DNA of 64,000 bases, taken from positions 124,001 through 188,000 of the forward strand of contig NZ_SWBQ01000006.1 in the NCBI RefSeq assembly GCF_005116445.1, given 5' to 3'. Origin of the DNA: Pedobacter frigoris. Its GTDB lineage: Bacteria > Bacteroidota > Bacteroidia > Sphingobacteriales > Sphingobacteriaceae. The notes under the pieces were generated by a model that saw only the letters and a list, made by a program, of their open reading frames with translations, was not told the DNA's origin and made no database searches. The translations under genes and the position numbers were made by a program. This document shows, one piece after another, positions 1 to 64,000 of the stretch. Each line of letters opens with the position of its first letter. Positions within the stretch are counted from its first letter, which is position 1.

Positions 1-411
1 ACGGAGTTTAACATCAGCGCTTATGAGGATGATGAATTGGTGCGGACAACCCTGATTTCGGGCAAAGTTAATGTGCAGGAACGTTCGGGTAAAAGTAATA
101 AAGTCCTTAGTCCGGGGGAACAATCCATCCTTTCACGAAACAACAACCTGCAAGTGGTGAAAACCAATGCTGAAAATGCAAGGGCCTGGAAAAATGGGAA
201 TTTCGTATACGAGGACATGTATTTAAAGGATATCCTGAAACAATTGTCGAGATGGTATGATGTAGACGTAGATTATACGCAAGTTCCTCAAACCCGTTAC
301 AACATGATGATCTCGAGAAAAGAGACCCTGCAAAGTGTATTAAACATGCTGAGAAAAACAGGAAATATTAAATTTCAATTGGTCAACAACGTGATAAAAA
401 CTTCCAGCTAG
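1..411 (+). CDS. FecR-family anti-sigma factor, C-terminal part (5' truncated)
   Basis: The reading frame is open from the first base of the window, so this is the 3' end of a longer gene. The visible part starts with the end of a FecR domain (pattern TxFNIsAYEDDE followed by TLISGKV) and continues into the C-terminal region seen in Bacteroidota FecR proteins (DUF4974: WYDVDVDY, then a closing repeat ending near KTGNIKF). Family members span the inner membrane. They sense the N-terminal STN domain of a partner TonB-dependent receptor and control an ECF sigma factor. The next gene is a SusC with an STN domain, which fits. The sigma factor gene and the membrane segment should lie upstream, outside the window. 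Confidence 0.93.
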   Translation, partial: TEFNISAYEDDELVRTTLISGKVNVQERSGKSNKVLSPGEQSILSRNNNLQVVKTNAENARAWKNGNFVYEDMYLKDILKQLSRWYDVDVDYTQVPQTRYNMMISRKETLQSVLNMLRKTGNIKFQLVNNVIKTSS

Positions 412-491
412 CATAATTTTGAATCAATTAACTAACCTAACCAACTAAACCAACGCTTATGTAATACGAATGTACTACCCTTAAAAAACTA

Positions 492-519
492 AACCGATTG
501 CGCGGCAACGCAACCGGTT
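492..519 (+). promoter_or_regulatory. Inverted repeat in the fecR-susC gap
   Basis: Arms AACCGATTGCG (492-502) and CGCAACCGGTT (509-519) pair with one A:C mismatch around a 6-nt loop. No T-run follows, so it is not a classical terminator. It ends 66 nt before the susC start codon and could be a leader hairpin or a binding site. The role is inferred only. Confidence 0.4.
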
Positions 520-585
520 ATGATGAAGGCAACGGATCATCAATCAACGAAGAGTTAACCTATTACCTTACAACTAAACAAACAT

Positions 586-3500
586 ATGAATTTAATTGTT
601 CAGCGCAAGCTATTGCTCCGCCTATGGAAGCATTTTTTACTTGTTAAAGACTTCACCACCAAATTTTCACTAGCCATGAAATTAACTGCTCTTTTAATAG
701 TTATAGCAAGTTTGCAGATCTCGGCTAAGTCATTCTCTCAGAAGATTACCATTTCGGTAAAGAACACTCCACTGAAAGAAGTATTGCAGGAAATCAGAAA
801 GCAAAGTGGTTACAAACTTGTTTACAATACCGATTTACTGAGTCAGGCCCGACCAGTAAGCATGTCTGTGCAGGAAGCATCTTTAAATGAGACGCTCAAT
901 AAAGCGATGACGAACCAGCCATTTTTATTTGAGATCGAAGGAGAAACCATTTTAATCAATCCCCGAATCCCTAAAGTCAGCAACTTGGCAAAGGCTGTGC
1001 AACAGGTAGTGATCACGGGTAAGGTTACCGACGGTAAAAATCCTTTGGCAGGCGCTACGGTAAGTGAGAAAAATACAACAAATGTGACCAAAACTAATGC
1101 TGAGGGTCAGTTTTCTTTGAAAATAGATAAAGCAGGTGCGACATTGGTGGTCAGCTATATTGGTTTTAACAAACGCGAGATTCCCGCTGCCACTACTTTT
1201 ATGAATATCGTTTTAGATGGCGGCGACTTAAACCTCGGAGAGGTAGTCGTTACCGGTTATCAGAAAGTAGATAAAAAGACATTTACAGGGTCTATAAGCC
1301 AGGTTGATAAAGAAATTGTCAACCGTTCAGGCTATACCGATGTTTCCAGAATGCTGCAGGGTGCTGCGGCGGGTGTAAGTGTGGAGAATGTGTCCGGTAC
1401 TTTTGGAGCAACTCCAAAGATCAGGATCAGGGGTAATGCATCTATCAGTGCCAATCAGGAACCATTGTATGTGATCAACGGGGTGCCTATTGCTTCACCG
1501 GCAAACGTCAATGTGAGCCAGCTGTATTCAGGAGATCCTGCGTCGTTGCTTGGTTCAGCTATTGCCGGATTGAGTGCTGCCGATATTGAAGACATTTCTA
1601 TTTTGAAAGATGGATCTGCAACAGCATTGTATGGCACAAGAGCAGCTAACGGTGTAATCTCCATCACCACCAGGAAAGGAAAAAAGAATTCCAGTATGAT
1701 CAATTTCAGTACGGCATATACCATTGGTGTTAAACCAAATATCAATGAATATAACGTCATGAACTCTGAGCAATCTATGGATCTTTCCTATGATTTATAC
1801 AATTACGGATACCTTTCAGTGCTGAACTATCCATCTACAACAGGTGCTTTTACTGATGCTTATATGAAATACGCATCAAACATGATCACTAAAGACCATT
1901 ACAATGCAACGCTAAACAGGGCCCGTTCTGTAAATACAGATTGGTTTGATGTGTTGTTTAAAAATAACCTGTTACAGGAACACAGTTTATCATTCTCTGG
2001 TGGTGGTGATAAGGCTACCTATTATTTATCAGGTAGTTATGCCGGCGATAATGGATCGGCTATAGGATACAACATGAAAAGGTACACAACGGATTTTCGT
2101 TTAAACCTAAACATTACCAGGAATTTTGATATTGATTTTAATGTGAATGCCTCATTGCGTAACCAGTTATCGCCAGGAACATTTAACAGTACACAGACCA
2201 ATTTCGAGACAACCCGCTCTTTTGAGCTGAACCCGGCAACATACGCATCTACTACCAGCAGAGCCATGTCACCATATGATGAAAATGGGAATCCACAGTA
2301 TTATCTGCGTAGTTATGCTCCTTTTAATATTCTGGAAGAACTTAAAGAGAATTTCAATACTCTGAAATCACAGGACATCAGGTTCTCTTTGAAGCCAACT
2401 TACAAGATCAGCAATACGCTTACTTTTGAGACGCTTTTGTCTGCCAGAAAAACCACAGCTAAATACGATCATGTAATCACAGAATATTCAAACGTGGCAA
2501 ATGCATATCGTGTGGCGACCAATGATAAATTAAGAGAGGCAAATTCACTGTTGTATAAAGATCCATCAGATCCGAATTCAATTCCGGAAACTATTCTGCC
2601 ACGTGGTGGTATACTTGATGCCCGCAACAACGATGGTAATTTCCTTTATATGAGGAATACCTTAAGTCTGAAAGAAAGCTGGAACAACAAACACAATCTG
2701 AATGTTTTTGGAGGTTTTGAAATCAGCTCAGATAGAACAAACAGTAATTTTACCCGTGGATATGGTTACCTGTATTACGGTGGTAAGATTGTTTCACCGA
2801 GTGTTCTGGCACTCAAGAGAGCTATAGAACGTGATGAAAGACTTTATACAGAAGGTTTTACCCAGGAGAACAGAACAGCTTTGTTTGTGTCTACCCAATA
2901 TAGCTTTGACAACAAGTACAATGTGGAGCTTGCAGGCAGGGTAGATGGTAATAACATGTTTGGAAGAAGAACTCAAACCCGCTTCCTGCCTAACTACAGT
3001 GCAGGTGTTTCCTGGAATGTTGACCGCGAAAATTTCTTCCGCGCCATCAATACCTCAGGAAAAATAGATTTTCTGAAACTGCGTGCCAGTTATGCTTTGC
3101 GTGGTAATGCTTACCAGTCGTCGCCAAACATCAATGCTAATTTTGTGAATTTAAACCGTCCGGATGTGATCAACAGTGAGATCGGGATCAGGATATTTGC
3201 CCCTGAATTGTACAGCTTAAGCTGGGAAAAAGATTATATCGCCAATATTGGTTTAGAAGCAGGATTATTTAATAAACTGACTATTGCTGCGGAATACTAT
3301 TCAAGAAACAACAATCAGCTGATCAAAGAAAGCACAGTTGGCTATGAAGATGGGTTTCCGACCAAGACCATCAACTGGGCATCGATGCGCAACAGAGGGG
3401 TTGATATTACCTTGGGTATAAGAGACATCGTGGCTACCAAAGATTTTAAGTGGAATGCCAATGTGATCTACGGATATGTAAAAAATACCATGACAGAAGG

Positions 3501-4230
3501 AGACGTATTCTCTCCATTGCTAACTGAGAAAACTAAACCTGAAGGATATGGGACTATCGGCAAGCCATTATATGGCCTGTATGCCTATCGTCTGGCCGGA
3601 TTGGATGCCAATGGACAACCTTTGTTCTATGATGGTAAGACTGGTAAAACAACCGATAATATACAACTTTCCAGCACAAATGATTCCTTGATTACTTATA
3701 TGGGGTCAAGACAACCTACTACAACAGGGTCACTGACAAATACTTTTAGTTATAAATCGATGGAATTAAGAGTATTCCTGACCTATAGCTTAGGAAACAA
3801 AGTGTTCAGGTCACCAATGGTCAACCGTGTCTACAACGATAACCTTGCAGCATCTCAGGATATTGATGCCCGCTGGCGTACTGCCGGTGATGAAAACCTG
3901 ACCAATATACCAGGTTTGGTATCAAGCATTCAGAACGCATATTTTACTTCTGCATTTATTCAGAATGAATTTGCCTATAACCGCAGTGATGCGATGGTAA
4001 CCAGTGCCAATGTATTACGCTTAAGTGAGGTGATGCTTTCTTATAATTTAGGAAGTAAGCTTTTGCAGAAGACTCCTTGGGTGAAAAGTGCGAGATTGAT
4101 GTTTTCTGCAAATAACGTCCATTTCTGGGCGAGTGGGAAGTTGCGTGGTGTAGATCCTCAGACCTTGATTACCGGGGTGAGTTTACCAAATCCAAGAAGT
4201 TATACATTAAGATTAATGGCACAGTTTTAA
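586..4230 (+). CDS. SusC/RagA-type TonB-dependent outer-membrane receptor with STN signalling domain
   Basis: The 1214-residue protein begins with a long basic leader and a signal peptide near residues 30-50. An STN (secretin/TonB N-terminal) domain follows at about 50-120 (LKEVLQEIRKQSGYKLVYN). Next come a carboxypeptidase-D-like regulatory domain at about 140-215 (VTGKVTDGKNPLAGATV), a TonB-box region (GEVVVTGYQ), a plug with the ISILKDGSATALYGTRAANGV signature and a C-terminal beta-barrel. SusC proteins pull oligomeric nutrients across the outer membrane with energy from TonB-ExbBD. The STN domain implies signalling to the upstream FecR. susD follows after 12 nt in the same operon. ATG at 676 would be a shorter alternative start, but long basic leaders are common in this family. 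Confidence 0.97.
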   Translation: MNLIVQRKLLLRLWKHFLLVKDFTTKFSLAMKLTALLIVIASLQISAKSFSQKITISVKNTPLKEVLQEIRKQSGYKLVYNTDLLSQARPVSMSVQEASLNETLNKAMTNQPFLFEIEGETILINPRIPKVSNLAKAVQQVVITGKVTDGKNPLAGATVSEKNTTNVTKTNAEGQFSLKIDKAGATLVVSYIGFNKREIPAATTFMNIVLDGGDLNLGEVVVTGYQKVDKKTFTGSISQVDKEIVNRSGYTDVSRMLQGAAAGVSVENVSGTFGATPKIRIRGNASISANQEPLYVINGVPIASPANVNVSQLYSGDPASLLGSAIAGLSAADIEDISILKDGSATALYGTRAANGVISITTRKGKKNSSMINFSTAYTIGVKPNINEYNVMNSEQSMDLSYDLYNYGYLSVLNYPSTTGAFTDAYMKYASNMITKDHYNATLNRARSVNTDWFDVLFKNNLLQEHSLSFSGGGDKATYYLSGSYAGDNGSAIGYNMKRYTTDFRLNLNITRNFDIDFNVNASLRNQLSPGTFNSTQTNFETTRSFELNPATYASTTSRAMSPYDENGNPQYYLRSYAPFNILEELKENFNTLKSQDIRFSLKPTYKISNTLTFETLLSARKTTAKYDHVITEYSNVANAYRVATNDKLREANSLLYKDPSDPNSIPETILPRGGILDARNNDGNFLYMRNTLSLKESWNNKHNLNVFGGFEISSDRTNSNFTRGYGYLYYGGKIVSPSVLALKRAIERDERLYTEGFTQENRTALFVSTQYSFDNKYNVELAGRVDGNNMFGRRTQTRFLPNYSAGVSWNVDRENFFRAINTSGKIDFLKLRASYALRGNAYQSSPNINANFVNLNRPDVINSEIGIRIFAPELYSLSWEKDYIANIGLEAGLFNKLTIAAEYYSRNNNQLIKESTVGYEDGFPTKTINWASMRNRGVDITLGIRDIVATKDFKWNANVIYGYVKNTMTEGDVFSPLLTEKTKPEGYGTIGKPLYGLYAYRLAGLDANGQPLFYDGKTGKTTDNIQLSSTNDSLITYMGSRQPTTTGSLTNTFSYKSMELRVFLTYSLGNKVFRSPMVNRVYNDNLAASQDIDARWRTAGDENLTNIPGLVSSIQNAYFTSAFIQNEFAYNRSDAMVTSANVLRLSEVMLSYNLGSKLLQKTPWVKSARLMFSANNVHFWASGKLRGVDPQTLITGVSLPNPRSYTLRLMAQF

Positions 4231-4242
4231 AAATATATCAAG

Positions 4243-5697
4243 ATGAAACTATTGAATACAAAAAATATTATAGCCTCATTGTTAACCGTGCTTGCATTGT
4301 GTTCATCAGGCTGCAAAAAATTTACAGAAAAACCTTATGACAACAGGATAGATCTTCAATTTACGGAACACTATCAGCAAATATTAGTGGATGCTTATCC
4401 GGCCAGACAAGAGATGTTTACAGACATCCTGACTGACGATTATGAGTACCATGCTAACCTTGCGCAGGCATCTATGACGAGTTATTTCCTGCCGATATAC
4501 CTTTACAAAGATGAATATCCGGATAACGGTTTTACCAATCCTGATGTAGCTTATCGTGAGTTTTATGCAAAGATATACCGTACGAACATAGCCATACATG
4601 GTGTAGGGTCATCTACGCGTGGATCTGAGGAGTTTAAAGCTGCCGTAATGGGGGAGGCATTGGTCTTAAGAGCATATTGCCATTTTATGTTGGTCAATCT
4701 ATTCGGTAAGCATTACAATGAAGCTACAGCTGCTACGGATCTCGGCGTGCCTATTGTTCTGGAGGTAAACGAGGATAATGTTAAGAAATATCCAAGATCC
4801 ACTGTCAAAGAGGTATATACCCAAATAGAAAAGGATGCAACAGAAGGTATCGCATTAATGGAAAAAGGTGCTGCTTTTGCGCCGAAGAATCCATATCATT
4901 TTTCGGTAATCAGTGCCAATGCATTCATGAGTCGTTTAAAATTATATAAAGGCGACTGGTTAGGAGCTATAAAGCACAGTGATGCAGTCATTGCACAAAA
5001 AGGACGTATCGTAAGAGACCTGGCTACAGATCTGACAGTAATTACGGCCAATGGTATTCAAACCTTCACTGTAAAATACATGGATCCGACTACGCACCCA
5101 AGTATCCTGATGAATTATTATTCGGCTACCAACTTGAGTTTCCTTGCCCCTACGGGATTTACCCGTTCCGGATTTTATGTGTCTGATTTCCTGACAACTT
5201 TATTGCCTACTACAGATTTAAGGAATAAGCTGACTTATCCGGTTGGAACAGTTATCGATAAAAGGGTTATGATCGCGAAATATGAAACACAACCAAACAA
5301 TCCAAACAGCAATTTCAGAGCGTCTTACTTCTCTATGGAGGAAGTGCTTCTGAACAGGGCAGAGGCGGTATTGAGAAGTAACGGGACTATTGATGAAGCA
5401 TTAAAGGATCTTGAAGTATTACTCAAATCACGGTATAGTCCATATACGGCACTTAATCCTGCTTCCTTTACCAATGAAACACTTTTAACTACAGTCTTGC
5501 TGGAACGTAGAAAAGAGTTCATAGGAGAAGGATTACGCTGGTTTGATGTGAAACGTTTAGGGATCAAGGTAGAACACCTGCTTGGCAGAGGTGAGGCACC
5601 CGCTGCGACACTGATGCCGAATGATTTAAGAACTGCATTACAGATTCCTTTGAAAGAAAGACAAGGAAATCCGGGTATTCAGTTGAACCCAAGATAG
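4243..5697 (+). CDS. SusD/RagB-family outer-membrane nutrient-binding lipoprotein
   Basis: The 484-residue protein has a lipoprotein signal peptide ending in the lipobox CSSGC (Cys near residue 24) followed by Lys-Lys. The N-terminal SusD-like domain shows the TPR-rich pattern EALVLRAYCHFMLVNLFGKHY. The C-terminal RagB/SusD region includes SMEEVLLNRAEAVLRSN and LLERRKEFIGEGLRWFDVKRLG, both hallmark stretches. SusD caps the SusC barrel and captures substrate. It lies 12 nt after susC and 12 nt before the next possible start, so it is translationally clustered with both. The ligand cannot be read from the sequence. Confidence 0.96.
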   Translation: MKLLNTKNIIASLLTVLALCSSGCKKFTEKPYDNRIDLQFTEHYQQILVDAYPARQEMFTDILTDDYEYHANLAQASMTSYFLPIYLYKDEYPDNGFTNPDVAYREFYAKIYRTNIAIHGVGSSTRGSEEFKAAVMGEALVLRAYCHFMLVNLFGKHYNEATAATDLGVPIVLEVNEDNVKKYPRSTVKEVYTQIEKDATEGIALMEKGAAFAPKNPYHFSVISANAFMSRLKLYKGDWLGAIKHSDAVIAQKGRIVRDLATDLTVITANGIQTFTVKYMDPTTHPSILMNYYSATNLSFLAPTGFTRSGFYVSDFLTTLLPTTDLRNKLTYPVGTVIDKRVMIAKYETQPNNPNSNFRASYFSMEEVLLNRAEAVLRSNGTIDEALKDLEVLLKSRYSPYTALNPASFTNETLLTTVLLERRKEFIGEGLRWFDVKRLGIKVEHLLGRGEAPAATLMPNDLRTALQIPLKERQGNPGIQLNPR

Positions 5698-5727
5698 ACC
5701 AATTTTTTAGTGTTGACATTTAAAAAC

Positions 5728-6606
5728 ATGAAAATGAAAAATATATATTTAATGGTGCTTGCGGTAATGTTTATTGCCAGTACCTTTATTACAGGCTGTA
5801 AAAAAGACGATGAAATCGTCGTTGAGGAGCTGATAGACTACACTGCGGTAAAAAAAGGGCCTTGGAATGGATTGGATAGTCTTACTGATACCATCTTTAA
5901 AAACTATGGGGTTAGGGTGTATTATGAATTCAATCCGAGGGTAATAGACCCAACTACTTTTTATGTGCCGCCTCAATATGATAAGGCCAAACTGTATACC
6001 AAATATGTGGTTGAAAAACTATGGCTTGAACCTCTGAAGAAGAACTTTCCTATGTTCTTCAACAATCAAAAACCTATTGAATTTTTAATTCTGGGTACTT
6101 ACGTACACTTCAACTCCATTAGTTCGGGTACAGCAGCAGGTGCGGGCTTAAATGGTCAGTTTTATCGTCTGGGTATGGGTGGAGCTGATAAAATTGCCTA
6201 TACCAAAGCGGGACTCAGAGATCATATGAATACACTTTTTCATGAACATGCGCACCAACTTGATCAGAAATTTGGTCGTGGCTATCTGTATGACAGGGTT
6301 TCTCAGGGAACTTATTACCAGTTGAATTACCTTAGGAAACCGGATAATACAACCAGAACAGATAATGATGCACAGTTGGATGGGTTTTTTACTCCTTACG
6401 GAGGTTTTGCGCCAGAAGAAGATTTTGCTACATCTGTAGAGTCTATGATCCGTTATTCAAAAGCGCAGATCCAAACCATAGTTGCCAAGAATCCTAAACT
6501 GGCTAACAAGTATCAGATGGTATATAAGTTTTACCTGGATAAAGGAATAGACTTGCATCAAATGCATGATATTTTGAATCAGGTAGCAAGTACTTTGCCA
6601 TTGTAA
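5728..6606 (+). CDS. Substrate import-associated zinc metallohydrolase lipoprotein
   Basis: The protein has about 292 residues. An upstream GTG at 5710 is possible, but ATG 5728 puts the signal peptide in the normal place. The lipobox FITGC is followed by KKDDE. A zinc-metallohydrolase motif HEHAH (His172, Glu173, His176) lies in TLFHEHAHQLDQKFG. An acidic stretch, APEEDFATSVESM, could supply a third metal ligand. This matches the Bacteroidota family of HExxH lipoproteins encoded beside SusC/SusD (TIGR04549-like). Its position suggests it trims a peptide-type or other substrate at the cell surface before uptake. The actual substrate is unknown. Confidence 0.88.
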   Translation: MKMKNIYLMVLAVMFIASTFITGCKKDDEIVVEELIDYTAVKKGPWNGLDSLTDTIFKNYGVRVYYEFNPRVIDPTTFYVPPQYDKAKLYTKYVVEKLWLEPLKKNFPMFFNNQKPIEFLILGTYVHFNSISSGTAAGAGLNGQFYRLGMGGADKIAYTKAGLRDHMNTLFHEHAHQLDQKFGRGYLYDRVSQGTYYQLNYLRKPDNTTRTDNDAQLDGFFTPYGGFAPEEDFATSVESMIRYSKAQIQTIVAKNPKLANKYQMVYKFYLDKGIDLHQMHDILNQVASTLPL

Positions 6607-6632
6607 TGAGTTAAATTTTAAATGAACGAAAG

Positions 6633-7595
6633 ATGAAAACAATATATAAAATCACTTTTTTTATCGCCATCATGGCGATGCTGGCCTCCTGCAAAAAGGA
6701 TGAGTTGTTGGATGGAAGTCAGGCAAAAAGTCGTGCAAATGCCTTAGAAAAGGAATTCAAGACGCAATTGCACAATTCAAAAGATGGATGGGTATTATTC
6801 ATCACCACTACCAATCCTGACATCAAAACAGCTGTGCCGCTTATTTTGAAATTTGATACTGCGTTAAACAAGGTAAGTGTCAAATCTATTTATGGCAATG
6901 AGGACAGGACTACCTACTTCAACATCTCGGCGGCTACCGGTATGCCGTTGTTTAGCTTTGCTACCGGATCTATTATTTCAGATATCTATGAAATAGGCGG
7001 TACCAACGTAACAGATTATTTCTTTAAGGTACTAAGCGTATCTAAAGACGTTATTGAATTGCAGTCTTATAGAAAAGGAACTGCCTCCGCAAGTGAAGGC
7101 GGTGCGATTTTTAGAATGGTGAAGAATGAGAATCTGCCATGGGTAAAAGACTGGGAGCAGGAGACTATTAAGCTATTTGCCCAGACACGTTTCTTTGGTT
7201 TTTACCTAAATGCAGAAATGACTTATGCCTCCGGAGATGTATTTACTCCGGCAAGGGTTTACTTTTTAAACCAGTCGGCAGGAAATGTTACATTTTTGAA
7301 AGCCAACTATCCAACCATCTCTAACAATAAAACAGTAGATGCAGTAACATTCGGATATGCACCGCCCGTGGGTGCTGCGCAGACTCCGCTCGCCATGATG
7401 GGTTACAATTCTATTTTTTATGAATCTACATTGTCATTTACACCTGCTTCATTATTTAGTACAGGACCTCAGGCCCTGATGAAGCTATTTAAAACGAACT
7501 ATTTCCTGATTAGAAAAATCAACACCTCATCTATTGATGTATTTGCATTGGACAAAGACGGTAAAGAAATCATTACCGGGAAAATCAGTCTTTAA
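6633..7595 (+). CDS. DUF4302 domain-containing lipoprotein
   Basis: The 320-residue protein has a signal peptide and lipobox AMLASC followed by KKDELLDG. The body matches the DUF4302 pattern, with an early KDGWVLFITT segment and a later IGGTNVTDYFF segment. DUF4302 genes commonly sit with a SusC, a SusD and the HExxH lipoprotein, as here, and are presumed to be surface accessory proteins of the uptake complex. This is the last gene of the operon: a strong rho-independent terminator starts about 24 nt after the stop codon. No catalytic motif is visible. Confidence 0.88.
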   Translation: MKTIYKITFFIAIMAMLASCKKDELLDGSQAKSRANALEKEFKTQLHNSKDGWVLFITTTNPDIKTAVPLILKFDTALNKVSVKSIYGNEDRTTYFNISAATGMPLFSFATGSIISDIYEIGGTNVTDYFFKVLSVSKDVIELQSYRKGTASASEGGAIFRMVKNENLPWVKDWEQETIKLFAQTRFFGFYLNAEMTYASGDVFTPARVYFLNQSAGNVTFLKANYPTISNNKTVDAVTFGYAPPVGAAQTPLAMMGYNSIFYESTLSFTPASLFSTGPQALMKLFKTNYFLIRKINTSSIDVFALDKDGKEIITGKISL

Positions 7596-7618
7596 CTAGG
7601 AAATACGCTCTAATATAG

Positions 7619-7657
7619 CCTCCTGTAGTTTTGTTGAGAACTACAGGAGGTTTTTTT
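7619..7657 (+). terminator. Rho-independent terminator of the first SusCD operon
   Basis: A perfect 12-bp stem (CCTCCTGTAGTT, 7619-7630, with AACTACAGGAGG, 7639-7650) and an 8-nt loop are followed by seven T residues. This is a textbook terminator. Confidence 0.96.
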
Positions 7658-7686
7658 CATCAAAATTCTGAGATTTTATAAAATAT

Positions 7687-7718
7687 TTTGGACTGCTAAA
7701 CAGATTAGTATAATTTTG
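7687..7718 (+). promoter_or_regulatory. Bacteroidota-type promoter for the CoiA-like gene
   Basis: TTTG (7687-7690), a 20-nt spacer, then TAATTTTG (7711-7718) match the Bacteroidota sigma-A consensus (TTTG, 19-21 nt, TAnnTTTG). The -7 box ends 30 nt before the ATG at 7749 and lies just after the preceding terminator, so the gene probably has its own promoter. Confidence 0.7.
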
Positions 7719-7748
7719 TGTGCTGACTAAAATTATCAGTATTCTGTT

Positions 7749-8423
7749 ATGGATTTCAATTCTTCCTTATTCTCTTCTACTGATGCATTGCAGGCTGGTC
7801 CTGAGCGAAGAGAAAAGCAGGTAATGCGATCCTTTGGAGAAACACCCTGGCACCGAAACTGGAAAAAAGTTTTTCCGCGTACTTTTCAGGAGGTAAGTTT
7901 TGTGGATAAAGGGTTAGGGAATTTGCATAGAGCAGATATATATACACCATGTGGCACAACCATTGAATTCCAAAACTCTCCTATTTGCATAGAAGAACTG
8001 GAAAGCAGGGAAGCATTTTATCCTAAACTCGTGTGGGTATTGAATGGAAAGAAGTTTAAAGGTTTCAGGATTCTGAAGCATTTGCCGAATGTAGATGATC
8101 CCCGGCTTGCAGGATACGAGTTTTGTCATGCCGACCATTTGTCTATGATCCGGAAAACAGACTTGCTCCATGGACACGAGAGGGCCAGACCGCTGAATTT
8201 TCACCATCCTGAATTGAGGGATATTTCCCTCACTTCTCATTATTATTCTTTTTGCTGGAAACATCCTCACAGGGTATGGTACCAGGCTAAATGTCCTATC
8301 ATTGTGGATCTTGGTGGTCATTTTCTTTACCAGCTTAAGCAAAGGGCTCAATTGTCCGGAGATTATGCCTACCTGCATATGATCCCCAGAAAAGATTTTA
8401 TTGACAGGTATATTAGTTTTTGA
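7749..8423 (+). CDS. CoiA-like nuclease-fold protein
   Basis: The 224-residue protein has no signal peptide. The region around residues 60-100 reads HRADIYTPCGTTIEFQNS and then ELESREAFYPKLVWVLNG. This is the conserved core of the competence protein CoiA family, a PD-(D/E)XK-type nuclease fold. Asp63 and the Glu73-x-Gln75 pair fit the expected catalytic positions. CoiA of Gram-positives acts during DNA uptake and recombination. In Bacteroidota the short stand-alone relatives have no established role, and no competence genes lie nearby. The gene has its own promoter and is transcriptionally separate from the SusCD operon. Confidence 0.72.
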   Translation: MDFNSSLFSSTDALQAGPERREKQVMRSFGETPWHRNWKKVFPRTFQEVSFVDKGLGNLHRADIYTPCGTTIEFQNSPICIEELESREAFYPKLVWVLNGKKFKGFRILKHLPNVDDPRLAGYEFCHADHLSMIRKTDLLHGHERARPLNFHHPELRDISLTSHYYSFCWKHPHRVWYQAKCPIIVDLGGHFLYQLKQRAQLSGDYAYLHMIPRKDFIDRYISF

Positions 8424-8510
8424 GAGAAAAATTCTGGTTTTAGATAGATGTTTGCGATTGGCTTGTAGCGTTTTAAATAGTTTTAACGTTTTGATGAAAA
8501 CCAATAAAAT

Positions 8511-8927
8511 ATGAAAAAAATAGCGCTTTTATTATTGATGGGCACAGCCATGCTGTCCTGTAGAAAAGACAGAGAAAAATCTGATTGCAATAAGATGTGT
8601 ACCCTTGACTATCGTTCAGTAGGTATAAGATTCGTCGACAAAAACGGCGCACCTACTGAAGTCACGGGCTTTAGTGTCGTTAACCAGAGAACAGGAGAAA
8701 AAGTATACGCCAGCTCCGCCGCGACGATCAATATGATAAAAGGAGGTTTTTTAGTGGCTGATGACGGAAATTTACGTAACCTGTCTGAAGCAGGAGATAA
8801 TTTGAAAGTTACTGGTACTTCAGTAGAAACCAATCAGACCAAATCCGCTGTGCTTAAAATAAGCGGAGGCAAATGTGCCTGCCACATCGCCAAGCTTTCC
8901 GGGCCTGATCAGATTGCCTTTGATTAA
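8511..8927 (+). CDS. Small Cys-containing lipoprotein of unknown function
   Basis: The 138-residue protein has a signal peptide and lipobox TAMLSC followed by RKDREK. The mature part has a Cys pair near the start (CNKMC) and another near the end (CACH), which may form disulfides or bind a metal. A small beta-rich domain lies between them. I do not recognise a named family. It lies 87 nt after the CoiA-like gene on the same strand and may be co-transcribed. A perfect 8-bp dyad sits 32 nt downstream. Confidence 0.75.
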   Translation: MKKIALLLLMGTAMLSCRKDREKSDCNKMCTLDYRSVGIRFVDKNGAPTEVTGFSVVNQRTGEKVYASSAATINMIKGGFLVADDGNLRNLSEAGDNLKVTGTSVETNQTKSAVLKISGGKCACHIAKLSGPDQIAFD

Positions 8928-8959
8928 TCCACCTTTTTAATTATAGATTTATTTACAAT

Positions 8960-8987
8960 GCAGACTGGAGCAAAAGGTTCAGTCTGC
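8960..8987 (+). promoter_or_regulatory. Perfect 8-bp dyad downstream of the small lipoprotein gene
   Basis: GCAGACTG (8960-8967) and CAGTCTGC (8980-8987) are exact reverse complements around 12 nt. No T-run follows. It may be a weak terminator, or part of the dyad-rich control region of the rhamnosidase genes. Confidence 0.4.
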
Positions 8988-9002
8988 CTATTGTGGTAGC
9001 AC

Positions 9003-9027
9003 AACAGGACAGTACATGACACCTGTT
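9003..9027 (+). promoter_or_regulatory. Candidate operator upstream of the GH78 genes
   Basis: The dyad AACAGG-N13-CCTGTT encloses the 11-mer AGTACATGACA (9011-9021). The same 11-mer recurs exactly upstream of rhaT at 15524-15534. It is proposed as a site for the GntR-type regulator encoded between them. The identity is seen in the sequence; the binding is inferred. Confidence 0.5.
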
Positions 9028-9030
9028 TGA

Positions 9031-9066
9031 AATATATTGCGGATACTAGTGGAATCCGAATATATT
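9031..9066 (+). promoter_or_regulatory. Long inverted repeat just before the first rhamnosidase start
   Basis: Arms at 9031-9044 (AATATATTGCGGAT) and 9054-9066 (ATCCGAATATATT) pair fully except for one bulged G, around a 9-nt spacer. It ends 6 nt before the start codon, so it could be an operator or a hairpin that limits translation. Confidence 0.45.
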
Positions 9067-9072
9067 TAAACC

Positions 9073-11727
9073 ATGATGAAACTGGCTACTCAAATACCCG
9101 TTAAAAGGTTAATGCAATTTGCAGTATTAGTACTGTTATCTGCAACTCATCTTCCTGTCTTTGCCCAAAAACTGGCATTGTACGACCTGAAGGTCGAATA
9201 TCAGGACAACCCACTCAACATAGAAACACCTCAACCCAGATTGAGCTGGAAGCTCCGCACCGAAGTTAAAAATACGATGCAAACTTCCTATGAAATCAGG
9301 GTAGGTACTGACCTAAAAAATATAGGTGCCAACTGGAAGTCTTTAAAGTCGAGCGACCAGTCGGTGCATGTGCTTTATGAAGGAGCTGCATTGCAGCCTA
9401 AGACACGATATTATTGGCAGGTGCGGGTAAAAGACAATCATGGGAATACGTCTTCCTGGAGCGAGCCAAAGTTCTGGCAGATGGGCTTGAATAGTGCTGA
9501 ATGGACTGCAAAATGGATCTCTGCTGATCAGGATACATCGAGAAAAAGTCCCTTATTCAGAAAGCAGTTCAATCTGGGCAAAACCCTGAAACATGCTATT
9601 GCTTACATTACAGCAAAGGGCTTGTATGAAGCTCAAATTAATGGTAAAAAGGTTGGTGACAGCTATTTTACGCCGGGCTGGACCAGCTATGCCAAGCGTT
9701 TGCAATATCAGACTTATGACATTACCGGGTTATTAAAAAAGGGCGACAACGCTATTGGTGTCACCCTGGGTGATGGCTGGTACAGGGGGTACATTGGCTT
9801 TGGCAATCAACGAAATTTTTATGGCAGTACCAGAGCTTTGCTTTTGCAGATTGAGCTGACTTATACCGATGGTACAAAACAAACCATCCAGACCGACGAT
9901 AGCTGGAAAACCAGTTACGGGCCTATTTTATCTTCTGATATCTACAATGGTGAATATTATGATTCCACGTTAGAAAAGAATGGCTGGAATAGTACAGGGT
10001 ATACTGAAGATACTTCATGGAAGCCTGTAAAAGTACTAAACGATGGAAAGAATGAGTTGGTGGGCATGGTCGGACCAACGGTGAAAAAACATGAAGAATT
10101 TAAAGTGTTAAAACTGATAAAGACGCCCAAAGGTGAAATAGTGGTTGATTTTGGACAGAACCTCGTAGGTTGGGTGAAGCTCAAAATTAAAGGTGCTGCC
10201 GGTACAAAGATTTTACTTAGTCACGCAGAGGTACTGGATAAAGCCGGGAACTTTTATACAGAGAATTTAAGGAGGGCAAAACAGCAAAATACTTACATCC
10301 TGAATGGAACTGAGCAAACATTAGAGCCTCATTTTAGCTTTCAGGGCTTTAGGTATGTAAAGATTGAGGGCTATCCCGGTCAGATAGATACTGCCGGTCT
10401 AACAGCCATTGCGATATATTCTGCTATGCAGCAAACAGGATCTTTCGTCACTTCCAATAAACTGCTAAACCAATTGCAGCGCAATATCCAGTGGGGACAA
10501 AAAGGCAATTTTGTTGATGTACCTACTGATTGTCCCCAACGCGATGAACGTCTGGGCTGGACAGGTGATGCACAGGCTTTTTACCGCACTGCAGCTTACA
10601 ATATGGATGTAGCAGGCTTTTTTACCAAATGGCTGAAAGACCTCAAGGCGGACCAGCAACCCAATGGAAGCGTTCCGCATGTCATTCCGAATGTGCTTGG
10701 TGCAGGGGATGGAGGATCTGCCGGTTGGGCAGATGTATCTACTATCATTCCGTGGGATATGTATGTTGCCTATGGAGATAAACGTATCCTTGAAGAACAA
10801 TATGAAAGCATGAAAGGCTGGGTAAATTACATGCAGGAAAAATCAAAGAACAACTTGTGGAACACTACCTGGCATTTTGGCGACTGGTTGTTTTATACAC
10901 CAGATGATGATGTAGACGGTAGGGCGGCCGTGACAGATAAACACTTGATTGCACAGACTTTTTATGCACATTCTACACAGCTACTGCTCAATGCAGCAAC
11001 AGTATTAGGTAAACAGGATGATATAGCGAAATACACCAAATTGCTGGCAGATGTGAAGGCCGCTTTTGTGGGTGAATACCTGACGCCAAATGGCAGGATG
11101 GTTTCAGGAACCCAAACAGCTTATGTTCTGGCTTTACAATTTGATATGCTGCCGGAAGCATTAAGGGCGCAGGCAGCTGAGCGACTGGCGAAAAATGTAA
11201 AAGATTATGGAAATCACCTGACAACGGGGTTTTTGGGAACACCGTACTTATGTCATGTATTGAGCAGGTTTGGTTATACCGATGTTGCCTACGATTTGCT
11301 AATGCAGGAGAGTTATCCTTCCTGGTTATATCCGGTAAAAATGGGTGCCACAACAATATGGGAAAGATGGGATGGGATTAAACCCGATGGCAGTTTCCAG
11401 AACGCAGGAATGAATTCTTATAACCATTATGCATACGGTGCTATCGGCGACTGGATGTACCGGACTATGGCCGGGATCAATTCTGAAGAAGCAGCACCCG
11501 GATATAAAAAGATTACCATAAAGCCACAACCTGGCGGTAAAATTGAAAGTGCCAGTGCGGAATTGATGACCAGCTATGGATTGGTAAAATCTGCATGGAA
11601 AATAGAGGGCGATTTGCTTAAACTGGATGTGGTGATCCCTCCAAATACCACTGCTTCGGTGATTTTGCCAGGAAAGCAGGCGCAGGAGTTCGGCTCTGGT
11701 AGCTATCACCTGGAAACAAAACGCTAA
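9073..11727 (+). CDS. Secreted alpha-L-rhamnosidase, GH78
   Basis: The 884-residue protein has a signal peptide ending near residue 31 (LPVFAQ). The domain order is an N-terminal fibronectin-like beta-sandwich (PRLSWKLRTEVKNTMQTSYEIRVGTD), beta-sandwich rhamnosidase domains, an (alpha/alpha)6 catalytic barrel and a C-terminal beta-sandwich. The GH78 acidic motif DCPQRDERLGWTGDA lies near residue 485 and carries the conserved Asp/Glu catalytic and substrate-binding positions. The enzyme cleaves terminal alpha-L-rhamnose from plant or bacterial glycans in the periplasm or at the cell surface. A second GH78 gene follows after 24 nt, and rhamnose uptake and catabolism genes come next. Confidence 0.95.
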   Translation: MMKLATQIPVKRLMQFAVLVLLSATHLPVFAQKLALYDLKVEYQDNPLNIETPQPRLSWKLRTEVKNTMQTSYEIRVGTDLKNIGANWKSLKSSDQSVHVLYEGAALQPKTRYYWQVRVKDNHGNTSSWSEPKFWQMGLNSAEWTAKWISADQDTSRKSPLFRKQFNLGKTLKHAIAYITAKGLYEAQINGKKVGDSYFTPGWTSYAKRLQYQTYDITGLLKKGDNAIGVTLGDGWYRGYIGFGNQRNFYGSTRALLLQIELTYTDGTKQTIQTDDSWKTSYGPILSSDIYNGEYYDSTLEKNGWNSTGYTEDTSWKPVKVLNDGKNELVGMVGPTVKKHEEFKVLKLIKTPKGEIVVDFGQNLVGWVKLKIKGAAGTKILLSHAEVLDKAGNFYTENLRRAKQQNTYILNGTEQTLEPHFSFQGFRYVKIEGYPGQIDTAGLTAIAIYSAMQQTGSFVTSNKLLNQLQRNIQWGQKGNFVDVPTDCPQRDERLGWTGDAQAFYRTAAYNMDVAGFFTKWLKDLKADQQPNGSVPHVIPNVLGAGDGGSAGWADVSTIIPWDMYVAYGDKRILEEQYESMKGWVNYMQEKSKNNLWNTTWHFGDWLFYTPDDDVDGRAAVTDKHLIAQTFYAHSTQLLLNAATVLGKQDDIAKYTKLLADVKAAFVGEYLTPNGRMVSGTQTAYVLALQFDMLPEALRAQAAERLAKNVKDYGNHLTTGFLGTPYLCHVLSRFGYTDVAYDLLMQESYPSWLYPVKMGATTIWERWDGIKPDGSFQNAGMNSYNHYAYGAIGDWMYRTMAGINSEEAAPGYKKITIKPQPGGKIESASAELMTSYGLVKSAWKIEGDLLKLDVVIPPNTTASVILPGKQAQEFGSGSYHLETKR

Positions 11728-11751
11728 CTTACCTTACAAAAAGAGATACTG

Positions 11752-14436
11752 ATGAAACTTAATCTACTGAAACTATTTCGTTCCTGCGTGCTGATGCTGG
11801 TTGCCTTGCCCTTATCTGAAAAGGCTTATTCTTTTGCTGGTGCTAAGCCAATCGGCCTCCAATGTGAGCATCTATCTAATCCGATAGGAATAGATGCGAG
11901 GCAACCGCGGTTGTCCTGGAAACTAATGGATGATAGACAGGGAGCAAGACAAACAGCATACAAGTTAATCATCGGAACGGATTCGGTAGCGGTAACCAAA
12001 AAGAAAGGCAATGCCTGGGACTCAGGTAAATTGCTTTCCTCAAATAGTCTTGTCACTTATAATGGCAAGCCTCTGAGTCCTTTTACCAAATACTATTGGC
12101 TGGTGGAAGTGTGGGACAAGGACGGTAAGCCGGCTATAAATGCAGAAGTTTCCAGCTTTGAGACCGGGATGATGGAAATGAGCAATTGGAAAGGCAGCTG
12201 GATCAGTGACAGTCAGGATATCAATACCAAGCCCGCACCTTATTTCAGAAAGGTCTTTAGCGCAGAGAAAAAAATCAAATCTGCCAGGGCATATATTGCT
12301 TGCGGCGGATTATACGAACTGTATCTCAACGGCAGGAAAGTAGGCAATCACAGATTGGATCCGATGTATACCCGTTTTGACAGGCGTACGCTATATGTGA
12401 GCTATGATGTAACCGGTCAGCTGCAGAATGGCAAGAATGCCATGGGTGTATTGCTGGGCAATGGCTGGTATAACCATCAATCGACAGCAGTCTGGGATTT
12501 TCACAAAGCGCCATGGAGGAACCGTCCTGTATTTTGCCTTGATCTGAGGATTACCTATACGGATGGTTCTGTAGAAACCGTAACTTCAGGAAGAGAATGG
12601 AAAACAGCGCTGAGCCCAATCATTTTTAACAGTATTTATACGGCAGAGCATTATGACGCAAGGCTGGAGCAGAGCGGCTGGAATGTGGTTAACTTTGACG
12701 ATACTAAGTGGAGAACATCTGTTCCAAGAACTGCACCATCTGATCAGATCGTTGCGCAGGTATTGCATCCGATAAGAAACGTAGAGACAATTCCGGCAAA
12801 GACAGTAAACAAGATTAATGATACAGCCTATGTTTTCGACCTTGGAAGAAATATATCTGGTGTAAGCCAGATTAAAGTTAGGGGTGAGGCGGGTACTGTA
12901 ATCAGGTTGAAACATACAGAACGCCTGTATTCAAATGGACGTGCTGATATGTCTAACATCGACCAGCATTATCGCCCCGTTGGTGATAAGGACCCTTTTC
13001 AGACCGATATTTTTATTCTGAATGGCGCTGGAGAGGAATCTTTCATGCCTCATTTCAATTATAAAGGATTTCAGTATGTGGAAGTAACTGCGGATAAACC
13101 TATAAAACTAGATCAATCATCCTTAACCGGATATTTCATGCACAGTGATGTGCCCGTAGCCGGGAATATCAAATCTTCTAATCCTACGCTGGATAAGATT
13201 TGGCACGCGGCCAATAATTCATACCTGTCTAATCTCTTCGGATATCCGACAGATTGCCCACAAAGGGAAAAGAATGGATGGACGGGGGACGCGCATATTG
13301 CTGTAGAAACTGGATTGTACAACTTCGATGGTATCACCATTTATGAAAAATGGCTTGCCGATCATAGGGACGAGCAGCAACCAAACGGGGTGTTGCCGTC
13401 TATTATACCTACCGGTGGCTGGGGCTATGAATGGGGTAACGGGCCAGACTGGACGAGCACGATTGCCATCATTCCATGGAGTATTTATCAATATTATGGT
13501 GACGCAGGTATATTGACCAGTAATTACAAGAACATCAAGCGCTATGTGGATCACATCCAGGATATTGCTCCTTCGGGATTAACAGAATGGGGACTTGGCG
13601 ACTGGGTGCCGGTAAGCACGAAACCTCCGGTTGAATTCACCTCATCGGTCTACTATTTTGTGGACGCTACGATACTGGCAAAGATCGCCGTAGTGCTAAA
13701 TAAACCGGAGGATGCGAAGAAGTACCTGGCACTCGCTGAGAAGATAAGAGGGGCTTTCAATAAAAAATATTTAAATTCAGGTACGGGAATATATGGTACA
13801 GGGCTGCAAACAGAACTGAGCATGCCGTTGTACTGGGGACTGGTACCCGACTCGCTTAAATCTAAAGTAGCGGCCAACCTGGCAAAAAAAGTAGCTGATA
13901 GTCACAATCACATAGATGTTGGTTTGTTAGGGACGAAAGCCATTCTGAACGCACTCAGCGAAAATGGTTATGCAGACCTGGCTTATCAGGTTGCGGTTCA
14001 GGAAACCTACCCATCATGGGGATGGTGGATCGTAAACGGCGCTACCACGCTTTATGAAAACTGGAGAATTGATGCTAAAAGTGATATTTCTTTAAACCAT
14101 ATCATGTTTGGCGAAATAGGTGGCTGGTTCTTCAAAGGCATAGGCGGAATTAAAGTTGATGAATCAAAACCTGGATTTAAAAATGTTTTGCTACAGCCAA
14201 ACTTTGTATCCGGTCTAAAGCATTTTGAAGCGAGTCATGACGGCCCTTATGGAAAGATCTTATCTTACTGGAAACGGGAAGGAAATCTGGTGATCTACAC
14301 AGTAGCTATCCCTGCAAACTCCACGGCGACCTTAATGCCCCCATTAGAAAATGGAAGGAAAGTCTACCAACAGGGAAAGGTGATTTCAGGAAAAATGGAA
14401 TTGAAAGCCGGTAAATACGAGTTTGAAATTAAATAA
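11752..14436 (+). CDS. Second secreted alpha-L-rhamnosidase, GH78
   Basis: The 894-residue protein has a signal peptide and the same architecture as its upstream neighbour: a fibronectin-like domain with PRLSWKLMDDRQGARQTAYKL, a beta-sandwich, an (alpha/alpha)6 barrel and a C-terminal domain. The catalytic-region motif is DCPQREKNGWTGDAH near residue 500, one residue shorter than in the first enzyme. The two are therefore clearly diverged and may act on different linkages or aglycones. It lies 24 nt after the first rhamnosidase gene and 15 nt before the regulator gene, so all three probably form one transcript. Confidence 0.95.
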   Translation: MKLNLLKLFRSCVLMLVALPLSEKAYSFAGAKPIGLQCEHLSNPIGIDARQPRLSWKLMDDRQGARQTAYKLIIGTDSVAVTKKKGNAWDSGKLLSSNSLVTYNGKPLSPFTKYYWLVEVWDKDGKPAINAEVSSFETGMMEMSNWKGSWISDSQDINTKPAPYFRKVFSAEKKIKSARAYIACGGLYELYLNGRKVGNHRLDPMYTRFDRRTLYVSYDVTGQLQNGKNAMGVLLGNGWYNHQSTAVWDFHKAPWRNRPVFCLDLRITYTDGSVETVTSGREWKTALSPIIFNSIYTAEHYDARLEQSGWNVVNFDDTKWRTSVPRTAPSDQIVAQVLHPIRNVETIPAKTVNKINDTAYVFDLGRNISGVSQIKVRGEAGTVIRLKHTERLYSNGRADMSNIDQHYRPVGDKDPFQTDIFILNGAGEESFMPHFNYKGFQYVEVTADKPIKLDQSSLTGYFMHSDVPVAGNIKSSNPTLDKIWHAANNSYLSNLFGYPTDCPQREKNGWTGDAHIAVETGLYNFDGITIYEKWLADHRDEQQPNGVLPSIIPTGGWGYEWGNGPDWTSTIAIIPWSIYQYYGDAGILTSNYKNIKRYVDHIQDIAPSGLTEWGLGDWVPVSTKPPVEFTSSVYYFVDATILAKIAVVLNKPEDAKKYLALAEKIRGAFNKKYLNSGTGIYGTGLQTELSMPLYWGLVPDSLKSKVAANLAKKVADSHNHIDVGLLGTKAILNALSENGYADLAYQVAVQETYPSWGWWIVNGATTLYENWRIDAKSDISLNHIMFGEIGGWFFKGIGGIKVDESKPGFKNVLLQPNFVSGLKHFEASHDGPYGKILSYWKREGNLVIYTVAIPANSTATLMPPLENGRKVYQQGKVISGKMELKAGKYEFEIK

Positions 14437-14451
14437 TCTGTACTTTTAATC

Positions 14452-15483
14452 ATGAAGCTGCCAGATTTTTTTGACTTTATTCATGTAGATGAATACTCGG
14501 CTACGCCCAAATATTTGCAGCTTTCCAATGCAATTATTAAGGCTGTAGAGCAAGGCCAGCTGAAAAAGGAAAGTCTGCTGCCATCAATCAATGAACTGAG
14601 TTTCAAACTGGAGATTTCACGGGATACAGCGGAGAAGGGATATAAGTACCTTAAAAAAATCGGTGTCATCAACTCCGTGCCCGGTAAGGGCTATTACATC
14701 TCAAAAAATGACATCAAGCGAAAGCTGAAGGTATTTCTGCTGTTTAATAAGCTGAGTGCTCATAAGAAGATTGTCTATGATGCTTTTATTGCTGCGCTGG
14801 GAGATGATGTTTCAGTAGATTTTTACATTTATAACAACGATTTTACCCTGTTTAAGCGGTTTTTAATAAACAGGAAAGAAGATTATTCTCATTATGTGAT
14901 TATCCCTCATTTTATAGAAGGTGAGGAATATGCGAAAGACATTATCAATACCATTCCCAAGGACAAGTTAATTCTCCTTGATAAAAAGATACCGGGTATT
15001 GAAGGAGAATATGCCGCTGCTTATGAAAACTTTGAGAAGAATATTTATGATGCCCTGGAACAGGCGCGTACCCACCTTGGTAAGTACCATACCTTAAAGA
15101 TCATTTTTCCAAAACGCAGTTACTTCCCTAAGGAAATACTCGAAGGCTTTCATCGCTTTTGTCAGCAATACGCATTTTCGCATAAGGTAGTAAACGACAT
15201 TGCTGCAGAGCCGATCCTGGAGGGAGAAGTATTCATCAATCTGATGGAAGATGACCTGGTGACCCTTGTAGAGCGGATTGTGGGCATGAAGCTAAAGATT
15301 GGTAAAGATGTAGGTGTGATCTCTTACAACGAAACCCCTTTAAAAAAGATCATTCTGAATGGTATCACCACCATATCAACAGATTTTAAATTTATGGGAA
15401 CGGTTGCTGCACAGCTGATCCTCGACAATTCCAAAAGGCATGTCGAAGTTCCTTTTTATTATACCAAAAGAGCTTCTATCTGA
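14452..15483 (+). CDS. GntR-family regulator with sugar-binding-like domain, probable rhamnose regulator
   Basis: The 343-residue protein has a GntR-type winged helix in the first 80 residues (ATPKYLQLSNAIIKAVEQG, SRDTAEKGYKYLKKIGVI, VPGKGYYIS). A periplasmic-binding-protein-like effector domain follows (KLKVFLLFNKLSAHKKIVYDAF; late VGVISYNETPL and GITTISTDF). This layout is typical of sugar-responsive GntR regulators in Bacteroidota. It sits 15 nt after the rhamnosidases and just before rhaT, so L-rhamnose or a catabolic intermediate is the likely effector. Candidate binding sites are the shared 11-mer at 9011 and 15524. The effector assignment rests on context only. Confidence 0.88.
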   Translation: MKLPDFFDFIHVDEYSATPKYLQLSNAIIKAVEQGQLKKESLLPSINELSFKLEISRDTAEKGYKYLKKIGVINSVPGKGYYISKNDIKRKLKVFLLFNKLSAHKKIVYDAFIAALGDDVSVDFYIYNNDFTLFKRFLINRKEDYSHYVIIPHFIEGEEYAKDIINTIPKDKLILLDKKIPGIEGEYAAAYENFEKNIYDALEQARTHLGKYHTLKIIFPKRSYFPKEILEGFHRFCQQYAFSHKVVNDIAAEPILEGEVFINLMEDDLVTLVERIVGMKLKIGKDVGVISYNETPLKKIILNGITTISTDFKFMGTVAAQLILDNSKRHVEVPFYYTKRASI

Positions 15484-15516
15484 TCCCGCTGTTTAAGGCG
15501 AAATAACATTGGTGCA

Positions 15517-15534
15517 TCATGATAGTACATGACA
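15517..15534 (+). promoter_or_regulatory. Candidate operator upstream of rhaT
   Basis: The 11-mer AGTACATGACA (15524-15534) is identical to the one at 9011-9021. Here it overlaps a small dyad, TCATG-N6-CATGA (15517-15532). It lies in the 115-nt gap before rhaT, which suggests a second promoter and joint control of the two halves of the rhamnose module. Confidence 0.5.
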
Positions 15535-15598
15535 GTTGATCGCTCCAACTTTCATAAATTAGGAATCATTATTCTAACCAAATATAAAGCTCAATCAA

Positions 15599-16678
15599 AT
15601 GCAGGTAATTCTGGGTGTCATTTTTCATTTCATTGGCGGCTTCGCTTCCGGTAGTTTCTACATTCCCTATAAAAAAGTGAAGGGTTGGTCCTGGGAGAGT
15701 TACTGGATTGTGGGTGGAGTTTTTTCCTGGCTGATAGTACCACCGCTTGCGGCATACCTGACCATTCCTGGTTTCGGGGATATCATTGCCGCTACCGATG
15801 GAAAGATCATTCTGCTTACCTATTTCTTTGGCGTTTTGTGGGGTATAGGCGGATTGACTTATGGTCTGGGAGTACGCTATCTCGGTGTTTCACTGGGTAG
15901 TTCCATCATCTTGGGGCTGTGCTCGGTATTCGGGGCCCTGATCCCTTCAGTTTATTACAATTTTAACCCTATACCGGGCAAGGATAGTTTTTCAGATATG
16001 GTTGGCAGTTCATGGGGACAAATGGTACTGATCGGGTTGGTGGTTTGCGTAATTGGAATCATCATATGTGGTAAAGCCGGCGGAATGAAGGAAAAGGATC
16101 TGATTGCTGAAGGTAAAGGCGATCCTTCCAATAAAGAGTATAAACTGGGCCTTGGACTTACGGTATCTATCATATCTGGTATTCTGAGTGCTTGCTTTGC
16201 CTTTGGAATAGATGCGGGTAAAGATATGGCCCATCAGGCCAATGAAGTATGGAAAACTACGCATGCCGGAGCAGGTGAGTTCCTATTCCAGAATAATGTG
16301 ACCTATGTGGTGATCTTATGGGGAGGCCTGACTACCAACCTGATCTGGTGCATGCTCCTCAATTTCCGGAACAAGACTTTCGGAGATTATACCAATAAAA
16401 AGACACCTCTGCTGGCCAATTATATCTTCTCAGCAATGGCAGGAATTACCTGGTTTTTACAGTTTTTTTTCTACGGAATGGGAGAGAGTAAACTGGGGAA
16501 TGGGGCCAGCTCCTGGATACTGCACATGGCATTTATCATACTGATCGCCAATGCCTGGGGATTGGTGCTTAAGGAGTGGAGCGGGGTAAAGCGAAAAACA
16601 CTTGTTACTATACTTGCAGGTATCGGAATTATTATCCTATCGGTACTTATAGTGGGATATGGAAATTCGATTAAATAA
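15599..16678 (+). CDS. rhaT: L-rhamnose/proton symporter RhaT
   Basis: The 359-residue inner-membrane protein has about ten hydrophobic segments and the RhaT-family opening GVIFHFIGGFASGSFYIPYKK, followed by WSWESYWIVGGVFSWLIVPPLAAYL. Length and signature regions match the RhaT (drug/metabolite transporter superfamily) type. It brings L-rhamnose released by the GH78 enzymes into the cytoplasm with protons. It is the first gene of the catabolic stretch: the aldolase/dehydrogenase, isomerase and kinase follow with gaps of 23, 13 and 2 nt. Confidence 0.95.
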   Translation: MQVILGVIFHFIGGFASGSFYIPYKKVKGWSWESYWIVGGVFSWLIVPPLAAYLTIPGFGDIIAATDGKIILLTYFFGVLWGIGGLTYGLGVRYLGVSLGSSIILGLCSVFGALIPSVYYNFNPIPGKDSFSDMVGSSWGQMVLIGLVVCVIGIIICGKAGGMKEKDLIAEGKGDPSNKEYKLGLGLTVSIISGILSACFAFGIDAGKDMAHQANEVWKTTHAGAGEFLFQNNVTYVVILWGGLTTNLIWCMLLNFRNKTFGDYTNKKTPLLANYIFSAMAGITWFLQFFFYGMGESKLGNGASSWILHMAFIILIANAWGLVLKEWSGVKRKTLVTILAGIGIIILSVLIVGYGNSIK

Positions 16679-16701
16679 AACACATCAATTAATAATATTT
16701 T

Positions 16702-18822
16702 ATGACTGCTAGGACAACCGATTTTAAACACGTAAGCTATCTGTGGGATGATGAACGGGCTGCGGCATTTGCTGGCGATGAGGTTGCATTGCTGATCTAC
16801 CGTTCGAATTTACTGGGTGCAGATTTGCGTCTCACCAATTATGGAGGCGGAAATACTTCCTGCAAGGCAATGACGAGACATCCTCTGACTGGCGATGAGA
16901 CTGAGGTAATGTGGGTGAAAGGTTCAGGAGGAGATATCGGTACGCTAACAAAAGACGGGCTAGCGGCCTTGTATGTAGACAGACTAAGGGACCTCAAAAA
17001 TGTATACCGCGGATTGGCACATGAAGATGAAATGGTGGCACTCCTTAACCATTGTATTTATGATCTGCAATCTAAAGCACCATCCATAGATACACCATTG
17101 CATGGTTTGCTGCCTTTTAAACACATAGATCACCTGCATCCTGACGCAGCTATTGCTATTGCTGCGGCAAAAGATGGCGAACGGATTACGCAGGAGTTGT
17201 TTGGTGGAAGTATTGGCTGGGTACCATGGCAAAAGCCTGGATTTGAGCTCGGACTGATGTTGCGCAAGTGCCTGGATGAAAACCCGGGCATCAAAGGAAT
17301 AATGCTGGGCTCTCATGGCTTGTTTACCTGGGGTGACACCGCATACGAGAGTTATATAAATACCCTTGAGGTTATAGAACAATGTGCTGAATACCTGGAG
17401 CAGAATTACGCAAAAAAAGGGCCTGTATTTGGCGGCCTGCGCCTGACAGATATGTCACAGGATTTGAGACAGCAACAGGCAGCAGCCATTGCCCCGGTAT
17501 TGAGGGGGTTCTGTTCTAGTGAAAACCACATGATAGGCCATTTTACTGATGATGCCAGGGTAATGGAATTCATCAATTCCAATGATCTGGACAGGCTGGC
17601 CCCTTTGGGAACCAGTTGTCCAGATCATTTTTTAAGGACCAAGATCAATCCGCTGGTGCTGAATCTTAAACCTGATGAAGATCTGAGTGATGCAAAGTCC
17701 CTTAGAGAAAGACTAAGATCGGAATTTGAGGCCTACAGGAAAATGTATATCGAATACTATAATACCTGCAAACATGCGGACAGTCCTGCAATAAGAGACG
17801 CCAATCCGGTAATCATTTTGTATCCGGGCATAGGCATGTTTTCTTTCTCCAAGGACAAGCATACTGCCCGGGTAGCCTCCGAGTTTTATACCAATGCCAT
17901 CAATGTGATGAAAGGGGCAGAAGCCATATCTGAGTATACTTCTTTACCTAGGCAGGAGGCGTTTAATATAGAATACTGGCTGTTGGAAGAGGCAAAGCTG
18001 CAAAGAATGCCTAAGCCAAAGCCACTCACAGGAAAGATTGCATTGGTAACCGGTAGTGCGGGCGGAATTGGTAAAGCTATAGCGAGAAAGTTTATCCAGG
18101 AAGGCGCCTGTGCAGTAATCAACGACAATGATGCCGGCAGACTAGAGAAAGCAGATGTGGATTTTAGAACAGAATTTGGAAGAGATGCCCATACCTCGGT
18201 ACTGCTGGATGTGACCAGCGCTGAAAAAATCCGTAGTGCTTTTGATGCCGCTAGTCTTGCCTTTGGAGGAGTAGACATCGTAGTAAACTGTGCCGGAATT
18301 TCTATTTCGAAACCGATCGAAGAACATACAGAGAAAGATTGGGACTTACTGTATGACATTTTAGTGAAAGGACAGTTTTTAGTGACACAGACTGGGGTAG
18401 AAGTGATGCGTAAGCAGGATATAGGTGGAGATGTGTTGAATATTGTCAGTAAAAACGCCCTGGTGTCCGGACCGAATAATGCGGGTTACGGATCAGCCAA
18501 GGCGGCACAGCTTCATTTGAGTAGGTTAAATGCAGCTGAACTGGGGGCGGATCACATCCGTGTGAACACCGTAAATCCAGATGCCGTGATCTCTGATAGC
18601 AAGATTTGGGAAGGTGCATGGGCAGAAGGAAGGGCCAAAGCTTATGGAATTACTGTAGAAGAGTTGCCCGCTTTCTATGCAAAGCGTACCTTGCTAAATG
18701 AAATGATCCTGCCGGAAGATATTGCAAATGCTTGTTTTGCTTTTACAGGGGGGTTGCTGAATAAATCAACAGGTAATGTATTGAACGTGGACGGGGGTGT
18801 TGCCAATGCCTTTGTCCGTTAG
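16702..18822 (+). CDS. rhaEW: Rhamnulose-1-phosphate aldolase / lactaldehyde dehydrogenase fusion
   Basis: The 706-residue two-domain enzyme is cytoplasmic. Residues 1 to about 430 form a class II aldolase domain, with the zinc-site region LHGLLPFKHIDHLHPDA. Residues from about 440 form a short-chain dehydrogenase, with the cofactor motif TGSAGGIGKAIA near 450 and the catalytic YGSAK near 595. The aldolase splits L-rhamnulose-1-phosphate into DHAP and L-lactaldehyde, and the dehydrogenase oxidises lactaldehyde to lactate. This fusion is the known RhaEW type of rhamnose catabolism. Its place between the transporter and the isomerase supports that role over a general aldolase. Confidence 0.93.
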   Translation: MTARTTDFKHVSYLWDDERAAAFAGDEVALLIYRSNLLGADLRLTNYGGGNTSCKAMTRHPLTGDETEVMWVKGSGGDIGTLTKDGLAALYVDRLRDLKNVYRGLAHEDEMVALLNHCIYDLQSKAPSIDTPLHGLLPFKHIDHLHPDAAIAIAAAKDGERITQELFGGSIGWVPWQKPGFELGLMLRKCLDENPGIKGIMLGSHGLFTWGDTAYESYINTLEVIEQCAEYLEQNYAKKGPVFGGLRLTDMSQDLRQQQAAAIAPVLRGFCSSENHMIGHFTDDARVMEFINSNDLDRLAPLGTSCPDHFLRTKINPLVLNLKPDEDLSDAKSLRERLRSEFEAYRKMYIEYYNTCKHADSPAIRDANPVIILYPGIGMFSFSKDKHTARVASEFYTNAINVMKGAEAISEYTSLPRQEAFNIEYWLLEEAKLQRMPKPKPLTGKIALVTGSAGGIGKAIARKFIQEGACAVINDNDAGRLEKADVDFRTEFGRDAHTSVLLDVTSAEKIRSAFDAASLAFGGVDIVVNCAGISISKPIEEHTEKDWDLLYDILVKGQFLVTQTGVEVMRKQDIGGDVLNIVSKNALVSGPNNAGYGSAKAAQLHLSRLNAAELGADHIRVNTVNPDAVISDSKIWEGAWAEGRAKAYGITVEELPAFYAKRTLLNEMILPEDIANACFAFTGGLLNKSTGNVLNVDGGVANAFVR

Positions 18823-18835
18823 AAAATAAACAGAT

Positions 18836-20110
18836 ATGAAACTTGAAAATTACCACATAGAATCGCATAACAGTGAACTACTCGCCAGACATGAGCAAAG
18901 GCTTTCCTTTGTGAAATCAGAAGTAGCTGATGCAGAGTACATCATACAAAAACTGGTAGATTTTCAGATTGCCATTCCAAGCTGGGCTTTGGGGACCGGA
19001 GGCACCAGATTCGGACGCTTCTCATCAGGTGGTGAACCCAGGAATATTGAAGAAAAAATAGAAGACATAGGTTTGCTCCACAAGCTGAATGGCTCCAGCG
19101 GAGCAATATCATTGCATATTCCCTGGGATACCGTTGAAAATACAGCTGGTATCAAAGCATTGGCTGCTCAAAACGGCTTAAAATTTGACGCCATGAACTC
19201 CAATACCTTTCAGGATCAGCAGGGACAGGCACTAAGCTATAAATTTGGCTCGCTGCAGCATGTAGATAAAGCAGTGAGGCAACAGTCGATTAATCACAAT
19301 ATTGAAGTCATCAGACAGGGTGTGGAACTTGGTTCCAACGCCCTTACGGTTTGGCTGGCTGACGGTTCTTGTTTCCCTGGTCAGCTCAACTTCAGAAATG
19401 CCTTTCAAAATACACTGGAAAGCCTGACTGAAATTTATGCAGCATTGCCTGCCGACTGGAAAGTTTTTGTGGAGTATAAGGCTTTTGAACCCAATTTCTA
19501 TTCCACTACAGTTGGAGACTGGGGACAGTCGCTGCTGTATACCTCTAAACTGGGTCCAAAAGCCTTTACACTGGTCGACCTTGGTCATCACCTACCTAAT
19601 GCAAACATTGAACAGATTGTGGCACTGTTGCTAATGGAGGGGAAACTGGGCGGTTTCCATTTCAATGACTCGAAATATGGAGATGATGACCTGACAGCAG
19701 GAAGCATGAAACCTTATCAGTTGTTCCTTATCTTTAATGAACTGGTGGAGGGGATGGATGCCCGTGGAATGATCCATAAGGATGATGTGGCTTGGATGAT
19801 CGATGCATCACACAACGTGAAAGATCCCCTGGAAGACCTGCTTCAATCCGTTGAAGCCATCATGATTGCCTATGCGCAGGCACTTTCGGTAGATCGTAAG
19901 GCCTTACAGGAGGCGCAGGCTGTAAGCGACGTGGTGCGGTGTCAGGAAATTTTGCAACAAGCTTTCAGAACTGACCTTAGGGCATTGGTAGCGGAAGCAC
20001 GTTTGCGTGCTGGAGCTGCTTTGGCTCCAGTCGAGGTATTCAGAAAATATCAGATCAGAGCAGAGCTGATCAAAAATCGCGGGAACAAAACAGTAGCTAC
20101 CGGATTATAA
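18836..20110 (+). CDS. rhaI: L-rhamnose isomerase, RhaI type
   Basis: The 424-residue TIM-barrel sugar isomerase is cytoplasmic. Metal-site candidates are Glu213 (FVEYKAFEP), Asp248 (LVDLGHHLP), His275 and Asp278 (GGFHFNDSKYGDDD). The N-terminal SWALGTGGTRFGRF and the overall length match the RhaI group, which is distinct from the E. coli RhaA type. It converts L-rhamnose to L-rhamnulose with a divalent metal. It lies between rhaEW and the kinase gene, with a 2-nt gap to the latter, so the three are probably one operon. Confidence 0.9.
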   Translation: MKLENYHIESHNSELLARHEQRLSFVKSEVADAEYIIQKLVDFQIAIPSWALGTGGTRFGRFSSGGEPRNIEEKIEDIGLLHKLNGSSGAISLHIPWDTVENTAGIKALAAQNGLKFDAMNSNTFQDQQGQALSYKFGSLQHVDKAVRQQSINHNIEVIRQGVELGSNALTVWLADGSCFPGQLNFRNAFQNTLESLTEIYAALPADWKVFVEYKAFEPNFYSTTVGDWGQSLLYTSKLGPKAFTLVDLGHHLPNANIEQIVALLLMEGKLGGFHFNDSKYGDDDLTAGSMKPYQLFLIFNELVEGMDARGMIHKDDVAWMIDASHNVKDPLEDLLQSVEAIMIAYAQALSVDRKALQEAQAVSDVVRCQEILQQAFRTDLRALVAEARLRAGAALAPVEVFRKYQIRAELIKNRGNKTVATGL

Positions 20111-20112
20111 AA

Positions 20113-21459
20113 ATGGAAATCAAAAAGATTCCTGTAGTAGCGGTATTTGATGTGGGTAAGACCAATAAAAAGCTGTTTCTGTTTGATGAACGCTATAAGA
20201 TCGTTTTTGAAAGGTCAGCAAGGTTTACCGAAACGCTAGATGAGGACGGAGACCCTTGCGAAAACCTGGAAAGTCTAAGGCTTTCAGTCTTTGATTCCCT
20301 GCGTGAAGTATTCAGAAATCCGGAATTTGAAGTCAGGGCCATTAACTTTGCCACCTATGGAGCTAGTTTTGTCTGCATAGATGAAGAAGGGAAAGCCCTG
20401 GCACCTCTATATAATTACTTAAAGGCATATCCTGAAGCCCTAAAAAAGCAATTTTACGACACCTATGGTGGGGAAGAAGCTTTTTCTAATCTTACTGCTT
20501 CCCCTGTTTTGGGAAGCCTGAATTCAGGCATGCAGTTGTACCGAATCAAATATGAAAGGCCCGAATTGTTCAGACAGATCAGGTATGCACTCCATCTGCC
20601 ACAATACCTGAGTTACCTCATTTCAGGAAAAGCTTATTCTGATATCACCAGCATTGGATGTCATACCAATTTATGGGATTTTACAAAAAATAAATACCAT
20701 GATTGGGTTTATAGAGAAGGGATATCGGAGAAGCTGGCGCCTATCGTTCCTTCAGATACCGTAATGCCGGCTAATTTTCCAGGGAATAGCTATGCTGTAG
20801 GAGCCGGCCTTCACGACAGCTCATCGGCCCTGGTGCCTTACCTTGTGAGTTTTAATGAGCCCTTTATCTTGCTTTCTACAGGAACCTGGTGTATCAGTCT
20901 GAATCCTTTTAATGCGGCACCACTTACACCTGAAGAGTTAAAAAATGATTGTTTGTGCTATCTCCAATATGAAGGTAAACCAGTGAAGGCATCTCGTTTG
21001 TTCGCCGGGTACATTCACGAGCAACAGGTAAAACGTATTGCTTTGCATTTTCGAACAGATATGATCAGTTACCGTACATTCGCTTATGATCCCTCAATTG
21101 TGGCCGCCCTGAAAAATGAAGTGGTGATGGACTTCTCGGAAAGAGACCTTCAAAATTATCCTTCGGATTTAATTGCGTACCATCGGCTGATACTTGACTT
21201 GGTACATCAGCAATACATTTCTACCACAATGGTATTGAAGGACACCGGTGTAAAACGCATATTTGTAGACGGGGGATTTAGTAAAAACACCATATTTATG
21301 AATCTCCTGGCACGGGCCTTCCCCGGGCTCGAGGTTTTTGCTGCCCACATGGCGCAGGCCACAGCTGTAGGTTCGGCACTCGCTATTCACAAATCATGGA
21401 ATGCAAAGCCAATGCCTAATGACATTATTGATCTTAAATACTATGCCGCCAGCCGGTGA
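20113..21459 (+). CDS. rhaB: Rhamnulokinase-type FGGY carbohydrate kinase
   Basis: The 448-residue cytoplasmic kinase of the actin-like ATPase fold starts with VVAVFDVGKTNKKLFLFDE, a phosphate-1 type loop. Later regions GLHDSSSALVPYL, LLSTGTWCISLN and IFVDGGFSKNTIFMNLLA fit the FGGY nucleotide-binding and substrate regions. It would phosphorylate L-rhamnulose to L-rhamnulose-1-phosphate, the aldolase substrate. The start is 2 nt after the isomerase stop, so translation is probably coupled. Family membership is certain; substrate specificity is inferred from the operon. Confidence 0.9.
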   Translation: MEIKKIPVVAVFDVGKTNKKLFLFDERYKIVFERSARFTETLDEDGDPCENLESLRLSVFDSLREVFRNPEFEVRAINFATYGASFVCIDEEGKALAPLYNYLKAYPEALKKQFYDTYGGEEAFSNLTASPVLGSLNSGMQLYRIKYERPELFRQIRYALHLPQYLSYLISGKAYSDITSIGCHTNLWDFTKNKYHDWVYREGISEKLAPIVPSDTVMPANFPGNSYAVGAGLHDSSSALVPYLVSFNEPFILLSTGTWCISLNPFNAAPLTPEELKNDCLCYLQYEGKPVKASRLFAGYIHEQQVKRIALHFRTDMISYRTFAYDPSIVAALKNEVVMDFSERDLQNYPSDLIAYHRLILDLVHQQYISTTMVLKDTGVKRIFVDGGFSKNTIFMNLLARAFPGLEVFAAHMAQATAVGSALAIHKSWNAKPMPNDIIDLKYYAASR

Positions 21460-21566
21460 GTCAGGATGCATTCTATGAAAAATCTTGACATTTTTACCAA
21501 AATATAATATTAACATACAAAATATTAATTTATAGGAAATATTTGGTTTGTATTTTATCTTATAAG

Positions 21567-21574
21567 TATATTTG
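21567..21574 (+). promoter_or_regulatory. Putative -7 element TATATTTG
   Basis: TATATTTG matches TAnnTTTG. TTTG tetramers lie 16 nt (21547-21550) and 21 nt (21542-21545) upstream. It could drive the 21700 gene, although a large hairpin lies between. Confidence 0.45.
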
Positions 21575-21612
21575 ATAAAATTAAAAGTATGTATTAAGCC
21601 AATATTATACAT

Positions 21613-21647
21613 TACTAAACACTTCAAAATATTTGAAGTGTTTAGTA
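21613..21647 (+). terminator. Perfect 16-bp inverted repeat, possible terminator of the rhamnose operon
   Basis: TACTAAACACTTCAAA (21613-21628) and its exact reverse complement (21632-21647) flank a 3-nt loop. Only three T residues follow directly. The place, 154 nt after rhaB, suits a terminator, but the length and perfection of the stem and the weak T-run leave a protein-binding site or a 5' hairpin of the next gene as alternatives. Confidence 0.5.
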
Positions 21648-21699
21648 TTTAAGAATCCCTGTATCTTATTGGTTTGCCATCAAGTCAAACTGAATTTGT

Positions 21700-22140
21700 A
21701 TGAAAAGATCAAAGGTGCCAACACCATATATTCTAATAAAAGCAAATACCACCAGTAAATGGGACGAAGTTACATTCGCGATCATATGTGCTTCAGAAGA
21801 TTGGAAAGTGTTGATGAGCCAACGCTTAGAAGTAATCAATCAATTTAAAGCAAACCGGGATTTTTACTGTCATGTTTATTGGGATGCCCCATTGGGGTAT
21901 TATGTAGGTACTATGCCAACCAATCTGCTCGAGAAAATCCTTCGGCGTCATGAGGATTATATTTTCGTTACACTGGAACCTGGAGAAGAAACAGCACTGA
22001 CTAAGCCAATCAACAAGCTCGATGTACACCAGCTGTTCATTACCAAGAATGGAATAGCACATTACAAAGCCTATGGTAAGTATACTGGAGAGGAGTTCCG
22101 GACAGAAGAATTCAACCTGAGCAGGCTCGTTAATCACTAG
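21700..22140 (+). CDS. Hypothetical protein, 146 residues
   Basis: This is a soluble protein with no signal peptide or membrane segment. The sequence is rich in aromatic residues and has a mixed alpha/beta pattern (TFAIICASEDW, FYCHVYWDAPLGYYVG, YIFVTLEPGEE). I do not recognise a family. The next gene, a small secreted protein, starts 20 nt downstream, so the two may be co-expressed. The upstream gap holds a possible -7 box and a long hairpin. Confidence 0.6.
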   Translation: MKRSKVPTPYILIKANTTSKWDEVTFAIICASEDWKVLMSQRLEVINQFKANRDFYCHVYWDAPLGYYVGTMPTNLLEKILRRHEDYIFVTLEPGEETALTKPINKLDVHQLFITKNGIAHYKAYGKYTGEEFRTEEFNLSRLVNH

Positions 22141-22160
22141 CAACAAATCTCATCTTGGAT

Positions 22161-22610
22161 ATGAACAAAATGATACAATTGGTCTTAATGCTTGCATTGT
22201 GTCTGAACTTCTGTTTCGGTCAGGTTAGGAAAAATTCTCCTCCGCCCTCAACTACCCGGACTTACGTTTATTCTTTCAGGGATTATAAATCGGGCTACAA
22301 GATGGGGTATCGCCTCAGCAGGGATGAGGTTTTGAAAGGAAGAATCATTGCGGTTAGCAACCATACGATCGCTCAGCTTTTTGCGCTTGCCTTAAGATTA
22401 GAAAATCAGAAGCAGATCGCTATTGAGGTACGTGAGCCTGAGAAACTAAAGAGGAAATATTGTTATAAACTAGTAGTTCCTTATCATCATCAGGATGATT
22501 TTTATATACTGATGCTAAAAAGTTTGAATGATGAGTTTCCGGAATATGATGTGAAAAAGGAACTGAGGGACAAAAAATATTTTATGGTAATCAGGGATAA
22601 AATCTATTAA
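22161..22610 (+). CDS. Hypothetical secreted protein, about 149 residues
   Basis: ATG 22161 is preferred over a TTG 6 nt earlier because it begins a normal signal peptide (MNKMIQLVLMLALCLNFCFG, then Q). The mature part is basic and contains an alpha/beta stretch (HTIAQLFALALRLENQKQIAIEV, YKLVVPYHHQDDFYILMLKSL). This loosely resembles the periplasmic STN-like modules of Bacteroidota, but I cannot assign it. It lies just after the 146-residue hypothetical gene. Confidence 0.6.
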   Translation: MNKMIQLVLMLALCLNFCFGQVRKNSPPPSTTRTYVYSFRDYKSGYKMGYRLSRDEVLKGRIIAVSNHTIAQLFALALRLENQKQIAIEVREPEKLKRKYCYKLVVPYHHQDDFYILMLKSLNDEFPEYDVKKELRDKKYFMVIRDKIY

Positions 22611-22713
22611 ATGAGCCATGTACAATTAGATTATTATTCCAGGTGTTATAATGCTTTTTCAATCCTTCCCATTTTACAATCCATAAGCCGTCTTTAGGAA
22701 AATCAGAAGTTTA

Positions 22714-22752
22714 TAAAAAAACAGTCAGATCTGATAAAGACCTGACTGTTTT
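22714..22752 (-). terminator. Terminator of the tRNA-Arg gene
   Basis: On the minus strand, AAAACAGTCAG and CTGACTGTTTT form a stem followed by T residues, just beyond the tRNA 3' end. On the plus strand the same hairpin could also end the 22161 transcript. Confidence 0.8.
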
Positions 22753-22755
22753 ATG

Positions 22756-22827
22756 TGTCCCCGACGAGATTCGAACTCATATCGTTGGTACCGGAAACCA
22801 AAATTCTATCCATTGAACTACGGAGAC
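22756..22827 (-). tRNA. tRNA-Arg (anticodon CCG)
   Basis: The 72-nt minus-strand cloverleaf has acceptor GTCTCCG/CGGGGAC (one T:G pair) with discriminator A, D stem GTTC/GAAT, anticodon stem TTGGT/ACCAA with loop TTCCGGT (anticodon CCG, reads CGG), variable loop CGAT, and T arm ATGAG-TTCGAAT-CTCGT. No CCA is encoded. A TATTTTTG -7-like box on the minus strand lies at 22848-22855. Confidence 0.93.
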
Positions 22828-23011
22828 AATTGTTTTTCGAGCGCATGCAAAAATAGGAAACAAATCTGGATAATAAAACCGTATGGAATTTATAAAGTAG
22901 AACAGTTAAAAAAAACGATAATATTCTATTTAAATGCCCAGTTTTTTAAAAATAAAAAGGCATTTTTGCAGGAATAAGGCAATAAGGTCATGTAAAGAAA
23001 TCCCCCGGCAT

Positions 23012-24382
23012 ATGGAAGAAATGGTTGTTGAAGAAATCGAAAAGCTATTAGAGCTTGAAGATGATGCGCAATTAAAAGCTTATCTCGACGATCTGAATAT
23101 CTCAGACGTAGAGCATCTGATAGACGAACTTCCCCAACACGCCGTTAAATTCATCGATACACTTTCTGTAAAAAGGGCAGTTAACGTATTCAGGATTCTG
23201 GATTTTCCTACCCAAGAGCGAATCATCAAGAAACTTTCAGGAAATAAGCTTGCCGAACTGATCAACCTGCTTCCTCCCGATGACCGTACTTCATTGTTCA
23301 GTGAACTGAAGGGGGATGCCGTTAAAAAGCTGATCATTCTTTTGCCGGCCAAAGACAGGGTGGAGGCATTATCATTATTGGGTTATCAGGAAGACAGTGT
23401 GGGCAGGTTGATGACACCTGACTATGTTGCCGTAAAAAAAGACTGGACGGTAACACGAGTACTTTCTCACATCAGAAGGTATGGGAAAAACTCCGAAACC
23501 ATCGATGTGATCTATGTGATTGATAAAGAAGGAGTCTTGCTGGATGACATCAGGATCAGGGAAATCCTCCTGGCAGATCCTGATGCAAAGATTGGAGAAC
23601 TAACCGACCACCGTTTGATCTCGCTCAAAGTAGCCGACCCTCAGGAAGAGGCCATCAATGTGTTCAGGATGAACAACAGGGTAGCGCTGCCTGTAGTAGA
23701 TGATAATAATGTGCTGTTAGGTATAGTAACGGTAGATGACATTCTATGGATTGCCAACGAAGAATATACCGAAGATATTCATAAGATAGGGGGTACCCAG
23801 GCGCTGGATGAGCCCTATCTTGATGTGCCGGTTTTTGAACTGTATAAGAAACGTGTGGTATGGCTGATCGTACTTTTCTTTGGGGAGCTGCTGACTATTT
23901 TCGCCATGTCCAATTTTGAAAGCCAGATAGAAAAAGTAGTGATCCTGGCTACGTTCATCCCATTGATCATTTCGAGCGGCGGGAATAGTGGTTCTCAAGC
24001 TGCGACGCTGATTATTCAGGCCATGGCATTGGGCGAAATCACGATTAAAGATTGGTGGCGGGTAATGCGGAGGGAGATTTTTTCGGGTATTTTCCTGGGA
24101 ACTACTTTATGTCTGCTGAGTTTTTCTGTGATCATTTGCTGGCAACTCATTTCGGGGTCGCTGGAAGAGCCGACACGGATAGCTCTTGTAGTAGGTTGTT
24201 CGCTGGTGGGTGTTGTACTTTGGGGCACATTGATGGGATCGATGCTTCCCTTACTGTTGAAGAAGCTGGGAGCTGACCCTGCTGTGTCATCTACGCCCTT
24301 TGTTGCCACACTTGTAGACGTAACCGGGTTAATCATCTATTTCTCTATGGCATTGCTGTTTTTAAAAGGCGTATTGCTTTAG
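23012..24382 (+). CDS. mgtE: Magnesium transporter MgtE
   Basis: The protein has about 456 residues. ATG 23012 is chosen because the MgtE N-terminal superhelical domain starts right after it (MEEMVVEEIEKLLELEDDAQL); an open frame extends further upstream without family features. The layout is an N domain to about residue 125, a CBS-domain pair at about 130-255 (GRLMTPDYVAVKKDWTV, NRVALPVVDDNNVLLGIVTVDDI), a connecting helix and five membrane segments with SSGGNSGSQAATLIIQ, the conserved Mg pore region. It is a Mg2+-gated channel/transporter of the inner membrane. The next gene starts 53 nt later. Confidence 0.95.
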   Translation: MEEMVVEEIEKLLELEDDAQLKAYLDDLNISDVEHLIDELPQHAVKFIDTLSVKRAVNVFRILDFPTQERIIKKLSGNKLAELINLLPPDDRTSLFSELKGDAVKKLIILLPAKDRVEALSLLGYQEDSVGRLMTPDYVAVKKDWTVTRVLSHIRRYGKNSETIDVIYVIDKEGVLLDDIRIREILLADPDAKIGELTDHRLISLKVADPQEEAINVFRMNNRVALPVVDDNNVLLGIVTVDDILWIANEEYTEDIHKIGGTQALDEPYLDVPVFELYKKRVVWLIVLFFGELLTIFAMSNFESQIEKVVILATFIPLIISSGGNSGSQAATLIIQAMALGEITIKDWWRVMRREIFSGIFLGTTLCLLSFSVIICWQLISGSLEEPTRIALVVGCSLVGVVLWGTLMGSMLPLLLKKLGADPAVSSTPFVATLVDVTGLIIYFSMALLFLKGVLL

Positions 24383-24435
24383 TCTACCTTTCCTGATATT
24401 TAAAGTCGTAGTTTTACTTTTATAAAGTCGACCAT

Positions 24436-24699
24436 ATGTTTAGTATTTTAATTAACACCATAGGCTGGCTGGGAGTAATTTTGTGTACTCTTGGTTATTT
24501 ATTGTTGAGCATGAAAGTGATCAAGGCGGAATCACTTAGCTTTCAGCTTTTGAATATTGTTGGCGGATTGTGCCTGGTAGCTACAGCACTGGAGACCCGT
24601 GATCTGCCCAACGCTGCAGCCAACCTGCTGTGGATGTTTATCGGTGTTTATTCACTTTCCCGTCATTTCCGAGACAAGCGTAAGGTCAGTAAGCAGTAG
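24436..24699 (+). CDS. Small membrane protein, CBU_0592-like
   Basis: The 87-residue protein has three hydrophobic segments (INTIGWLGVILCTLGYLLLS, LLNIVGGLCLVATALE, ANLLWMFIGVYSLS). The pattern IGWxG...LGYLLLS...LNIVGG...LW resembles the small CBU_0592-type membrane family of unknown function. Its last 48 nt overlap the convergent tetR gene. It sits 53 nt after mgtE and may share its transcript. Confidence 0.75.
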   Translation: MFSILINTIGWLGVILCTLGYLLLSMKVIKAESLSFQLLNIVGGLCLVATALETRDLPNAAANLLWMFIGVYSLSRHFRDKRKVSKQ

Positions 24700-25293
24700 C
24701 GGCTCTATTCCTAAAATCTGGTATGCCTTATTCTTATAATAATGCAACCTTTCAGCATATGCTTTTTTATCGCTCTCCAGCGAAAGGTAAAAATAAGCAC
24801 CATCTACCAATACAAAGATCAGATCCGCTGCGGTTTTAGGGTCCTCCACTTTCGTAAACTCCTTCTCATTACACCGTTCTATCATTGAAGTAAGCGCAAA
24901 GCGGAGAGAATCTAATATCGACTTGTATTTTTCTTTGATCTTTTTTTCTCTGAATGCTAAAGCATAAAAAGTGTAGAATAAACCGTCATCAAAAAGCAGG
25001 TTCCATTTTTTAGAGAAAAGCATTTCGATGGTTTTTTGCAGATCCGAAAGCGTCACACCCTCTTTGTCTTTAATGGTATAGATCAATAAATACCGTTCGA
25101 GGATATAATCGATTAAACCATAGGTAAGGTCTTCTTTTGTTTCAAAGTAATGTATAATGAGACTCGGATTGATGTCCATTACTTTGGCTATTTTGGCGAT
25201 TGAGGTATTCTCATAGCCTTCCTTCTTAGCAACCTTGTAAAATATCTTTATAATTTCTAGCTGTCTTGCCCCCTTAAGGCTTTTTCTACCCAT
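24652..25293 (-). CDS. TetR-family transcriptional regulator
   Basis: The 213-residue protein has an N-terminal TetR helix-turn-helix (IIKIFYKVAKKEGYENTSIAKIAKVMDINPSLIIHYFETKEDL) and a helical ligand/dimer domain. It is divergent from the SusC/SusD/phosphoesterase operon, with a 191-nt gap containing the dyad ATTGAA-N6-TTCAAT. It is therefore a good candidate to regulate that operon and itself. Its 3' end overlaps the convergent small membrane gene by 48 nt. The ligand is unknown. Confidence 0.93.
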   Translation of the reverse strand: MGRKSLKGARQLEIIKIFYKVAKKEGYENTSIAKIAKVMDINPSLIIHYFETKEDLTYGLIDYILERYLLIYTIKDKEGVTLSDLQKTIEMLFSKKWNLLFDDGLFYTFYALAFREKKIKEKYKSILDSLRFALTSMIERCNEKEFTKVEDPKTAADLIFVLVDGAYFYLSLESDKKAYAERLHYYKNKAYQILGIEPLLLTDLTLVSEMTGK

Positions 25294-25358
25294 GTTAAAA
25301 TTTCTGAATCATCCAAACTACTCAAAAGTAATGTTATTTTACAAATTTATTTTTATAG

Positions 25359-25376
25359 ATTGAATGTATGTTCAAT
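25359..25376. promoter_or_regulatory. Candidate TetR operator
   Basis: A perfect dyad, ATTGAA (25359-25364), 6 nt, TTCAAT (25371-25376), lies in the divergent gap between tetR and susC, 66 nt upstream of the tetR start. Its size suits a TetR dimer site. The regulator assignment is an inference from position. Confidence 0.55.
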
Positions 25377-25484
25377 TAATTTATTAATTTAGTTCTAACC
25401 TAATATTAATATTGTACCTAGAACTTAGCACCGTCTAAACAGTATTGTATACCAAACCAAATAAAACCTAATCTTAATTCAATT

Positions 25485-28400
25485 ATGAAAAAAAAGCTAC
25501 TAATGATTTGTCTCATGCTTTTTGCGGCAAAGGGTTTTGCTCAGAACATCACCGTAAAGGGTGAAGTTTCGGACGTTGATACCAAGGGGCCAATTCCGTC
25601 AGTTAACGTGAGTGTTAAGGGTACAACCCTGCACACGGCAACAAATTCAAATGGTATTTACACCCTGGCAAATGTTAGCCCAAAGGCTATTCTTGTTTTT
25701 TCCTACATCGGTTATAAGCCACAGGAAATTAACCTGGATGGTAAAACACAATTAAACGTAACCTTAACCCCTGACTTTGGTGATCTTAACGAAGTTGTTG
25801 TAGTTGGTTTCGGAACGAAAAAGAAAATTAATATTGCAGGAGCAATAGATCAGATTTCTGGAAAGGAACTGGAATCCAGGCCGGTTGCCAATGTGATGCA
25901 GGGATTGCAGGGTATCAGTCCGGGATTAAACATCAGATACGGCGGCGGATCTCCGGGCTCAGTACCCGTGATCAATATACGCGGCTTTACTTCTATTAAT
26001 GGTGGAGCGCCGTTAGTGGTTATTGATGGAATTCCAGCGACCAGCAACGATGACATGTTGAGGTTAAATCCTTCAGATATTTCATCGTTTACGGTATTGC
26101 GTGACGCAGCTTCGGCGGCCATTTATGGAGCAAGGGCAGCTTTTGGAGTGATACTGATCACCACCAAACAAGGTGCATCTGGCAGACAAACTATTAGTTA
26201 CAATGCTTTTACGTCATGGGGTAAACCTACGGTATTGCCAAAGCCAGTTACAGATCCTTATATATTCTCCAGGGTTTTGGAAACTTCGACTGATAATACG
26301 CCATGGGATTATGTAAACTATTCCGATGAGCATTACAAATGGGCTAAGGAAAGATCAGATAATCCATCCATTGCGGATACCAGGCTTGATCCTGCAGACC
26401 CAAAAAGATGGGCTTACATGGGGAGTAATGATTGGTATGGCTATTTTTTTAATGATGCAAGTGTATCTCAAAACCATACATTGTCTTTGTCAGGAGGTGC
26501 TTTGTTAAACAATACCCCGCTTACCTATTATCTCTCTGCGGATTACGCAAAAGAAAATGGGTTGAATAAGCTTGCTCCTGATTTCTGGGACAGATACGGA
26601 CTGCGGTCAAGAGTGGGCTTTTCTCCTTTGAGCTGGCTTAAGGTAGACAATAACCTTAATATTTATGAAACTAAAAGGTCGCTGCCCAATACCAGTATAA
26701 CCGATCTTTATTACCTGAGACCAACTGACGTTGCTAAGAATCCTGATGGATCCTGGGCAAATACGGATGCAGGCAGGCTTGCAGCTCGATTGGTAGATGG
26801 TGGTGGCAATCTTCAGAACATGTTCGGCTTTCATAATATCACGGGTGCTGTAGCTACTTTTCTTAATGGAGACCTTCAGGTAAACGGTGATGCTTCTTTT
26901 AAACGTGAATTGTGGAAGTATCACAATGACTCGAAAAAGTACAAAATAGGATACGGCCCTGGAGATATCAGGGAAGAGGGCGGTAACGGCTACGTAAGTG
27001 AAAGCAATGGTTATCTATATAATAATGCTTTCAACTTGTATACTACGTACAAAAAGACTTTGGGAGACCATTCTCTAAGCGCGATGGTCGGATTTAATAG
27101 TGAAAATTATAATTATTCAACTGTAAATGCGCAAAGGGATGTGTTGATTTCATCTTCACTACCTTATCTGGGATTAACTACGGGAGAAGCGAAAATAGGT
27201 ACATCTTACCAGTCGTACGCAACCAACAGTGTATTCAGCAGGTTAAACTACACCTATAAAAATCGTTATATTTTAGAAGGTACAGGACGTTATGATGGCT
27301 CATCTCGTTTTCCTACAGAAAGGAGATGGGGCTTTTTTCCATCGGCGTCATTAGCCTGGATAGCAAGTTCAGAGGAGTTCTTTAAACCACTTGCACCTGT
27401 GCTTTCAACCTTCAAGTTAAGAGCTTCCTATGGTGATCTGGGTAACCAGAACGTAGGAAATTTCGCCTATATTCAAACATTACCGGCTGGTCCTTCAAGT
27501 TATTTAATAGATGGAGCTCAGCGTCAGATCATCACCGGCGCGCCACAATTGTTCATCAATCCGGAAACCTATACCTGGGAAAAAGTGTCAACACTCAATA
27601 TGGGTACTGATATTGGTTTGCTAAATGATAAATTCCAGATCGCTTTCGATTATTTTATCCGCGATACAAAAGGTATGCTGACTGGCGGACAAGAATTGCC
27701 GGGAGTACTGGGGACTACTGTACCTGCTCAAAATGCTGCAGACCTTAGAACCAGGGGATGGGAATTGTCGGTGACCTATAAAGACAGGTTTGACATTGGG
27801 TCTAAACCATTTAATTTTCAGACGAAGATATTTCTCTCTGATTCCCGCTCAAAGATCACCAAATATAAAAATGAACAAAACTTGTTCTCCTCATATCGCG
27901 TAAAACAAACGCTCGGAGAAATCTGGGGACTGGAAAATGATGGATTGTTCAAGAGTAAGGCAGAAATAGATGCCTTAGATGAATCAAGCCTTATACCATG
28001 GGGTGCGCTGGATATCATAAACGGTTGGCCAAAATACAAAGATCTTGATGGAAATAAAAAGATAGAGCGGGGATTAAGTTCAGATAATCCTAAGGACCTT
28101 AAGGTTATTGGTAACAGTACTGACCGCTATAGCATCGGTGCTAACCTGAATATGGACTGGAATGGTTTTGACCTTTCTGTATTCCTTCAGGGTGTATTGA
28201 AAAGAGATTTTTATCCGCATCACTACTTATTCTGGGGTCCGTATCAGCAGCCTTATGCCAACGTGTATCCGTGGAACCTGGACTATTACAGAGCAGCTGC
28301 TGACTCTCCGGAGCAAAGGGCAAAACATTCTGCTTCGTATATCGCCGCAGGACTGGCTGATGCAAATCCTAATTCTTATTATCCTGTGTTACAGTCATGG

Positions 28401-28688
28401 CTGGCAGATGCCAATTATGGTGCAGGTTTGGACATTCCGCAAACCCAATACCTGTTGAACGGTGCCTATTTAAGAGTTAAAAACATTGCATTAGGATATA
28501 CCCTTCCGGCTAAATTGACAAAGCGTGTCAACATCAGCCGCCTGCGTGTATTCGTATCAGGAGAAAATCTTTACGAGTTTTCTACCATCAAGAAATACAT
28601 AGATCCCGAGGCAGTAAATCAGGGTTCCAGTGCCTGGGCATATCCTTTCCAGAGAAAATATGCAATTGGGTTAAATCTGGACTTTTAA
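25485..28688 (+). CDS. SusC/RagA-type TonB-dependent receptor without STN domain
   Basis: The 1067-residue protein has a signal peptide (to about residue 20, KGFAQ), a carboxypeptidase-D-like domain (VKGEVSDVDTKGPIPSVNVSVKGT), a TonB-box region (LNEVVVVGFGTKKK), a plug with FTVLRDAASAAIYGARAAFGV and a beta-barrel ending in the usual aromatic C-terminus (YAIGLNLDF). It lacks the STN domain of the first SusC, so it does not signal through FecR. This fits its position next to a TetR gene. It works with the SusD encoded 31 nt downstream to import an unknown substrate. Confidence 0.97.
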   Translation: MKKKLLMICLMLFAAKGFAQNITVKGEVSDVDTKGPIPSVNVSVKGTTLHTATNSNGIYTLANVSPKAILVFSYIGYKPQEINLDGKTQLNVTLTPDFGDLNEVVVVGFGTKKKINIAGAIDQISGKELESRPVANVMQGLQGISPGLNIRYGGGSPGSVPVINIRGFTSINGGAPLVVIDGIPATSNDDMLRLNPSDISSFTVLRDAASAAIYGARAAFGVILITTKQGASGRQTISYNAFTSWGKPTVLPKPVTDPYIFSRVLETSTDNTPWDYVNYSDEHYKWAKERSDNPSIADTRLDPADPKRWAYMGSNDWYGYFFNDASVSQNHTLSLSGGALLNNTPLTYYLSADYAKENGLNKLAPDFWDRYGLRSRVGFSPLSWLKVDNNLNIYETKRSLPNTSITDLYYLRPTDVAKNPDGSWANTDAGRLAARLVDGGGNLQNMFGFHNITGAVATFLNGDLQVNGDASFKRELWKYHNDSKKYKIGYGPGDIREEGGNGYVSESNGYLYNNAFNLYTTYKKTLGDHSLSAMVGFNSENYNYSTVNAQRDVLISSSLPYLGLTTGEAKIGTSYQSYATNSVFSRLNYTYKNRYILEGTGRYDGSSRFPTERRWGFFPSASLAWIASSEEFFKPLAPVLSTFKLRASYGDLGNQNVGNFAYIQTLPAGPSSYLIDGAQRQIITGAPQLFINPETYTWEKVSTLNMGTDIGLLNDKFQIAFDYFIRDTKGMLTGGQELPGVLGTTVPAQNAADLRTRGWELSVTYKDRFDIGSKPFNFQTKIFLSDSRSKITKYKNEQNLFSSYRVKQTLGEIWGLENDGLFKSKAEIDALDESSLIPWGALDIINGWPKYKDLDGNKKIERGLSSDNPKDLKVIGNSTDRYSIGANLNMDWNGFDLSVFLQGVLKRDFYPHHYLFWGPYQQPYANVYPWNLDYYRAAADSPEQRAKHSASYIAAGLADANPNSYYPVLQSWLADANYGAGLDIPQTQYLLNGAYLRVKNIALGYTLPAKLTKRVNISRLRVFVSGENLYEFSTIKKYIDPEAVNQGSSAWAYPFQRKYAIGLNLDF

Positions 28689-28719
28689 TCATCTGAGTTT
28701 TACAATTTAAAAAATAGTC

Positions 28720-30510
28720 ATGAAGAAGAATATATATATACTGCTCACGATAGCTGCGATTGCAATCGGGGCCTGTAAAAAAGGTGAATTGAGTCGTTTC
28801 CCGCAAACTTCTATTTCGCCAGACCTTTTCTTTAAAACGGAAGAAGATCTTGCGTTGTACGTAAATGGCCTGTTGTCGCTGCCTGACAGAAATAGCTACC
28901 TAAACGATCAAAGTAGTGATAACGTCGCTACTACTGCATCAGTTGAGGTAAAAAACGTAATGGGGGGCAATACCAGTGCACAGAATATCACATCGGGATG
29001 GAGCTGGACAAGGCTTCGTAATATCAATTACTTTCTGGAAAATTACAATAAGGCAAACATCAGTTCAGATGTTAAAAAGCATTATGTAGGCCTGGCGAAG
29101 TATTACCGTGCAGAGTTTTATTTGGATAAAGTAAAGCGCTTTTCTGATGTTCCATGGTATTCCGGGACATTAAATCCGGATGATAAGGAATTGTTTAAAC
29201 CACGTGATTCGCGTGCATTAGTTATGGATAGCATTATGGCTGATCTGGATTTCGCCTACAAAAATGTAAAGGAAAGTGTACCTGTCGGAACTCCCGGCAA
29301 ATGGTCTGCCGCTGTTTTATACATCCGGGCAGCGCTTTATGAGGGTGCCTTCCGGAAATACCATAATGAACTTAATTTAAAGGCTACAGCAAATGCATTT
29401 CTGGAGACTGCTGCCAGGGTAAGCGGAGAAGTGATTACGGCAAAGAAATTCTCTATTTATAATACCGGAAAGCCACTGCAGGATTATGCAACGTTGTTCT
29501 CAAGTCAGGATTTGAGTACTAATAATGAAGTTATCTTAAACAATATTTTCGATCAGGCTAAGAACAGATCTCAGAATGTAAATGGCGTCGTGTTTGGTGA
29601 TTATGAGCAGGCACCGGCCAGAGACCTTGTTCAGACTTATCTGATGAAAGATGGTACCCGCTTTACAGATCTTCCTGGTTATGATAAATTTGACTTCGTA
29701 AAGGAATTTGAAAACCGCGACCCTCGTTTGTCACAAACTTTGGTTTATCCGGGGTGGATAAGGGTTCCTGATGCAAAGCCTTATTTGCAAAGGCTTAATA
29801 AAAACTTTACCGGTTATCACCAATTAAAAGGATATGTGAATAGTACTGATAATATCATTCTGAATAGTGTAGACTTTCCGGTGTATCGCTATGCTGAGGT
29901 GTTGTTGAGCTATGCAGAAGCCCTTGCTGAACTTGGGACCTTAAATCAGACACAATTGGATGCGTCTGTTAATCTGCTGAGAAAGCGGGCAGGTCTGCCA
30001 GACCTTAATCTGGCTCTTGCAAATGCAAATCCTGATCCTGTGCTGCAACAGCAGTTTGACAATATCGAATCAAATAAAGGTGTGATCATCGAGATCAGGA
30101 GAGAGCGCAGGGTTGAGTTTGCATTTGAAAATTCAAGATATGACGATCTAATGCGCTGGAAAGCCGGGAAATTACTGATCAAAAGTCCTGAAGGTATGTA
30201 TTTTCCAGGTCTGGGCAAGTATGATGTAACGGGTGACGGAATTGAGGACATTATCCTGATAGACAGGAGTCTTACGATCCCATCGGAAGCACAAAAGGAA
30301 AAAAACTCTTTGGGCGTAACACTGGTATATTATCGGACAGGTGCTATTGGATCGGATGCTACTGTGTTTTTAAAGAACGGGGCTTCTGGCGGAGCAATAG
30401 TAACAGAGTCTGTTACCCGTAAGTTTGAAGAACCAAAGTATTATTATCGTCCTATTCCACAACAGCAGGTGGTATTGAATCCTGCACTTAAGCAGATTTT
30501 TGGCTGGTAA
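28720..30510 (+). CDS. SusD/RagB-family lipoprotein
   Basis: The 596-residue protein has a short lipoprotein signal peptide with lipobox AIGAC, then KKGEL. The SusD N-terminal pattern is present (DLALYVNGLLSLP, YYRAEFYLDKVKRFSDVPWY). The C-terminal part carries YRYAEVLLSYAEALAELG and EIRRERRVEFAFENSRYDDLMRWKAG, both typical. It forms the lid of the upstream SusC. It is 31 nt after susC and 18 nt before the phosphoesterase gene, in one operon. Confidence 0.96.
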   Translation: MKKNIYILLTIAAIAIGACKKGELSRFPQTSISPDLFFKTEEDLALYVNGLLSLPDRNSYLNDQSSDNVATTASVEVKNVMGGNTSAQNITSGWSWTRLRNINYFLENYNKANISSDVKKHYVGLAKYYRAEFYLDKVKRFSDVPWYSGTLNPDDKELFKPRDSRALVMDSIMADLDFAYKNVKESVPVGTPGKWSAAVLYIRAALYEGAFRKYHNELNLKATANAFLETAARVSGEVITAKKFSIYNTGKPLQDYATLFSSQDLSTNNEVILNNIFDQAKNRSQNVNGVVFGDYEQAPARDLVQTYLMKDGTRFTDLPGYDKFDFVKEFENRDPRLSQTLVYPGWIRVPDAKPYLQRLNKNFTGYHQLKGYVNSTDNIILNSVDFPVYRYAEVLLSYAEALAELGTLNQTQLDASVNLLRKRAGLPDLNLALANANPDPVLQQQFDNIESNKGVIIEIRRERRVEFAFENSRYDDLMRWKAGKLLIKSPEGMYFPGLGKYDVTGDGIEDIILIDRSLTIPSEAQKEKNSLGVTLVYYRTGAIGSDATVFLKNGASGGAIVTESVTRKFEEPKYYYRPIPQQQVVLNPALKQIFGW

Positions 30511-30528
30511 TTTTAAAGCAGTATTTCA

Positions 30529-31458
30529 ATGGAAAAGACAAATATTAAAAGAAGATCTTTACTTAAGGCAGTCGGGTTAGCTGCAGGAGCAATGGTGTCT
30601 GGTACTCTGCCTTCTTTGGCAGCAGTACCGGAAAATCAGGGTGCTAAAAAGAAGAAGGTCGCGCTCACAGTTGCGCATATAACCGATGTACACATAGGGG
30701 AAGGGGAAAATGCCCCTGAACGGTTTAAAAAATGTTTAAAGCATATTGTCGCTAAGCATAAGCCTGATTTCTTTTTGAATGGTGGTGACTCTATTGGTGA
30801 TGCGTCTTACGACAATGTTGTATATGATCAGGTAATTAAGCAGTGGAGTATTTGGGACGATTGCTTAAAAACACTGAATAAATACGAAGTGCATAGTTGT
30901 ATTGGGAACCACGATTCATGGTGGAAAGCTCCCTCAAAAGACCACGAAATGTATGGGAAAAGCTATGTGGTTAAGCGTCTGAAAATTCCTAACAGATACT
31001 ACAGTTTTACAAAGAAGAACTGGCATTTCATTGTACTTGACGGGAACAATGGCAATATCTCATTAGACAAAGAGCAGTACGAATGGCTGGAGAAAGAACT
31101 GGATAAATTACCGGCTTCTACACCAACGTTATTGATGTCGCATTATCCAATTTTAGGAACTACTCAGGTTCTCGTTGGTGGAGGTCATTCTGACAGTAAA
31201 AAACTAAAAGACCTGTTTTACAAACATAAAGATAAGGTGAGGGTTTGTCTGAGCGGCCATAACCACTTATCAGATAACACCCATTATAATGATGTTTTGT
31301 ATTGCTGCAACGGCGCTATGAGCGGTTTCTGGTGGGGTAAGGGTGATGCGGAGTCTGCCGGGCCGGGTTATTATTTAGAAACGCCTCCGGGGTATGCAAT
31401 GCTCACTTTGTATGAAGACGGAACAGTAGATAACGAATACGTCGCCCATACTTACTAG
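30529..31458 (+). CDS. Exported metallophosphoesterase (calcineurin-like)
   Basis: The 309-residue protein has a twin-arginine-type leader (KRRSLLKAVGLAAGA). All five calcineurin-like motifs are present: Asp53-x-His55 (ITDVHIG), Asp87 (NGGDS), GNHD at 126-129, His205 (MSHYP) and GHNH at 243-246. Such enzymes bind two metals and cleave phosphomonoesters or diesters. As the last gene of the SusC/SusD operon it probably dephosphorylates the imported substrate in the periplasm. The exact substrate is not readable. A strong terminator follows. Confidence 0.93.
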   Translation: MEKTNIKRRSLLKAVGLAAGAMVSGTLPSLAAVPENQGAKKKKVALTVAHITDVHIGEGENAPERFKKCLKHIVAKHKPDFFLNGGDSIGDASYDNVVYDQVIKQWSIWDDCLKTLNKYEVHSCIGNHDSWWKAPSKDHEMYGKSYVVKRLKIPNRYYSFTKKNWHFIVLDGNNGNISLDKEQYEWLEKELDKLPASTPTLLMSHYPILGTTQVLVGGGHSDSKKLKDLFYKHKDKVRVCLSGHNHLSDNTHYNDVLYCCNGAMSGFWWGKGDAESAGPGYYLETPPGYAMLTLYEDGTVDNEYVAHTY

Positions 31459-31472
31459 TATGTTCTTAAACA

Positions 31473-31506
31473 AAAAGCTCCCGGTTGTTTGACCGGGAGC
31501 TTTTTG
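31473..31506. terminator. Bidirectional terminator between the phosphoesterase gene and ychF
   Basis: A perfect 14-bp stem (AAAAAGCTCCCGGT, 31473-31486, with its complement at 31493-31506) and a 6-nt loop give T-runs on both strands. It separates convergent genes. Confidence 0.95.
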
Positions 31507-31517
31507 TTTATAGTTTT

Positions 31518-32612
31518 TTAAACGTTGAAACGGAAGTGCATGATGTCACCATCTTCCACAACATAAGTTTTTCCTTCCACGCCAAGTTTACCCGCATCTT
31601 TACATGCAGCCTCAGATCCAAGGGTTACAAAGTCAGTATATTTGATTACCTCTGCGCGGATAAAGCCTTTTTCAAAGTCGGTATGAATTACACCGGCAGC
31701 CTGAGGAGCAGTGAAGCCTTTGGTAATTGTCCATGCCCTTACTTCCTGCACACCTGCAGTGAAATAAGTATACAGGTCAAGTAGCCTGTAAGCTGCAACG
31801 ATCAGTTTATTTACACCAGATTCAGTTAAGCCCAGATCAGCAAGGAATTCCTGACGGTCTTCATAGCTATCCATCTCAGCAATTTCTGATTCTATTTTAG
31901 CAGAGATCACCAATACTTCAGCGTTCTCATCTTTAACAGCTTCTTTTACGCGGTCAACATAAGCGTTTCCATCGATTACAGAACCTTCATCTACGTTACA
32001 TACGTACATTACCGGTTTCTGGGTAAGTAAGCCTAAATCCTGGATAAATTCAAAATCATCGGCTTCAACAGCGGCTGAACGTACGGATTTGCCTGATTCT
32101 ATATGGGTTTTGATCACACTTAGGACATCAAAAGTTCTTTTGGCATCCTTATCAGTTTTAGCCATTTTCTCAACTTTCTGAATACGTTTTGTAACGGTAT
32201 CCAAATCTTTAAGCTGTAGTTCTGTATCGATGATTTCTTTGTCACGGATCGGGTCAACAGAACCATCGACGTGGATAACATTTCCGTCATCGAAGCAACG
32301 CAAAACATGGATGATTGCATTGGTGGCCCTGATATTTCCAAGGAACTGATTTCCCAGACCTTCACCTTTAGAGGCACCTTTAACCAGACCTGCAATGTCT
32401 ACGATTTCAATCGTATTGGGCACTACACGGTTTGGTTTAACCAACTCTTCCAGTTTAGTCAGTCTGTCGTCCGGAACAGTGATTACACCAATATTTGGTT
32501 CTATCGTACAGAAAGGAAAGTTAGCTGCCTGAGCTTTTGCGTTTGATAAACAGTTAAATAAGGTAGATTTTCCAACATTTGGTAAACCTACTATACCACA
32601 TTGTAATGCCAT
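31518..32612 (-). CDS. ychF: Redox-regulated ATPase YchF (Obg-like)
   Basis: The 364-residue protein starts with the P-loop GLPNVGKS (residues 9-16). DIAGLVKGASKGEGLGNQFL (switch/G3 region) follows, and a C-terminal TGS-type domain (TAGVQEVRAWTITKG, FIRAEVIKYTDF) ends in the typical MHFRFNV. Length and motifs are standard for this universally conserved ribosome-associated ATPase, which acts in stress and translation. A TACCTTTG -7 box lies 26 nt upstream of its start on the minus strand. Confidence 0.97.
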   Translation of the reverse strand: MALQCGIVGLPNVGKSTLFNCLSNAKAQAANFPFCTIEPNIGVITVPDDRLTKLEELVKPNRVVPNTIEIVDIAGLVKGASKGEGLGNQFLGNIRATNAIIHVLRCFDDGNVIHVDGSVDPIRDKEIIDTELQLKDLDTVTKRIQKVEKMAKTDKDAKRTFDVLSVIKTHIESGKSVRSAAVEADDFEFIQDLGLLTQKPVMYVCNVDEGSVIDGNAYVDRVKEAVKDENAEVLVISAKIESEIAEMDSYEDRQEFLADLGLTESGVNKLIVAAYRLLDLYTYFTAGVQEVRAWTITKGFTAPQAAGVIHTDFEKGFIRAEVIKYTDFVTLGSEAACKDAGKLGVEGKTYVVEDGDIMHFRFNV

Positions 32613-32637
32613 GTATGATTTTTTTCTTGATTTGGCG

Positions 32638-32645
32638 CAAAGGTA
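32638..32645 (-). promoter_or_regulatory. -7 element of the ychF promoter
   Basis: CAAAGGTA on the plus strand reads TACCTTTG on the minus strand, a full match to TAnnTTTG, 26 nt before the ychF start. Confidence 0.6.
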
Positions 32646-32713
32646 TCAATTTTTTAAAAATATTCTTTATGTTTAGCACAGCGAAAAGCCCCTAAATATA
32701 ATATAACAGAAAT

Positions 32714-33187
32714 ATGGATGATTTTAATGAAACAGCATCGGACAAGAACAAGGAAGTTGAAGAACTAATCGTTACAGAAGATATTCGCAGTTACATTTAC
32801 GAAACTGCAAAGTGGGCAAAGTTTCTGTCTGTTGTAGGTTTTGTTGTGGCCGGATGGCTAATTATGCTGGCGTTTAGTGCTTCCGCTTTCGAAACCGCTT
32901 TGAACCAGACTCCCGGAGGTGCGCAGTTTGCGGCAATGGGAAGCACTGTATTAACTATATTCTGTTTACTTAGCGCACTGCTTTATTTTTACCCGAGTTT
33001 AATGCTTTTTAAATATTCAACCGCTGCAAAAAATGCTGTGCTTTTTGCAGAGCAGGAGAGTCTCGTGGTTGCGATGAGCAAAATGAAGTCTTTCTTTAAA
33101 TTCTGGGGCATTTTAACTATCGCAATCATCGCCTTTTATGCGCTGGCATTGATCCTGGTGATCTTTGCTAAAATGGGGATGGCTTAA
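32714..33187 (+). CDS. DUF5362 family membrane protein
   Basis: The 157-residue protein has an acidic N-terminus and three hydrophobic segments (about 38-58, 75-100 and 130-153). The arrangement IRSYIYETAKWAKFLSVVGFV and the second segment followed by PSLMLFKYSTAAKNA match the DUF5362 family of Bacteroidota membrane proteins of unknown function. It ends convergently with the next gene, and the two stop codons overlap in a shared TTAA. Confidence 0.8.
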   Translation: MDDFNETASDKNKEVEELIVTEDIRSYIYETAKWAKFLSVVGFVVAGWLIMLAFSASAFETALNQTPGGAQFAAMGSTVLTIFCLLSALLYFYPSLMLFKYSTAAKNAVLFAEQESLVVAMSKMKSFFKFWGILTIAIIAFYALALILVIFAKMGMA

Positions 33188-33906
33188 GTCCCCTCAATAC
33201 GATGTTTGAAGCTTTTGATTTCTTTTTTCAGCAGGCTTTCAAAAAAAGGATTTAACAATTGAGCTAGTCCGATACCAATACCCCCGATAGGCGGGTGGTA
33301 AGACAGTACAATTTTTAAATTAGTACCTCTTCCGTCCGGGCTTTCTTCAAATTGTACCCTGCCCACATGATGAATCAATGAACCCTGAATAGATTTCCAT
33401 CCTATCAGGCGTCCCGGCTCATCTTTTACAATCTCAGCATCCCAATCAATAGAAAACAGGTTTCCCATTACATTTGCTTTCCAGTGTGAAAGCTGGTTGT
33501 CTTTAATTTTAACATCCAAAAGATGTTTGATGCTTCCCGGCAGGTTATTTAGGTTTCGCCAGTAAGCATAAACCTCTGCCGCTGGTTTGTCTATTTCAAA
33601 TTCACCGCGTACGTTTATAGCCCTTGGTTTGCTGGCATCGATCCCCAATCTTTCATATAACAAACATCGACCTGTAAAAGCTCTATAGGCCAGGTAAGTG
33701 CCGTACAGAAACTGTCCTTTGAAAGGTCTTTTAATACCTCTGCTGATCAAAATACCACTCAGAAACATAGATACCATTCGTTCTGTTAGTCCTATATTTT
33801 CATAATGATGCTTTTCTATTGAAAATTTACCAGATCTTAATTTCAGATTAGTTTCATGTAATTCCATCGTGTCGGTTTGTTTATAGTTATCCATAACTGC
33901 TGCCAT
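33184..33906 (-). CDS. SRPBCC family (START-like) protein
   Basis: The 240-residue protein has an N-terminal region with weakly hydrophobic stretches (VSMFLSGILISRGI, FLYGTYLAYRAFTG) resembling a DUF2892-type membrane-associated segment. From about residue 95 a SRPBCC ligand-binding domain follows (VRGEFEIDKPAAEVYAYWRNLNNLP, GRLIGWKSIQGSLI, GRGTNLKIVLSY). Such proteins bind hydrophobic small molecules, and relatives are often stress-induced. An internal Met at residue 5 or 14 could be the true start. Specific function is unknown. Confidence 0.85.
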   Translation of the reverse strand: MAAVMDNYKQTDTMELHETNLKLRSGKFSIEKHHYENIGLTERMVSMFLSGILISRGIKRPFKGQFLYGTYLAYRAFTGRCLLYERLGIDASKPRAINVRGEFEIDKPAAEVYAYWRNLNNLPGSIKHLLDVKIKDNQLSHWKANVMGNLFSIDWDAEIVKDEPGRLIGWKSIQGSLIHHVGRVQFEESPDGRGTNLKIVLSYHPPIGGIGIGLAQLLNPFFESLLKKEIKSFKHRIEGT

Positions 33907-34064
33907 ATTTTATGTTTAAAAACACTTTGTGGATTGATAAGTTTTAGCTATTCCGGCTTTTGTTTGAAATCATGCCAAAATCATTTAATTTAATGGCAAA
34001 TTCATACAATTATTAATACCCGTTATGTTGCATTTTTAGTTATCAGTATGATCAATCAAACGTT

Positions 34065-35495
34065 ATGAAGCCAATACAAAAAATTACGACTACAATCATG
34101 CTCTCTTTGATGGGTACTACTGCTGCCTTTGCGCAGCAAGCGCCTGCACCTTACGGGGCATTGCCAACAAAACACCAGCTGGCCTGGCAGGATATGGAAT
34201 ATTATATGTTCATCCATTTTGGTCCAAATACATTTACCGATAAGGAGTGGGGACATGGCGATGAAGATCCTAAAATTTTTAACCCTAAGAAACTAGATGC
34301 CAGGCAGTGGGTGCGTACCGCCAAAGCTGCCGGGATGAAAGCGATTATTATCACAGCAAAACACCATGATGGATTTTGTTTATGGCCAAGTAAATTCAGC
34401 ACGCATACAGTGAGAGAAAGTGCCTGGAAAGATGGTAAAGGAGATGTTTTAAAGGAACTTTCGGCCGCTTGTAAGGAGTATGGGTTGAAGTTTGGCGTAT
34501 ACCTTTCTCCATGGGACCGTAACCATCCTGATTATGGTACACCAAAATACAATGACGTATTTGCCAGTACCCTGAATGAAGTTTTGAGCAGCTATGGTCC
34601 GGTTTTCGAACAATGGTTTGATGGGGCAAATGGCGGCGATAAGAAGCAGCCTTATGACTGGAAGAAATTCTATACAGCAGTGTATAAAAACCAGCCTCAG
34701 GCTGTTATATTCAGTGATATAGGCCCGGGTGCAAGGTGGATGGGCAATGAAAGAGGTGTTGCAGGAGAAACCAACTGGTCTACTTTAAATACAACTGGTT
34801 TTGGTGTAGGTGCCGAGGCTCCTTCCACTGACGTGTTGAATACAGGTAATGAAAATGGTGAACACTGGATTCCTGCGGAAGTAGATGTGTCAATCAGACC
34901 GGGTTGGTTTTATAGTGCAGCTACTGACGATAAAGTTAAATCCGTTGAGCAGTTGGTGTCTATTTATAACACTTCAATAGGACGTAATAGTAACCTGCTT
35001 TTAAACGTGCCGGTAAACCGCGACGGATTGATTCATCCAAATGATTCGACCCGCCTGATGGAGTTTAAACGAGTAATCGACGCTTCTTTTAAAACCGATC
35101 TGGCGAAGGGAAAGAAAGTTACTGCCTCTGATTTAAGAGGCACTTCCAAACAGTTTTCAGCTCAAAATCTGACAGATGGTAATGCCAATACTTATTGGGC
35201 GGCTAAAGACGGTGTTAAAAGTGCATCATTGGTTATTGATCTTGGTAAGCAAACAGCGTTGAACCGCATTCTTTTGCAGGAATACATTGCATTAGGACAG
35301 CGGGTCAAATCTTTTTCGGTGGAGTACTGGAACGGAAAAGATTATGAGCAGATTGATAAACAGACCACTATTGGTTATAAACGTATATTGTCATTTCCGA
35401 CGGTTAAAACAAGTAAAATCCGTGTGAAGATACTGGAGGCTAATGCTTGTCCGGTGATTTCAGCTATTCAGTTGTACAACGCGCCGGAGTTATAG
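34065..35495 (+). CDS. Secreted alpha-L-fucosidase, GH29, with C-terminal F5/8-type domain
   Basis: The 476-residue protein has a signal peptide to about residue 24 (TTAAFAQQ). The GH29 barrel shows FIHFGPNTFTDKEWGHG, IITAKHHDGFCLWPS, GVYLSPWDRNHP and EQWFDGANGG, with the nucleophile expected at Asp186 of WFDG. The C-terminal part, from about residue 350, looks like a coagulation factor 5/8 type carbohydrate-binding domain (ASLVIDLGKQTALNRILLQEY). It releases alpha-L-fucose from glycans in the periplasm or at the surface. It is a stand-alone gene with no fucose catabolic genes in the window. A palindromic repeat follows. Confidence 0.94.
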   Translation: MKPIQKITTTIMLSLMGTTAAFAQQAPAPYGALPTKHQLAWQDMEYYMFIHFGPNTFTDKEWGHGDEDPKIFNPKKLDARQWVRTAKAAGMKAIIITAKHHDGFCLWPSKFSTHTVRESAWKDGKGDVLKELSAACKEYGLKFGVYLSPWDRNHPDYGTPKYNDVFASTLNEVLSSYGPVFEQWFDGANGGDKKQPYDWKKFYTAVYKNQPQAVIFSDIGPGARWMGNERGVAGETNWSTLNTTGFGVGAEAPSTDVLNTGNENGEHWIPAEVDVSIRPGWFYSAATDDKVKSVEQLVSIYNTSIGRNSNLLLNVPVNRDGLIHPNDSTRLMEFKRVIDASFKTDLAKGKKVTASDLRGTSKQFSAQNLTDGNANTYWAAKDGVKSASLVIDLGKQTALNRILLQEYIALGQRVKSFSVEYWNGKDYEQIDKQTTIGYKRILSFPTVKTSKIRVKILEANACPVISAIQLYNAPEL

Positions 35496-35568
35496 TTGAT
35501 TGCTCAGATGTAAATTGATTGATATTCGAAACATACCTAAGGCTGTCCGAAAAGTCAATTATTCTTGC

Positions 35569-35659
35569 CGTCATCCTAAGGAATATCTCGTCATCTCGAG
35601 GATAGGAGAGATCTCTTGATTGTGATAATCAAGAGATCCCTCGGTTCCTCGGGATGACG
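35569..35659. repeat. Dispersed palindromic repeat, copy 1
   Basis: The core at 35589-35659 is a long imperfect palindrome. The left arm runs from CGTCATCTCGAG to AGAGATCTCTTGATT, and the right arm from AATCAAGAGATC to CCTCGGGATGACG. A degenerate half copy (CGTCATCCTAAGGAA) precedes it from 35569. The same element occurs at 49311-49383. Both sit between convergent genes, so they may serve as bidirectional terminators. They resemble the mobile REP/MITE-type elements of this group. Confidence 0.85.
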
Positions 35660-35713
35660 ATTGGTATATTAAAGATCTACATACCATAACGTCCAATCCC
35701 GATACTATAAGGT

Positions 35714-36232
35714 CTAGTCCCTGTTCCAGAATGCCGGTGGCTCTATGCCCAGACTTCTCAAATAAACAGTTCCCTGAGCACGGTGGTGAATTTCGTTGTC
35801 TATAAAATATAGAATCGTAGAAAAAGCCTGACCATCGTACATACCAAATGCAAGTACATTTTCCTGAAAGCGTTCTTCGCTGATCTGTGGCCAATAAGCG
35901 ATGATCTGTTCAGTTGCCTGATCCCACAGTGCAAGGAATTCTGTCTTGCTGGATGCTACAGCTTTTGCGTTGTGGTCCCAATTACTGCCCGCTGGCCATT
36001 CGTCGGTAGCGATCCCTTTTATACCTGGTCCCGAGATATCCAGGATTTCCTTCATCATATCAGCAAAAGTTCGCATTCCTCCAATGCTGTAATCAAAGAA
36101 TTTGTCTTCAGGAAAAGCTTCTATGACACGTTTTGTTAGTCGACGATGTCCCAGCCATTGGTTTAATAAATCGGCCGGAGAAATGAATAAAGGAGCTGAA
36201 AGTGTTTCTGTGTGGTTGTTTTGAGTTTCCAT
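35714..36232 (-). CDS. DinB family protein
   Basis: The 172-residue four-helix-bundle protein is cytoplasmic. DinB/YfiT-type features include LNQWLGHRRLTKRVIEAFPEDKFFDYSIGGMRTFADMMKEIL and the late metal-site stretch FIDNEIHHRAQGTVYLRSLGIEPP, with candidate His ligands in LGHRR and EIHHR. Members are metal-dependent thiol- or DNA-damage-related enzymes of mostly unknown substrate. An imperfect dyad, ACTGACA-N6-TGGCAGT, lies 53 nt upstream of its start and may control it. Confidence 0.9.
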   Translation of the reverse strand: METQNNHTETLSAPLFISPADLLNQWLGHRRLTKRVIEAFPEDKFFDYSIGGMRTFADMMKEILDISGPGIKGIATDEWPAGSNWDHNAKAVASSKTEFLALWDQATEQIIAYWPQISEERFQENVLAFGMYDGQAFSTILYFIDNEIHHRAQGTVYLRSLGIEPPAFWNRD

Positions 36233-36284
36233 GATATGTTTTTTAAGGTTAACTATGATTTCTTATGCAAAGAAAACTACCGCC

Positions 36285-36304
36285 ACTGACAACCCTATGG
36301 CAGT
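36285..36304. promoter_or_regulatory. Candidate operator upstream of the dinB-like gene
   Basis: ACTGACA (36285-36291), 6 nt, TGGCAGT (36298-36304) form a dyad with one mismatch, in the divergent gap between the DinB and GIN-domain genes. It has the look of a site for a dimeric regulator; the regulator is unknown. Confidence 0.4.
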
Positions 36305-36468
36305 CTGTTTTTTTAGATGAAAAAAAATTACAGGGAGTTGGTCGAATAATTTCAGGCGTTGGTCGTGAAGTGTTCAAAGCTGGTATAATACGACGAAAAT
36401 AGCTGAAACGTTTGTCGCCCGAGGTCGTCTTAATAACAAACAATAAGAAAACTTTAAAATATTATATC

Positions 36469-37065
36469 ATGAAAACTTTAACAAAAACATTATTCTACAC
36501 AGTATTCGCAGCAGTACTTTTAACTTCTTCAGCAATGACATCTTTAGCTGCTAACACCATAAAGATTGAAACGATAAAAAATAACTTTAACAAGATCTGG
36601 GTTGGCGGAAATGTAAAGATCATCCTGACGCAGAGTGAAAATGAAGGCGTGTTTGTAGATGAGAATTTTAATGCAGACAAAACATTTGTGACCAGTAAAG
36701 GGCAGACTTTGTATGTCAATTCCATGGCTGATGGACAAGTAACCATTAAGGTTTCGGTAAAAGACCTGCAAAGGATAGAAGCTGCAGGAAGCTCGGTAGT
36801 GGTGACCAGCAATAACTTTGATGTAAAATACCTTCAGGTTTTTCTGAGTCAGAGCGCAAAAGCAAAAGTAAGTGCAATTACAGGTAGCTTATATACCGTG
36901 GTGAATGATGATGCGAAGTTGAAAATGAGCGGTTCTGCAAATGAACATACACTACTGGCCAGCAACATGAAGAATATTAAGTTCGGAGATTTCGTAAGTC
37001 TAAAAACAAATCGTCAGGGTTCTCCGTCTTTACCGGCAGATCAACTGGCTGGTATAGCAAAATAA
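36469..37065 (+). CDS. GIN domain-containing (DUF2807) secreted protein
   Basis: The protein has about 198 residues. ATG 36469 is chosen because it begins a clear signal peptide (MKTLTKTLFYTVFAAVLLTS, cleavage after SLAA); an upstream ATG at 36412 adds a non-signal leader. The mature part shows the repetitive beta pattern of GIN/DUF2807 proteins (FNKIWVGGNVKIILTQSENEGV, IEAAGSSVVVTSNNFD), a putative auto-transporter-like adhesin head of beta-helical type. A terminator follows directly. The role is unknown. Confidence 0.87.
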   Translation: MKTLTKTLFYTVFAAVLLTSSAMTSLAANTIKIETIKNNFNKIWVGGNVKIILTQSENEGVFVDENFNADKTFVTSKGQTLYVNSMADGQVTIKVSVKDLQRIEAAGSSVVVTSNNFDVKYLQVFLSQSAKAKVSAITGSLYTVVNDDAKLKMSGSANEHTLLASNMKNIKFGDFVSLKTNRQGSPSLPADQLAGIAK

Positions 37066-37088
37066 GATAGATTGGATGGGTTAGGGAT

Positions 37089-37118
37089 AAAGCGGCAGGT
37101 GAAAACCTGTCGCTTTTA
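37089..37118 (+). terminator. Terminator of the GIN-domain gene
   Basis: A 12-bp stem (AAAGCGGCAGGT, 37089-37100, with ACCTGTCGCTTT, 37105-37116, one G:T pair) has a GAAA tetraloop and is followed by TTA. Confidence 0.85.
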
Positions 37119-37158
37119 TAATTAATTGAAAATAATATGATTACATAAAGATTTGCTG

Positions 37159-37166
37159 TACCTTTG
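37159..37166 (+). promoter_or_regulatory. -7 element upstream of the J-domain/KTSC gene
   Basis: TACCTTTG fully matches TAnnTTTG and ends 10 nt before ATG 37177, implying a very short 5' leader. It also argues against the upstream ATG at 37153 being used. Confidence 0.6.
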
Positions 37167-37176
37167 CGCAAATTTT

Positions 37177-37623
37177 ATGAAGAAGATAGTAGATTACAGA
37201 AAGTTATTGGGTGTACAGAAGGATGCCGAATTAAAAGAATTGAAGACCATTTACAGGAATTTAATGAAAGACTGGCACCCTGATAAGTTTCAGGATAGCG
37301 AAGAAGCAAAGCTGGAAGCAGAGACTAAAAGTAAAGAGATCATAGAGGCCTACCACTTTTTGGTGAGTATCGCGCCTGAAACACTTGCAATTTCCAAAGA
37401 AGAGTATGACCAAACTACAGGAACTTGTGGTATTGCAGATTACAACTGGGCGGGATTGGTATTAACTGTACATTTCCTTGACGGAAGTGCTTACGAATAC
37501 TTCGGTGTACCAAAAGCAGTTTATGTAAAACTGGTAAATGCTGATTCGCCCGGAAGGTTCGCACGTCGTCATATCTTCAGCGAGTTTCCATATAGAAATA
37601 TAGCTAAGCTGGCAACAGCATAA
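37177..37623 (+). CDS. J-domain / KTSC domain fusion protein
   Basis: The protein has about 148 residues and two parts. Residues 1-70 form a DnaJ-like J domain (DYRKLLGVQKDAELKELKTIYR) with the HPD motif at 34-36. Residues about 85-145 form a KTSC domain (WAGLVLTVHFLDGSAYEYFGVPKAVYVKLVNADSPGRFARRHI). J domains stimulate Hsp70 ATPase. KTSC is a small domain of unknown role linked to nucleic-acid-related proteins. The fusion suggests a DnaK co-chaperone with a KTSC-specified client. The start is set by the J-domain N-terminus and the -7 box. A terminator follows. Confidence 0.87.
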   Translation: MKKIVDYRKLLGVQKDAELKELKTIYRNLMKDWHPDKFQDSEEAKLEAETKSKEIIEAYHFLVSIAPETLAISKEEYDQTTGTCGIADYNWAGLVLTVHFLDGSAYEYFGVPKAVYVKLVNADSPGRFARRHIFSEFPYRNIAKLATA

Positions 37624-37641
37624 TAGCTAATTAAAATAATG

Positions 37642-37680
37642 AAAGCCCCCTCTGACAATTGTTCGGAGGGGGCTTTTTTT
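37642..37680. terminator. Strong terminator after the J-domain/KTSC gene
   Basis: AAAGCCCCCTC (37642-37652) and GAGGGGGCTTT form the stem, which extends inward by a few weaker pairs. Seven T residues follow on the plus strand. Confidence 0.93.
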
Positions 37681-37758
37681 ATTTTGAATTCTCTTCCGGA
37701 TGAATTCGCCTAATGAAGATGGGTAGAGGAAATCAAAATAAATCATATCTTTAATGAT

Positions 37759-38643
37759 ATGATGTTCAGAAGCTTTTTTATCACACTGTTTACCTTGAGT
37801 ATAGGCAGTACAATCAGTAAGGCTCAATTATTTAATCCAGATAGCCTCAGGTTAATTTCAGATCAGTTTTCTTTTACCGAGGGGCCGGCTGTGAATAAGA
37901 AGGGGGAGGTATTTTTCACGGATCAGCCTAATGATAAAATCTGGAAATACGGGCTTGATGGTAAACTTTCAATCTTTATGGATAAATCAGGCAGAGCCAA
38001 TGGTTTGCATTTTGACCGTTCGGGTAATCTGCTGGTTTGTGCTGATGAGCAAAACCAGTTGTGGTCTATTGACAAAAATGGTAAAATCAAAGTATTAATA
38101 AAAGATCTCGATGGTAAGCAGCTGAACGGGCCAAATGACCTGTGGGTAGATAAAAAGGGCGGTATTTATTTTACTGATCCCTATTATCAACGGGATTACT
38201 GGACCAGAAAGCAGCCTGAACTGGAAAAGCAGAACGTGTACTATCTGCCAGCAGGCAAAAAGAAGCAGTTGACGCTGGCACTTGATGACCTGAAACAACC
38301 TAATGGCATTGTAGGTACTCCTGATGGAAAGTATTTATATGTATCGGATTTGGGTGCCCGGAAAACATACCGGTATGAGATTATGGCTGAGGGTAAGCTG
38401 GGTAACAAAAAGCTGATGTTTGAAAAAGGATCGGATGGGATGACGCTGGATGAAGAAGGTAACATTTATATTACCGGCAACGGGGTAACGGTGTTCAACA
38501 AAGAGGGTTTACAGCTTGCTCATGTTCCGTTGAAGGGCTGGACAGGCAATGTTTGTTTTGTTGGTAAGGACCGGAAGCAACTTTTCATAACTTCAGGTAA
38601 AACGATTTATATCGTCCCAATGAGGGTGCGTGGGGTTGAATGA
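37759..38643 (+). CDS. SMP-30/gluconolactonase-family secreted lactonase
   Basis: The 294-residue protein has a signal peptide (MFRSFFITLFTLSIGSTISKAQ). The six-bladed propeller shows FTEGPAVNKKGEVFFTD (Glu metal ligand), LNGPNDLWVDKKGGIYFTDPYY (Asn and Asp) and LYVSDLGARKTYRYE (Asp). Members hydrolyse sugar lactones such as gluconolactone in a metal-dependent way. The start is at 37759 or at ATG 37762, and both lie in a small dyad, ATCATAT-N8-ATATGAT (37742-37763). The following gene begins at or just after its stop codon. Confidence 0.92.
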   Translation: MMFRSFFITLFTLSIGSTISKAQLFNPDSLRLISDQFSFTEGPAVNKKGEVFFTDQPNDKIWKYGLDGKLSIFMDKSGRANGLHFDRSGNLLVCADEQNQLWSIDKNGKIKVLIKDLDGKQLNGPNDLWVDKKGGIYFTDPYYQRDYWTRKQPELEKQNVYYLPAGKKKQLTLALDDLKQPNGIVGTPDGKYLYVSDLGARKTYRYEIMAEGKLGNKKLMFEKGSDGMTLDEEGNIYITGNGVTVFNKEGLQLAHVPLKGWTGNVCFVGKDRKQLFITSGKTIYIVPMRVRGVE

Positions 38644-38684
38644 TAAGAAAAAAATTGTATGTTAGGGGATCAAACCAAATATGT

Positions 38685-40757
38685 ATGAATCCCAAACTGA
38701 TACTTTTTATTTTTTTACTACACGCTGGTTTAGTAGCTGCGCAGACTAAAGTAAATACTGAAAAATTCAACAAAAAGAATGAAGCTTCTCTAAAAGTTGA
38801 CAAGGATATTCTGGAGATCACCTGGCCTACCGGCGCGAATAGTAAGGGTAAAATCGAGTTCAACATGCGAAAAGATGAACCCTTATTTAAGCGCATTCAA
38901 CTAAACTCAAATGTAGTTGCCACAGAATTAGATCCAGCATTTTTATTGAGTATTGGAAAAAGAGATTTAATGTCGCAAAATGGATGGATGATCTTTTTTG
39001 ATAAGGTTCCTTTGAAGCCTTACAAGAATTACCCCATTGAACTGAAAAAGAATAGTTTCTCGGTAAGCAGTATCGGGAGCAGAACCGTAGTAACGGTTTC
39101 ATCCCTGAGCGCAGATCGTTTTGCCGGTAATCTGGAAGTTACTTTCTATAACGGTAGTCCGCTGTTCAATGTGGCTGCGGTGATGAGCACGAAGGAAGAT
39201 GCTACGGCAATTGTTTACGATGCCGGTTTGATGGATACTAAGAATGCCTGGAAAACGATCTCGTCTATAACGACAGAAGGGAAAATAATTGATGCTCCGG
39301 TAAATAAGACAGACACTGCGGTGAACCTAGCGGTGAAGTACCGTACAATTGCAGCCAGCAATGGGTCTGGTACACTGGCCATTTTCCCTGCTCCGCACCA
39401 ATATTTCTACCCGCTGGATGAGGCCTTTAATCTGAAATTCACATGGCATGGTACTAAATATAGAAAAATGCTTGATGGGTATGGAATTGGTATCAGACAG
39501 GACTTGAAGGGGGATAACAGGTTTGTGCCCTGGTTCAATGCTCCGCCACAAACGAAGCAAAGGATGAATTTCTTTTGCCTGCTGAGTGATCAGCTGGGTG
39601 AAGCTGCTTTTACCGAGGTAAAGAAATTTACAAACAATGACGCTTATGCAAAGTTGCCGGGATTCAAAACCATGTCGAGCCACTTCCACAATGAAATAGT
39701 AATGAAGGTTTTAATGGCCAACAGGGAATTGCCTGAGGTTCCGGATTTCATGAAGGTATTTAAGAGTACGGGGATTGACATCGTGCATTTGGCTGAATTT
39801 CACTACACCGCTCACCCCAAAGGACCAGATGAACTAAGATTGCTGGAGCTAAAGACACTTTTTGACATGTGTAAGCAATACTCCGATGATGAGTTTTTAT
39901 TACTGCCTGGCGAAGAACCAAATGAATTTTTTGGCGGGCATTGGCTGCAGTTTTTCCCTAAGCAAGTTTACTGGATTATGCAACGTAAGCAGGGACAGCC
40001 ACTGTATGAGGAACACCCGGTGTATGGAAGGATATACCACATCGGGGATAAAGACGATATGCTAAAACTGCTGGAAATGGAAGGTGGTTTGGCCTGGACT
40101 GCTCATGCCCGTACCAAAGGTTCGGTAAATGCGCCTGATGTATATAAGGATGAGGCTTTTTTTAAATCAGACCGGTTTATGGGTGCTGCATGGAAGGCCA
40201 TGCCGGCCGATCTTTCAGAGCCTAGGTTGGGAAAAAGGGTGCTTGATCTGCTGGACGATATGAACAACTGGGGTGAGAAGAAAACAATCATTGCAGAAGC
40301 AGATTTATTTACCATTACTCCTGAAAACGAAATGTATGCCCACCTGAATGTGAATTACATGATGCTGGACAAGCTGCCGAAATATGAGGAAGGCTGGAAT
40401 CCGATAGTAGAAGCTATGCAGAAGGGCAAATTTTTTACCTCGACTGGTGAAGTTTTGATACCGATGCTGACTGTCAACGGAAAAACGTCTGGTGAAACCA
40501 TAAAGCTGGATGCTGCAGGCAATGTAAATATAAAAATGCATTTGAAGTGGACATTTCCAATGAACTTTATTGAAGTGATCTCCGGAGATGGCAATAAAGT
40601 GTATAGGGACAGAGTAGACCTGACAAATACCAGGGCTTTTGGAGATCAGGTTTTTGAATTTAAAAAGAAACTAAAAGGCTGTAAGTGGCTGCGCGTAGAA
40701 GCCTGGGATACTGCAGTAAATGGAGCTTTTAGTCAGACTTTCTATATAGGCAAGTAA
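38685..40757 (+). CDS. Secreted PHP-like putative metal-dependent hydrolase
   Basis: The protein has about 690 residues. ATG 38685 is preferred because it begins the signal peptide (MNPKLILFIFLLHAGLVAAQ); ATG 38640 would overlap the previous stop by 4 nt. The N-terminal half is beta-rich and unassigned. The C-terminal half has a PHP-type arrangement of His/Glu motifs: MSSHFHNEIV, VHLAEFHYTAHP, LLLPGEEPNEFFGGHW and LAWTAHARTKGS. PHP proteins are metal-dependent phosphoesterases or related hydrolases. The link to a lactonase gene suggests a sugar-derived substrate, but this is inference. Confidence 0.65.
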   Translation: MNPKLILFIFLLHAGLVAAQTKVNTEKFNKKNEASLKVDKDILEITWPTGANSKGKIEFNMRKDEPLFKRIQLNSNVVATELDPAFLLSIGKRDLMSQNGWMIFFDKVPLKPYKNYPIELKKNSFSVSSIGSRTVVTVSSLSADRFAGNLEVTFYNGSPLFNVAAVMSTKEDATAIVYDAGLMDTKNAWKTISSITTEGKIIDAPVNKTDTAVNLAVKYRTIAASNGSGTLAIFPAPHQYFYPLDEAFNLKFTWHGTKYRKMLDGYGIGIRQDLKGDNRFVPWFNAPPQTKQRMNFFCLLSDQLGEAAFTEVKKFTNNDAYAKLPGFKTMSSHFHNEIVMKVLMANRELPEVPDFMKVFKSTGIDIVHLAEFHYTAHPKGPDELRLLELKTLFDMCKQYSDDEFLLLPGEEPNEFFGGHWLQFFPKQVYWIMQRKQGQPLYEEHPVYGRIYHIGDKDDMLKLLEMEGGLAWTAHARTKGSVNAPDVYKDEAFFKSDRFMGAAWKAMPADLSEPRLGKRVLDLLDDMNNWGEKKTIIAEADLFTITPENEMYAHLNVNYMMLDKLPKYEEGWNPIVEAMQKGKFFTSTGEVLIPMLTVNGKTSGETIKLDAAGNVNIKMHLKWTFPMNFIEVISGDGNKVYRDRVDLTNTRAFGDQVFEFKKKLKGCKWLRVEAWDTAVNGAFSQTFYIGK

Positions 40758-40811
40758 AAAACACTGCGAAACCATATTCCCCGATAACTGTTATGACTTT
40801 AAAAGAAGGTT

Positions 40812-43325
40812 ATGAGTTTGGAGAAATATGTCAAAAAGCGAGATTTCAGCAAGACTAAAGAACCTGGTTTAAAGAAAGCCAAGCTTGAAGCAAAAGCTGG
40901 GAAAAAAGCTAAAGCCACTGCAGGTAAAAAGCTAACTTTTGTAGTACAACGTCACCATGCTTCACACCTTCACTATGACTTTCGTTTGGAAATGCAGGGC
41001 GTATTAAAAAGCTGGGCTGTCCCTAAGGGGCCGTCATTAAATCCTAAGGACAAGCGTTTGGCAATGATGGTAGAAGATCATCCTTACGAGTACCGCACTT
41101 TTGAAGGGGAAATTCCTGCCGGAAATTATGGCGGCGGAACTGTACATATATTTGATAAGGGTACCTATCAGGCTCTGGAAAAGGGCAGTGAGAAAGACTT
41201 GTTAAAAGGCCTGTATGCCGGTAATCTAAAATTTAAACTTAATGGTAAGATCCTGAAAGGCGAATTCGCTTTGGTGAAAATAAAGAGTGCTGAAGATAAT
41301 GCCTGGTTACTGATCAAGCATAATGATGAATATGCGGTGAAGGGTGAATTTGATAGTGAAGACCTGGTACCATCGACTATAAAGAAGAAAGGCATTGCTT
41401 TTAAAAAAAATGCAGGCAAACAGAAGGATCTTGTTGAGCTTGAAACAGAGGTCACAGAAGAACCTTTAAGGAGTACCGGGGATAGTTCCTATAAACCAAT
41501 GCTTGCAAAACTTGCAGATCATATTTTTGATGATCCGGATTGGATATATGAAAAGAAACTGGATGGTTACAGAGCCCTTGCTTTCACAGAAGCAAAAGGA
41601 GGGGTAAAGATCATGTCACGAAATGGGATTGACTTCAAAGAAAAGTATAAAGCTGTTTCTGATGCGCTCAAAGATTTGGGCTTAGATGCTGTAATAGATG
41701 GTGAGCTGGTGGTCGAAGATAAAAAAGGCAAAGGCTATTTTCAAAAGCTCCAGAATTATGATGCTGCAACAGAAGACATGGAACTTAAGTTTTACGTATT
41801 TGATCTGCTTTCTTTGAACGGACACGACATGAGGGGTATGGAGCTTTTAAAACGTAAAGAGCTGTTGAATAAGCTGATTGATGGTTTAAATGAATCCTCC
41901 ATCATTTACAATGATCATGTTTCTGAAAGAGGAAGCGAATTATTTAAAGCAGCAGAAAAACATGCATGGGAAGGCATCATCGGCAAGCACGCACATAGCA
42001 CCTATTCGAGCGATAAGCGTTCAGATCAGTGGCTCAAATTTAAACTCCAGAATAGTCAGGAAGTAATCATCATAGGGTTTTCCAAGCCGGAAGGAAGCCG
42101 GAAATATTTTGGCTCAATTGCGTTGGGTATGTATGAAGGTACGGAACTCACATATATAGGTAACTGCGGGACCGGGTTTAATGAAGAAACCTTGAAGGAT
42201 CTTTATAATAAGATGAAGGCATTGGTCATTAAAAAGAAGCCGTTAAAAGAAAAAGTACATAAAGAATATAGTTTCACCTGGGTGAAGACAGAGCTGGTAG
42301 CAGAAGTTACTTATAGTGAGTGGACCGAAGATCAGCATTTGAGACACCCGGTTTTTAAAGGACTTCGTATGGATAAGGAAAAGGATAAAGTTGTCAAAGA
42401 ATCAACAAGAGAAGAGACAGGCGATAAGGAACTACTGTTTGGCCGTAAAAAAGTGAAATTGACCAATTTGGGTAAGCTGTATTGGCCAAAGGAGGGGATT
42501 ACAAAAGGTCAATTATTGGCTTATTATGAGAAAATGTCAGCGTATATCCTGCCTCATTTAAAAGATAAAGCCTTGTCGTTAAACAGACATCCCAATGGAA
42601 TAGATGAACCTGGTTTCTTCCAGAAGGACCTGGACACCGACAAGATTCCTAAATGGATCAAATCAGCTCCTTTATATTCAGAAAGCAACGATAAGCATAT
42701 CGATTATCTGATTTGCAATGATGAAGCTACGTTATTGTGGATGGTAAATCTGGGTTGCATAGAAATCAATCCATGGTTAAGTAAATACAAAACACCGGAC
42801 CACCCTTTGTTTGCGGTACTTGATTTAGATCCGCATGACATAGATTTTAAAGAAGCAGTAAAGGTTGCACTGTCTGCTAAAGAATTGCTGGATAAGATGA
42901 AACTGAAGTCTTTTATAAAAACATCCGGATCTAAGGGACTACATATTTTTATTCCTATAGGCGAAAAATATGACTACGATGTTTCCAAGGACTTCATTAA
43001 ATACCTTGGACAAATGCTGTTTGATCTGCATCCGGATACCACAAGCCTTGAGCGAAGCCCATCGAAGCGCAAAAACAAGATCTATCTTGATTTTCTTCAG
43101 AACAGACGCGGGCAAACCATTGCTGCGCCCTATTCTGCGAGGCCAAAGCCTGGAGCTACTGTTTCTGCACCTCTGGAATGGACTGAGGTAAACGAGAAAC
43201 TAAACCTGAAAGACTATACGATTTTTAACATGGAAGAAAGAGTGAAAGAAAAGGGTGACCTATGGAAGGGAGTGTTAAGCGTTAGAAATGACCTGTTAAC
43301 CGGATTGAGAAGACTTAAAGGCTGA
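40812..43325 (+). CDS. ligD: DNA ligase D (phosphoesterase-ligase-polymerase)
   Basis: The 837-residue protein has three domains. First is the 3'-phosphoesterase, about residues 40-160 (FVVQRHHASHLHYDFRLEMQGVLKSWAVPKG). Second is the ATP-dependent ligase, about 225-530, with the nucleotidyl-lysine Lys249 in EKKLDGYR. Third is the primase-like polymerase from about 545 (LTNLGKLYWPKEGITKGQLLAYYE, FAVLDLDPHD, FIKTSGSKGLHIFIP). The order is that of the Pseudomonas-type enzyme. It repairs double-strand breaks by non-homologous end joining with Ku. No ku gene is visible in the window. Confidence 0.97.
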   Translation: MSLEKYVKKRDFSKTKEPGLKKAKLEAKAGKKAKATAGKKLTFVVQRHHASHLHYDFRLEMQGVLKSWAVPKGPSLNPKDKRLAMMVEDHPYEYRTFEGEIPAGNYGGGTVHIFDKGTYQALEKGSEKDLLKGLYAGNLKFKLNGKILKGEFALVKIKSAEDNAWLLIKHNDEYAVKGEFDSEDLVPSTIKKKGIAFKKNAGKQKDLVELETEVTEEPLRSTGDSSYKPMLAKLADHIFDDPDWIYEKKLDGYRALAFTEAKGGVKIMSRNGIDFKEKYKAVSDALKDLGLDAVIDGELVVEDKKGKGYFQKLQNYDAATEDMELKFYVFDLLSLNGHDMRGMELLKRKELLNKLIDGLNESSIIYNDHVSERGSELFKAAEKHAWEGIIGKHAHSTYSSDKRSDQWLKFKLQNSQEVIIIGFSKPEGSRKYFGSIALGMYEGTELTYIGNCGTGFNEETLKDLYNKMKALVIKKKPLKEKVHKEYSFTWVKTELVAEVTYSEWTEDQHLRHPVFKGLRMDKEKDKVVKESTREETGDKELLFGRKKVKLTNLGKLYWPKEGITKGQLLAYYEKMSAYILPHLKDKALSLNRHPNGIDEPGFFQKDLDTDKIPKWIKSAPLYSESNDKHIDYLICNDEATLLWMVNLGCIEINPWLSKYKTPDHPLFAVLDLDPHDIDFKEAVKVALSAKELLDKMKLKSFIKTSGSKGLHIFIPIGEKYDYDVSKDFIKYLGQMLFDLHPDTTSLERSPSKRKNKIYLDFLQNRRGQTIAAPYSARPKPGATVSAPLEWTEVNEKLNLKDYTIFNMEERVKEKGDLWKGVLSVRNDLLTGLRRLKG

Positions 43326-43843
43326 GCAGTCGATTTGTTGGCATTAAGTCAGGAAGCAAAATATTGTTTCGATTTATTTTCATACCATTACTTTGTTAAC
43401 ACTGTTAGCTAATTTCTATTCTTCATGACTTGGTATCCATCCAGATCATACAAAAAGAAGGAAGGCCTGATGATAATAAAAAGATGATTCTTCAGGATGC
43501 GATTCGGGATTTATTACAGCCCTGACAGCTTAAATAAAAACGCTATTGTAGTGTCGTTTCTACCTGTATTTGCCAGAGATGTGCTTGCCTTGTGCTTATA
43601 TTTTGTTTTGCTATTCTTTTGCTTTCCTTTTGCTATTGTTTTGCTATCCTTTTGCTTTTAGCAAAATAAAGGCAAAATTATAGTAATAAAAAGCCAAAAA
43701 AATAGCAAAGTAAAATATCTGTACACCATAGCCTCATCTTTACCTCAGCATGAGTAAAATCAATTTTTATCCTAGTGGTAAGTTGCCTATATTTACCGTA
43801 AAATATTCACTATTTAATCATAAATCAAAAACAGAATTCGAAA
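43326..43843. other. 518-nt gap between ligD and doxX with tandem repeats
   Basis: No convincing gene was found. A 33-codon open fragment without a start (about 43424-43522, HDLVSIQIIQKEGRP) might be a gene remnant but is too short to judge. The main content is the 11-bp tandem repeat at 43606-43660, followed by AT-rich sequence with inverted GCAAAA copies, and a likely promoter for doxX near 43790. Confidence 0.5.
43606..43660. repeat. Five tandem 11-bp units, TTTTGCTWTYC type
   Basis: The units are TTTTGCTATTC, TTTTGCTTTCC, TTTTGCTATTG, TTTTGCTATCC and TTTTGCTTTTA, back to back. Downstream to about 43720 the complement core (GCAAAA, GGCAAAA, AGCAAAG) recurs. The period is close to one helical turn, so the tract may be bent or give phased protein binding. 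No coding role is apparent. Confidence 0.85.
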
Positions 43844-44272
43844 ATGAAAAAGCTATTTAATACCAATTTTAGCAATGAGGGCGTACACTTTATGTTACTT
43901 GTTTTACGGGTGGCATTTGCAGCATTTATGATGGTTCATGGCTATCAGAAATTAGGCGGGATCACTGCAGGTGGAGAGGTGCAATTTGGCGACCCAATTG
44001 GAGTTGGTCCCGTGGCTTCACTTTATCTAACTGTATTTGCGGAATTTTTCTGTTCCATCTTATTGTTATTGGGACTTGCTACTAGAATAGCGGTTATTCC
44101 TTTGATTATCACAATGCTTGTGGCAGTATTTATCGTACATGCCCCTGATGGTTTTGATAAGAAAGAAATGGGTTTACATTATCTGGTTGTTTATCTGTTT
44201 ATATTTGTTGCAGGAGCTGGAAAATACAGTATAGATCATATCATCAGCAGCAATTTGAGCCGCAGGCGCTAA
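43844..44272 (+). CDS. DoxX family membrane protein
   Basis: The 142-residue protein has four hydrophobic segments. The DoxX signature is present: LVLRVAFAAFMMVHGYQKLGG, then FAEFFCSILLLLGLATRIAVIPLIITMLVAVF, and HYLVVYLFIFVAGAGKYSIDH near the end. Members are inner-membrane proteins of uncertain redox-related role. The next gene starts 47 nt later and may be co-transcribed. Confidence 0.92.
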   Translation: MKKLFNTNFSNEGVHFMLLVLRVAFAAFMMVHGYQKLGGITAGGEVQFGDPIGVGPVASLYLTVFAEFFCSILLLLGLATRIAVIPLIITMLVAVFIVHAPDGFDKKEMGLHYLVVYLFIFVAGAGKYSIDHIISSNLSRRR

Positions 44273-44319
44273 TTGTTGCCGTTTATATCATTTAATGCGT
44301 TAATCCCGTTATAAGTATT

Positions 44320-44919
44320 ATGAAAAAGATTTTATTGATTTGCCTGACGGCTATCGCGATATCAGGTTGCGGAATAAACAGACAGGCCCAGCAAATTAAA
44401 GCGCTTGAAAAATGTAAGTACAGGATTACTTCGGCGGATCAGATTACCATTGCAGGAGCTGATGTAAAGAAAATGATCAATGATCAGGACATCAATATTG
44501 CCAGTCTTCCAGGACTGGCGCTAGGTTTATTGAGAAGAGATGTTCCCCTTAAGGCCAGGCTAAACCTTGAAGTTAAAAATCCTACAGGAGATGATGCTGC
44601 GATCAATCAGTTTGAATATAAAATTTTAATCAACAGGCAGGAATTGGCTAATGGCTTTGTAAATCAGGAAGTGAATGTCGCTGCCGGACAATCTACCGTT
44701 GTGCCTGTGGATATGGAAGTAAACATTTATCCCTTCGTTTCTAATAGTAAGGTAATGGGTGAAATCAGCGATTTTATCAAAAGCGGTAAAAGCGGAGCAG
44801 AGAAAAAAGGAATGCTAACTTTAAAGATCAGACCTAGTATTAAAGTAGGCAATACCTTGGTTAAGTATCCGGGTTTTATCACGATAGACAAAGAAGTTTC
44901 CAGTAAGATTCTCCTATAA
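44320..44919 (+). CDS. LEA type 2 / WHy-domain lipoprotein
   Basis: The 199-residue protein has lipobox AISGC followed by GINRQAQQ. The body resembles the LEA-14/WHy fold: VPLKARLNLEVKNPTGDDAAINQFEYKILINRQELANGF, then a late beta-strand pair (VPVDMEVNIYPF). Bacterial members are periplasmic or surface lipoproteins of unknown function, possibly stress-related. It is expressed from doxX or its own promoter. Confidence 0.82.
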   Translation: MKKILLICLTAIAISGCGINRQAQQIKALEKCKYRITSADQITIAGADVKKMINDQDINIASLPGLALGLLRRDVPLKARLNLEVKNPTGDDAAINQFEYKILINRQELANGFVNQEVNVAAGQSTVVPVDMEVNIYPFVSNSKVMGEISDFIKSGKSGAEKKGMLTLKIRPSIKVGNTLVKYPGFITIDKEVSSKILL

Positions 44920-44928
44920 AACATGTAG

Positions 44929-44936
44929 TACTTTTG
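44929..44936 (+). promoter_or_regulatory. -7 element upstream of the PIG-L deacetylase gene
   Basis: TACTTTTG is a full match to TAnnTTTG, 80 nt before the ATG at 45017. No clear TTTG box lies at the expected distance. Confidence 0.5.
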
Positions 44937-45016
44937 CAGGATTGTTACGGAGTTTAATTTGTATAAAAAGTACAGATTGATGATTTTTGGTTATTTTCGA
45001 AAAATAAGATCCGTAT

Positions 45017-47452
45017 ATGAAATCTCGTTTATATCTGCTGGTGATATCAGCAGTTCTCCCATTTTTTTCTCAGGCCCAGATGATGCAGCAATTAAATGCT
45101 GCTGAAATCAAACAGGGACTACAGGCTTTAAATGTTACAGGCAGTGTATTGTACGTTGCTGCTCATCCGGACGATGAAAATACACGTCTGCTGGCTTATC
45201 TGGCCAAAGAGAAGAAGGTAAGAACCGGTTATCTTTCCCTAACAAGGGGAGACGGAGGTCAAAACCTGATCGGTAATGAGCAGGCAGAGCTTCTCGGACT
45301 GATACGTACACAGGAATTATTGGCTGCAAGACGTACGGATGGTGCCGAACAGTTTTTTACGAGGGCAAATGATTTTGGTTTTTCCAAAAATCCTGAAGAG
45401 AGTTTTAAAATATGGGATAAGGCTAAAATACTTGCGGATGTAGTCTGGGTAATCCGTAAATTTCAACCAGATGTAATTATTACCCGTTTCCCTGAAGATT
45501 CGAGAGCCGGACATGGTCATCATTCAGGTTCTGCAATACTTGCAAAAGAAGCTTTTGTCGCTGCTGCAGACCCTAAGCAATTTCCGGAGCAACTTGCATT
45601 TGTGAAGCCCTGGAAAGCTAAACGTATTTTATGGAATACTTCTAACTTCGGAGGAAACAATACCACTTCGGAAGATCAGCTAAAAATAGACGTAGGAACA
45701 TATAACCCATTATTGGGGAAAAGTTATGGTGAAATAGCGGCTGAAAGCAGATCCAATCACCGCAGTCAGGGCTTTGGTTCGGCCAGGCAAAGAGGAGGAA
45801 ATATTGAGTACTTTATTCCTGTTGCGGGTGAAAAGGCTGTTAAGGATATATTTGACGGAATTGATTTTACGTTAAACAGGATCCCTGGAAGTACTGTTAT
45901 TCAGCAACTGATAGCTGAAATTAATACTGAGTACGATGCTGCTGAACCATCAAAATCTGTAGCTAAACTTTTAAAATTGCGAAGTTTGGTGAAAGACAAG
46001 GCGTTTAAGCACGGCTTACTAGACGATTTAATTCTGGCTAGTGCTGGTATCTGGCTGGAAATGCAGGCTACAAGTTCGACATATGCGTTAAATACACCAA
46101 TCAAAGTAAAGGTGCAGGGGATAGCAAGGATAAAGCCAGGATTTCCTTATACCGTTGCAGTTGAAGAGACAAATACCGGCGCATCTTTTAGCCTGGCTCC
46201 AAATCAGTTTGTTTCAAAAGAAGGCTCAATTCGGGGGGGGAAGCAATTGACACAGCCTTATTGGCTGGAGAAATCACATGCTCTGGGGACTTTTGTAGTG
46301 GATTCTCTTTCAAAAATCGGCCTTGCTGAAAATCCGATCGATTTAAGCGGCGTTTTTCGGGTGAAGATTGGCGATGATGTCATTGTGAAAAAACTTCCGT
46401 TGATTTATAAATATACTGATCAGGTAAGGGGTGAGTTGTATCAGCCTGTTGTGATTGCTCCGCCCGTTACGGCGACAATGAGCGAAAAAGCATTTGTATT
46501 TAATGGAAATGAGTCGAAGCAGATTGCTGTGCGATTGAAGAGTTTTAAGGATAATGCTGCAGGTACAATTACGGCTGTCCTTCCATCGGGATGGAAAGCT
46601 TCGCCTGAAAAGCTGGAATTTAACTTGAATAAAAAGGGTGATGAACAAATTGTTTCATTTACTGTCACCCCTGCAGGTGCCGTCACGGGGGGAGATCTTT
46701 CCTTGAACGTTTCGGTAGATGGACTAACTTATAACAAATCATTGCGGGTCATAGATTACGAGCATATTCCGGTTCAGACACTGTTTCCTCTTGCAGAGGC
46801 CAAGGTGGAAAAAATTGATTTGAAGTTTGCAGGTAAAAGAATAGGATATCTGGCAGGGGCAGGGGATTTAGTTTCCGAATCTTTAAAGCAAATTGGATAT
46901 GATGTAGTGGATTTAACAGAAGGTCAGGTGATTAATGGTGATCTTTCTGGATTTGATGCAATTGTTACAGGTGTCAGGCTTTACAATGTGAATGAGCGTA
47001 TCAAAAGCATGCAGCCCAGGTTGATGAAATATGTGGAAAATGGCGGTGTGTTAATGGTGCAGTACAATGTAAGCAGTCCGCTTAGGTTGGATAACATCGG
47101 CCCATATCCATTTAGGTTATCTAGGGACAGGGTAACGGAAGAAGATGCGAAAGTTAAGATAATAGCACCTGCGGACAAGGCATTAAATTACCCAAATAAG
47201 ATTACAGAGAAAGATTTTGATGGCTGGATACAGGAAAGAGGATTGTATTTTGTAACAGGCGCAGACCAAAAGTATACTTCTTTGTTGAGCATGAACGACC
47301 AGGGAGAATCTGCTAAGGACGGATCCTTGATCGTTGCTGATTATGGAAAGGGTAGATTTGTATATACGGGGATTTCATTTTTCAGACAATTGCCTGCCGG
47401 TGTACCTGGAGCATACAGGTTGTTTGTGAATCTGATTTCAGGTAAGAAATAG
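45017..47452 (+). CDS. Secreted PIG-L family deacetylase, large multidomain
   Basis: The 811-residue protein has a signal peptide to about residue 20 (LPFFSQAQ). The N-terminal PIG-L/LmbE domain has the zinc motif AAHPDDEN (His50, Asp52, Asp53) and a later AGHGHHSGS near residues 163-171. The middle part is beta-sandwich-like, and the C-terminal part resembles a Rossmann-like domain (GRIGYLAGAGDLVSESLKQIGYDV). PIG-L enzymes remove N-acetyl groups from GlcNAc-type sugars. The long secreted form suggests an extracytoplasmic glycan or glycoside target. A 48-residue membrane gene and a sodium:solute symporter gene follow, which suggests uptake of the product. Confidence 0.9.
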   Translation: MKSRLYLLVISAVLPFFSQAQMMQQLNAAEIKQGLQALNVTGSVLYVAAHPDDENTRLLAYLAKEKKVRTGYLSLTRGDGGQNLIGNEQAELLGLIRTQELLAARRTDGAEQFFTRANDFGFSKNPEESFKIWDKAKILADVVWVIRKFQPDVIITRFPEDSRAGHGHHSGSAILAKEAFVAAADPKQFPEQLAFVKPWKAKRILWNTSNFGGNNTTSEDQLKIDVGTYNPLLGKSYGEIAAESRSNHRSQGFGSARQRGGNIEYFIPVAGEKAVKDIFDGIDFTLNRIPGSTVIQQLIAEINTEYDAAEPSKSVAKLLKLRSLVKDKAFKHGLLDDLILASAGIWLEMQATSSTYALNTPIKVKVQGIARIKPGFPYTVAVEETNTGASFSLAPNQFVSKEGSIRGGKQLTQPYWLEKSHALGTFVVDSLSKIGLAENPIDLSGVFRVKIGDDVIVKKLPLIYKYTDQVRGELYQPVVIAPPVTATMSEKAFVFNGNESKQIAVRLKSFKDNAAGTITAVLPSGWKASPEKLEFNLNKKGDEQIVSFTVTPAGAVTGGDLSLNVSVDGLTYNKSLRVIDYEHIPVQTLFPLAEAKVEKIDLKFAGKRIGYLAGAGDLVSESLKQIGYDVVDLTEGQVINGDLSGFDAIVTGVRLYNVNERIKSMQPRLMKYVENGGVLMVQYNVSSPLRLDNIGPYPFRLSRDRVTEEDAKVKIIAPADKALNYPNKITEKDFDGWIQERGLYFVTGADQKYTSLLSMNDQGESAKDGSLIVADYGKGRFVYTGISFFRQLPAGVPGAYRLFVNLISGKK

Positions 47453-47466
47453 TTAATATTCGAAAT

Positions 47467-47613
47467 ATGGAACAAGGCAAGCCATTACAGGATACAGAAG
47501 AGCAGGACCTTCCTCCTTTTGTGAAGACCTGGAAACAATTTTACCGGCTACTCATTGGCTGGCTTGTGTTCCTGATCTTAGTTTTTTACGCTTTTACCAG
47601 GTATTTCGAATGA
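47467..47613 (+). CDS. Small single-span membrane protein, 48 residues
   Basis: The short gene lies 14 nt after the deacetylase stop. It has an acidic N-terminus (MEQGKPLQDTEEQDLPPF), a basic/aromatic turn (VKTWKQFYR) and one membrane helix (LLIGWLVFLILVFYAFT). Its TGA stop overlaps the symporter ATG in an ATGA junction, so translation of the two is probably coupled. This supports a real gene, perhaps an accessory subunit of the symporter, as small membrane partners are known for some sodium:solute symporters. Confidence 0.8.
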   Translation: MEQGKPLQDTEEQDLPPFVKTWKQFYRLLIGWLVFLILVFYAFTRYFE

Positions 47614-49304
47614 GTATCATAGATTGGTCAGTATTGGTCGTTACGCTTGTGGTGATCGTAGTTTACGGCATCTACAAGAGCAGGGGAGCCCAGAATATTC
47701 AGGGGTATTTATTGGGTAATCAGTCATTGCCATGGTACCATGTTTGCCTCTCTGTAATGGCGACCCAGGCCAGTGCCATTACTTTCTTGTCTGCCCCAGG
47801 TCTGGCATATTCATCGGGGATGAGTTTTGTGCAGTTTTATCTCGGATTGCCCCTGGCTATGATCGTGCTGTGTATTACGTTTGTGCCCATATTTCACAGA
47901 TTGAAAGTCTATACCGCGTACGAATACCTTGAGCAGCGTTTTGATTTGAAAACCAGGGCGCTAACCGCATTTTTATTTTTGATACAAAGGGGGCTTTCTA
48001 CGGGGATCACGATTTATGCACCCTCTATTATTCTATCGACTATATTAGACATCAACACCACATACACGACACTATTTATTGGTAGCTTGGTGATATTCTA
48101 TACAGTTTACGGGGGTACAAAGGCAGTTTCTTACACGCAGATGCTCCAGATGAGTATTATTTTTTGCGGGTTATTTGCAGCTGGTATCATGGTGGTGCAC
48201 CTTCTTCCAGGTGATATAGGTTTTAGCAAGGCAATTAGTATAGCTGGTAAAATGGGCAGGACAAATGCGATCGATTTTAAGTTTGATCTTAACAATCAGT
48301 ATACCGTCTGGACGGGGTTGATTGGAGGCTTTTTCTTGCAGTTGTCTTATTTCGGAACTGACCAGAGCCAGGTTGGCCGCTACCTGTCGGGTTCCTCCGT
48401 GAGTCAAAGTCGCCTGGGCTTGCTAATGAATGGGCTCGTTAAAATACCTATGCAGTTTTTGATTTTGCTGATAGGGGTTTTGGTATTCACATTCTATCAG
48501 TATAACCGTCCGCCAATTTTCTTCAATAGTTTTGAGTTGAATAAACTGGAAAACAGTAAATACGCGCCGGAACTCAATCAGATCAAAGCTGATTATGAGC
48601 AGGCATTTGAATTGAAGCAGGTCGAAGTAAATAAAATGAACATTGCCATTGATCAGGATGATAAGGAGGCAATTGATGCTCAACGTGTGGCGCTACAGGC
48701 AGCAGATGCAAATGAAAAGGCCATTAGAACAAAGGTTACAGACCTGATGGTTAAGAATGATGAACATGCCAATACTAAAGATAACAATTACATTTTTCTG
48801 AGTTTTGTTACGCAGTATTTGCCGAAGGGGCTGATTGGTTTGCTGATCGCTATTATTTTTCTGGCCTCTATGGGATCTACCGCGAGTGCATTGAATTCTT
48901 TAGCCTCTACAACAGTTATTGACATTTATAAGCGACTGATAAGAAAAGATGGATCCGATCATGAATACCTGCAGGCATCAAGGCTGGCAACGGTGTTTTG
49001 GGGCGTTATTTGTATTGTAATGGCTTTGTATGCCAGCAAGATAGGGAATTTGCTGGAGGCAGTGAATATACTTGGATCTTACATATACGGAACTATACTG
49101 GGTGTGTTTTTGGTAGCCTTTTATGTGAAACAAGTAGGAGGAAGGGCTGTGTTTTTTGCAGCTTTGGCAGCGGAGATATTGGTTGTGGTAATTGGTCAGA
49201 TGGAACTGGTTGCCTATTTATGGCTCAATGTAATTGGCTGTATGCTGGTTGTGTTGTTTTCGCTTATTATTCAAAAGCTGGTTTCCTCCTCAAGGTCAAT
49301 TTAA
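47610..49304 (+). CDS. Sodium:solute symporter (SSS family)
   Basis: The 564-residue inner-membrane protein has about 13 hydrophobic segments. The SSS-typical start is DWSVLVVTLVVIVVYGIYKSRG, then SVMATQASAITFLSAPGLAYSSG, and SMGSTASALNSLASTTVIDIYKR in the Na+-site region. A charged, coiled-coil-like insertion of about 80 residues (starting NSFELNKLENSKYAPELNQIK) separates two membrane segments. Its overlap with the 48-residue gene and the upstream PIG-L deacetylase suggests import of a sugar or amino-sugar product. The substrate is not readable. Confidence 0.93.
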   Translation: MSIIDWSVLVVTLVVIVVYGIYKSRGAQNIQGYLLGNQSLPWYHVCLSVMATQASAITFLSAPGLAYSSGMSFVQFYLGLPLAMIVLCITFVPIFHRLKVYTAYEYLEQRFDLKTRALTAFLFLIQRGLSTGITIYAPSIILSTILDINTTYTTLFIGSLVIFYTVYGGTKAVSYTQMLQMSIIFCGLFAAGIMVVHLLPGDIGFSKAISIAGKMGRTNAIDFKFDLNNQYTVWTGLIGGFFLQLSYFGTDQSQVGRYLSGSSVSQSRLGLLMNGLVKIPMQFLILLIGVLVFTFYQYNRPPIFFNSFELNKLENSKYAPELNQIKADYEQAFELKQVEVNKMNIAIDQDDKEAIDAQRVALQAADANEKAIRTKVTDLMVKNDEHANTKDNNYIFLSFVTQYLPKGLIGLLIAIIFLASMGSTASALNSLASTTVIDIYKRLIRKDGSDHEYLQASRLATVFWGVICIVMALYASKIGNLLEAVNILGSYIYGTILGVFLVAFYVKQVGGRAVFFAALAAEILVVVIGQMELVAYLWLNVIGCMLVVLFSLIIQKLVSSSRSI

Positions 49305-49310
49305 AAAAAT

Positions 49311-49383
49311 CGTCATCTCGATCGAAGGAGAGATCTCTTGTTTAAGAATAGTTCAAGAGATCCCTCGCTTCCTCGGGATGACG
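49311..49383. repeat. Dispersed palindromic repeat, copy 2
   Basis: The left arm runs from CGTCATCTCGATCGAAGG to AGAGATCTCTTG and the right arm from CAAGAGATCCCTCG to CCTCGGGATGACG, around a short AT-rich loop. The outer and middle blocks are nearly identical to copy 1 at 35589-35659. It starts 6 nt after the symporter stop and separates it from the convergent DUF2911 gene. Confidence 0.88.
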
Positions 49384-49424
49384 ACCGTACTTTCAGCATG
49401 ACAAGTGTCATACTATCGTATTAT

Positions 49425-50273
49425 TTATTTCTTAGCTTCAGCAATCAAAGCTGTATTCAGGCGGATGTATTCTGCATTGTTGATTTCTGTAGCGATTTTT
49501 AAACCTTGCTCAGCAGTTGCAGCAGCAGCTTTTTTATCACCCATTTTCAGTTGTACGCGACCTTTCCAAAGTTTTACCCAAGGTGCTGTCGTGTTTCCTT
49601 CATCAGCTTTATTCATCCATTCCATGGCTTTATTGATGTCTTTGCCGTTTTCATAGTAATACTGAGCAGCCTGAAAATATGGCTTTTTCTCACCTTGCAT
49701 TGCCTGATCTATGCTGGCCATCACTTTGCTGTCTACTTCAGTGCCCAGGTTGATGTTGATGCCGGTTTTATCCCACAACAATTGTAATTGAGCCGAGGTA
49801 GGATATACATTTGCCAGCTGAATAGTGAAGGTTTCTACTTTATCTTTTAAAACTGTTGGTTTTATTTTTACCCTAAGCACGTCATCCGACTCTTTATAAG
49901 TGTAAGATCCCCATTGTTTAGAGCCTTTATTGAAGATAACGATCCATTCTGTTTTACCGGGAATTGTAAACAAACCATATTCACCTGCAGGTAAGGTCTG
50001 TCCTTCTACTTTTACTTCTTCACTGAAAGTGATTAAGGTTGCAGAGTTTGCACCCGTACGCCATACTTCCCCATAAGGAGCCAGTGCGCCAAAAACCTGG
50101 CGGCCTTTCACATTTGGACGTGAATAATTCAAGGTCATTTTTCCCAATCCAAAGCTTTGGGTAATTGTTTGTGAGGTACTCGCTTGTGGCATGGCGAGTC
50201 CTTGTGCCTGAAGTTGGGAGTTAATGGAAACTGCCAGCGCCAGTGTCAATAGAGTTTTTAGTGTCGTTTTCAT
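49425..50273 (-). CDS. DUF2911 domain-containing secreted protein
   Basis: The 282-residue protein has a signal peptide to about residue 23 (NSQLQAQ). The DUF2911 core is seen in MTLNYSRPNVKGRQVFG, APYGEVWRTGANSATLITFS and LPAGEYGLFTIPGKTEWIVIFNK. The C-terminal part (about 190-282) looks like TPR-type helices (AAQYYYENGKDINKAMEWMNKA). Widespread in Bacteroidota; the role is unknown. Confidence 0.93.
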   Translation of the reverse strand: MKTTLKTLLTLALAVSINSQLQAQGLAMPQASTSQTITQSFGLGKMTLNYSRPNVKGRQVFGALAPYGEVWRTGANSATLITFSEEVKVEGQTLPAGEYGLFTIPGKTEWIVIFNKGSKQWGSYTYKESDDVLRVKIKPTVLKDKVETFTIQLANVYPTSAQLQLLWDKTGININLGTEVDSKVMASIDQAMQGEKKPYFQAAQYYYENGKDINKAMEWMNKADEGNTTAPWVKLWKGRVQLKMGDKKAAAATAEQGLKIATEINNAEYIRLNTALIAEAKK

Positions 50274-50397
50274 ATCAATGAATTGATTAAGTTTTGATTA
50301 TGCTAAATTACGTTTCTTGGACTTAGTTAACGGAAAAATTTTCTTTGTATTCAAAACTTGACTTATGAATTAGAAAATCATTAACTAAATTAGCCAG

Positions 50398-52968
50398 ATG
50401 GTTCACTTTCGTTACACACTTGTGCTGCTCTCCGTATGTTTACTGTCTTTCTCGTGGATAGATGACCTTCCAAATCCAAAGCTGGAGACAGGTGTTTCCA
50501 AGGCACTTGCTGCTTACCGAAAGTCGGTCTTGAGTCAATTGAATTACAAACTTAGTCTGGATATTCCGGCTGATAAAGCCTCGTCTATTGCTGCTAAGGC
50601 AAGGGTAAGTTTTCAACTGAAGACCAACAAACATCCGCTTCAACTGGATTTTAAGGAAAGGACTGAAAACATTAAGAAAATAGTGGTCAATGGAAAAGCT
50701 GTAACTATCGTTCATAGTGACGAGCATATCGTGATCGAACCAAAATACCTTAAGTCAGGAAAAAATATTGTCGACCTGGAATTCATCGCCGGAAATGGGG
50801 CATTGAATCGCAATGCCGATTATTTATATGCTTTGTTTGTTCCCGATAGGGCCCGGACTGTATTTCCATGCTTTGATCAGCCGGATTTGAAAGCTACTTA
50901 TGATCTGACATTGAGTATGCCAAATGACTGGACTGCACTAGCGAATGCCAAACTCAAAGATTCATTGCTAGCACCGGACCGAAGGACTTACGTTTTCAAT
51001 ACTTCAGATACTTTAAGTACCTACCTGTTTTCATTTGTGGCGGGTAAATTTAAAACAGTATATGGCAAAACAGGGCGGATGACGTCGGAGTTTCTTTACC
51101 GGGAAACAGATAGTGTAAAAATCAGGCAGAGTGTGCCTGAAATCTTTAAAATTCATTCCGAATCTTTGGACTATTTCGAGAAGTGGACAGGTATTCCTTA
51201 TCCATTTCAGAAGTTTGGATTTTCTGCCATCCCGGATTTTCAATTCGGTGGCATGGAGCATCCGGGAACGATACATTATAAAGCTTCCACCTTCTTTCTG
51301 GATGGTGGCGCGACTAAGGACCAGTTGAATTCGAGAACTCACCTCATAGCGCATGAAACTGCGCACATGTGGTTTGGCGATCTGGTAACCATGAATTGGT
51401 TTACTGATGTATGGATGAAAGAAGTATTCGCCAATTTTATGGCTGATAAAAGTACAGAAGGCAGCGAAGGTGCCAATGTTTTTGATCTTAAGTTTCTAAT
51501 AGATCATTTTCCTGCAGCTTACGGAATAGACCGGACAACCGGTGCGAATCCGATCAGGCAGCCCCTGGATAATCTAAAAGATGCCGGTACTTTGTATGGA
51601 AACATTATCTATCATAAATCACCAATCATGATGCGGCAATTGGAGCGGCTGATGGGGAAAGAAAAGTTTCAAACCGGCGTAAGAGAATACCTTAGGAAAT
51701 TTTCGAATGGAAATGCCTCATGGCCGGATTTAATAACAATCCTGGACCGCTACGCCAGTGCTGATCTGCAGAAATGGAACAAGGTGTGGGTGGACGAGCC
51801 TGGCAGACCAGTTATTCATTATGATATGCAGCAAGAAAATGGGAAGATCAAAAAGTTCAGCATCATGCAATCGTCCGAATATGGAGCTAAAAGGTACTGG
51901 CCTCAATTATTTGAACTCAAGCTTATTTACCCCAACTACAGCAAGGAGATCACTGTAGATCTAAATGCTGATTAGGTAGAAGTGAAAAATGCGGCAGGTT
52001 TAGACGTGCCTTTATATGTGCTGTTTAACTCCACAGGTCAGGGATATGGGGTGTGGCCGATTGATAAAAATATGGTAAATCATGTTTATGATATGGAATT
52101 GCCGCTAAACCGGGCATCTGCATATATATCACTTTATGAAAATATGCTTAATGGCAGGAGTATATCGCCGAAGGAATTACTTGAAGTCTTCAGGGAGGGA
52201 TTGACAAGAGAAAAAGAGGAGCTCAATTTAAGGTTGATCAGTAATTATCTCAACGTAATTTATTGGGAGTTTATCACAGCAGAAGACAGACGATCACTTT
52301 CGTTATCAGTAGAAAAATCTTTATGGAGCGCACTTGAGCAGCAATCCCTGACTAACAACAAAAGATTGCTATTTAAGACTTATCAGGACGTGTTTTTATC
52401 AAAAAATGCTAAAGATGAGTTATATGCTATCTGGAATCAGCAGAAACCCGCTCCCGGAGTTCTAAAACTTAATGAGGATGATTATACATCGCTCGCATTT
52501 AACCTCGCTTTGAGAGAAGATCAAAATTCAGAAATTCTGAAAAAACAATTGTCGAGGATTACCAATGCTGACAGGATTAAAAGATTTGAATTTATTATCC
52601 CTGCAGTTTCTTCGAATCCCGCAGATAGAGATAGATTTTTTAAAGGCCTGGAGCTGAAATCGAATCGTGAAAAGGAGTCAAATGTAGGAACCGCCTTATT
52701 CTATTTACACCATCCCCTTAGGCAGGCCACGTCTGAAAAGTATTTAAAGAAAAGTTTGGAGATGCTCCAGGAAATCCAGACAACGGGGGATATCTTTTTC
52801 CCGCAAAACTGGCTGCAGTCTATATTCAGCTATTACCAAAGTCCGTTTGCAGGTAAAGTAGTTAGGGATTTTCTACAACAAAATCCCCAATATAATCCAA
52901 AGTTAAAAGCAAAAATTCTGCAGGCTGTGGATAACCTTTTTAGGGCTGAATCGCTTTTGAAAAAATAA
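50398..52968 (+). pseudogene. M1-family aminopeptidase gene split by an in-frame amber codon
   Basis: One continuous frame of 856 codons is interrupted by TAG at 51973-51975 (codon 526). The 5' part codes for 525 residues with a signal-like N-terminus, the exopeptidase motif variant GGMEHPG and the full zinc site HETAH at 319-323 plus Glu342 (HExxH-18-E). The frame after the stop continues without shift (VEVKNAAGLDVPLYVLFNS) and codes for the end of the catalytic-domain region and the C-terminal helical domain. A GTG at 51982 could start the second part. M1 enzymes normally need both parts. Most likely it is a nonsense-mutated gene, for example CAG to TAG, but a sequencing error or two-piece expression is possible. 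Confidence 0.85.
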
Positions 52969-52971
52969 CCG

Positions 52972-53745
52972 TCACTTGATTTCCTTGTAGGTTATTTTGT
53001 AGGTCTGACTTTTATTGTTTTTAGCAATGGTAAGTTCAGAGGGATAATTTTCAGAATTATATTTATAGGTATATGTTGTTTTTTCGGTATTGGAATTATA
53101 GCCGAGTGGGTTATTAATAGCGTGATTGAAAAAATCGTAGCCGGTTTCTAAGAATAACAGCTGAGTATGTTTAACACTTTTGAAAATCCCATTTTTGCTA
53201 TCATAGGAGTAACTAAAATTAGTTGTGAGGCTGGATACGAGGTCGTTTGTAGATATGGCCGACGGGTTAAATGAAGAGTACGTAAGTGTTTGCTCTTTAA
53301 ACAACTTCTTGTCCGCACCAAAATAGCTGATCTTCATAATTTGATCTGCTGCATTTTTTGTTAGAAATCGATGACCTGTGGGGGTTAGGAGATTGCCATC
53401 TTCATCAAAGGAGCTGATTTTAGTTTTCATGACGTCTGAAAAATTATACTCACTAAAGCTCATGGGCTTATCATATTTAAATCGCCTCAGTTTTAATGGC
53501 AAGTCATTTTTATAGGTGATTTGAGATTTATAGCCATCAGAGTTTTCAATTTCAGTGAGGTTATTGTCTTGATATTTTAAATAAATCGCCAGTTTATCAG
53601 ATTCGAGTTTAACAGGAAGAAACACTTTTTGTGCAGGCCGGTCCTCAGGAGGCTGAATGGGATCTGGTTTAAATGATTTATTTTTTTTACAGGAAATGAT
53701 CAGCAGTGACAAAAGGTAAATGATAACTGTTTCTTTAGCTTTCAT
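52972..53745 (-). CDS. Lipoprotein of unknown function, 257 residues
   Basis: The signal peptide has lipobox LLIISC followed by KKNKSF. The mature part is beta-rich with repeated Tyr-containing strands (LAIYLKYQDNNLTEIENSDGYKSQITYKND, TYTYKYNSENYPSELTIAKN), like the YD/DUF4595-type repeat lipoproteins of Bacteroidota. I cannot give a specific function. It converges on the aminopeptidase gene with a 3-nt gap. Confidence 0.75.
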   Translation of the reverse strand: MKAKETVIIYLLSLLIISCKKNKSFKPDPIQPPEDRPAQKVFLPVKLESDKLAIYLKYQDNNLTEIENSDGYKSQITYKNDLPLKLRRFKYDKPMSFSEYNFSDVMKTKISSFDEDGNLLTPTGHRFLTKNAADQIMKISYFGADKKLFKEQTLTYSSFNPSAISTNDLVSSLTTNFSYSYDSKNGIFKSVKHTQLLFLETGYDFFNHAINNPLGYNSNTEKTTYTYKYNSENYPSELTIAKNNKSQTYKITYKEIK

Positions 53746-54056
53746 GATTATAAGTTTTATAAAAACAAATATATATGTATTTATCTTTATGTGTACTTTT
53801 ATTTCATTTTTAATTAAACATAATTTCTTGATATTAAATTTAAATTTCTTTATTGTGTTGGTTGAATACTGAATAGTTATCCGGGATTGTTAATCTTGAA
53901 TACAATTTTTTGGAATATTATTTCAATTACTAATGCTTGGTTTTGCTGACATTTTTTTACTGAAAATAGCCTGTAATTTGATTCAGAATGACGATTCTGT
54001 GCAAATAAACCCTTACTTTTATAGCAAATTTTTTAGCACGTAACGTTTATTAAAAT
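53746..54056. other. 311-nt AT-rich divergent gap upstream of cydA
   Basis: No gene is visible. A dyad, CAGAAT-N4-ATTCTG, lies at 53984-53999, and a near -7 box, TACTTTTA (7 of 8), at 54014-54021, so the cydAB promoter is probably here. The FNR consensus is not convincingly matched. Confidence 0.45.
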
Positions 54057-55385
54057 ATGGACGATTTTTTAGCTGCCCGCCTCCAGATGGCCTTTTCACT
54101 TGGCTTTCACATTATTTTTGCTTGTATTGGTATGGTAATGCCTTTTTTTATGTCAGTAGCACACTTTTATTGGCTTAAGACCAAAAATGTGGTCTACAGG
54201 GATGTTACCAAGGCCTGGAGTAGGGGTGTGGCTATTTTTTTCGCAACTGGTGCTGTTTCCGGGACTGTACTGTCATTTGAACTTGGTCTGCTCTGGCCCA
54301 AATTTATGGAGCATGCCGGACCTATATTTGGAATGCCGTTTTCTTTAGAGGGGACGGCATTTTTTATAGAGGCGATCGCATTGGGATTTTATTTGTACGG
54401 ATGGGATAAAATCAATGCCTGGTTTCATTGGGCTACGGGAGTTGTTGTTGGAATTAGCGGATTGTTGTCGGGGATACTTGTGGTTGCTGCAAATTCATGG
54501 ATGAACAGTCCTTCCGGTTTTGATTATATCAACGGGGAATACCTGAATATAGACCCTATTAAGGCTATGTTTAACGATGCGTGGTTTTCACAGGCATTAC
54601 ATATGTGTATTGCTGCTTTTGTCTCTACGGGTTTTGCAGTTGCTGGCGTACATGCTTTAATGATTTTGAGGGGTCGGAATGTGCAGTTTCATCATAAGGC
54701 TTTTAAGATCGCAGCAATATTCGGAACTGTAGCTGCTTGTCTGCAGCCCTTAAGCGGAGATATTTCTGCTAAAGATATTGCTAAACGCCAGCCCGAGAAA
54801 CTTGCAGCAATGGAAGCGCATTTTCATACTGAGAGAAATGCGCCGTTGATCATCGGCGGGATTCCGGATACAGCTAATAGCCGTGTGGATTATGCGATTA
54901 AGATACCTGGATTGCTGAGTTTTATGGCGACAGGCGATTTTAATGGGGAAGTAAAGGGATTGGATCAGGTGCCTAAGGAAGACAGACCTCCGGTTGCCAT
55001 TACACATTATGCTTTTCAGATTATGGTTGGTTTGGGTATGGCGATGGTGTTGATTTCCGTACTATACTTCATTGCCTTATGGAAAAAGAAATCCTGGATG
55101 GAAAGTAAATGGTTGATGAAGTTGTTCGTCATTGCTATACCTATGGGGTTCATTGCATTGGAGGCTGGGTGGACTGTCACTGAAGTAGGTCGCCAGCCCT
55201 GGATCATTAGAGGCATCATGCGTACCGCAGATGCAGTTACCCCAATGCCCGGTATCGCATATTCTTTTTATTTGTTTACCGCAGTTTATATCTCACTATC
55301 CATCATTGTGAGTTTATTGTTGTACAGGCAAATTACAATGGTGGGCAAGTTATATGATTCAACTGCTAAAGATTCTGAATTATGA
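54057..55385 (+). CDS. cydA: Cytochrome bd quinol oxidase subunit I
   Basis: The 442-residue protein has about nine membrane segments. Heme ligands are expected at His18 (SLGFHIIFACIG) and His182 (QALHMCIAAF). The quinol-site region KRQPEKLAAMEAHF and the TEVGRQPWI motif are present. The Q-loop is short, as in many non-enteric oxidases. It reduces O2 to water with electrons from quinol and gives microaerobic and nitrosative/sulfide-stress tolerance. cydB overlaps by 4 nt. Confidence 0.96.
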   Translation: MDDFLAARLQMAFSLGFHIIFACIGMVMPFFMSVAHFYWLKTKNVVYRDVTKAWSRGVAIFFATGAVSGTVLSFELGLLWPKFMEHAGPIFGMPFSLEGTAFFIEAIALGFYLYGWDKINAWFHWATGVVVGISGLLSGILVVAANSWMNSPSGFDYINGEYLNIDPIKAMFNDAWFSQALHMCIAAFVSTGFAVAGVHALMILRGRNVQFHHKAFKIAAIFGTVAACLQPLSGDISAKDIAKRQPEKLAAMEAHFHTERNAPLIIGGIPDTANSRVDYAIKIPGLLSFMATGDFNGEVKGLDQVPKEDRPPVAITHYAFQIMVGLGMAMVLISVLYFIALWKKKSWMESKWLMKLFVIAIPMGFIALEAGWTVTEVGRQPWIIRGIMRTADAVTPMPGIAYSFYLFTAVYISLSIIVSLLLYRQITMVGKLYDSTAKDSEL

Positions 55386-56383
55386 TATATGTAGTTATTG
55401 TTTTCCTCTGGACATCTATTCTTTTGTATATACTATTAGGCGGGGCTGATTTTGGTGCGGGAATAATCGAATTGCTTACGTCTAAGACCAATAAACCTAA
55501 GACGCGTAAAACGATGTATAAGGCAATTGGTCCGATATGGGAAGCCAATCATATGTGGCTGATCATAGCAATTGTGATCTTGTTCGTTGGTTTTCCAAAA
55601 ATTTATACCACAATATCCGTTTACCTTCATATACCTCTTGTATGTATGTTGTTGGGGATAATAGCGCGGGGAACTGCTTTTGTATTTAGAAATTATGATG
55701 CTGTAAAGGACGATATGCAGAAGATATACACGCCTATATTTGTTTATTCAAGTCTGATTACCCCCTTCTTTTTAGGGATTATTGCGGCCAGTTCAGTTTC
55801 CGGGCAAATCGATCCTCAGGCAAGTGATTTTTTATCTGCCTACGTATTTAGCTGGCTCAATTGGTTCTCAGTAGCTGTAGGCATTTTTACGGTCAGTATC
55901 TGTGGTTTTCTTGCAACTATTTTTATTATTGGCCAGACAGACAATGATGGCGACAGGCAGCATTTTGTAGGTAAAGCAAAGCGTACCATTTTTATCGTCA
56001 TGTTTTGCGGAGCTTTGGTTTTCATTGCTGCACATGTAGAACAGATACCTATTGTCGATTGGATATTTGGTGATACCCCTGGTCTGATAGCCATTATTGC
56101 GGCTAGTATTTCTTTGATTTTTATGTGGTATGCATTGAATAAAGATCAACCTATATCATTACGTCTGCTGGCAGGTTTTCAGGTGACAATGATTTTGTTT
56201 GCGGCTACGTATACTCATTTCCCCGACATCGTGTTGCTTAAGGGCGGTGCTAATCTGTCATTACTTACACATCAGGGGCAGGCAAAAACGATAGCATCAT
56301 TAGGCTATGCGCTCCTCATTGGGAGTATTTTTATATTACCTGCATTGGGTTATCTGATTTACATTTTTCAGCAGAAAAGGTAG
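55382..56383 (+). CDS. cydB: Cytochrome bd quinol oxidase subunit II
   Basis: The 333-residue protein has about eight membrane segments. The CydB start pattern is present (LWTSILLYILLGGADFGAGIIELL, GPIWEANHMWLIIAIVILFVGFPKIY). It overlaps cydA in ATGA, so translation is coupled. It forms the heterodimer with CydA. No cydX-like small gene and no cydDC assembly transporter are nearby. Confidence 0.95.
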   Translation: MIYVVIVFLWTSILLYILLGGADFGAGIIELLTSKTNKPKTRKTMYKAIGPIWEANHMWLIIAIVILFVGFPKIYTTISVYLHIPLVCMLLGIIARGTAFVFRNYDAVKDDMQKIYTPIFVYSSLITPFFLGIIAASSVSGQIDPQASDFLSAYVFSWLNWFSVAVGIFTVSICGFLATIFIIGQTDNDGDRQHFVGKAKRTIFIVMFCGALVFIAAHVEQIPIVDWIFGDTPGLIAIIAASISLIFMWYALNKDQPISLRLLAGFQVTMILFAATYTHFPDIVLLKGGANLSLLTHQGQAKTIASLGYALLIGSIFILPALGYLIYIFQQKR

Positions 56384-56485
56384 GTTTGTGTTGTTTTATC
56401 AGGCTTTGGATATAAAGATTTAAAATAATTGAAACAATACTGACGTATAAATCCTTTTTAAGCAGAGGTTTAATTTAGAAAGAAT

Positions 56486-56899
56486 ATGGATCGGTTAATC
56501 ATAGAAGCAACATTTGAAGATGTAAATGAAATTTCTTTGTTGAAAAACAATAACGCTTTGGATCCAAATGCCACGTTGGTGCTTGGGTTTAAGATTGTAA
56601 ATACAGATCAGGTAATCCATGCTTTTTCAACATTGAAGAAAATCGCGGTGCAGCATTCTTTTGAACTTGTAATTTGTAAAACCATGAATGCCCGCATCTA
56701 TGATATTGAACTCAAAACAAATGGCCTTGACGAACCGGTAAGGATCAATAATAAAGCCATCACCAACGAAACTTTGGGATCTATCGAGGACGAGGCTACC
56801 AGTAAAACTGCAATGAGAATTGGACTTAATGTTAGTCCTGAAGAAAACTGGATACCTGTAACATCGATAAACATCAAAAATTGTGAGATTACATCCTAG
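56486..56899 (+). CDS. Hypothetical protein, 137 residues
   Basis: The protein is soluble and acidic, with no signal peptide or membrane segment (start MDRLIIEATFEDVNEISLL; middle VQHSFELVICKTMNARIYDIELK). No family is recognised. It starts 102 nt after cydB on the same strand and could be read through from it. Confidence 0.55.
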   Translation: MDRLIIEATFEDVNEISLLKNNNALDPNATLVLGFKIVNTDQVIHAFSTLKKIAVQHSFELVICKTMNARIYDIELKTNGLDEPVRINNKAITNETLGSIEDEATSKTAMRIGLNVSPEENWIPVTSINIKNCEITS

Positions 56900-57216
56900 G
56901 TCGTTTTGTAACAATTTAGTATGACTTAACTTTATTGTTTTTTTAAACTAAGCTGTAATGTTCACCTGGTGTGGTTGGATTTGGGTTCAAAATTGTAATG
57001 AACCGAGTTTGTAATCCCAACGTAGGCCCTGTATAAGGCATTTATTACTTGCCTTTTCTTCCTGTAACAAATAGGTGAGCAACCTTCAAAGATTTAAATT
57101 TTGTGCGTAATTCGCGGATTATTGTTTGAATAAAACTTAACGTTTTAATTAAACCTAAAGCAATTTGTTTAGTCATAATCTCAAAACACAAATTAAATAT
57201 CAACTTTTCACTAGTT
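56900..57216. other. 317-nt gap before the Gly-rich gene
   Basis: No gene is seen. A weak hairpin (AAGGCA 57035-57040, TGCCTT 57050-57055, then TTCTT) may end upstream transcription. The rest is AT-rich leader/promoter sequence for the Gly-rich/beta-barrel gene pair. Confidence 0.4.
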
Positions 57217-58119
57217 ATGAAATCAGGATTCTCAAAAAATATGTTAAATACATTACTACTGGTTGGTTTTGGATTGACAGCTTCAGCACAGAAAGTTAAT
57301 GAATTACAGGAAGTGAGTATAGTAGCTCCCCACAGTCTGAAAATTGACGGTAAGAATTTTGAGTGGGCTGCTGCTGATTTTTCATCTAATAAGCGTACTA
57401 GTATTTCTTATATCATCAGTAACGATGACAAGAACCTGTACCTGGTAGTGAAATCTACTGATTTAACTAATAATAGTAAAATTCTGGCTGGGGGAATTAC
57501 TTTTTCTATCAATCCGGATGGTAAGAAGAAAGAAAAAGAAAGTCTGGCTCTTACTTACCCTAGTATTGCCCGCCCAACAAGAGGAGCTGGCGGACAAGGT
57601 GGCGGAATTAGAATGGATAGGGTAATGGGTGGCATGGGTGGAGGCGGAGGTACTCCGCTGACAACAAAGCAAAGGGATTCAGCTTCAGTAGCCAGATTAA
57701 GAACTCAATTGGTAACAGCGAAAGAGATCAAAATCAGTGGATTTAAAAAGACTACAGATACCTTGGTTTCGATTTATAATCAGTCGGGAATTAAAGCTTT
57801 TGCTTCTATTGATACAGCCAATACCTATTTTTATGAAGCAGCTATCCCTCTTGAGGAATTGGGAATTTCTGCCGATTCAGCAAAAGAATTTGCATATAAC
57901 ATCAAACTGAACGGATTGCAAATGCCAGGCTTTGATGGCGGTGGCGGCGGCGGCGGTCGTGGAGGATTCGGCGGTGGTGGTGGCGGCGGTCGCGGAGGTT
58001 TTGGTGGCGGTGGTGGTGGATTCGGCGGAGGCGGTGGTCAACGAGGTGGGGGAATAGATTTTCAAGCCCTGATGAGTCCTACAGATTTTTGGGGAAAATA
58101 TACTTTATCCAAAAAATAG
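57217..58119 (+). CDS. Secreted glycine-rich protein with CBM9/DOMON-like fold
   Basis: The 300-residue protein has a signal peptide (LLLVGFGLTASAQ). Residues about 35-110 and 165-235 show the beta-sandwich pattern of family-9-like sugar/heme-binding modules (HSLKIDGKNFEWAAADF, SYIISNDDKNLYLVVKSTD, TYFYEAAIPLEELG, YNIKLNGLQMPG). A Gly-rich insert (about 125-150) splits the module, and a long Gly/Arg/Phe-rich tract of GGGGGxGG units spans about 242-282. The last residues (FQALMSPTDFWGKYTLSK) are conserved-looking. It precedes an outer-membrane beta-barrel gene by 63 nt and may be its surface or periplasmic partner. Confidence 0.7.
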   Translation: MKSGFSKNMLNTLLLVGFGLTASAQKVNELQEVSIVAPHSLKIDGKNFEWAAADFSSNKRTSISYIISNDDKNLYLVVKSTDLTNNSKILAGGITFSINPDGKKKEKESLALTYPSIARPTRGAGGQGGGIRMDRVMGGMGGGGGTPLTTKQRDSASVARLRTQLVTAKEIKISGFKKTTDTLVSIYNQSGIKAFASIDTANTYFYEAAIPLEELGISADSAKEFAYNIKLNGLQMPGFDGGGGGGGRGGFGGGGGGGRGGFGGGGGGFGGGGGQRGGGIDFQALMSPTDFWGKYTLSKK

Positions 58120-58137
58120 GTACTAATCTCTAGTACC
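58119..58137 (+). promoter_or_regulatory. Intercistronic hairpin between the Gly-rich and beta-barrel genes
   Basis: GGTACTA (58119-58125) and TAGTACC (58131-58137) pair perfectly around 5 nt, beginning at the last base of the stop codon. No T-run follows. It could be an mRNA-stability element; the following leader is CA-rich and unstructured. Confidence 0.45.
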
Positions 58138-58182
58138 GAAATCCAGCACAACACACACAAACCAAACCATATAAACACACAA

Positions 58183-61050
58183 ATGAATTATTTTAATCCG
58201 GTCACGGCCCCAGGGCCGGGCCATTCTATGGGCGTGAATTACGCCAGGCTTTGTAAACTGGCCGTTGTACTGTTTTTGTTGATAAGCAGCACAGCTAAGG
58301 TATCAGCGCAACAGCCAGCAAAAAGAGAGACACCACCACCTTTGCCTACCAGAGAAATTAGTGGAATCGTAAAAGATACACTTGACCTCGGTCTTCCAGG
58401 AGCTACAGTAAGTTTAACCTCGGACAAGGATACTTTAAAAACTTCAACTAATAATGATGGTATCTTCGTGTTTAAAGATGTAAAATCTGCTACTTATACT
58501 ATTGTGGTGCAAAGCTTGGGGTATCTTAAAACTTCGCCAATGCGTTTCAAACAAAATGACTTGACTCCGCGAATTGTCATGGATCCAATTGTCATGAAAG
58601 AAGAAAAAAACACCTTAAATACTGTAGTCATCAATGGCACGCCTTCAATTACCTATAAGACAGATACGGTAGAGTATAAAGCAAGTGATTATGTGGTCAG
58701 GGCAAACTCTATGGTTGATGAGCTATTGAAGAAAATGGAGGGAATGGAAGTTGGGAGTGACGGATCGCTTGTGCATAATGGCGAATCTGTTCTAAGGGCT
58801 AAACTAAATGGAAAGGAATTTCTGGGCGGCGATGTCGCTAATGCAATTAAAAATCTCCCTGCCGAAATTGTAGATAAAATACAGATTGTGGACGACTACG
58901 GTGATCAGGCTGCGCGTACCGGTGTTAAAGACGGCGATCCTCAAAAAATATTGAACATTACAACCAGAACTGATAAATCTGTTGGAAATATAGTAAGATT
59001 AAGTGGCGCTGGGGGAAGCAATGACCGTTATAATGGTGAGATTAATGGAACCAGGATTAATCAAAATCAAACGATTGGTGTAGATTCAAAATACAGAAAT
59101 ACAGTAAATGGCGTTGGAGGGGGAGGCACTGGAGGTACAACTACATCTGGAGAGGCTTCGTTTAGTATCCGGGACAAAATAGGTAAAAATGTTAATTTCA
59201 ACGTTAACTATAAGTATGACGGAAATGATCAGCTTAATTTAAGCAGTACTTTTTCCAAATCAGTGACGAACCTAAGAAATATACTTAAACTTCAAACGGA
59301 TTCACTTGTAAACACCTTTACTACCAGAGGCAGTCAAAGGACTAATGATTCCAGAGGCCATAATTTTAGGGCAGAAATAGAGATCAATCTGGATAGTAAT
59401 GATTACTTAAGCTTTAGGCCTTCAATTAATTATTCATCATCTTCTTCAAATCAGGCAGACACTTCATATCAAACAGGTTACAGACACCAATATCAGGTTA
59501 ATGCAAATTCTTCTAGCAGTAAAAGTCCACAATTGGGATTGGTGGTTGGATATCAACATCGTTTTGATAAGTTAAGAAGGAATTTCTTTGTTGAGGGAGA
59601 GGTAAGAACAAATAACAGAAGCAGCGATTCGGATCAGGATCTTTTTCTAAGATACTTTTTGAATGAAGACGAATCGGAAAAAAGTGATTCCCTGGCCTAT
59701 AGGCTAAGATTAAACAAAAATTTAAATACAAGCTATAGAGGTAGCATGACTTATGTGGAGCCGCTGAGTACAAATACTCAAATTGAATTAAATGCCCAGG
59801 TTAACTATAACGGTTACGACAATAATGCTACTACCAGAAATCGGGTAAACGGCGGAGTTTCTCAGGTAATTGATTCACTGAGTAATATTTTTAATTATTC
59901 ATTTACCCAAGCCAGGTTTGCCGTGAATTTCAGATATGGAATGAGTAATACGTCAAGAATCAGGTTTTCTGCCGGACTTACCGCAGTGCCTGCATTATTG
60001 TCTGGAACAAAAGTCAGCTTAGGTACTACGACGAGGAGAAGTAGTTTTAACCTGATTCCGATAGCCCGGATGGAATATTTATGGTCAAGACAGCACAAAG
60101 TTGCATTAAACTACTCAGGGAATGCTTCTGAGCCGACCTTCGACCAGATTCAGCCGGTACGGGATGTAACTAACCCTAATAATGCAGTTATAGGTAATCC
60201 AAATCTTAAAGCCAGATTTGTTCATACCATACGGTCAGATTACAATAACTATATCGCAAATTCAAAGTTGAATTATTCAATAGGAGTGAATGCCTCATTT
60301 AATCAGAATGATGTAATATCAAGTTCTGTTGATATTGATGATCCAAACGTCATAGTTAAGCCAGGACAGAATCCTGTCAAAATTCGAGAGACCAGGTATA
60401 TAAATATGAACGGTGTCTATAGGATTGGCGGAAACTACAACATCAGTAAACAACTAAATAATAGGAAATACAATTTATCGTTAAGCGGATCAGCAAATTA
60501 TAATAACAGGATTACCATGACAAATGGTGAAAAAAATATCAATATTGTAAAAAGCTTTAGAGAAAGTTTTGGTCCGAGAATAAATCCTACCGACTGGTTT
60601 GAGATCAATCCCTATGTTTCATATAACCACCAAACCTCTGATAATACAGTTTTAAAAAATCAGTCTGAAACAAATACACTGGCATTTAATGTTGATGGAA
60701 CAGTTTATTTTCTGAGAAGCTGGATCTTTAAGTATAACGCAAGTAAAAACTATATAAGTGGGATCAATGCAAATATTAACAATAATCCGTTCGTAATTAA
60801 TGCAACCCTTGAAAAGGAATTGTTCAACAGAAGAGGAAGAGTTACAGTTCAGGCATTTGATGTTCTAAATCAAAATAACTTTGTAAACCGTGATTTTAAT
60901 GATACCGGTGGTTATACAGATACCAAATCAAACGCAGTTAGCCGCTACTTCATGGTAGGATTGAGCGTGCGTTTGCAAAAATGGAGTGGTGCCAAAGGCG
61001 GTCGCGACGGAAGAGGCATCCGACGCCGTGGAGATGGTAGCTTTATGTAA
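58183..61050 (+). CDS. Outer-membrane beta-barrel protein with carboxypeptidase-like domain (TonB-receptor-like)
   Basis: The 955-residue protein has a long leader and a signal peptide cut near residue 43 (TAKVSAQQ). A carboxypeptidase-D-like domain follows (REISGIVKDTLDLGLPGATVSLTS), then a plug-like region (SYVVRANSMVDELLKKMEGMEVGSD-type, with LPAEIVDKIQIVDDYGDQAARTG) and a large beta-barrel of the OMP_b-brl_3 type. The C-terminus is basic and Gly/Arg-rich (KGGRDGRGIRRRGDGSFM) and lacks the usual aromatic last residue. It is probably a transport or assembly channel paired with the Gly-rich protein upstream. Confidence 0.88.
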   Translation: MNYFNPVTAPGPGHSMGVNYARLCKLAVVLFLLISSTAKVSAQQPAKRETPPPLPTREISGIVKDTLDLGLPGATVSLTSDKDTLKTSTNNDGIFVFKDVKSATYTIVVQSLGYLKTSPMRFKQNDLTPRIVMDPIVMKEEKNTLNTVVINGTPSITYKTDTVEYKASDYVVRANSMVDELLKKMEGMEVGSDGSLVHNGESVLRAKLNGKEFLGGDVANAIKNLPAEIVDKIQIVDDYGDQAARTGVKDGDPQKILNITTRTDKSVGNIVRLSGAGGSNDRYNGEINGTRINQNQTIGVDSKYRNTVNGVGGGGTGGTTTSGEASFSIRDKIGKNVNFNVNYKYDGNDQLNLSSTFSKSVTNLRNILKLQTDSLVNTFTTRGSQRTNDSRGHNFRAEIEINLDSNDYLSFRPSINYSSSSSNQADTSYQTGYRHQYQVNANSSSSKSPQLGLVVGYQHRFDKLRRNFFVEGEVRTNNRSSDSDQDLFLRYFLNEDESEKSDSLAYRLRLNKNLNTSYRGSMTYVEPLSTNTQIELNAQVNYNGYDNNATTRNRVNGGVSQVIDSLSNIFNYSFTQARFAVNFRYGMSNTSRIRFSAGLTAVPALLSGTKVSLGTTTRRSSFNLIPIARMEYLWSRQHKVALNYSGNASEPTFDQIQPVRDVTNPNNAVIGNPNLKARFVHTIRSDYNNYIANSKLNYSIGVNASFNQNDVISSSVDIDDPNVIVKPGQNPVKIRETRYINMNGVYRIGGNYNISKQLNNRKYNLSLSGSANYNNRITMTNGEKNINIVKSFRESFGPRINPTDWFEINPYVSYNHQTSDNTVLKNQSETNTLAFNVDGTVYFLRSWIFKYNASKNYISGINANINNNPFVINATLEKELFNRRGRVTVQAFDVLNQNNFVNRDFNDTGGYTDTKSNAVSRYFMVGLSVRLQKWSGAKGGRDGRGIRRRGDGSFM

Positions 61051-61085
61051 GAAATAATAACTTTGCACAAATTTAGTGCAAATAA

Positions 61086-61118
61086 AAAAGCCCTGCTCAT
61101 TATATGAACAGGGCTTTT
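61086..61118. terminator. Bidirectional terminator
   Basis: AAAAGCCCTG (61086-61095) and CAGGGCTTTT (61109-61118) form the stem between the beta-barrel gene and the convergent DUF3276 gene. T-runs are present on both strands. Confidence 0.9.
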
Positions 61119-61131
61119 CTGATTTATTTCT

Positions 61132-61461
61132 TTAGAATGAAAAATCGTCGTTTTGTATTCTGCTAGGTACACCATCTTGGTTTTCAGAATATTCGTAGCG
61201 TTTTTCCACTACTTCCTGATGGTTTTTAATGTAATCAACAGTTTCATTCAATCCTTCTGCAAATTTTTCAAAATCTTCTTTGTATAAAAAGATTTTATGT
61301 TTTACAAATACTCCGTCTTCAAGTCGTTTTTTACTTTCAGTTAGGGTTAGGTAATAATCTCCTGATCTTGTTGCTTTAACGTCGAAAAAATAAGTTCTTT
61401 TACCAGCTCTTACTTTCTTTGAAAAAACCTCTTCTCTCTCTTTGTTGTCAAATTCTCCCAT
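61132..61461 (-). CDS. DUF3276 family (PUR-like) protein
   Basis: The 109-residue soluble protein has the pattern EVFSKKVRAGKRTYFFDVKATRSGDYYLTLTESKKR followed by FLYKEDFEKFAEGLNETVDYIK, the single PUR-type repeat of DUF3276. Bacterial PUR proteins of this kind bind single-stranded nucleic acid, probably as dimers. Near-universal in Bacteroidota. The next gene on this strand, the ABC transporter, ends convergent-free at 61531 upstream and is a separate unit or a shared transcript with a 69-nt gap. Confidence 0.93.
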   Translation of the reverse strand: MGEFDNKEREEVFSKKVRAGKRTYFFDVKATRSGDYYLTLTESKKRLEDGVFVKHKIFLYKEDFEKFAEGLNETVDYIKNHQEVVEKRYEYSENQDGVPSRIQNDDFSF

Positions 61462-61530
61462 GGTTGCTATAGCTCTTGGTTTTGGTTCGGGTAAATATAA
61501 AGGAATAATTATTAAACTTCAAAATAGAAA

Positions 61531-63321
61531 TCATATAGATTTACTTTCCTCTTCGAGCAATTGATTTTGATACATTTCTGCATATGCACCTGAAAGTAGC
61601 AGTAATTCTTCATGCGTGCCTTGTTCAGTGATCTCTCCATTGTCGAGAACCAGTATCTTATCTGCATTTTTTATTGTAGATATTCTATGTGCAATCAGTA
61701 TACTGGTTTTTCCATTCATTAGCCGACCAAGATTGTTTAAAATCTCCTCTTCTGTTCTGGTATCTACGGCTGAAAGGCAATCGTCGAATATCAGGATCCT
61801 CGGTTCCTTAATTAACGCCCTTGCGATAGATACACGTTGTTTCTGGCCGCCAGAGAGGGTGATGCCACGTTCTCCCAGCATGGTTTCAAACTGATGCTCA
61901 AATCCTATGATATTGTGGTATACAGCTGCATTTTTTGCGGCGGTTTCCACCTGTTCTGTAGTGGTTGTATCGAGCCCAAAGCTGATGTTATTTTTTATGG
62001 TATCTGAAAAGAGGAAGACTTCCTGAGGAACAAAGCCAATGTGGTTTCTGTAATCCTGGAGATTCAGTGATTTCAACGAAGTACCATCAATTTTTATGTC
62101 TCCTTTATCTACGTCATACATTCGCATGATTAGATTGGCCAGGGTAGACTTTCCCGAACCGGTTCTGCCGATGATAGCAACAAACTGACCTTCTTTAATT
62201 TCAAAGCTTACATTTTTGATGGCTTCTATCCCAGTGTCGGGATAAGTAAAGCTCACATTTTGAAAGTTTATCCTGCCTGAAATTTCAGTTTTATCATGGG
62301 CCTCTGACGTGATATCAGGTTGAAGCTCCAGGAATTCGTTTATGCGTTTTTGCGAAGCTGAGGCTCTTTGAATTAATGTAGTTACCCATCCCAGCATGGA
62401 AACCGGGAAAGTGAGCTGATTCACATAGACAATAAATTCTGCAATATTTCCAGGGGTGATGGAACCATTAATGACTTGTTTACCACCTATGTAAATAGTC
62501 AGTATCGTACTAAGTCCGACAAGGAGCACCATGGTTGGGTAGAACAAAGCCTGAACTTTGACGAGACCCATAGCATTGTTTTTATAGCCCTGACTTTCTG
62601 CCGCGAATACCTTTTCAGTATGTCCTTCACGAACATAAGATTTAATCACCCGAATTCCTGAAAACCTTTCCTGAACAAAACTGGAAAGTTTTGAAAGCTG
62701 CTCTTGTATCAACTCGCTTTTCTTATTGATTTTAGTGTTTACAAAGTAAATGATGACAACAAGGGCTGGTAATGGTAGTAAGCAAAAAATTGCCAGCTTG
62801 GTATTTACGGAAAACATAGCGTAGATAACCAGCAGAAATAAGACGCCCGTATTTATGGCATACATAATTGCTGGGCCAACGTACATCCTCACCCTATTTA
62901 CATCTTCAGTAGCTCTATTCATTAAGTCTCCGGTATTGTTTCTCCTGTAGAAGCCAAGACTGAGTTTCTGATAGTGTGCATAGATTTCATTTTTTATATC
63001 AAACTCAATATGCCTCGACATCAGGATGATTGTTTGTCTCATGAAAAACAAAAACAGACCTCTTAATAAATACAATATCAATACCAGTGTTCCAAAGTAT
63101 AACAAGCTGTAACTAAAGATGTCATATATAATTTCTTTGCGTTCGAACCCTGAAAAAAGACTGTACAACTGGATATTCTCAGTAATTAAATTAAAGGCAT
63201 GACCAATGACCTGCGCGGGAATCACACCGAATATATTTGATATGATTACAAAGAAAATTCCTGGAATAATCCGCCATTTATATTTATAGAAGTATTTGTT
63301 TAGGTAGCGGAGATGTTTCAT
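61531..63321 (-). CDS. ABC exporter, fused membrane and ATPase domains
   Basis: The 596-residue protein has an N-terminal six-helix membrane domain (about 15-320) and a C-terminal ATPase with Walker A GRTGSGKS (385-392), signature LSGGQKQR (489-496), Walker B ILIFDD (509-514) and the H-loop IAHR. It is a type IV (MsbA/MdlB-like) half-transporter that works as a homo- or heterodimer at the inner membrane. Lipid, peptide or drug export is possible; the substrate is unknown. It is divergent from the leucine-dehydrogenase-family gene (112 nt). Confidence 0.95.
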   Translation of the reverse strand: MKHLRYLNKYFYKYKWRIIPGIFFVIISNIFGVIPAQVIGHAFNLITENIQLYSLFSGFERKEIIYDIFSYSLLYFGTLVLILYLLRGLFLFFMRQTIILMSRHIEFDIKNEIYAHYQKLSLGFYRRNNTGDLMNRATEDVNRVRMYVGPAIMYAINTGVLFLLVIYAMFSVNTKLAIFCLLPLPALVVIIYFVNTKINKKSELIQEQLSKLSSFVQERFSGIRVIKSYVREGHTEKVFAAESQGYKNNAMGLVKVQALFYPTMVLLVGLSTILTIYIGGKQVINGSITPGNIAEFIVYVNQLTFPVSMLGWVTTLIQRASASQKRINEFLELQPDITSEAHDKTEISGRINFQNVSFTYPDTGIEAIKNVSFEIKEGQFVAIIGRTGSGKSTLANLIMRMYDVDKGDIKIDGTSLKSLNLQDYRNHIGFVPQEVFLFSDTIKNNISFGLDTTTTEQVETAAKNAAVYHNIIGFEHQFETMLGERGITLSGGQKQRVSIARALIKEPRILIFDDCLSAVDTRTEEEILNNLGRLMNGKTSILIAHRISTIKNADKILVLDNGEITEQGTHEELLLLSGAYAEMYQNQLLEEESKSI

Positions 63322-63399
63322 GAAGTGGTAAAGTTAGCCAAATGCCGATAATTTTTTCAAAGAATTGGTTATTACTAGGTAAAATAATGTTTTTTTAAG

Positions 63400-63407
63400 T
63401 AGTTTTG
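63400..63407 (+). promoter_or_regulatory. -7 element of the amino-acid dehydrogenase promoter
   Basis: TAGTTTTG fully matches TAnnTTTG and ends 26 nt before ATG 63434. Confidence 0.6.
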
Positions 63408-63433
63408 CGGCTTATCTGATAAACAAAAGTTAT

Positions 63434-64000
63434 ATGTCTGGTAATAGTTCTCCCGTGAATTCCGTCTTAGATCAAATTGGTGCCTCTGGGCATAAGAAGG
63501 TTGTTTTTTGTAATGACCCTGATACTGGTTTAAAAGCAATTATTGCCATTCATGATACCACTCTCGGACCTGCAATAGGAGGAACCAGGATGTGGAGTTA
63601 TTCAGGAGAAGCTGAGGCGCTTGAGGATGTATTGAGATTGTCCAGGGCGATGACATATAAGGCTGCGATAACAGGTCTTAACCTTGGCGGTGGAAATGCA
63701 GTGATTATCGGAGATTCAAGAAAAGGTAAGTCGGAAGCCATGATGAGGAGTTATGGCCGCTTTATCAAAAACTTAAACGGAGAATTTATTACAGCCGAAG
63801 ATGTGGGTACCAATACCAAAGACATGGAGTACATCCGTATGGAAACTCAACATGTTACTGGTGTTCCTGAATCATTAGGTGGCGCAGGCGATCCATCACC
63901 AACTACTGCAAAAGGGGTTTTCTTAGGTATTAAAGCCTGTGTGAAAGAGGTGTTCGGTACAGATATGCTGGCAGGAAGATCCGTTGTGGTACAGGGGATA
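63434..64000 (+). CDS. Glu/Leu/Phe/Val dehydrogenase family, N-terminal part (3' truncated by window end)
   Basis: The first 189 codons are visible and the frame runs off the window. The family core is clear: [57 protein letters not shown] and [17 protein letters not shown], best matching leucine dehydrogenase. Lys76 (MTYK) is present, but the usual catalytic Lys of GGGKxV is Asn88 here (GGGNAV). The enzyme normally deaminates branched-chain amino acids with NAD+. It has its own -7 box. Confidence 0.9.

Follow-up and report, generated by a model that had tools for sequence, protein, structure and literature searches.

In the Pedobacter group, one subfamily of glycine-rich proteins is nearly always encoded beside one kind of barrel. 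In the window, the whole 64,000-nucleotide stretch of DNA analyzed here, the pair comprises two adjoining open reading frames on the forward strand with 63 nt between them. The first (57217–58119) encodes a 300-residue Gly-rich protein, predicted to be secreted and to adopt a CBM9/DOMON-like fold, and the second (58183–61050) encodes a 955-residue outer-membrane barrel of the TonB-dependent-transporter type, assigned from Pfam and fold matches. Because the pairing is nearly constant and the C-terminal tail of the barrel, RRGDGSF, is near invariant, the two proteins look like parts of one machine. With a little less than even confidence, we propose that the two genes form an operon for a TonB-dependent-type transporter and a dedicated soluble accessory subunit, which would work in the periplasm at the inner face of the barrel.

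The 80 named loci, the best of 136 relatives, come from related genera, and taking the best biases them toward the paired subfamily. In 78 of them, the barrel gene directly follows the Gly gene on the same strand, at a gap of −43 to 153 nt. The most frequent other neighbors are found at no more than 24, 18, and 18 of these loci and vary by lineage, while the Gly/barrel pair persists. Across 399 genomes of the family, all of the top 60 Gly-protein matches have a site coding for RRGDGSF 2.77–3.12 kb downstream on the same strand, a relation that holds for 83 of the first 90 and for 100 of all 150 listed, the other 50 having no exact tail listed downstream; each table lists 150 matches, totals being higher, and the 100 tails were assigned by spacing and strand rather than each being read as part of a barrel. 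Paralogous pairs elsewhere in one genome repeat the same arrangement, and matching partners are kept in four of five same-genome cases. Patristic distances in the Gly-protein and barrel trees correlate (r = 0.69, a value reached by none of 999 permutations) and nearest neighbors agree in 48 of 76, an agreement that is partly shared species history (L114, L140, L152, and L178 were left out of the trees and of the Gly correlation given below). The adjacency and the matched paralogous partners support the pairing originally predicted: the two genes form a conserved two-gene unit. The pair is absent among the matches listed in literature searches on a glycine-rich protein with a TonB receptor in Pedobacter, on PF14905, on GLPGLI, on an accessory protein or C-terminal tail, and on CBM9/DOMON with a TonB receptor or SusC. 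A Bacteroidetes-type promoter pattern has three matches in the window (4.1 expected by chance), none of them near the two genes; sigma-70-like sites (20 versus 16.6) and terminator-like sites (4 versus 3.4) occur at about chance level.

Rare co-occurrence, set beforehand as the outcome that would refute the pairing, was not seen for this subfamily. In the wider Gly family, however, solo homologs are common: 18 of 39 loci fetched in our first survey have no adjacent barrel. Loci L201–L229 were read to about 1.5 kb on either side, a span that would miss a barrel lying farther away. Near solo Gly-rich genes there is a pair of another type, in which a GLPGLI gene (PF09697; L083, 2776–3732) accompanies a gene with weak barrel similarity (119–2779). 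Such pairs of GLPGLI and CarboxypepD_reg/barrel genes share with the window locus a small secreted protein adjoining a barrel, but the window's own Gly protein gives no match to PF09697, and the L083 barrel stops at its last strand (MLKATFNF) without an extension. The tail is also found apart from the Gly gene. Among 23 exact tails with no listed upstream Gly match, 20 were fetched, one (G000:C18) was read as L062, and G147 and G024:C7 were left out. A search of both strands around ten RRGDGSF barrels (L062, read over 14 kb, and L186–L188, L191–L194, L197, and L199, over 5 kb each) gave no Gly-family match, and G320, one of the genomes concerned, has none at E 1e-8. Within the stretches read, these ten barrels show that the tail can occur apart from its partner, which rules out a strict dependence of RRGDGSF on a linked Gly gene.

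The Gly-rich protein stands out by composition: its richest 30-residue segment holds 25 Gly, compared with at most 16 in 2,000 shuffles, and the next-highest count among the window's 34 open reading frames of at least 200 residues is 9. Two Gly-rich tracts, residues 123–143 (57583–57645; variable in length) and 241–277 (57937–58047; 30 Gly in 37), have AlphaFold2 pLDDT values below 50, and both lie inside the predicted β sandwich; the DNA of the second contains a 33-base tandem unit in 2.4 copies. In the AlphaFold2 model, the sandwich ends with a short helix and a last strand (residues 282–296; 58060–58104). The strand itself, residues 289–296, is well predicted (block pLDDT 88–93) and includes F291, W292, and Y295, which are invariant in alignment A3 (57 of the 81 Gly proteins from the window and the 80 loci). 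The sandwich with two Gly tracts that was originally predicted is thus retained, except that the second tract is an insert and not a tail, because the last strand comes after it.

The model superposes on a CBM9 structure (7nwn; Z 11.9, rmsd 3.4, 154 aligned) and on the heme-binding EbdC (2ivf_C; Z 11.5, rmsd 3.3, 159 aligned). The window protein shares this fold with CBM9 modules and DOMON/EbdC heme domains but differs from them in its low identity (11%–12%), its two Gly-rich inserts, and the lack of any family match in a Pfam search. CBM9 carbohydrate-binding modules have a sugar-stacking pair of Trp residues. A phmmer search for solved relatives matched for the most part through the Gly tract, to antibody and fusion linkers, a profile search of solved structures with the Gly family gave only two linker-like stretches and no CBM9 chain among the matches listed, and TIGR04145 weakly matches 24 of 57 relatives (best E 1.7e-5). 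The protein is therefore described here as a predicted Sec-secreted, CBM9/DOMON-like β sandwich with two disordered Gly-rich inserts.

A putative signal peptide, assigned by eye (57217–57288), would be cleaved between A24 and Q25, fitting the Q-rule for Bacteroidetes signal peptides as given in the available text of PMC5837995; both residues are at least 90% conserved in A3, and the Ala-Gln pattern is a permissive one. The start is of the signal-peptidase-I type, the window copy has no Cys, and NCBIfam gives no match to a T9SS C-terminal sorting domain in it or in 57 family members, a combination that fits a periplasmic protein. A lipobox-like string occurs in 1 of the 80 Gly proteins of the named loci; in the homologs read outside the family, 18 of 23 have lipobox-like starts by a permissive pattern. 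We consider the Gly-rich protein probably periplasmic, and the surface location first suggested for it is not supported by its start, its lack of Cys, or the sorting-domain search.

The barrel matches PF14905 at 114 bits against a gathering cut-off of 27 (E 1e-32), as do all 33 relatives in alignment A4 (33 of 77 complete barrels). Its model is of moderate quality (pLDDT 72.4, pTM 0.62), has more than 22 strand segments, and conforms to the plugged fold of TonB-dependent transporters: Foldseek gives E 1.5e-16 to Cir, all 50 matches listed are TonB-dependent transporters, and the superposition on BtuB has a Z of 17.3 (rmsd 5.2, 414 aligned). The family match, the CarboxypepD_reg domain, and this fold confirm that the next gene encodes a receptor-like barrel, as was predicted. 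An N-terminal extension, CarbopepD_reg_2/PF13715 (residues 59–150; 58357–58632), is matched in 33 of 33 members of A4. At its end lies a candidate TonB box, LNTVVI (residues 145–150; 58615–58632), suggested by position and by resemblance to VDEVVV of Bt1763 (available text of PMC7782687); L145 is invariant and V148 at least 90% conserved in A4. In the barrel itself, the Gly-rich part is a loop of variable length around residues 310–323 (59110–59151). It lies between modeled strands 296–308 and 317–333 and would be extracellular if strand 1 begins in the periplasm. The last modeled strand (residues 922–935; 60946–60987) reads YFMVGLSVRLQKW and has the aromatic end LQKW, with W934 invariant among relatives. 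Pfam matches no POTRA domain, the mark of TpsB in two-partner secretion, in the barrel or its 33 relatives.

Past this strand, the model continues into a disordered extension, about 20 residues long, that closes with RRGDGSF (residues 948–954; 61024–61044), a peptide present in 75 of the 80 named loci. It is carried by 17 of 17 paired-clade barrels and by 0 of 13 related barrels outside the clade, and is therefore not a general barrel feature; two of the 13 (L058 and L060) also run on past the last strand, with different Gly/Arg-containing sequences, so having a C-terminal extension is not in itself peculiar to the paired clade. The original prediction gave the barrel a low-complexity, Gly/Arg-rich C terminus instead of an aromatic end. 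A Gly/Arg-containing extension is present, but LQKW is kept, and the extension is not of low complexity and ends in a conserved peptide. The further idea of matched low-complexity tails fails because the Gly contents of pair partners correlate negatively (rho −0.40, n = 76, kinship ignored) and Gly tracts are present also in homologs with no barrel nearby. We dropped a reading of RGD as an integrin motif, because the barrel C terminus should face the periplasm. Literature searches with RRGDGSF and shorter forms gave nothing related in the available text of the matches listed, and the accessible portions of the Bacteroidota BAM literature, checked for C-terminal signals, gave no lead to this peptide.

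In the arrangement we favor, the barrel, with its N-terminal extension, plug, and transporter-type barrel, would sit in the outer membrane and take energy from TonB. The Gly-rich protein, co-transcribed with it, would be exported by Sec, cut at Ala-Gln, and retained in the periplasm, folded as a CBM9/DOMON-like sandwich with two flexible Gly-rich loops. There it would act together with the barrel's inner side, taking or presenting the ligand that the barrel moves, or stabilizing the receptor. For physical docking of the Gly protein or of another partner, the strongest candidate site is the barrel's periplasmic extension with its terminal RRGDGSF; possibly this peptide holds the Gly-rich subunit in place of a lipid anchor. 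On a bolder version, which we rate as rather unlikely, the Gly-rich protein descends from a CBM9-like lipoprotein that already had Gly-rich loops. The lipid anchor would have been lost in the Pedobacter family, and the transporter's invariant periplasmic RRGDGSF, a new docking motif, would now keep the protein at the outer membrane, giving a transporter with its periplasmic subunit built in.

Somewhat unlikely, in our estimate, is that the Gly protein binds ligand in the periplasm and takes up the substrate once it has been transported, a functional rather than physical link, with the tail serving, for example, barrel biogenesis. CBM9/DOMON is a ligand-binding fold class and the tail persists on the ten barrels with no Gly gene in the stretch read; the tail is not general, however, being confined to the paired clade in the 17 versus 13 comparison, and paralogous partners co-inherit in four of five cases.

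It is quite unlikely that the Gly protein works on the cell surface as a lid or in the manner of a hemophore, on the model of SusC/SusD, BtuB/BtuG, or HasR/HasA. The barrel does resemble HasR and BtuB1 among other transporters, and the pair is laid out like SusCD: it shares with Bt1763/Bt1762 a PF13715 extension, then a TonB-box-like string, a transporter-type barrel, and an adjoining partner gene. However, the window barrel does not match TIGR04056 (SusC/RagA; 2 of 33 relatives do) and bears the conserved C-terminal extension, and the adjacent Gly-rich protein matches neither SusD families nor a T9SS domain, has no Cys, and has no evident lipid anchor (lipobox-like in 1/80). BtuB/BtuG and XusA/XusB of Bacteroides also join a TonB-dependent transporter to a dedicated partner, and both barrels are among our fold matches. 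BtuG and XusB are surface lipoproteins, according to structure entry titles and the title of PMC10404256, whereas the window partner is soluble, probably periplasmic, and CBM9/DOMON-like.

Very doubtful is a role of the barrel in exporting the Gly-rich protein to the cell surface or into the medium. A precedent is Oar, a TonB-dependent transporter required in Myxococcus xanthus for secretion of the protease PopC (available text of PMC6434023) and thus likewise tied to one specific protein, and 78 of the best 80 loci have a cargo-like gene immediately before the barrel gene. PopC, however, is secreted and has no signal peptide (same source). In the Gly-rich protein, no export signal was seen; a folded β sandwich this large would be demanding cargo, and both the solo Gly copies (18/39 loci) and the lipobox-like starts outside the family (18/23) argue against export. 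Co-location without joint function, an old neighborhood retained by descent, would accord with the related genera of the 80 loci and with the part of the tree agreement that species history explains, but it is most improbable, as other neighbors differ by lineage while the pair stays, and paralogous pairs repeat the arrangement elsewhere in the same genome.

Bacteroidota have many TonB-dependent-type barrels without known partners or ligands, and the partners that are known are mostly surface lipoproteins. The RRGDGSF signature alone is useful for annotating this barrel clade. If the proposal is correct, a dedicated soluble periplasmic-type partner and a seven-residue C-terminal signature would give a handle on what the clade moves and on how a transporter can come with a periplasmic subunit of its own.

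The Gly-rich gene (57217–58119, 300 aa) and the barrel gene (58183–61050, 955 aa) lie on the same strand, separated by 63 nt. Upstream are two ORFs (54057–56383), which we take from sequence resemblance to be cydA and cydB, and a 137 aa ORF (56486–56899) that separates the cydB-like ORF from the Gly-rich gene and has no credible family match. An ORF of similar appearance occupies position −1 in 6 of 80 related loci.

A scan of the collection gave 136 relatives, and these 80 named loci are the best of them. They come from Pedobacter (the source of the closest named relatives of the Gly-rich gene), Mucilaginibacter, Nubsella, Daejeonella, Hufsiella, Paradesertivirga, Pararcticibacter and others. 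In 78 of the 80, a co-oriented barrel gene follows next, at a spacing of −43 to 153 nt; the exceptions, L114 and L178, lack a downstream barrel. The two-gene unit is thus real and conserved. Other neighbors recur less often: a gene family that includes a subtilase (L072:273–2036; Pfam PF00082) is present in 24 of 80 loci, at −1 in 23, whereas a cydA-like gene and a cydB-like gene are each seen in 18. The subtilase-containing family lies upstream of the pair in one set of loci. A first survey, of 59 relatives, matched the Gly-rich protein in 38 genomes. Among the 39 Gly-rich loci fetched there, 21 lie beside a barrel, including two with only distantly similar barrels (L080, L091) and one whose barrel was read in two pieces (L075), and 18 have no adjacent barrel, so that pairing is the property of a subfamily. 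At L080:6851–10377, from another family, a distant Gly-rich homolog with a lipoprotein-like start (SSCSHK) precedes a different, 879 aa barrel. Some genomes carry side-by-side copies of the Gly-rich gene (e.g., G391:C81), and in another genus of the family there are genomes, G414 and G434 among them, with seven to eight matches each. A literature search, with subscription journals mostly outside its scope, returned nothing on this gene pair among the matches listed.

The patristic distances of the two partners are correlated (r = 0.69, n = 76 pairs; as high in 0 of 999 permutations), and their nearest neighbors agree in 48 of 76 pairs. Species history contributes to both figures, and less to the comparison of paralogs: in four of five genomes with two pairs, a Gly-rich protein and its own barrel share their nearest relative in the same other genome.

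The reason originally given for the pair, matched Gly-rich low-complexity tails at the surface, does not hold up: the correlation between the GG counts of barrel and Gly-rich protein is negative (rho = −0.40, n = 76), and solo Gly-rich homologs have Gly tracts too. The barrel ends in RRGDGSF plus 0–3 residues in 75 of the best 80 loci; the remaining five comprise RMGDGSF (L143), a barrel cut by the contig end (L140), one that ends early (L152), and the two loci without a barrel. This tail is present in 18 of 19 aligned barrels (the end is altered in L099). The relatives search supplied 30 barrels for comparison: all 17 that belong to the paired clade have the tail, and none of the 13 others does. 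Two of these 13 (L058, L060) bear extensions of another kind that contain Gly/Arg. L060 and G001:C29:50862–56499 hold tandem barrels that fall outside the clade, and the C-terminus of one of these is genuinely low-complexity and Gly/Arg-rich, RGRGGNGGGGFGGGRQRN.

The tail pattern and the Gly-rich protein were both searched in 399 family genomes. Among the matches listed, 123 of 150 tail-pattern matches encode RRGDGSF, and a Gly-rich match lies 2.77–3.12 kb upstream on the same strand for 100 of these 123, versus 0 of the 27 other peptides. Seen from the Gly-rich matches, each of the top 60 has the tail downstream, as do 83 of the first 90 and 100 of the 150 listed. Twenty of the 23 RRGDGSF sites without a listed upstream match were read, yielding 13 true tail-bearing barrels, one internal peptide and six sites with no barrel. 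Four of the 13 still adjoin a Gly-rich gene or paired unit: the gene is directly downstream at L181, convergent at L190 (a weak match, E = 4e-4), and upstream in two frames at L200, while L184 is an extra tail barrel in tandem behind a pair. For the other nine, both strands of the 5 kb read lack a Gly-family match, and so does the 14 kb read around a second RRGDGSF barrel of the window's own genome (L062:4952–7828; G000:C18). A 140 aa Gly-containing ORF lies upstream of this last barrel, divergent, on the other strand. Given ten barrels partnerless in the stretch read, and a mostly paired remainder, the tail marks a barrel clade, usual with the partner and not dependent on it. In orphan tail-bearing barrels from another genus of the family (L186, L187, L188, L191, L193), a Gly/Arg/Asn-rich stretch, e.g., NRRGGGGNGNGN, directly follows the signal peptide, as though the barrel had taken over Gly-rich sequence.

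The window barrel scores 114 bits against PF14905 (cut-off 27) and also matches a carboxypeptidase-like N-terminal extension; PF14905 and PF13715 are both matched in 33 of 33 aligned relatives. Its structure model (pLDDT 72.4, pTM 0.62) resembles TonB-dependent transporters (Foldseek E = 1.5e-16), with BtuB aligning at Z 17.3 and rmsd 5.2 (414 aligned). Directly after the N-terminal extension is LNTVVI, where the SusC protein Bt1763 has its TonB box, VDEVVV (PMC7782687). LQKW, with a Trp invariant among aligned relatives, closes the last strand, and an ∼20-residue extension beyond it is disordered in the model; a Gly-rich loop lies near residues 310–323. In known TonB-dependent transporters, strand 1 begins on the periplasmic side, which would place this loop outside and the C-terminal extension in the periplasm.

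The Gly-rich protein is 19.3% Gly, lacks Cys, and has a signal peptide that by eye ends in Ala-Gln, as described for signal-peptidase-I substrates of Bacteroidetes (PMC5837995). Pfam gives no family match. An AlphaFold2 model from 57 sequences (pLDDT 78.9, pTM 0.74) predicts a β-sandwich, with pLDDT below 50 at both Gly-rich stretches (residues 123–143 and 241–277) and a confident last strand C-terminal to the second. CBM9 modules (7nwn; Z 11.9, rmsd 3.4, 154 aligned) and the ethylbenzene dehydrogenase gamma subunit (2ivf_C; Z 11.5, rmsd 3.3, 159 aligned) superpose on this model (VIA-align), as does, with a lower match, the cellobiose dehydrogenase cytochrome domain (Z 7.5, rmsd 3.7, 139 aligned), a DOMON domain. 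The predicted fold likeness does not tell the ligand.

Gly-rich matches occur in 40 of 395 genomes drawn across the phylum, from which we read 29 loci, checking about 1.5 kb around each for barrels. Outside the family (23 loci), a lipobox-like string occurs close to the start in 18, several of which have Gly tracts, and one of the 23 (L215) has a barrel match; the six inside include one such string (L213, doubtful) and two barrel matches. Only one of the 80 named loci has the string. These short loci, read with a permissive pattern, suggest descent from a lipoprotein, whose anchor may have disappeared where the protein acquired its barrel partner.

Another small-protein and barrel pair occurs at L083:119–3732, where the gene for a GLPGLI protein (PF09697, checked in L083 and L068 only) overlaps that for an 886 aa barrel by 4 nt; ORF sizes suggest a similar layout in L078, L088, L089, L090 and L094. 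The pair in the window is best read as a transporter plus an accessory protein dedicated to it, the latter probably periplasmic, and RRGDGSF is the feature of the pair most deserving a test.
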